NCBI GenBank assembly: GCA_937958145.1
Contig: CALGOE010000232.1
Location: forward strand, 1 to 34,706
Length of the DNA: 34,706 nucleotides
DNA from: an uncultured Desulfobacca sp.
Lineage (GTDB): Bacteria > Desulfobacterota > Desulfobaccia > Desulfobaccales > Desulfobaccaceae
Direction: 5' to 3'
Shown here: in pieces, positions 1 to 34,706 of the stretch
How the letters are laid out: the number at the start of each line of letters is the position of its first letter
Numbering within the stretch: the stretch's first letter is position 1
The notes under the pieces: generated by a model
Database searches by the model: none
What the model was told of the DNA's origin: nothing
Seen by the model: only the letters and a program-made list of their open reading frames with translations
Translations under genes and position numbers: made by a program

Positions 1-377
1 ACTCAGACCTTTTTGTTCAAAAAATCAAACATATCGTTCAAAATACTGAACAAAAGAGCAATGAGACCAACTTCGTGTCGTGGCTTCTTGGCGTGTGCGG
101 CAACGCCGTAGCAGGAAATAAGGTTCCAGCCTGTCAGGGAGTGACAAAATTCCTGTCTGTGCTGGGGGACAGGGTTCCCCTATGCTATCGTTTTGAACAG
201 GATAAAAGAAAAGGGGGCAGCTTGGCGCCATGGGGAATGCGCCTGGGGGGAGGGCAACAGCAACTCCAGCTACCTCGGTGCGAACCATAGCGAAAAAAAA
301 GTTTTCCTATTGAAAAATGTATATTATACTAACATTACTTTGCGGCCTTCGGGGGAGGGCTGCAGGGGGGGATCACC

Positions 378-680
378 ATGCTGTACAAATGCATCTGGGA
401 AGGATGCAACCGAGTTTGGGGAGAGCCCGAGCCTGGAGAAGAGGGCTTTAGTCACGGGTTATGCCCGGCGCATTCGCGGGTGGCCTTTACTGAGCTTTTC
501 CGGCGGTTGCAGCAGCGGGAAGGCAATCCAGACTGCTATCTGCGCTGTTATGGCAACTGTCCCCGCCATTGGTGCACGTTTTATCCCCTCTGTGCCGTTG
601 ATGAACCCGGCCCGGAGCATGTGGCGGAATTGGAAATGCGACTGATGGCCCGCAGCCACTCCTTGCAGAGAGGCTTTTAA
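378..680 (+). CDS. Small Cys/His-rich protein, putative zinc-binding, with a CxxxxC...SHGLCPxH motif
   Basis: 100-aa ORF MLYKCIWEGCNRVWGEPEPGEEGFSHGLCPAHS..., many Cys, purine-rich sequence (gggggga) just upstream of ATG. Confidence 0.6.
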   Translation: MLYKCIWEGCNRVWGEPEPGEEGFSHGLCPAHSRVAFTELFRRLQQREGNPDCYLRCYGNCPRHWCTFYPLCAVDEPGPEHVAELEMRLMARSHSLQRGF

Positions 681-994
681 GCCAGACCGGCCCGGCCGGA
701 GGACATCTCCGACCTTGCTGCCGGCGAATCAATCAATCCGAATCGGCGGCGGCACCCCGACGCGACGGCCGGGCAGGACCCCACCAAGGTTCACCAGACC
801 CGCCAGAGGTCAGAAGAGACGTTTGACCCCATTCCAGCCAACCCTCGAAATAATCTCTTCCTTATTGAAATCAAATAATTATCAGGTAGCTCAACATCGC
901 CTCCCCGGTCGGCGTGGCTTCTGTCGGCGCGCCAATTTGGCGGGACCGGCGGCCACCGGGATTGCGGCCGAGCCCTTCCGCAGGTAACCTTGCT

Positions 995-1759
995 ATGTTT
1001 ATGGTTAAAAAAATCATCGGCTATTTGACGGCGCCCGGGACGATCATCCTGGTGCTGCTGGTCCTCGGCCTCTGGCGTCTGCTCCGGGCCAGAACACCTG
1101 GCCGCGCTGGAGTCCCCTGGCTCATCCTGGGGACGGTATGCTTCTATCTCTTCACCACGGCCCCGCTGCCCACAGCACTCTTACGGCCGTTGGAGCAAAG
1201 GTATGCCCCCCTGGCGGACCCCAGCGGCCTGACGGCCAGCCGTTATATCGTGGTCTTATCCGGCGGCTGTCGCGACAACAGCTCCGTGCCGGCCACCAGC
1301 CAGCTGGATGACGACACGGCGCTGCGGGTGTTGGAGGGGATCCGGCTTTTCCACCTGCTGGCCGGTCAACCCACTCTGATTATGTCTGGTGGCGGCGAAA
1401 AGCAGGTCGGCGCCAGAATGGCGGCCTTGGCCCAGTCCTTGGGGGTCCCCGCCGATAAGCTGCGGGCCGAGACCAATTCTCTGGATACCCACGGCAACGC
1501 CCGAGAAGTCAAGGCCCTGGTCCAGGATGCGCCCTTTATCCTGGTCACCTCGGCTTCCCATCTGCCCCGGGCCATGGTTATTTTTCAGATGTTGGGAATG
1601 CAGCCCGTTCCGGCTCCCGCCGATTTTCGCAGCCGGGTGGTCTGGGGCGTGGCGGATTTTTTTCCCAACGGGGCTTTCCTCCGGGAGCTGGATGCGGCCC
1701 TGCATGAATACCTCGGTCTGGCGTATTTAAGACTCTTTCCCGGGCGGGCCGGGAGATAG
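995..1759 (+). CDS. YdcF/SanA-like DUF218 family membrane protein
   Basis: N-terminal TM helices, then YIVVLSGG...MSGGGEKQVGARMAALAQSLGVPADKL...ILVTSASHLPRAMVIFQMLGMQPVPAPADFRS, typical of DUF218; start moved to internal ATG at 995. Confidence 0.85.
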   Translation: MFMVKKIIGYLTAPGTIILVLLVLGLWRLLRARTPGRAGVPWLILGTVCFYLFTTAPLPTALLRPLEQRYAPLADPSGLTASRYIVVLSGGCRDNSSVPATSQLDDDTALRVLEGIRLFHLLAGQPTLIMSGGGEKQVGARMAALAQSLGVPADKLRAETNSLDTHGNAREVKALVQDAPFILVTSASHLPRAMVIFQMLGMQPVPAPADFRSRVVWGVADFFPNGAFLRELDAALHEYLGLAYLRLFPGRAGR

Positions 1760-1774
1760 GGGGAGGCAAGAGGG

Positions 1775-1918
1775 GTCCCCTCCAGCGGACCTGGAGGTCC
1801 GCTCTACTGGGATTTATCCCGCGGTCCCCTCCAGCGGACCTGGAGGTCCGCTCTACTGGGATTTATCCCGCGTCCCCTTTTGCGGACCTGGAGGTCCGCT
1901 CTACTGGGGCTTATCTGG
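1775..1918. repeat. Three tandem copies of a ~48-49 bp unit containing a near-perfect palindrome (AGCGGACCT-GG-AGGTCCGCT)
   Basis: Direct reading: GTCCCCTCCAGCGGACCTGGAGGTCCGCTCTACTGGGATTTATCCCGC starting near 1775 and 1824, and a diverged third copy near 1872. Confidence 0.93.
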
Positions 1919-2039
1919 GGGCCATAGGGCGGCCCGTGGCCGCCGCCTCAGGCCCAATGGTGCGCCAGAGAGCGTCAACGCTACGCCTTGGAGAACCGGG
2001 AATTATGCGGAGCGCAAAAACCTTAAGAAGGGTGCCCTG

Positions 2040-3185
2040 ATGAAGTTGGTCATTGCTGTTCTGTCCCTTCTGATTATTGCGGGCCTGATCTATCAGGCGG
2101 CTGCCCTGTTGGCTCTGCATTTTTTCTGCCGCCGGTCCCGGCCCCGCCTGCCGGCAGGGGTTGAGCCGGGGATTACCGTGCTGAAACCGGTGCGGGGGGT
2201 GGATGCGGGCACCCGAGCCTGTCTGGCCAGTTTTCTGCAACAAGACTATTCCGGGCATCAGGTCCTCTTTGGCGTGGCCGCGGCTGACGATCCGGTCCTG
2301 CCGTTGCTGGCGGAACTGCAGGCGGCTCATCCCGAGGTGGAGTGCCGGACTGTGCTGTGCCCCCAGTCTCTGGGTCTGAATCCCAAGGTCAGCACGTTGC
2401 GGCAGCTCCTGCCCCATGCCAGGCACGACCTGATCGTCATTGCCGACAGCGATGTCCTGGCCCCGCCGCACCTCCTGCAAACCCTGGCTGCGGCCTTGCA
2501 GGAGCCGGGAGCGGGCCTGACCTCCTGTCTGTACCGGGCCGGGCCGGTGCGGACGGTGGGCAGCGCCCTGGAGGCGTTGGCCATCAGCGCAGATTTCATT
2601 CCCTCGGTGGCGGTGGCCCATTATCTGGAAGGGGTCAGCTTTGCCTTGGGCGCGGTCATGGCCGTCCGCCGGGAAGCGCTGGACCAGATCGGGGGGCTAG
2701 CGGTCATTGCCGATTATCTGGCCGACGATTATCAGTTGGGGCACCGGGTGCACCAGGCCGGGTGGCAGGTAACCCTGCTGCCGTTGGTGGTGGCAACGGG
2801 GCAGCCACACGCCGGCCTCAGGGGTTTTTTCTCCCACCAGTTACGGTGGGCCAGGACCTATCGAGTCTGCCGACCGCGCGGGTTTCTGGGCTATGGCATT
2901 ACTTTTGTCGTGCCCTGGAGTCTGCTGGCCTGGGAGCTGGGGGGGCTGACCTGGTGGGGCGGGGGTTTGGTCGGGATATCCTGTCTGACCCGTTGGCTGG
3001 TGGCTTGGATTTCAGAACGGGTGCTGTTGCAGGGGCGGCTGCCAGGACGCTTTTTTTTCTTGCTGCCGTTGAAGGATCTGCTATCTTTCGCTTTATGGGC
3101 GCTCAGTTTCGGGGGCGACCGGGTGGTCTGGCAGGGGCGATCGTATCGGGTGCAGCCGGATGGTCGCCTGCAAGAGCTCAAATGA
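2040..3185 (+). CDS. hpnI: HpnI-like / ceramide glucosyltransferase-like glycosyltransferase (GT21-like)
   Basis: N-terminal TM, GITVLKPVRGVD, DSDVLAPPHLL, SFALGAVMAVRREAL, ADDYQLGHRVHQAGW, QLRWARTYR: GT21/HpnI hallmarks. Confidence 0.8.
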   Translation: MKLVIAVLSLLIIAGLIYQAAALLALHFFCRRSRPRLPAGVEPGITVLKPVRGVDAGTRACLASFLQQDYSGHQVLFGVAAADDPVLPLLAELQAAHPEVECRTVLCPQSLGLNPKVSTLRQLLPHARHDLIVIADSDVLAPPHLLQTLAAALQEPGAGLTSCLYRAGPVRTVGSALEALAISADFIPSVAVAHYLEGVSFALGAVMAVRREALDQIGGLAVIADYLADDYQLGHRVHQAGWQVTLLPLVVATGQPHAGLRGFFSHQLRWARTYRVCRPRGFLGYGITFVVPWSLLAWELGGLTWWGGGLVGISCLTRWLVAWISERVLLQGRLPGRFFFLLPLKDLLSFALWALSFGGDRVVWQGRSYRVQPDGRLQELK

Positions 3186-3195
3186 AAAGGAACGT

Positions 3196-3948
3196 ATGGA
3201 CCCGGCGGAGTTGACCAAACTTCTGGAAGAGGTGCAGAGCGGCCGGTTGAGCGTGGCGGCGGCCCAGGAACGGCTTGTGCATCTGCCTTTTGAGAACCTG
3301 GGGTTTGCCCACATTGACCACCATCGCCACCTGCGCCAGGGCTTTCCCGAGGTGGTGTTTGCCGCGGGTAAAAGTGTGGAGCACCTGAGAGGCATTCTGA
3401 CGGCCCTGAGCCAGCGGGCCCGACAGATCCTGGTCACCCGTTTGGAACCGGACAAGGCTGCACAGCTCCAGGCAAGTTTTGGGGAAGCGGTGTATCACCC
3501 GGAGGCCCAGGCCCTGACGTTTGGCCTGGACCAGGCCGAGGACCGGGGGCGCGGTCTGATCCTGGTCATCTCCGCCGGCACTTCTGACCTGCCGGTGGCC
3601 GCAGAGGCCTGCCTGACCGCCCAGATCATGGGAAATCGGGTGGAGGCCATCAATGACGTGGGGGTGGCCGGACTACACCGCTTATTGGCCTATAAAGAGA
3701 AGCTGCAGGAGGCTGCCGTCTTTGTGGTGGTGGCCGGCATGGAGGGAGCCCTGCCCAGTGTGGTGGGGGGCTTGGTGCAACGACCGGTCATCGCCGTGCC
3801 CACCAGCGTCGGTTATGGCGCCAGCTTCGGTGGCCTGGCGGCCCTCCTGGGAATGCTCAACTCGTGTGCCTCCGGCGTGGCGGTGGTGAACATCGACAAC
3901 GGCTTCGGGGCCGGGTATATCGCCGCCCTGATCAACCGCCGGGAGTGA
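3196..3948 (+). CDS. larB: Nickel pincer cofactor biosynthesis protein LarB (AIR carboxylase-like)
   Basis: MDPAELTKLLEEVQSGRLSVAAAQERL...PFENLGFAHIDHHRHLRQGFPEVVFAAGKS...SAGTSDLPVAAEA...VGYGASFGGLAALLGMLNSCASGVAVVNIDNGFGAGYIA. Confidence 0.93.
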   Translation: MDPAELTKLLEEVQSGRLSVAAAQERLVHLPFENLGFAHIDHHRHLRQGFPEVVFAAGKSVEHLRGILTALSQRARQILVTRLEPDKAAQLQASFGEAVYHPEAQALTFGLDQAEDRGRGLILVISAGTSDLPVAAEACLTAQIMGNRVEAINDVGVAGLHRLLAYKEKLQEAAVFVVVAGMEGALPSVVGGLVQRPVIAVPTSVGYGASFGGLAALLGMLNSCASGVAVVNIDNGFGAGYIAALINRRE

Positions 3949-3959
3949 GGGCAGAGTCC

Positions 3960-4160
3960 TCAGATGGGGAGGGGTGGTTCTTTTTTCGCCTCCAGCAGGG
4001 CCTTGAAATGATCCCGCTCTTTGTGGGCCTGAAAGAGTTCCGCCTCGAGGGCGGCCCGTTCAGCCGCGGCCTCTGGCTTCAGGGCTGCAAGCTTCTTTTC
4101 CAGTTCCTGGATCTTTTTCTCACAACGATACAATTCGATGGCAACATAGCGGATTGACAT
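3960..4160 (-). CDS. Small coiled-coil hypothetical protein
   Basis: MSIRYVAIELYRCEKKIQELEKKLAALKPEAAAERAALEAELFQAHKERDHFKALLEAKKEPPLPI; internal ATG at 4160 preferred over the upstream start. Confidence 0.55.
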   Translation of the reverse strand: MSIRYVAIELYRCEKKIQELEKKLAALKPEAAAERAALEAELFQAHKERDHFKALLEAKKEPPLPI

Positions 4161-4170
4161 ACCACCCCTC

Positions 4171-4362
4171 TTATTCGTGGCTGCTGCCAGGGACACCGCG
4201 GAATGTCTGGCCAAAGACGAGCCGGGGGGCCAAGCCCTTTGCATCTCTCCACAAACCCGCCTCAACCCCGTCCTGGGCTTTGGCCACAAGCTCCGGCCAC
4301 ACCCTGGCGACCGCCAGGCCACAGGTACAATCTCCTAAAGGACGGTCAACAAGCGCGTCCAC
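4171..4362 (-). CDS. Possible small hypothetical protein overlapping the 3' end of engB
   Basis: 63-aa ORF with no competing reading frame in most of the engB/3960 gap; overlaps the end of engB by 28 bp. Confidence 0.3.
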   Translation of the reverse strand: MDALVDRPLGDCTCGLAVARVWPELVAKAQDGVEAGLWRDAKGLAPRLVFGQTFRGVPGSSHE

Positions 4363-4931
4363 AATTCTTTGCGGCCCTCATGGGTAAGGGCGGAAAACCA
4401 GATAAAGTCCGTCATGCCGCTGGGGGCCAGACTGGCGGTAATTTCCTTGAGCTGCCGCTGGCGTTGGCTCTGTTTCAGTTTATCGGCCTTGGTGAGGACC
4501 AGGATCACCTGGCGTTGCCAGCTTTGCAGGCTCGAGATGATCTCCAGCTCTTCCGGACCGGGTCGGCGCCGGCAATCCAGCAGGAAGACCACGGCCCGCA
4601 GACCGAGCCGCTGCTGCAGATAGACGTCGATGAGGCGGAGCCAACGTTCCTTCACCGGCACCGGCACCTGGGCATAGCCATAGCCCGGCAGGTCCACAAA
4701 ATACCAGGAGTCATTGATGAGGAAATAATTGATGGCCTGGGTACAGCCGGGCCGGGAACTGGTCCGCACCAAACCCTTGCGGTTGAGCAAGGCATTGATG
4801 AGCGAGGATTTGCCCACGTTGGAGCGGCCCCAGAACGCCACCTCGGGCCGCGCTTGAACCGGAAAATCCTCGGGCCGCGGGGCGCTGAGAAGAAATCGGG
4901 CCGTCTGAATTTTCGGAATCGCCATGTTCAC
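4335..4931 (-). CDS. engB: Ribosome biogenesis GTP-binding protein YihA/YsxC/EngB
   Basis: GRSNVGKSSLINALLNRKGLVRTSSRPGCTQAINYFLIND...FVDLPGYGYAQVP...VLTKADKL. Confidence 0.95.
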   Translation of the reverse strand: MNMAIPKIQTARFLLSAPRPEDFPVQARPEVAFWGRSNVGKSSLINALLNRKGLVRTSSRPGCTQAINYFLINDSWYFVDLPGYGYAQVPVPVKERWLRLIDVYLQQRLGLRAVVFLLDCRRRPGPEELEIISSLQSWQRQVILVLTKADKLKQSQRQRQLKEITASLAPSGMTDFIWFSALTHEGRKELWTRLLTVL

Positions 4932-5100
4932 CTCATGCAGTTTAAACTTCCGCGCCGCCGCCGCATTCGATATTATACCAGTGGCACACGCATTATCCTA
5001 TATCCCTCTGCAGGCCAGCAGCCAGGAGGTTTGCGGCAGACCACGACGGCGGCAGAACCAGGGGTTGGCCTCAGAGATAATACCGTACCCGGAGGGAAGT

Positions 5101-5625
5101 ATGAGGCATTGTTTATCAGGCCGGTTGGCGGCGATTCTCTGCTGCCTGATCGTTGTTGTTCTGGCCTGGCCAAGTCCGGCCCGGAGTCAGGATGCTCCCC
5201 ACGCGGTTCTGGCCAAGGCCGTCGCGGCCCTGCAACGGGCGGAAAAGCTGGTGGCCGACGAGCCCGAGGAGGCCCTGGCTGCGGCCAAGGAATCCCGCCT
5301 GCTGTTCGGTGAGCTGCAAAAAACCTTGGCTGGCCAATTGGCGGACAAACATCTGACGGAAGCACAGGCGGAGCAGGAAAAGCTCAACCTCAAGTTGGCG
5401 GATGACCTCTTCAAAAAGGGTGAGCTGTTCCATAAGGCCGCTCAGGAGAAATTGGACCGAAGCAAAGCCCTGCGCTCGCAGGGTGAAGAGGCCGCGGCCC
5501 AAAACCTGGAGGGCGTGGCCCAGATTGAAGCCCGTTTGGCCCTGCAGAACTATGTCCGCTCCGAGATCTTCGGACTGAAAAATCAGCAGTTGGTGTTTGA
5601 CTCTCTGCTGAAAACCGCAAAATAA
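5101..5625 (+). CDS. Exported Ala/Glu-rich helical (coiled-coil) protein of unknown function
   Basis: Signal peptide MRHCLSGRLAAILCCLIVVVLAWPSPARSQ then a helical region; GGAGGGAAGT upstream of ATG 5101. Confidence 0.7.
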   Translation: MRHCLSGRLAAILCCLIVVVLAWPSPARSQDAPHAVLAKAVAALQRAEKLVADEPEEALAAAKESRLLFGELQKTLAGQLADKHLTEAQAEQEKLNLKLADDLFKKGELFHKAAQEKLDRSKALRSQGEEAAAQNLEGVAQIEARLALQNYVRSEIFGLKNQQLVFDSLLKTAK

Positions 5626-5713
5626 TCTCGTTGGCGGTTGTTGAAAAACTGTGGGGGGCACGGGGCAACCGCCCTGCCCCCTCCCTGCCAACCCCGCCCC
5701 TGCTGCCAACGCC

Positions 5714-7015
5714 ATGGCCGACGTTCCTTTGCTGTTATGCCTCAATCCCTGGGTCTATGATTTTGCTGCCCACGATTTTTTTGCTCGGCCGTTGGGTTTG
5801 CTTTTGCTGGCGGGACAATTGCGGGCCGCCGGCTACCGGGTGGCGCTGCTGGACTGCCTCAGTCGGCCGCTGACCGGCCGGAGCCCCACCGGGCGGTGGC
5901 CCAAAGAAATTCTGCCGACACCGCCGCCCCTGCAGGGGGTGCCCCGGCATTATGGACGGTATGGCTTGCCTCCGGACCAGGTGCGCCAAGCTTTGGCCGC
6001 CCTCCCCCAGCCTCCGGCGGCGGTGCTGGTAACGTCGCTGATGACCTATTGGTATCCCGGAGTGCAGGCCGCCATCCGGCTGGTGCGGGAACACTTCCCG
6101 GCGGTTCCGGTAATTTTGGGGGGCATTTATGCCTCTCTGGTCCCGGAGCACGCCAAGGCCAACAGCGGTGCCGATTTTGTCATCACCGGGCCGGGAGAAG
6201 AGGCGGTTCTGGCATTGCTGGCCGATCTCACCGGCTTTGCAGGCCAGACGAACGCCAGGGCAGGGGTTTATCCGGCCTGGGACCTGCTGCCCGACCGGCG
6301 GTTGCTGCCGATCCTGACTTCCCGGGGCTGCCCCTTTGATTGCGATTATTGTGCCTCCCGCCTCCTGGCGCCGGTCTTTCGGCGGCGACAGCCCGATGAG
6401 GTGGTGGCGGAGCTCCATGACTGGCATAGACGCTTCGGAGTTAGGGATGTGGCCTTTTATGACGACGCCCTGTTGGTGCAGGCCGAACAGCATCTCTTGC
6501 CGATTTTAGAAGGGGTGAGGCGCCTCAAGCTGCCGCTGCGGTTTCATACGCCCAATGCCCTGCACCTCGGTCTGCTTACTCCGGATATTGCCCGGTGGCT
6601 GCGGCAGGCCAACTTTGCCACCCTGCGACTGGGGCTGGAGACGATGGAAAGCGACGGGAGCCGACGGGATCGGAAAGTCCAGGCCGGTGATCTGGCGCGG
6701 GGCGTGGCGGCCCTGCGGGAGGCTGGTTTCACCGCCGACCAGATCGGCGTCTATCTCCTCCTGGGGTTGCCGCATCAGGAGGATGCGGCGGTGGAGGCTG
6801 CCATCAGGGCTGTCCGTCGGGTGGGGGCAACGCCGGTTTTGGCCCAGTATTCGCCCATTCCGGGGACCGCCCTGTGGCCGGAGGCGGTCCAGGTCTCCCG
6901 CTATGACCTGGCCGCGGACCCCATTTTCCACAACAATTCCATTTTCCCCTGTTGGCCGGAATTTTCCTGGGAGCGGTACACCAGATTAAAGAACCTGGCC
7001 GCCGGTCGGGGCTGA
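5714..7015 (+). CDS. B12-binding-domain radical SAM protein
   Basis: N-terminal B12-binding-like region (VILGGIYASLVPEHAKANSGADFVITGPGEEAVLALL) and radical SAM CxxxCxxC (TSRGCPFDCDYCAS). Confidence 0.9.
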   Translation: MADVPLLLCLNPWVYDFAAHDFFARPLGLLLLAGQLRAAGYRVALLDCLSRPLTGRSPTGRWPKEILPTPPPLQGVPRHYGRYGLPPDQVRQALAALPQPPAAVLVTSLMTYWYPGVQAAIRLVREHFPAVPVILGGIYASLVPEHAKANSGADFVITGPGEEAVLALLADLTGFAGQTNARAGVYPAWDLLPDRRLLPILTSRGCPFDCDYCASRLLAPVFRRRQPDEVVAELHDWHRRFGVRDVAFYDDALLVQAEQHLLPILEGVRRLKLPLRFHTPNALHLGLLTPDIARWLRQANFATLRLGLETMESDGSRRDRKVQAGDLARGVAALREAGFTADQIGVYLLLGLPHQEDAAVEAAIRAVRRVGATPVLAQYSPIPGTALWPEAVQVSRYDLAADPIFHNNSIFPCWPEFSWERYTRLKNLAAGRG

Positions 7016-7028
7016 ACCAAGGAGAAGG

Positions 7029-7748
7029 ATGGGAACGTCGACTGCCCGGAAAGCGCCACCAAAAGGGGCGTATTGGCGGAAGGCCAAGACGGCTGCAGCC
7101 CACTATGCCGCCCACGGGGAGGCGGCCCGCCTGTCGGTGGCGGAAGTGGTGGCTCGGTATGCCGTAGCGGTGGCGCCGGTGGGGTGGGATAGCCAACCGG
7201 ACCAGAACCTGTTGGAGGCAACGGCGCGTACCGCCGCGGCCCTGAACAGGTTTTATGAAACCTGGGAAGCCCAGGGCTGGCAGCGGGCCCTGGCCCAGCT
7301 CGGCATTGCGGCCCACGCCGGACACAACTGGGAGGCCCTGATGCCGGCTCTGCTCGACGCCCTGGCCGGGCCGGGGGCCCATCTGGCTGAAGCCGTGGCG
7401 AGAACCGCTCTGTTGGACCATTTCGCCGCCATGGGCCTGCTGGACGATGTGGCCGCGGCCGTCACCGGCAATGTCGACGCACCGCCGCTGCCCCCCGGCG
7501 ACGGCGCTTGGCATTTCCTGGCGTTGGCCCTGTTTCACCGTTATATCGCCGATATGGGGGAGACCTTGGAATTTCATGCCCCGTCTGTGGCGGCGGGGCG
7601 GGAGCGCCAGGAAGCCATCCGAGCCCACTTCCTGGCGCAGCTGAACCTGCTGCTCTCCCTGACCGGCGAAGAAGATGGTTGGCAGAGCCAACCGCTGACC
7701 TGGGTGGAAAATTTCCTCGGTCTGTTGGCAAACTACCATGGCCGTTAA
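7029..7748 (+). CDS. QatB-like protein of a Qat-type anti-phage locus
   Basis: 239 aa, starts MGTST..P..G.YW..AKT.., LSVAEVVARY; overlaps the downstream QueC-like gene; assignment rests on the MGTS N-terminus and the coupling to a QatC-like gene. Confidence 0.6.
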   Translation: MGTSTARKAPPKGAYWRKAKTAAAHYAAHGEAARLSVAEVVARYAVAVAPVGWDSQPDQNLLEATARTAAALNRFYETWEAQGWQRALAQLGIAAHAGHNWEALMPALLDALAGPGAHLAEAVARTALLDHFAAMGLLDDVAAAVTGNVDAPPLPPGDGAWHFLALALFHRYIADMGETLEFHAPSVAAGRERQEAIRAHFLAQLNLLLSLTGEEDGWQSQPLTWVENFLGLLANYHGR

Positions 7749-16688: not shown

Positions 16689-17864
16689 CTACATTCCTGG
16701 GAAGATGGAATAACCCAGGAATCCTTTGGTAGTATAGCCCACGCCGACGTAAATGGCCAGCAGAACAAATAGGCGTTTCAACCAGACGTCAGGAATATAT
16801 TTTGAGGTGATGGGACCGACAAAGGAGCCGATGGCAATGCCGATCAATTCGGCGCCGACAAAGACGAAGTCAATGGGAGTGCCTTTGACAAACATGAAGG
16901 TAAAAATGGACGTCACCATGCTGACAAAGACGGCCAAGGCGGACGTCCCGGCGACAATATACATGGGGAGGTTGGTCACCGAGGTCAAGAAGGGGACATA
17001 CAGGAAGCCGCCGCCGACGCCGATGAAGGCGGAGATGGCGGCGATGAAAAAACCGCCCACAAAGGGCCAGATGGGATTAAAAGAAAACTCCACGCCGAAA
17101 AAGGTGAAATTGATGCGGGTCAGACCCCATTTCTGGACGCGCACGCCCGTGAGTTCGGGACCGGCGGTCTCCTCCCCTTTGGCCTTTTTCTTCACCGATT
17201 CTTCAAAGGCCTTGGCCGCTTCTTTGGCCTTCTTTTTGCGTTCCTGGCCCTTGGGGGTGGTCTCATAGAACAGGAAGCAGCCGATGACCAGGACGATGAG
17301 GCCGAAGTAGCCGATATAGGCGCTCAGGGAAATCTTGCCGGCCGTCAACACCGGAATCAGATACGCGCCGGCGATGCCGCCCAGGGCCAGGGCCAGACCC
17401 AGGGGCATGACCAAACGGCCCAGCCGGTAGTAGGTGATGGAAGAGATAAAGGCCGACAAGCCGACAAGATATTGGTTGGAGGTGCGGATGGAGTCGGTTA
17501 AAAGTTTATTCAGGGCCGGGTTGGTGTTTTTAAAGGTTTTGCCATAATCGGCCAACCCAAACACAGTAATATGGCCGACGCCGGCCATGATGCCGCCAAA
17601 GGCGCCGACCGTGGAGAAGATCCAGCCGACCCAGATACCCCAGAGAATGCCCCAGAACCACCAGGGGCTGGGGGCGCCGGGGATGCCCATGAAGCCTTTC
17701 GGGGCATTGGGATCGATCTGGCCGGGGCCGGTCCCTACCGGGGTTTTGTTAATCAGATCCTGGAGTTTGCTGACCTGGGCGGCGGCCGTTTCCGGCAGGA
17801 TAACGGCGGCCAGCGCCAGGGCCACCAGCATGAGTCCGAAAATGCTTAAAAATCGCTTATTCAT
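16689..17864 (-). CDS. TauE/SafE-family anion permease
   Basis: Two homologous multi-TM halves, FIGVGGGFLYVPFLTSVTNLPMYIVAGTSAL signature, signal-like N-terminus and large charged central loop. Confidence 0.88.
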   Translation of the reverse strand: MNKRFLSIFGLMLVALALAAVILPETAAAQVSKLQDLINKTPVGTGPGQIDPNAPKGFMGIPGAPSPWWFWGILWGIWVGWIFSTVGAFGGIMAGVGHITVFGLADYGKTFKNTNPALNKLLTDSIRTSNQYLVGLSAFISSITYYRLGRLVMPLGLALALGGIAGAYLIPVLTAGKISLSAYIGYFGLIVLVIGCFLFYETTPKGQERKKKAKEAAKAFEESVKKKAKGEETAGPELTGVRVQKWGLTRINFTFFGVEFSFNPIWPFVGGFFIAAISAFIGVGGGFLYVPFLTSVTNLPMYIVAGTSALAVFVSMVTSIFTFMFVKGTPIDFVFVGAELIGIAIGSFVGPITSKYIPDVWLKRLFVLLAIYVGVGYTTKGFLGYSIFPGM

Positions 17865-17903
17865 ACCTTCCTCCTGAAAATTATAATACCGAATGGGTAA
17901 AAC

Positions 17904-17920
17904 TACAAATATTATGCCAA
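17904..17920 (-). promoter_or_regulatory. Candidate sigma-54 -24/-12 promoter for the TauE-oxidoreductase operon
   Basis: Minus strand TTGGCATAATATTTGTA: GG and G(T) at 12-bp spacing, close to the consensus TGGCAC-N5-TTGCA; 40 bp upstream of ATG 17864. Confidence 0.65.
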
Positions 17921-18030
17921 TTCCTTGGATTCAAGCGAGCCATGCAGATAAGAGCTTGCCCTGCTTAACTATTTTCTCATATTTTTCTTATGTCGGCGTA
18001 ATTTTTTCCTCTCCTGCCGGTTGTCTTTAG

Positions 18031-18065
18031 CGTTAACTTAACTTACAATGAACGTTAACGTTAAC
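18031..18065. promoter_or_regulatory. Candidate enhancer (UAS) for a sigma-54 regulator: three GTTAAC palindromes
   Basis: CGTTAACTTAAC...AACGTTAACGTTAAC; GTTAAC at 18032, 18054 and 18060; 110-160 bp upstream of the candidate sigma-54 promoter. Confidence 0.55.
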
Positions 18066-18091
18066 ATGGTGTTGCCGGCTGCAGGCCCATT

Positions 18092-19513
18092 ATGAATAAT
18101 TTTACAGAAAAATTCTGGGAAAACATTATTAATACCATGGTCGACGGCCTGGTGGTGATTTCGCCCCGTGGCTTGATTGTGGCGGTGAACCAAGCCCTGG
18201 TGGAGATGACCGGATACCGTCGGGAGGAGCTCATCGGGCAGCCCTGCGCCCTGATCAAGACAGACAAATGTTTTTCGGGGGTGTCGCCGGCCACGGGGAA
18301 GATTTGCGAATTGTTTCGCGCCGGGGCCATCCGGCGGCAACGGGGTAGTCTGGTGCGCAAAGACGGCGGCCTGGTGCATGTGGTCAAAAACGCCGTCCTG
18401 ATGCCCGGTGAGGATGGGCAGCCGGTGGCGGTGGAGACCTTTACGGATGTCAGTGAGCTGGTGGCCCAGGAGCGGGTGGTGTCCCGGCTGCGGCGGGAGC
18501 TGCATCGGCAGGACGGTTTTCAGGGTCTGATCGGGCAGTCGCCGGTGATGCGCCATCTCTTTGCCCTCATTGAGAGTGCGGCTCAGTCCGATGCCCCCGT
18601 CATGATCCTGGGAGAGAGCGGCACCGGCAAGGAGCTGGTGGCCTCGGCCATCCATCGGCTCAGTCCCCGCCGCCAGGGGCCGTTCATCAAGGTGAACAGT
18701 GCGGCCCTGCATGAATCCTTGCTGGAAAGCGAGCTTTTCGGCCACGTCAAGGGGGCCTTTACCGGCGCCGACCGGGCCCGGATGGGACGGTTCGAGGCGG
18801 CCCACGGCGGCGATATCTTTCTGGACGAAATCGGCGACCTGCCGTTGGCCACCCAGGCCAAATTGCTCCGGGTCTTGCAGGAAAAGGTGGTGGAGCGGGT
18901 GGGGGATCACACCCCCATCCCGGTGGATGTGCGGCTGATTTCAGCCACGAATAAAGATCTGAACCAGCTTCTGGCTGCGGGCCGGTTTCGGGAAGATCTT
19001 TTTTATCGGGTCAATGTCATTCCCATCCAGGTACCGCCCCTGCGGGAGCGGGTGGGGGATATACCGCTGTTGGTGGAGGCTTTTCTGGAGCGGATTCGCC
19101 TGAAGACCAGGAAGCCCATTGTCAGCATCAGCAAAGAGGCATTGGAAATACTCATGGCGTATCATTGGCCGGGCAACGTCCGGGAGCTGATCAACGTCAT
19201 GGAATTCGCCTTTGTGCTCTGCGGCGGCGACAAGATTTTGCCGTCCCATCTGCCCAATCTCAAAAAACTGCGTCCGGCCGCCCGGCCTAAAGTCGTGGGC
19301 GGAGAGGAGGACGGGGAGAGGGATGAGCGGGAGGTGCTGCGCCAGACCCTGGCGGCGGCTGGCGGCAATAAGGCCGAGGCGGCCCGGATGCTGGGCATAA
19401 GCCGCGTGACTTTGTGGAAAAGATTGAAAAAATATAATCTACAAGGGTTGCTGGCCGCAGAGGCCGGAGCGCAGACACCGGCAGCAGCCGAGACCCTGAT
19501 CAGAATCAAGTGA
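18092..19513 (+). CDS. PAS-domain sigma-54-dependent Fis-family transcriptional regulator
   Basis: PAS N-terminus; Walker A GESGTGKE, GAFTGA, DEIGDLP, C-terminal Fis HTH GGNKAEAARMLGISRVTLWKRLKKY. Confidence 0.95.
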   Translation: MNNFTEKFWENIINTMVDGLVVISPRGLIVAVNQALVEMTGYRREELIGQPCALIKTDKCFSGVSPATGKICELFRAGAIRRQRGSLVRKDGGLVHVVKNAVLMPGEDGQPVAVETFTDVSELVAQERVVSRLRRELHRQDGFQGLIGQSPVMRHLFALIESAAQSDAPVMILGESGTGKELVASAIHRLSPRRQGPFIKVNSAALHESLLESELFGHVKGAFTGADRARMGRFEAAHGGDIFLDEIGDLPLATQAKLLRVLQEKVVERVGDHTPIPVDVRLISATNKDLNQLLAAGRFREDLFYRVNVIPIQVPPLRERVGDIPLLVEAFLERIRLKTRKPIVSISKEALEILMAYHWPGNVRELINVMEFAFVLCGGDKILPSHLPNLKKLRPAARPKVVGGEEDGERDEREVLRQTLAAAGGNKAEAARMLGISRVTLWKRLKKYNLQGLLAAEAGAQTPAAAETLIRIK

Positions 19514-19566
19514 AAGGTCAGGGGGCGGCCGGCGGCCCCCAGAGTCACAGCGAACAGAGAACGATC

Positions 19567-20550
19567 ATGGATGCCTATTCGATGCAAGGAACAGGAACAA
19601 AGGGGACTGCTGCGACCAAGGTCCTGGGTTGGCCCGGCCTGCTGGTGCTGCTTTTTTGTCTCGGGCTAAGCCTCATGGCCTGCGGGGAGGAGGAGCCCCG
19701 CAAGAGGGTAGACCTGAGCAAAGTACAGGACCAGCCTCTGGCCAAACAAGGGGCGGCGATCACCTATGCCTATCTGCCGCAGTACGCCCATACGGTGTCC
19801 TACCAGCGCCATCATCTGGTCATGGATTATCTCACCAAAACCACCGGCTTGGAGATCCGGCAGGTGTTTCCCGATACCTTCGATGAACATATGAACATGG
19901 TGGGGCGGGGTCTCATCGATATCACCTTCAGCAATCCTTTTATTTATGTCAAGATTGCCGACCGCTATGGGGCGCGGGCCTTCGCCCGGGTGGTGGAGCC
20001 CGGCGGGCAGGAGAATTTTCGGGGGCAGATCATCGTCCGGGCTGACAACCAGGAGATCCAAACCCTGGCCGATCTTAAAGGCAAGCGGCTGATTGCGGTG
20101 GATCCCACCTCCGCGGGTGGCTATCTCTATCCCTGGGGATTGATTTTGGAAAGCGGTTTGCGCCAGGAGGATTTTGCCGAGATCGCCTTTGCCCCGGGGC
20201 CGGGAGGCAAACAGGAAAAAGTGGTCATGGCGGTCTATTCCGGAAAATATGATGCCGGCCTGATCCGGGAAGGGACCCTGGAAGTGGTGAAAGACAAGAT
20301 CGATTTGAATCAGATCAGGGTGTTGGCCTACTCCCACTGGTATCCGGGCTGGGTCTATGCGGCGCGCAAAGGGTTTGACGAGGCGAAGCTGGCCAAGATC
20401 AAAGAGGCCCTGTTGGCGTTGCATTATGAGAATCCGGAGCATCGCCAGATTTTAGACAACGCCGGTTTCATCGGCATCATTCCGGCCCGGGATGAGGATT
20501 TTGTCAGCGTCCGGCGGTTGGCGGAATTGGTCGAAGCCGCGGGTAAGTAG
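19567..20550 (+). CDS. PhnD/SsuA-like periplasmic substrate-binding lipoprotein
   Basis: Lipobox-like LSLMAC; YLPQYAHTVSYQRHHLVMDYLTKTTGLEIRQVFPDTFDEHMNMVGRGLIDITFSNPFIYV...LADLKGKRLIAVDPTSAGGYLYP. Confidence 0.88.
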   Translation: MDAYSMQGTGTKGTAATKVLGWPGLLVLLFCLGLSLMACGEEEPRKRVDLSKVQDQPLAKQGAAITYAYLPQYAHTVSYQRHHLVMDYLTKTTGLEIRQVFPDTFDEHMNMVGRGLIDITFSNPFIYVKIADRYGARAFARVVEPGGQENFRGQIIVRADNQEIQTLADLKGKRLIAVDPTSAGGYLYPWGLILESGLRQEDFAEIAFAPGPGGKQEKVVMAVYSGKYDAGLIREGTLEVVKDKIDLNQIRVLAYSHWYPGWVYAARKGFDEAKLAKIKEALLALHYENPEHRQILDNAGFIGIIPARDEDFVSVRRLAELVEAAGK

Positions 20551-20614
20551 GAATGCACCAGGGGATCGGGCCCCAAGCAGTCAAAACTAGGCAGCGAAGA
20601 CCAGCAGCGGCAAT

Positions 20615-22764
20615 ATGAAAACCGGCATAGGACGGGCGTTGGCAAGATTATCCTTCCGCAGCAAGATCTTTTTGGGGATCACGGCGGTCATTGTCTTTTT
20701 CGGTCTGACCCTGGCGATTGCCATCAGTCAGGTGGCAACCCGGGCCATGTTGACCGAGATCAAGAAACGGGGTTTGAATTTAGGGGTTAGTTTGGCGGCC
20801 CGGACGGCCGACCCCATGTTGGCCCAGGATTTCCTGCGCCTGAAAAACATGGTGGATGAGGTCAAAGATTCCAGCGACGACATTGTCTATGCCTTTATCC
20901 TGGACAAGTATGGCCAGGTTTTGTCCCATACGTTTTTGGGGGGCTTTCCGGTGGAGTTGCTGGGGGCCAATGAGGTGGTGCCGGAAGCGGCGCGCAATAT
21001 TGTCATCCTGGAGACCGAAGACGAGCGGGTCTATGATTTTGCCGTCCCGGTGACGGTGGGGACGCACCGTATCGGCACCGTGCGGGTCGGTCTGTCGCAG
21101 ATCAAGGCCCAGGCGGCGGTAAGCCGCCTGTTGTATATTGTTTTTGGGGTATCGGCGGGCGCGGCTTTGCTGGCAGTGTTGTTGGGAACCCTCTTTGCCG
21201 ACACGGTGACCCGTCGCCTGGAGGTGCTCAGACGGTCGGCCGAGCAGATGGTGCGCGGCAACCTCAGTCTGGCCACGGGAGGGCCGGGCGGCGCCAGTGT
21301 TGGGAGATAAAAAACTGCCGGCAGGAGAATTGTCCGGCCTATGGGGACCGCCAGCGCCGTTGTTGGCTGCTGCCGGACACCCTCTGTCCGGAATGCCGGG
21401 CCGGGAATTACAGCCGCAAGATCGAGGCCTGCCAGGAGTGTCAGGTTTACCAGGAGTTGGCCGGGGACGAGATTCAGGCTTTGGCCGATACCTTTGACTA
21501 CATGGCCGTCAGCTTGCAGGAACATATTGAGGGGCTGCAAACGGCTCAGAAGATATTAACCCGGCAGCAGCAGCTCCTGCGCACCATGCTGGACATGACC
21601 CCCGATCTGGTGAGCCTGCAGGACGCCCATCTGGTTTATCAGGCGGTGAACCAGTCATTTTTGGAGTATTTCGGGTTCAGGCCGGAACAGGTGATCGGCC
21701 GCACCGATGTGGATATTTTCCCGCCGGGGGTGGCCGCGGCGATTCGGCAAGAGGACCTGGCCATTTTGCGGACCGGTCAGCCGCTGCGCAAAGAGGTGGT
21801 CATTCCCCGGCAGAACCAGAAGCATTGGTTCCACATGGTAAAGGTGCCGATCATTGATGAGGAGCGGACGGTGGGTCTGTTGTTGACGGCCCGGGACATC
21901 ACCGAATTGAAGCTGTATCAGGAAAAGTTAATCCAAGCCGTCAAGATGGAAGAGCTGGGGAAACTGGCCGGCGGCGTGGCCCATGAAATTAACACTCCGC
22001 TGGGGATTATCCTGGGATATGCCCAGATGCTGCTGGAGGATCTGCCCCAGGACGAAGAGAGTTATGAATTTATCCAGATTATTGAAAAACAGGTGAAGAT
22101 CTGCCGGCGCATCGTGGCCGATCTGCTGAGCTTTTCCCGGATCAGCGAAGGCAGCAAGGAGCTTTTGGATGTCAATGCCAGCCTCAGAGAAGTGGTCCAG
22201 TTGATCGACCATATCTTTCAACAGCACTGGGTGCACATTGACCTGGCCCTGACCCCGGAGCTGCCGGCGGTGGAGGGAGACCGGGAGAAACTCCGCCAGG
22301 TTTGGCTGAATCTGCTGAATAATGCCTTTGAGGCCATCGGTCAGGGCGGGACGATCTGGGTGCGAACGGACCTTTGCCCGTCCGGACAGCATATCCTGGT
22401 GAGCGTGGCGGACACCGGCAGCGGCATCAGTCCGGAGCATTTACCCCGGGTTTTTGATCCCTTTTTCAGCACCAAGGCCCCGGGCGTGGGCACCGGTCTG
22501 GGCCTGGCCGTGTCCTACGGCATTATTCAGGAGCATCAAGGCAACATTTTTGTGGTCAGTCCCCGGCCGGCGGGTTATCCTGTCGCCCCGGGGAGCGAAC
22601 CCAAGGGCGCCGGTCCCGGCGCGCTCTTTGTGGTGAAACTGCCGCGGGCCGGCCAGGTTTTAATGGCAGACGATTGCGAAAACAGTTTACTGCACCCGGA
22701 AGCGGCAAAACTACTATCAGAGGCTCAAGGAGGTCGGCATGGGGCGCATCATGGTCTTGGATGA
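20615..22764 (+). pseudogene. Histidine kinase (TM-sensor-TM-HAMP, two-CW Cys-rich insert, PAS, HisKA/HATPase), interrupted by an apparent frameshift near 21270-21300
   Basis: First ORF 20615-21310 ends in HAMP; the next frame encodes CWEIKNCRQENCPAYGDRQRRCWLLPDTLCPECRAGNYSRKIEACQECQVYQELAGDEIQALADTFDYMAVSL and runs into HisKA (GKLAGGVAHEINTPLGIILGYAQ) and HATPase to 22764. Confidence 0.85.
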
Positions 22765-23107
22765 CGTGCCGGACGCAGGCATCATGATCAAACGCATTCT
22801 GGAGCGCCGAGGGCATCAGGTGGCGGTGTTTACCGACGAAGAGGAGGCCTTGCAACATGCCCGCAGCCAAGGGGTGGATGTGGCCATCCTGGATATCCGG
22901 TTGAAAAAGATGAGCGGGGTGGATGTCCTGGAGGAGCTGAAGAAAATTTCGCCCCAGATACAGGTGATCATGTTGACCGGCTACCCGACCCTGGAAACGG
23001 CCCGGCAGTCCAAAGAATGGGGGGCCTATGACTACTGCATCAAACCCATTGACAAGGATGAACTGGAAGAGAAGGTGGCCGGGGCCTTGGCGGCCAAAAC
23101 CGGGTGA
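22739..23107 (+). CDS. Single-domain response regulator (receiver)
   Basis: IMVLDDVPDAG...VDVAILDIRLKKMSGVDVLEEL...VIMLTGYPTLETA...YDYCIKPID; overlaps the end of the kinase ORF. Confidence 0.93.
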   Translation: MGRIMVLDDVPDAGIMIKRILERRGHQVAVFTDEEEALQHARSQGVDVAILDIRLKKMSGVDVLEELKKISPQIQVIMLTGYPTLETARQSKEWGAYDYCIKPIDKDELEEKVAGALAAKTG

Positions 23108-23254
23108 CGGGGGCGAGGGAGGAAGGCCATGCAGAAGTGTTGCTGCCAGGAGGGGAAAAACACTGAAAAAATGATCTGACGCCAAGGAAGAGTTCATCTT
23201 CCCGGACGGGGCAGCCGATAGATTACACAGCGGAATTTTTCAACTATTTTTTTG

Positions 23255-23283
23255 TTGACAAATTCTGGACCTTGGCCTATATT
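23255..23283 (+). promoter_or_regulatory. Strong sigma-70-like promoter for the porin
   Basis: TTGACA (23255-23260), 17 bp spacer, TATATT (23278-23283). Confidence 0.75.
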
Positions 23284-23430
23284 AGCGCCAAGCAGTGAAT
23301 AAATGTGTCGCCTGTACCAGACACGGGAAAGGAGGGGGGAGAACCAAAATTACGCATTAAAACATGAAGTTATGCGTTTTAACCTGAAAGGGGAAAAAGG
23401 TTAACCATCACATCAATTAAGGGGGGAACA

Positions 23431-24879
23431 ATGAAAAAGACATGGTTACTGGTCTTGGCGGTGGCAGTGCTGGTCTGCCTGCCGTTGACTGCCCAGGCCA
23501 AAACGGAATTCGAGTTGGGCGGCTATATCCGCTTGGATGCCATGTGGAACAGCCAGCAGGGCATCAACTATGCGCTGTCCAACTATTCAGCGCGTAACAA
23601 CGTCGCCAACGCCAACCATGGCAAGTTCATGATGAACGCCAACGCCACCCGCTTCAATTTTACCGTTAAAGGTCCGGAACTCTGGGGCGGCAAAGTGACC
23701 GGCTTCATCGAAGTGGACTTTGACGGCGGTGATGGCACGAATGTCGGCCGGACCGTGGCCGGTCGGCAAAACAACTGGACGGCGACAAATGAATCTTCGT
23801 TTAACCAAGCCAAGCTGCGGCTGCGCCATGCCATGTTCAAGATGGCCTGGACCGACCGGGAAATTATCTTCGGTCAGTTCTGGTCCATCAACAGTGAATT
23901 TATCCCGGAAACGGCCGATTCCGGTGCCTATTGCCTCTACGGTGCCACCCAGCTGCGTATCCCGCAGGTCCGTTATACCCACAAGTTTGATAATGGCATC
24001 AGTGCTTCTTTGGCCATTGAAGCACCGCAGAACGGCCGCTGGGGTCTGAACGTGGACGCCACCAACCCCATTGAAGGTGAAGTGAGCGAAACCCCGATGG
24101 TGGAAGCCAAGGTCCGGTTTGAGCAGGATCTGTACGGCAAGGCCGCCTGGTATGGCAAGCCCCGGGGCTTCTATGTGGGCGTCGGCGCCGGCTACTTCCG
24201 GACCCGGAACAACCCGGTGAACTTCGCAGCCGGCGATTGGCGGACCTGGGGGCAGGATAACTTCCAGGCTCCTGCTGTGGCGATGAATGTGAACCAGTCC
24301 GAGTATCAGAACCACTGGTTGGCGTTGATCGAAAACTTCACCCCCATCATCCCCACCACCACCAAAAGCCTGGCGGGGACCTTGGGACTGGCACATCAGT
24401 GGTGGATCGGCCAGGGCGTCTCGGCTTGGCGGATTGATCTTCCCGGCAACGATCGTTTCTATGCCTTCCGCGGTTTTGATCCAGTTACTGCCAACTACAA
24501 CTATAACCTCACCTTCGTGAAACGGTATGGCGGCAATGTCCAGCTACAGTACTACTGGACTGAGGAGATTTATACCAACGTCAATTTCGGCTTCCAGAAA
24601 TCCTGGGGCATCACCCAACAGCGGGATGCCTTCCTGGCCGCGGCCATGGCTGCCAACCCGGCCGGCTATGTGTATGCCAACCCGTTGGGTTATGATCCCA
24701 TCGTCAGCTCCTGGAGAGCCGGTGTGACCCAGTGGTATCGACCGATTCCGGCGGTCAAGTTCGCTCTGCAGTATTCTTACATGCGGACGAATTATTTCCA
24801 GGACACCACGGTCAACAGCAGCAAGACCAAATATGGCGAGAACCATTCCCTCATGGCCAACGCCTGGTATATGTTCTAA
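23431..24879 (+). CDS. Outer membrane porin-like beta-barrel protein
   Basis: Signal peptide MKKTWLLVLAVAVLVCLPLTAQA; aromatic/Gly alternating strands; C-terminal ...SLMANAWYMF ending in Phe. Confidence 0.85.
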   Translation: MKKTWLLVLAVAVLVCLPLTAQAKTEFELGGYIRLDAMWNSQQGINYALSNYSARNNVANANHGKFMMNANATRFNFTVKGPELWGGKVTGFIEVDFDGGDGTNVGRTVAGRQNNWTATNESSFNQAKLRLRHAMFKMAWTDREIIFGQFWSINSEFIPETADSGAYCLYGATQLRIPQVRYTHKFDNGISASLAIEAPQNGRWGLNVDATNPIEGEVSETPMVEAKVRFEQDLYGKAAWYGKPRGFYVGVGAGYFRTRNNPVNFAAGDWRTWGQDNFQAPAVAMNVNQSEYQNHWLALIENFTPIIPTTTKSLAGTLGLAHQWWIGQGVSAWRIDLPGNDRFYAFRGFDPVTANYNYNLTFVKRYGGNVQLQYYWTEEIYTNVNFGFQKSWGITQQRDAFLAAAMAANPAGYVYANPLGYDPIVSSWRAGVTQWYRPIPAVKFALQYSYMRTNYFQDTTVNSSKTKYGENHSLMANAWYMF

Positions 24880-24903
24880 CCATCGCAATATCTTGACTTA
24901 ATC

Positions 24904-24940
24904 AAGCCCACAGGGTATGATCCCTGTGGGCTTTTTGTTT
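24904..24940 (+). terminator. Intrinsic terminator after the porin
   Basis: AAGCCCACAGGG-TATGAT-CCCTGTGGGCTTTTTGTTT. Confidence 0.93.
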
Positions 24941-25007
24941 TGCCGAAAGGGGTAAACCGGGTGGCGCCCGGAGACAGCGCTTATTTCTTCTGAACGAGGA
25001 GTCAAGG

Positions 25008-26168
25008 ATGAGGTCTCCTGCAGGCAACAAGTTTGTCTTGACCATAGGTATGATTCTTATTTTCCTGGCGGTGCTGCCGGGGTGTACGACCATCAAAAAA
25101 TGGACCGGTTTGCAGACTGCGGATGATGAGGAAGTGGCCCAGGAGGCCAAGGAGGCGGCGACGACGCCCGAAGCGGTCGGGGATACAGTGGTCATTGGCG
25201 GCAAGACCTATGTGCGGGGCCGCAACCCATATTACCTGACCTATCCGGCGGAACCGGAATATGTCTATTATGAAAAAGGCAAGGAATTCACTGGCTTGGG
25301 CGATGTCATCGCCAAATGGCGGGACCGCCGGAGTGGGAAAGAGAAAGGACTGGCCGGAGTGCCGCCGGAAAAGGTCCAGGAAATGGTACGGGCCGAGGTG
25401 GAACGGATCCTGCGGGAACAGGGCCGCGGCGGTGATATCTTTGTCTCCAAGGTGAAAGCCACCAGCCCCTACAGCGGCCGGGCCGTGGCGGTGGTGCCGG
25501 CCTTACGGGAAACCCCGAAAGGCTACGATGGCTTAAACCTAACCCTGGCCAATAATCTGCGGGCCGATCTGGCGCGGCAGCGGGATCTGGTGGTCATGCC
25601 CGAGGCGGCCACCAAAGAAGCTGAGGCCAAACTGATCGGCAGCAAGATCACCACCAGCCGCAATATCCAGGCGCTGGGGCACGCTTTGGGCGTCCAGGGG
25701 GTGATTATCACCCAAGTGATCCCGCCGGGCTATAAAGACAGCTCGGGTTACGTGGCCCTGAGCCTTTATGAGACCTTTAACGGCTCGGAGGTCAAGACGA
25801 TCCTGGAGCCCTTTGCGGCCAGCGAGGCCAAGACCGAGGTGGCCAACAAGGTGGTGAGCCGCAGCAGTATTCTCTTGGGCAACGAAATCCGGGGCCTGGA
25901 ATGGTTCGGCCGCATTGAATTTATGGAAAAAGAAAAAATTTTCGTCAACGTTGGCAACAATGCCGGTCTGAAGCCGGGCAAACTGCTGCAGGTGGTGCAG
26001 CCGGGCAAAGAAGTCCGCAACCCCCAGACCAATGCCCTGTTGGGTTATACCAATGATGTGGCCAAGGGGGAACTGCGGGTGACGGAAGTCCTGGGGAAGA
26101 ATGCCGTGGCCGCAGTGGCGGTGAGCGGTGGGCCGTTCCAGCCCAATGATCTGGTGAAGCCCAGGTAA
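25008..26168 (+). CDS. Lipoprotein with FlgT-like C-terminal domain
   Basis: Lipobox AVLPGC; C-terminal KIFVNVGNNAGLKPGKLLQVVQPGKEVRNPQTNALLGYTNDVAKGELRVTEVLGKNAVAAVAVSGGPFQPNDLV. Confidence 0.75.
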   Translation: MRSPAGNKFVLTIGMILIFLAVLPGCTTIKKWTGLQTADDEEVAQEAKEAATTPEAVGDTVVIGGKTYVRGRNPYYLTYPAEPEYVYYEKGKEFTGLGDVIAKWRDRRSGKEKGLAGVPPEKVQEMVRAEVERILREQGRGGDIFVSKVKATSPYSGRAVAVVPALRETPKGYDGLNLTLANNLRADLARQRDLVVMPEAATKEAEAKLIGSKITTSRNIQALGHALGVQGVIITQVIPPGYKDSSGYVALSLYETFNGSEVKTILEPFAASEAKTEVANKVVSRSSILLGNEIRGLEWFGRIEFMEKEKIFVNVGNNAGLKPGKLLQVVQPGKEVRNPQTNALLGYTNDVAKGELRVTEVLGKNAVAAVAVSGGPFQPNDLVKPR

Positions 26169-26182
26169 CGGGAAGAGGGCGC

Positions 26183-34706: not shown

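Follow-up and report, generated by a model that had tools for sequence, protein, structure and literature searches.

A QatB-QatC gene pair with an invariant Met-Gly-Thr-Ser start, kept by descent in Desulfobaccales without QatA or QatD

The window, that is, the whole 34,706-nucleotide stretch of DNA that we analyzed, carries on its forward strand two overlapping genes, qatB and qatC, preceded by a gene for a B12-binding radical-SAM protein. The features of the locus are the following.

5714-7015, plus strand: gene for a B12-binding radical-SAM protein (Pfam PF02310 and PF04055), ending 13 bp before qatB
7019-7024, plus strand: Shine-Dalgarno-like AAGGAG before qatB, read directly from the sequence
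7029-7748, plus strand: qatB (239 aa), a short-tailed QatB, from PADLOC QatB, an NCBIfam match below cut-off, a PDB profile match and Foldseek
7029-7040, plus strand: QatB codons 1-4, Met-Gly-Thr-Ser, unchanged in all 21 readable homologues, with codons that vary synonymously
7029-7088, plus strand: QatB residues 1-20, MGTS-xx-R-xx-P-(4-5x)-W-R-x-A-K, from a 17-homologue alignment and an AlphaFold2 model
7738-9036, plus strand: qatC (432 aa), overlapping qatB by 11 bp, from NCBIfam QatC and PDB QatC 9vlk and 9zee
8161-8178, plus strand: SGGLDS pyrophosphate loop of QatC, residues 142-147, with S142, G143, G144, D146 and S147 invariant (n=22)
8503-8511, plus strand: QatC triplet Thr256-Arg257-Thr258, whose threonines align with P. 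aeruginosa T278/T280, for which mutants are published (PMC13279940)
8671-8739, plus strand: QatC zinc cysteines C312, C328, C331 and C334, invariant (n=22), corresponding to P. aeruginosa C334/C354/C357/C360

The qatC product scores 345 bits against NCBIfam NF041925, above the cut-off of 280, and matches the PDB QatC entries 9vlk (E=9e-61) and 9zee (E=2e-51). A Pfam match to PF06508 (30 bits) places it in the QueC superfamily, and it has the PP-loop ATPase fold and zinc site of canonical QueC, but it reaches only 20 bits against the QueC model TIGR00364, for which the cut-off is 150, and the genome contains a separate QueC. The SGGxDS loop, Arg211, the Thr-Arg-Thr triplet and the four zinc cysteines are all invariant in the 22 QatC sequences of the order, and Arg211 corresponds in the alignment to R233 of P. 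aeruginosa QatC, which binds adenosine. The Tyr and Asp with which QueC and Cap9 bind CDG are absent from QatC, where all 22 sequences have Thr256 and Thr258 instead.

QatB is a divergent member of its family, with 41 bits against NCBIfam NF041924 (cut-off 100); because this score lies below the cut-off, its identity was tested in other ways. PADLOC reports a QatB match (1.7e-8), and an order-specific profile built from 17 homologues matches crystal QatB chains with E=2e-12 and 2e-8. The AlphaFold2 model (pLDDT 84) matched 9y01/9y02 in Foldseek with probability 1.00 and a TM of 0.57-0.68; the next match had probability 0.10, and none other among the matches listed exceeded 0.2. The 239-aa protein is thus predicted to adopt the helical QatB fold. 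In the model, a short disordered tail leads into helix 1 (residues 14-32), and pLDDT rises from 49 over residues 1-10 to 84 over residues 11-20. A disordered tail of 30-90 residues is reported for many, not all, QatBs; the AlphaFold2 model and the profile alignment place no such long tail here, where it comprises ~13 residues, and the core sits 38-45 residues closer to the N-terminus than in the solved QatBs. MGTS and the tail Trp persist in this shortened tail. In P. aeruginosa, QatB binds QatC through an acidic patch, for which our reading of the alignments showed no evident conservation in the Desulfobaccales clade.

Residues 1-20 of QatB are MGTSTARKAPPKGAYWRKAK. The preliminary description had read a Met-Gly-Thr-Ser start, which we confirm from the ATG at 7029 behind AAGGAG, and had proposed an alignment of homologues as a check on the invariance of Gly2. 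The alignment bears the invariance out: among homologues drawn from genomes in the same genus, family and order, MGTS is the same in every one of the 21 QatB N-termini of Desulfobaccales that can be read (17 aligned and four more, one homologue starting with GTG), despite a median pairwise identity of only ~35%. Two further loci were left out of this count, one with an N-run at the start (L055/L067) and one with a CAGTTTT repeat there (L041). At L041:7387-7450, the repeat stands in place of the qatB start codon and MGT while the remaining frame is open, and this qatB is either a decayed gene or an assembly error. Across the 17 aligned sequences, M1, G2, T3, S4, R7, P10, W16, R17, A19 and K20 are invariant, so that 10 of the 20 invariant QatB columns fall within residues 1-20 (hypergeometric P ~2e-7). 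The codons themselves vary: order homologues use GGA, GGC, GGG and GGT for Gly2, four ACN codons for Thr3 and four TCN codons for Ser4. This synonymous variation at codons 2-4 places the conservation at the protein rather than the DNA level. It also refutes the idea that codons 1-4 are kept as a translation or RNA signal, an explanation that their position at the start codon might have suggested and to which we now give a negligible probability. Once Met is removed, Gly2 is presumably the acceptor.

Among 395 genomes of the phylum, QatC passes the cut-off in 17 of the 18 sampled from the order but in just 5 of the 377 from elsewhere. In a larger sample from the order, QatB, QatC or both are present in 22 of the 23 genomes with a completeness of 90% or more. 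In the QatC tree, the order members form one clade (100/99), within which the sampled multi-member genera each stay together. The QatB and QatC distances correlate closely (Mantel r 0.93, 0/2000 permutations), and in the two genomes in which the operon is broken up (G010 and G007) qatB and qatC are both retained. Reading the flanks by eye, we found chromosomal core-type genes kept across one family, including a tilS-like gene, a sensor kinase with a response regulator, and an ion-channel gene pair. QatBC is kept by descent in Desulfobaccales, with an almost housekeeping-like inheritance.

The other two qat genes are missing. For QatA, no score with NF041923 (cut-off 600) exceeded 26 bits across 29 Desulfobaccales genomes. 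The operon contains no QatD; the sole related gene in this genome lies at a distance from the operon, within the window (27481-28215, minus strand), and is a TatD-family gene that scores 90 bits to QatD, for which the cut-off is 230, and looks like an ordinary housekeeping TatD. Four of the five QatCs outside the order belong to classic qatA-qatB-qatC-qatD operons by gene order (one of the four was checked gene by gene against PADLOC), and their QatBs also start with MGTS; the fifth adjoins QatD and has a masked stretch upstream. On a short contig, L156:776-2628, a gene upstream of qatC encodes a protein of 188 aa that begins MGTSSNQPSPKTPSWGL; this may be a further QatBC with a short tail from beyond the order.

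Compared with the qatABCD systems of P. aeruginosa (9zee/9zef) and E. coli (9vlk/9vll), the pair has the same QatC family, the same QatB fold and the same arrangement of adjacent overlapping genes, together with the MGTS start and conserved tail Pro and Trp, the SGGxDS loop, the two threonines and the zinc cysteines. It differs in lacking QatA and QatD, in a QatB that scores below the NCBIfam cut-off, in a tail that is basic and ~13 rather than 30-90 residues long, and in its vertical inheritance and near-universal presence across the order, whereas qatABCD is sporadic. Our literature search returned no paper joining QatC with Desulfobacca, and what is new relative to the published Qat literature is this order-wide, short-tailed QatBC pair free of QatA and QatD. 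The likeness extends to type IV CBASS, where Cap9 acts on a CD-NTase substrate by N-terminal deazaguanylation: both systems set a QueC-fold enzyme beside a Met-Gly-x-Ser partner with a flexible tail. Here, however, the partner is a helical QatB instead of a CD-NTase, and QatC is without the Tyr/Asp nucleobase pocket of Cap9.

Related arrangements were seen elsewhere. Another two-gene unit occurs in other Desulfobacterota (L157:6779-9659, L054:7668-10533, L168:5255-8135 and L169:4039-6904), encoding a protein of ~700 aa whose N-terminal domain is QatC-like (~200 bits, below the cut-off). Its upstream overlapping partner, of ~260 aa, starts with MGHVRLGxLPRxRxW, thus combining Met-Gly with a tail Pro and Trp; the L157 partner had no Pfam, NCBIfam or PADLOC match, and none of the four partners matches the QatB profile. 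At L170:5029-6986, a divergent QatC-like gene follows a partner that starts MSDGPFKNLRLTKRW, with Ser at position 2 and a similar Trp tail, and that appears from its sequence to be a natural exception to Gly2.

The gene upstream of qatB raises the question of a third component. In most genomes of the order the radical-SAM gene stands immediately upstream of qatB, while the genes beyond it differ by family (tilS in one, others elsewhere). Its 13-bp spacing and this fixed place order-wide despite changing farther genes would suit a three-gene system in which the radical-SAM enzyme makes or modifies the QatB-attached group or methylates QatB, as would the correlation of radical-SAM with QatC distances (r 0.89) and a protein fold resembling the methylases TsrM and MgmA. 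Yet shared vertical descent alone could yield the distance correlation, and in three order members (G010, G018 and G026) the gene is unlinked to qatBC. Genomes across Desulfobacterota that lack QatBC also carry the subfamily, and a siroheme-decarboxylase homologue and an MtnA-like gene are often its neighbors there. Because the family is so common without QatBC, the case for a three-gene system is weakened, and we judge it distinctly unlikely; the radical-SAM gene is a conserved neighbor for which membership in the system is unproven. In the literature search, no paper mentioned radical SAM alongside QatB and QatC. Farther upstream in the window (3160-3945, plus strand) lies a gene for an AIR-carboxylase-domain protein (PF00731) that looks like LarB; several further loci likewise have a similar gene close to the one for the radical-SAM protein.

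The host's own preQ0 genes bear on what QatC does. QueE and a canonical QueC with the YPD motif are encoded on contig C124 of the same genome, and a QueD homologue on C240. With a separate canonical QueC, QueD and QueE at hand, QatC is unnecessary for preQ0, in agreement with the earlier suggestion that this enzyme may not serve to make it. Moreover, E. coli QatC fails to restore queuosine in a queC mutant (Libby et al., PMC13329287). QatC could still be imagined as a small-molecule enzyme that yields preQ0 or a related product, with MGTS incidental, given its place within the QueC superfamily (PF06508). This is highly improbable in view of the canonical QueC and QueE in the genome, the failed complementation, the loss of the CDG-binding Tyr/Asp and the invariance of MGTS. 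Judging by these genes, the host genome probably has a CDG supply. Neither QueE nor QueC was detected in the QatC-bearing genomes G006 (93% complete) and G011 (97% complete), an absence that is not decisive because the assemblies are incomplete and queE and queC are adjacent. A gene that looks QueD-like by eye lies on the strand opposite qatC at L033, oriented 14586-14957, and has counterparts at eight further loci. In one Desulfobaccales family, several genomes have it ~5 kb from qatC, which may be plain synteny.

The conserved MGTS start of QatB and its possible modification by QatC have already been described (Gao, Wassarman and Kranzusch 2026, PMC13279940), and the idea of Gly2 as the acceptor is an independent rediscovery of that published hypothesis, not a new one. 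In that study, the QatB substitution G2D or deletion of residues 16-22 led to loss of defense, QatC active-site residues were essential and catalytic mutants lost defense, and a 1:1 QatB:QatC complex sufficed for defense against phage lambda (PMC13279940). AlphaFold3 placed the QatB tail in the QatC site, and two invariant QatC threonines were noted where QueC and Cap9 hold CDG by Tyr/Asp; QatC activity could not be reconstituted, and the crystal contained no CDG (PMC13279940). The papers that we consulted describe no covalently modified QatB.

We consider it probable that the locus encodes a two-gene pair in which QatC attaches a carboxylate-derived group to Gly2 of QatB in an ATP-dependent manner. 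Methionine aminopeptidase would take off Met1 and expose Gly2, which would enter the QatC active site on the short QatB tail. As QueC does, QatC would use ATP to adenylate and so activate a carboxylate; attack by the Gly2 amine would then join the group to the QatB N-terminus through an amide. The donor, we infer, would be 7-carboxy-7-deazaguanine or another small carboxylate, and the output would most likely be Qat anti-phage immunity in a form fixed on the chromosome. The acceptor and the enzyme are well supported by the conserved acceptor, the ATP and zinc machinery and the lineage-long co-inheritance. By analogy with the published relatives, Gly2 and QatC catalysis would be needed for function; the covalent bond at Gly2 is our inference. 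Counting against attachment are the failed reconstitution and the CDG-free crystal (PMC13279940), the change from Tyr/Asp to Thr/Thr, the two genomes (G006 and G011) without QueE/QueC, a tail much shorter than in the studied members, and an acidic QatB patch with no evident conservation. Since Thr-Arg-Thr replaces the CDG-holding Tyr/Asp, "deazaguanine" is unproven as the added group. The proposal in the preliminary description that QatC adds a deazaguanine-type base to QatB therefore holds in part: the genuine QatB/QatC pair, the protein-level Gly2 motif and the G2D result (PMC13279940) make its acceptor half sound, but not the identity of the group.

Some of these observations could also be read as signs of a non-covalent plug or regulator, with MGTS docking in the QatC site and controlling ATP use. 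The CDG-binding residues are replaced and no modification was found in vitro (PMC13279940), and the conserved R7, P10, W16, R17 and K20 resemble a docking peptide. Nevertheless, the strict N-terminal Gly motif parallels the covalently modified CBASS acceptor and QatC retains the full ATP-activation loop, and we regard such a plug as unlikely. Attachment at Gly2 thus remains our preferred reading. Taken more broadly, we tentatively put forward a rather doubtful picture in which QatBC of Desulfobaccales would be, by later change or from the outset, a near-core cellular protein-modification system, with a stand-alone enzyme tagging the N-terminal glycine of a short-tailed partner, rather than a mobile defense island, with the B12 radical-SAM enzyme possibly supplying or altering the group.

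With neither QatA nor QatD and a tail of ~13 residues, QatBC here is a natural minimal system, and the minimal pair lends support to the published view of QatBC as the functional core. It also points to the tail residues that cannot be lost, here MGTS, R7, P10, W16, R17 and K20, and its compactness makes the pair well suited to mass spectrometry and structure determination. In Desulfobaccales, QatBC may serve either a fixed immunity or a housekeeping function; if the role is not defense, QueC-derived protein modification would have a role outside immunity.
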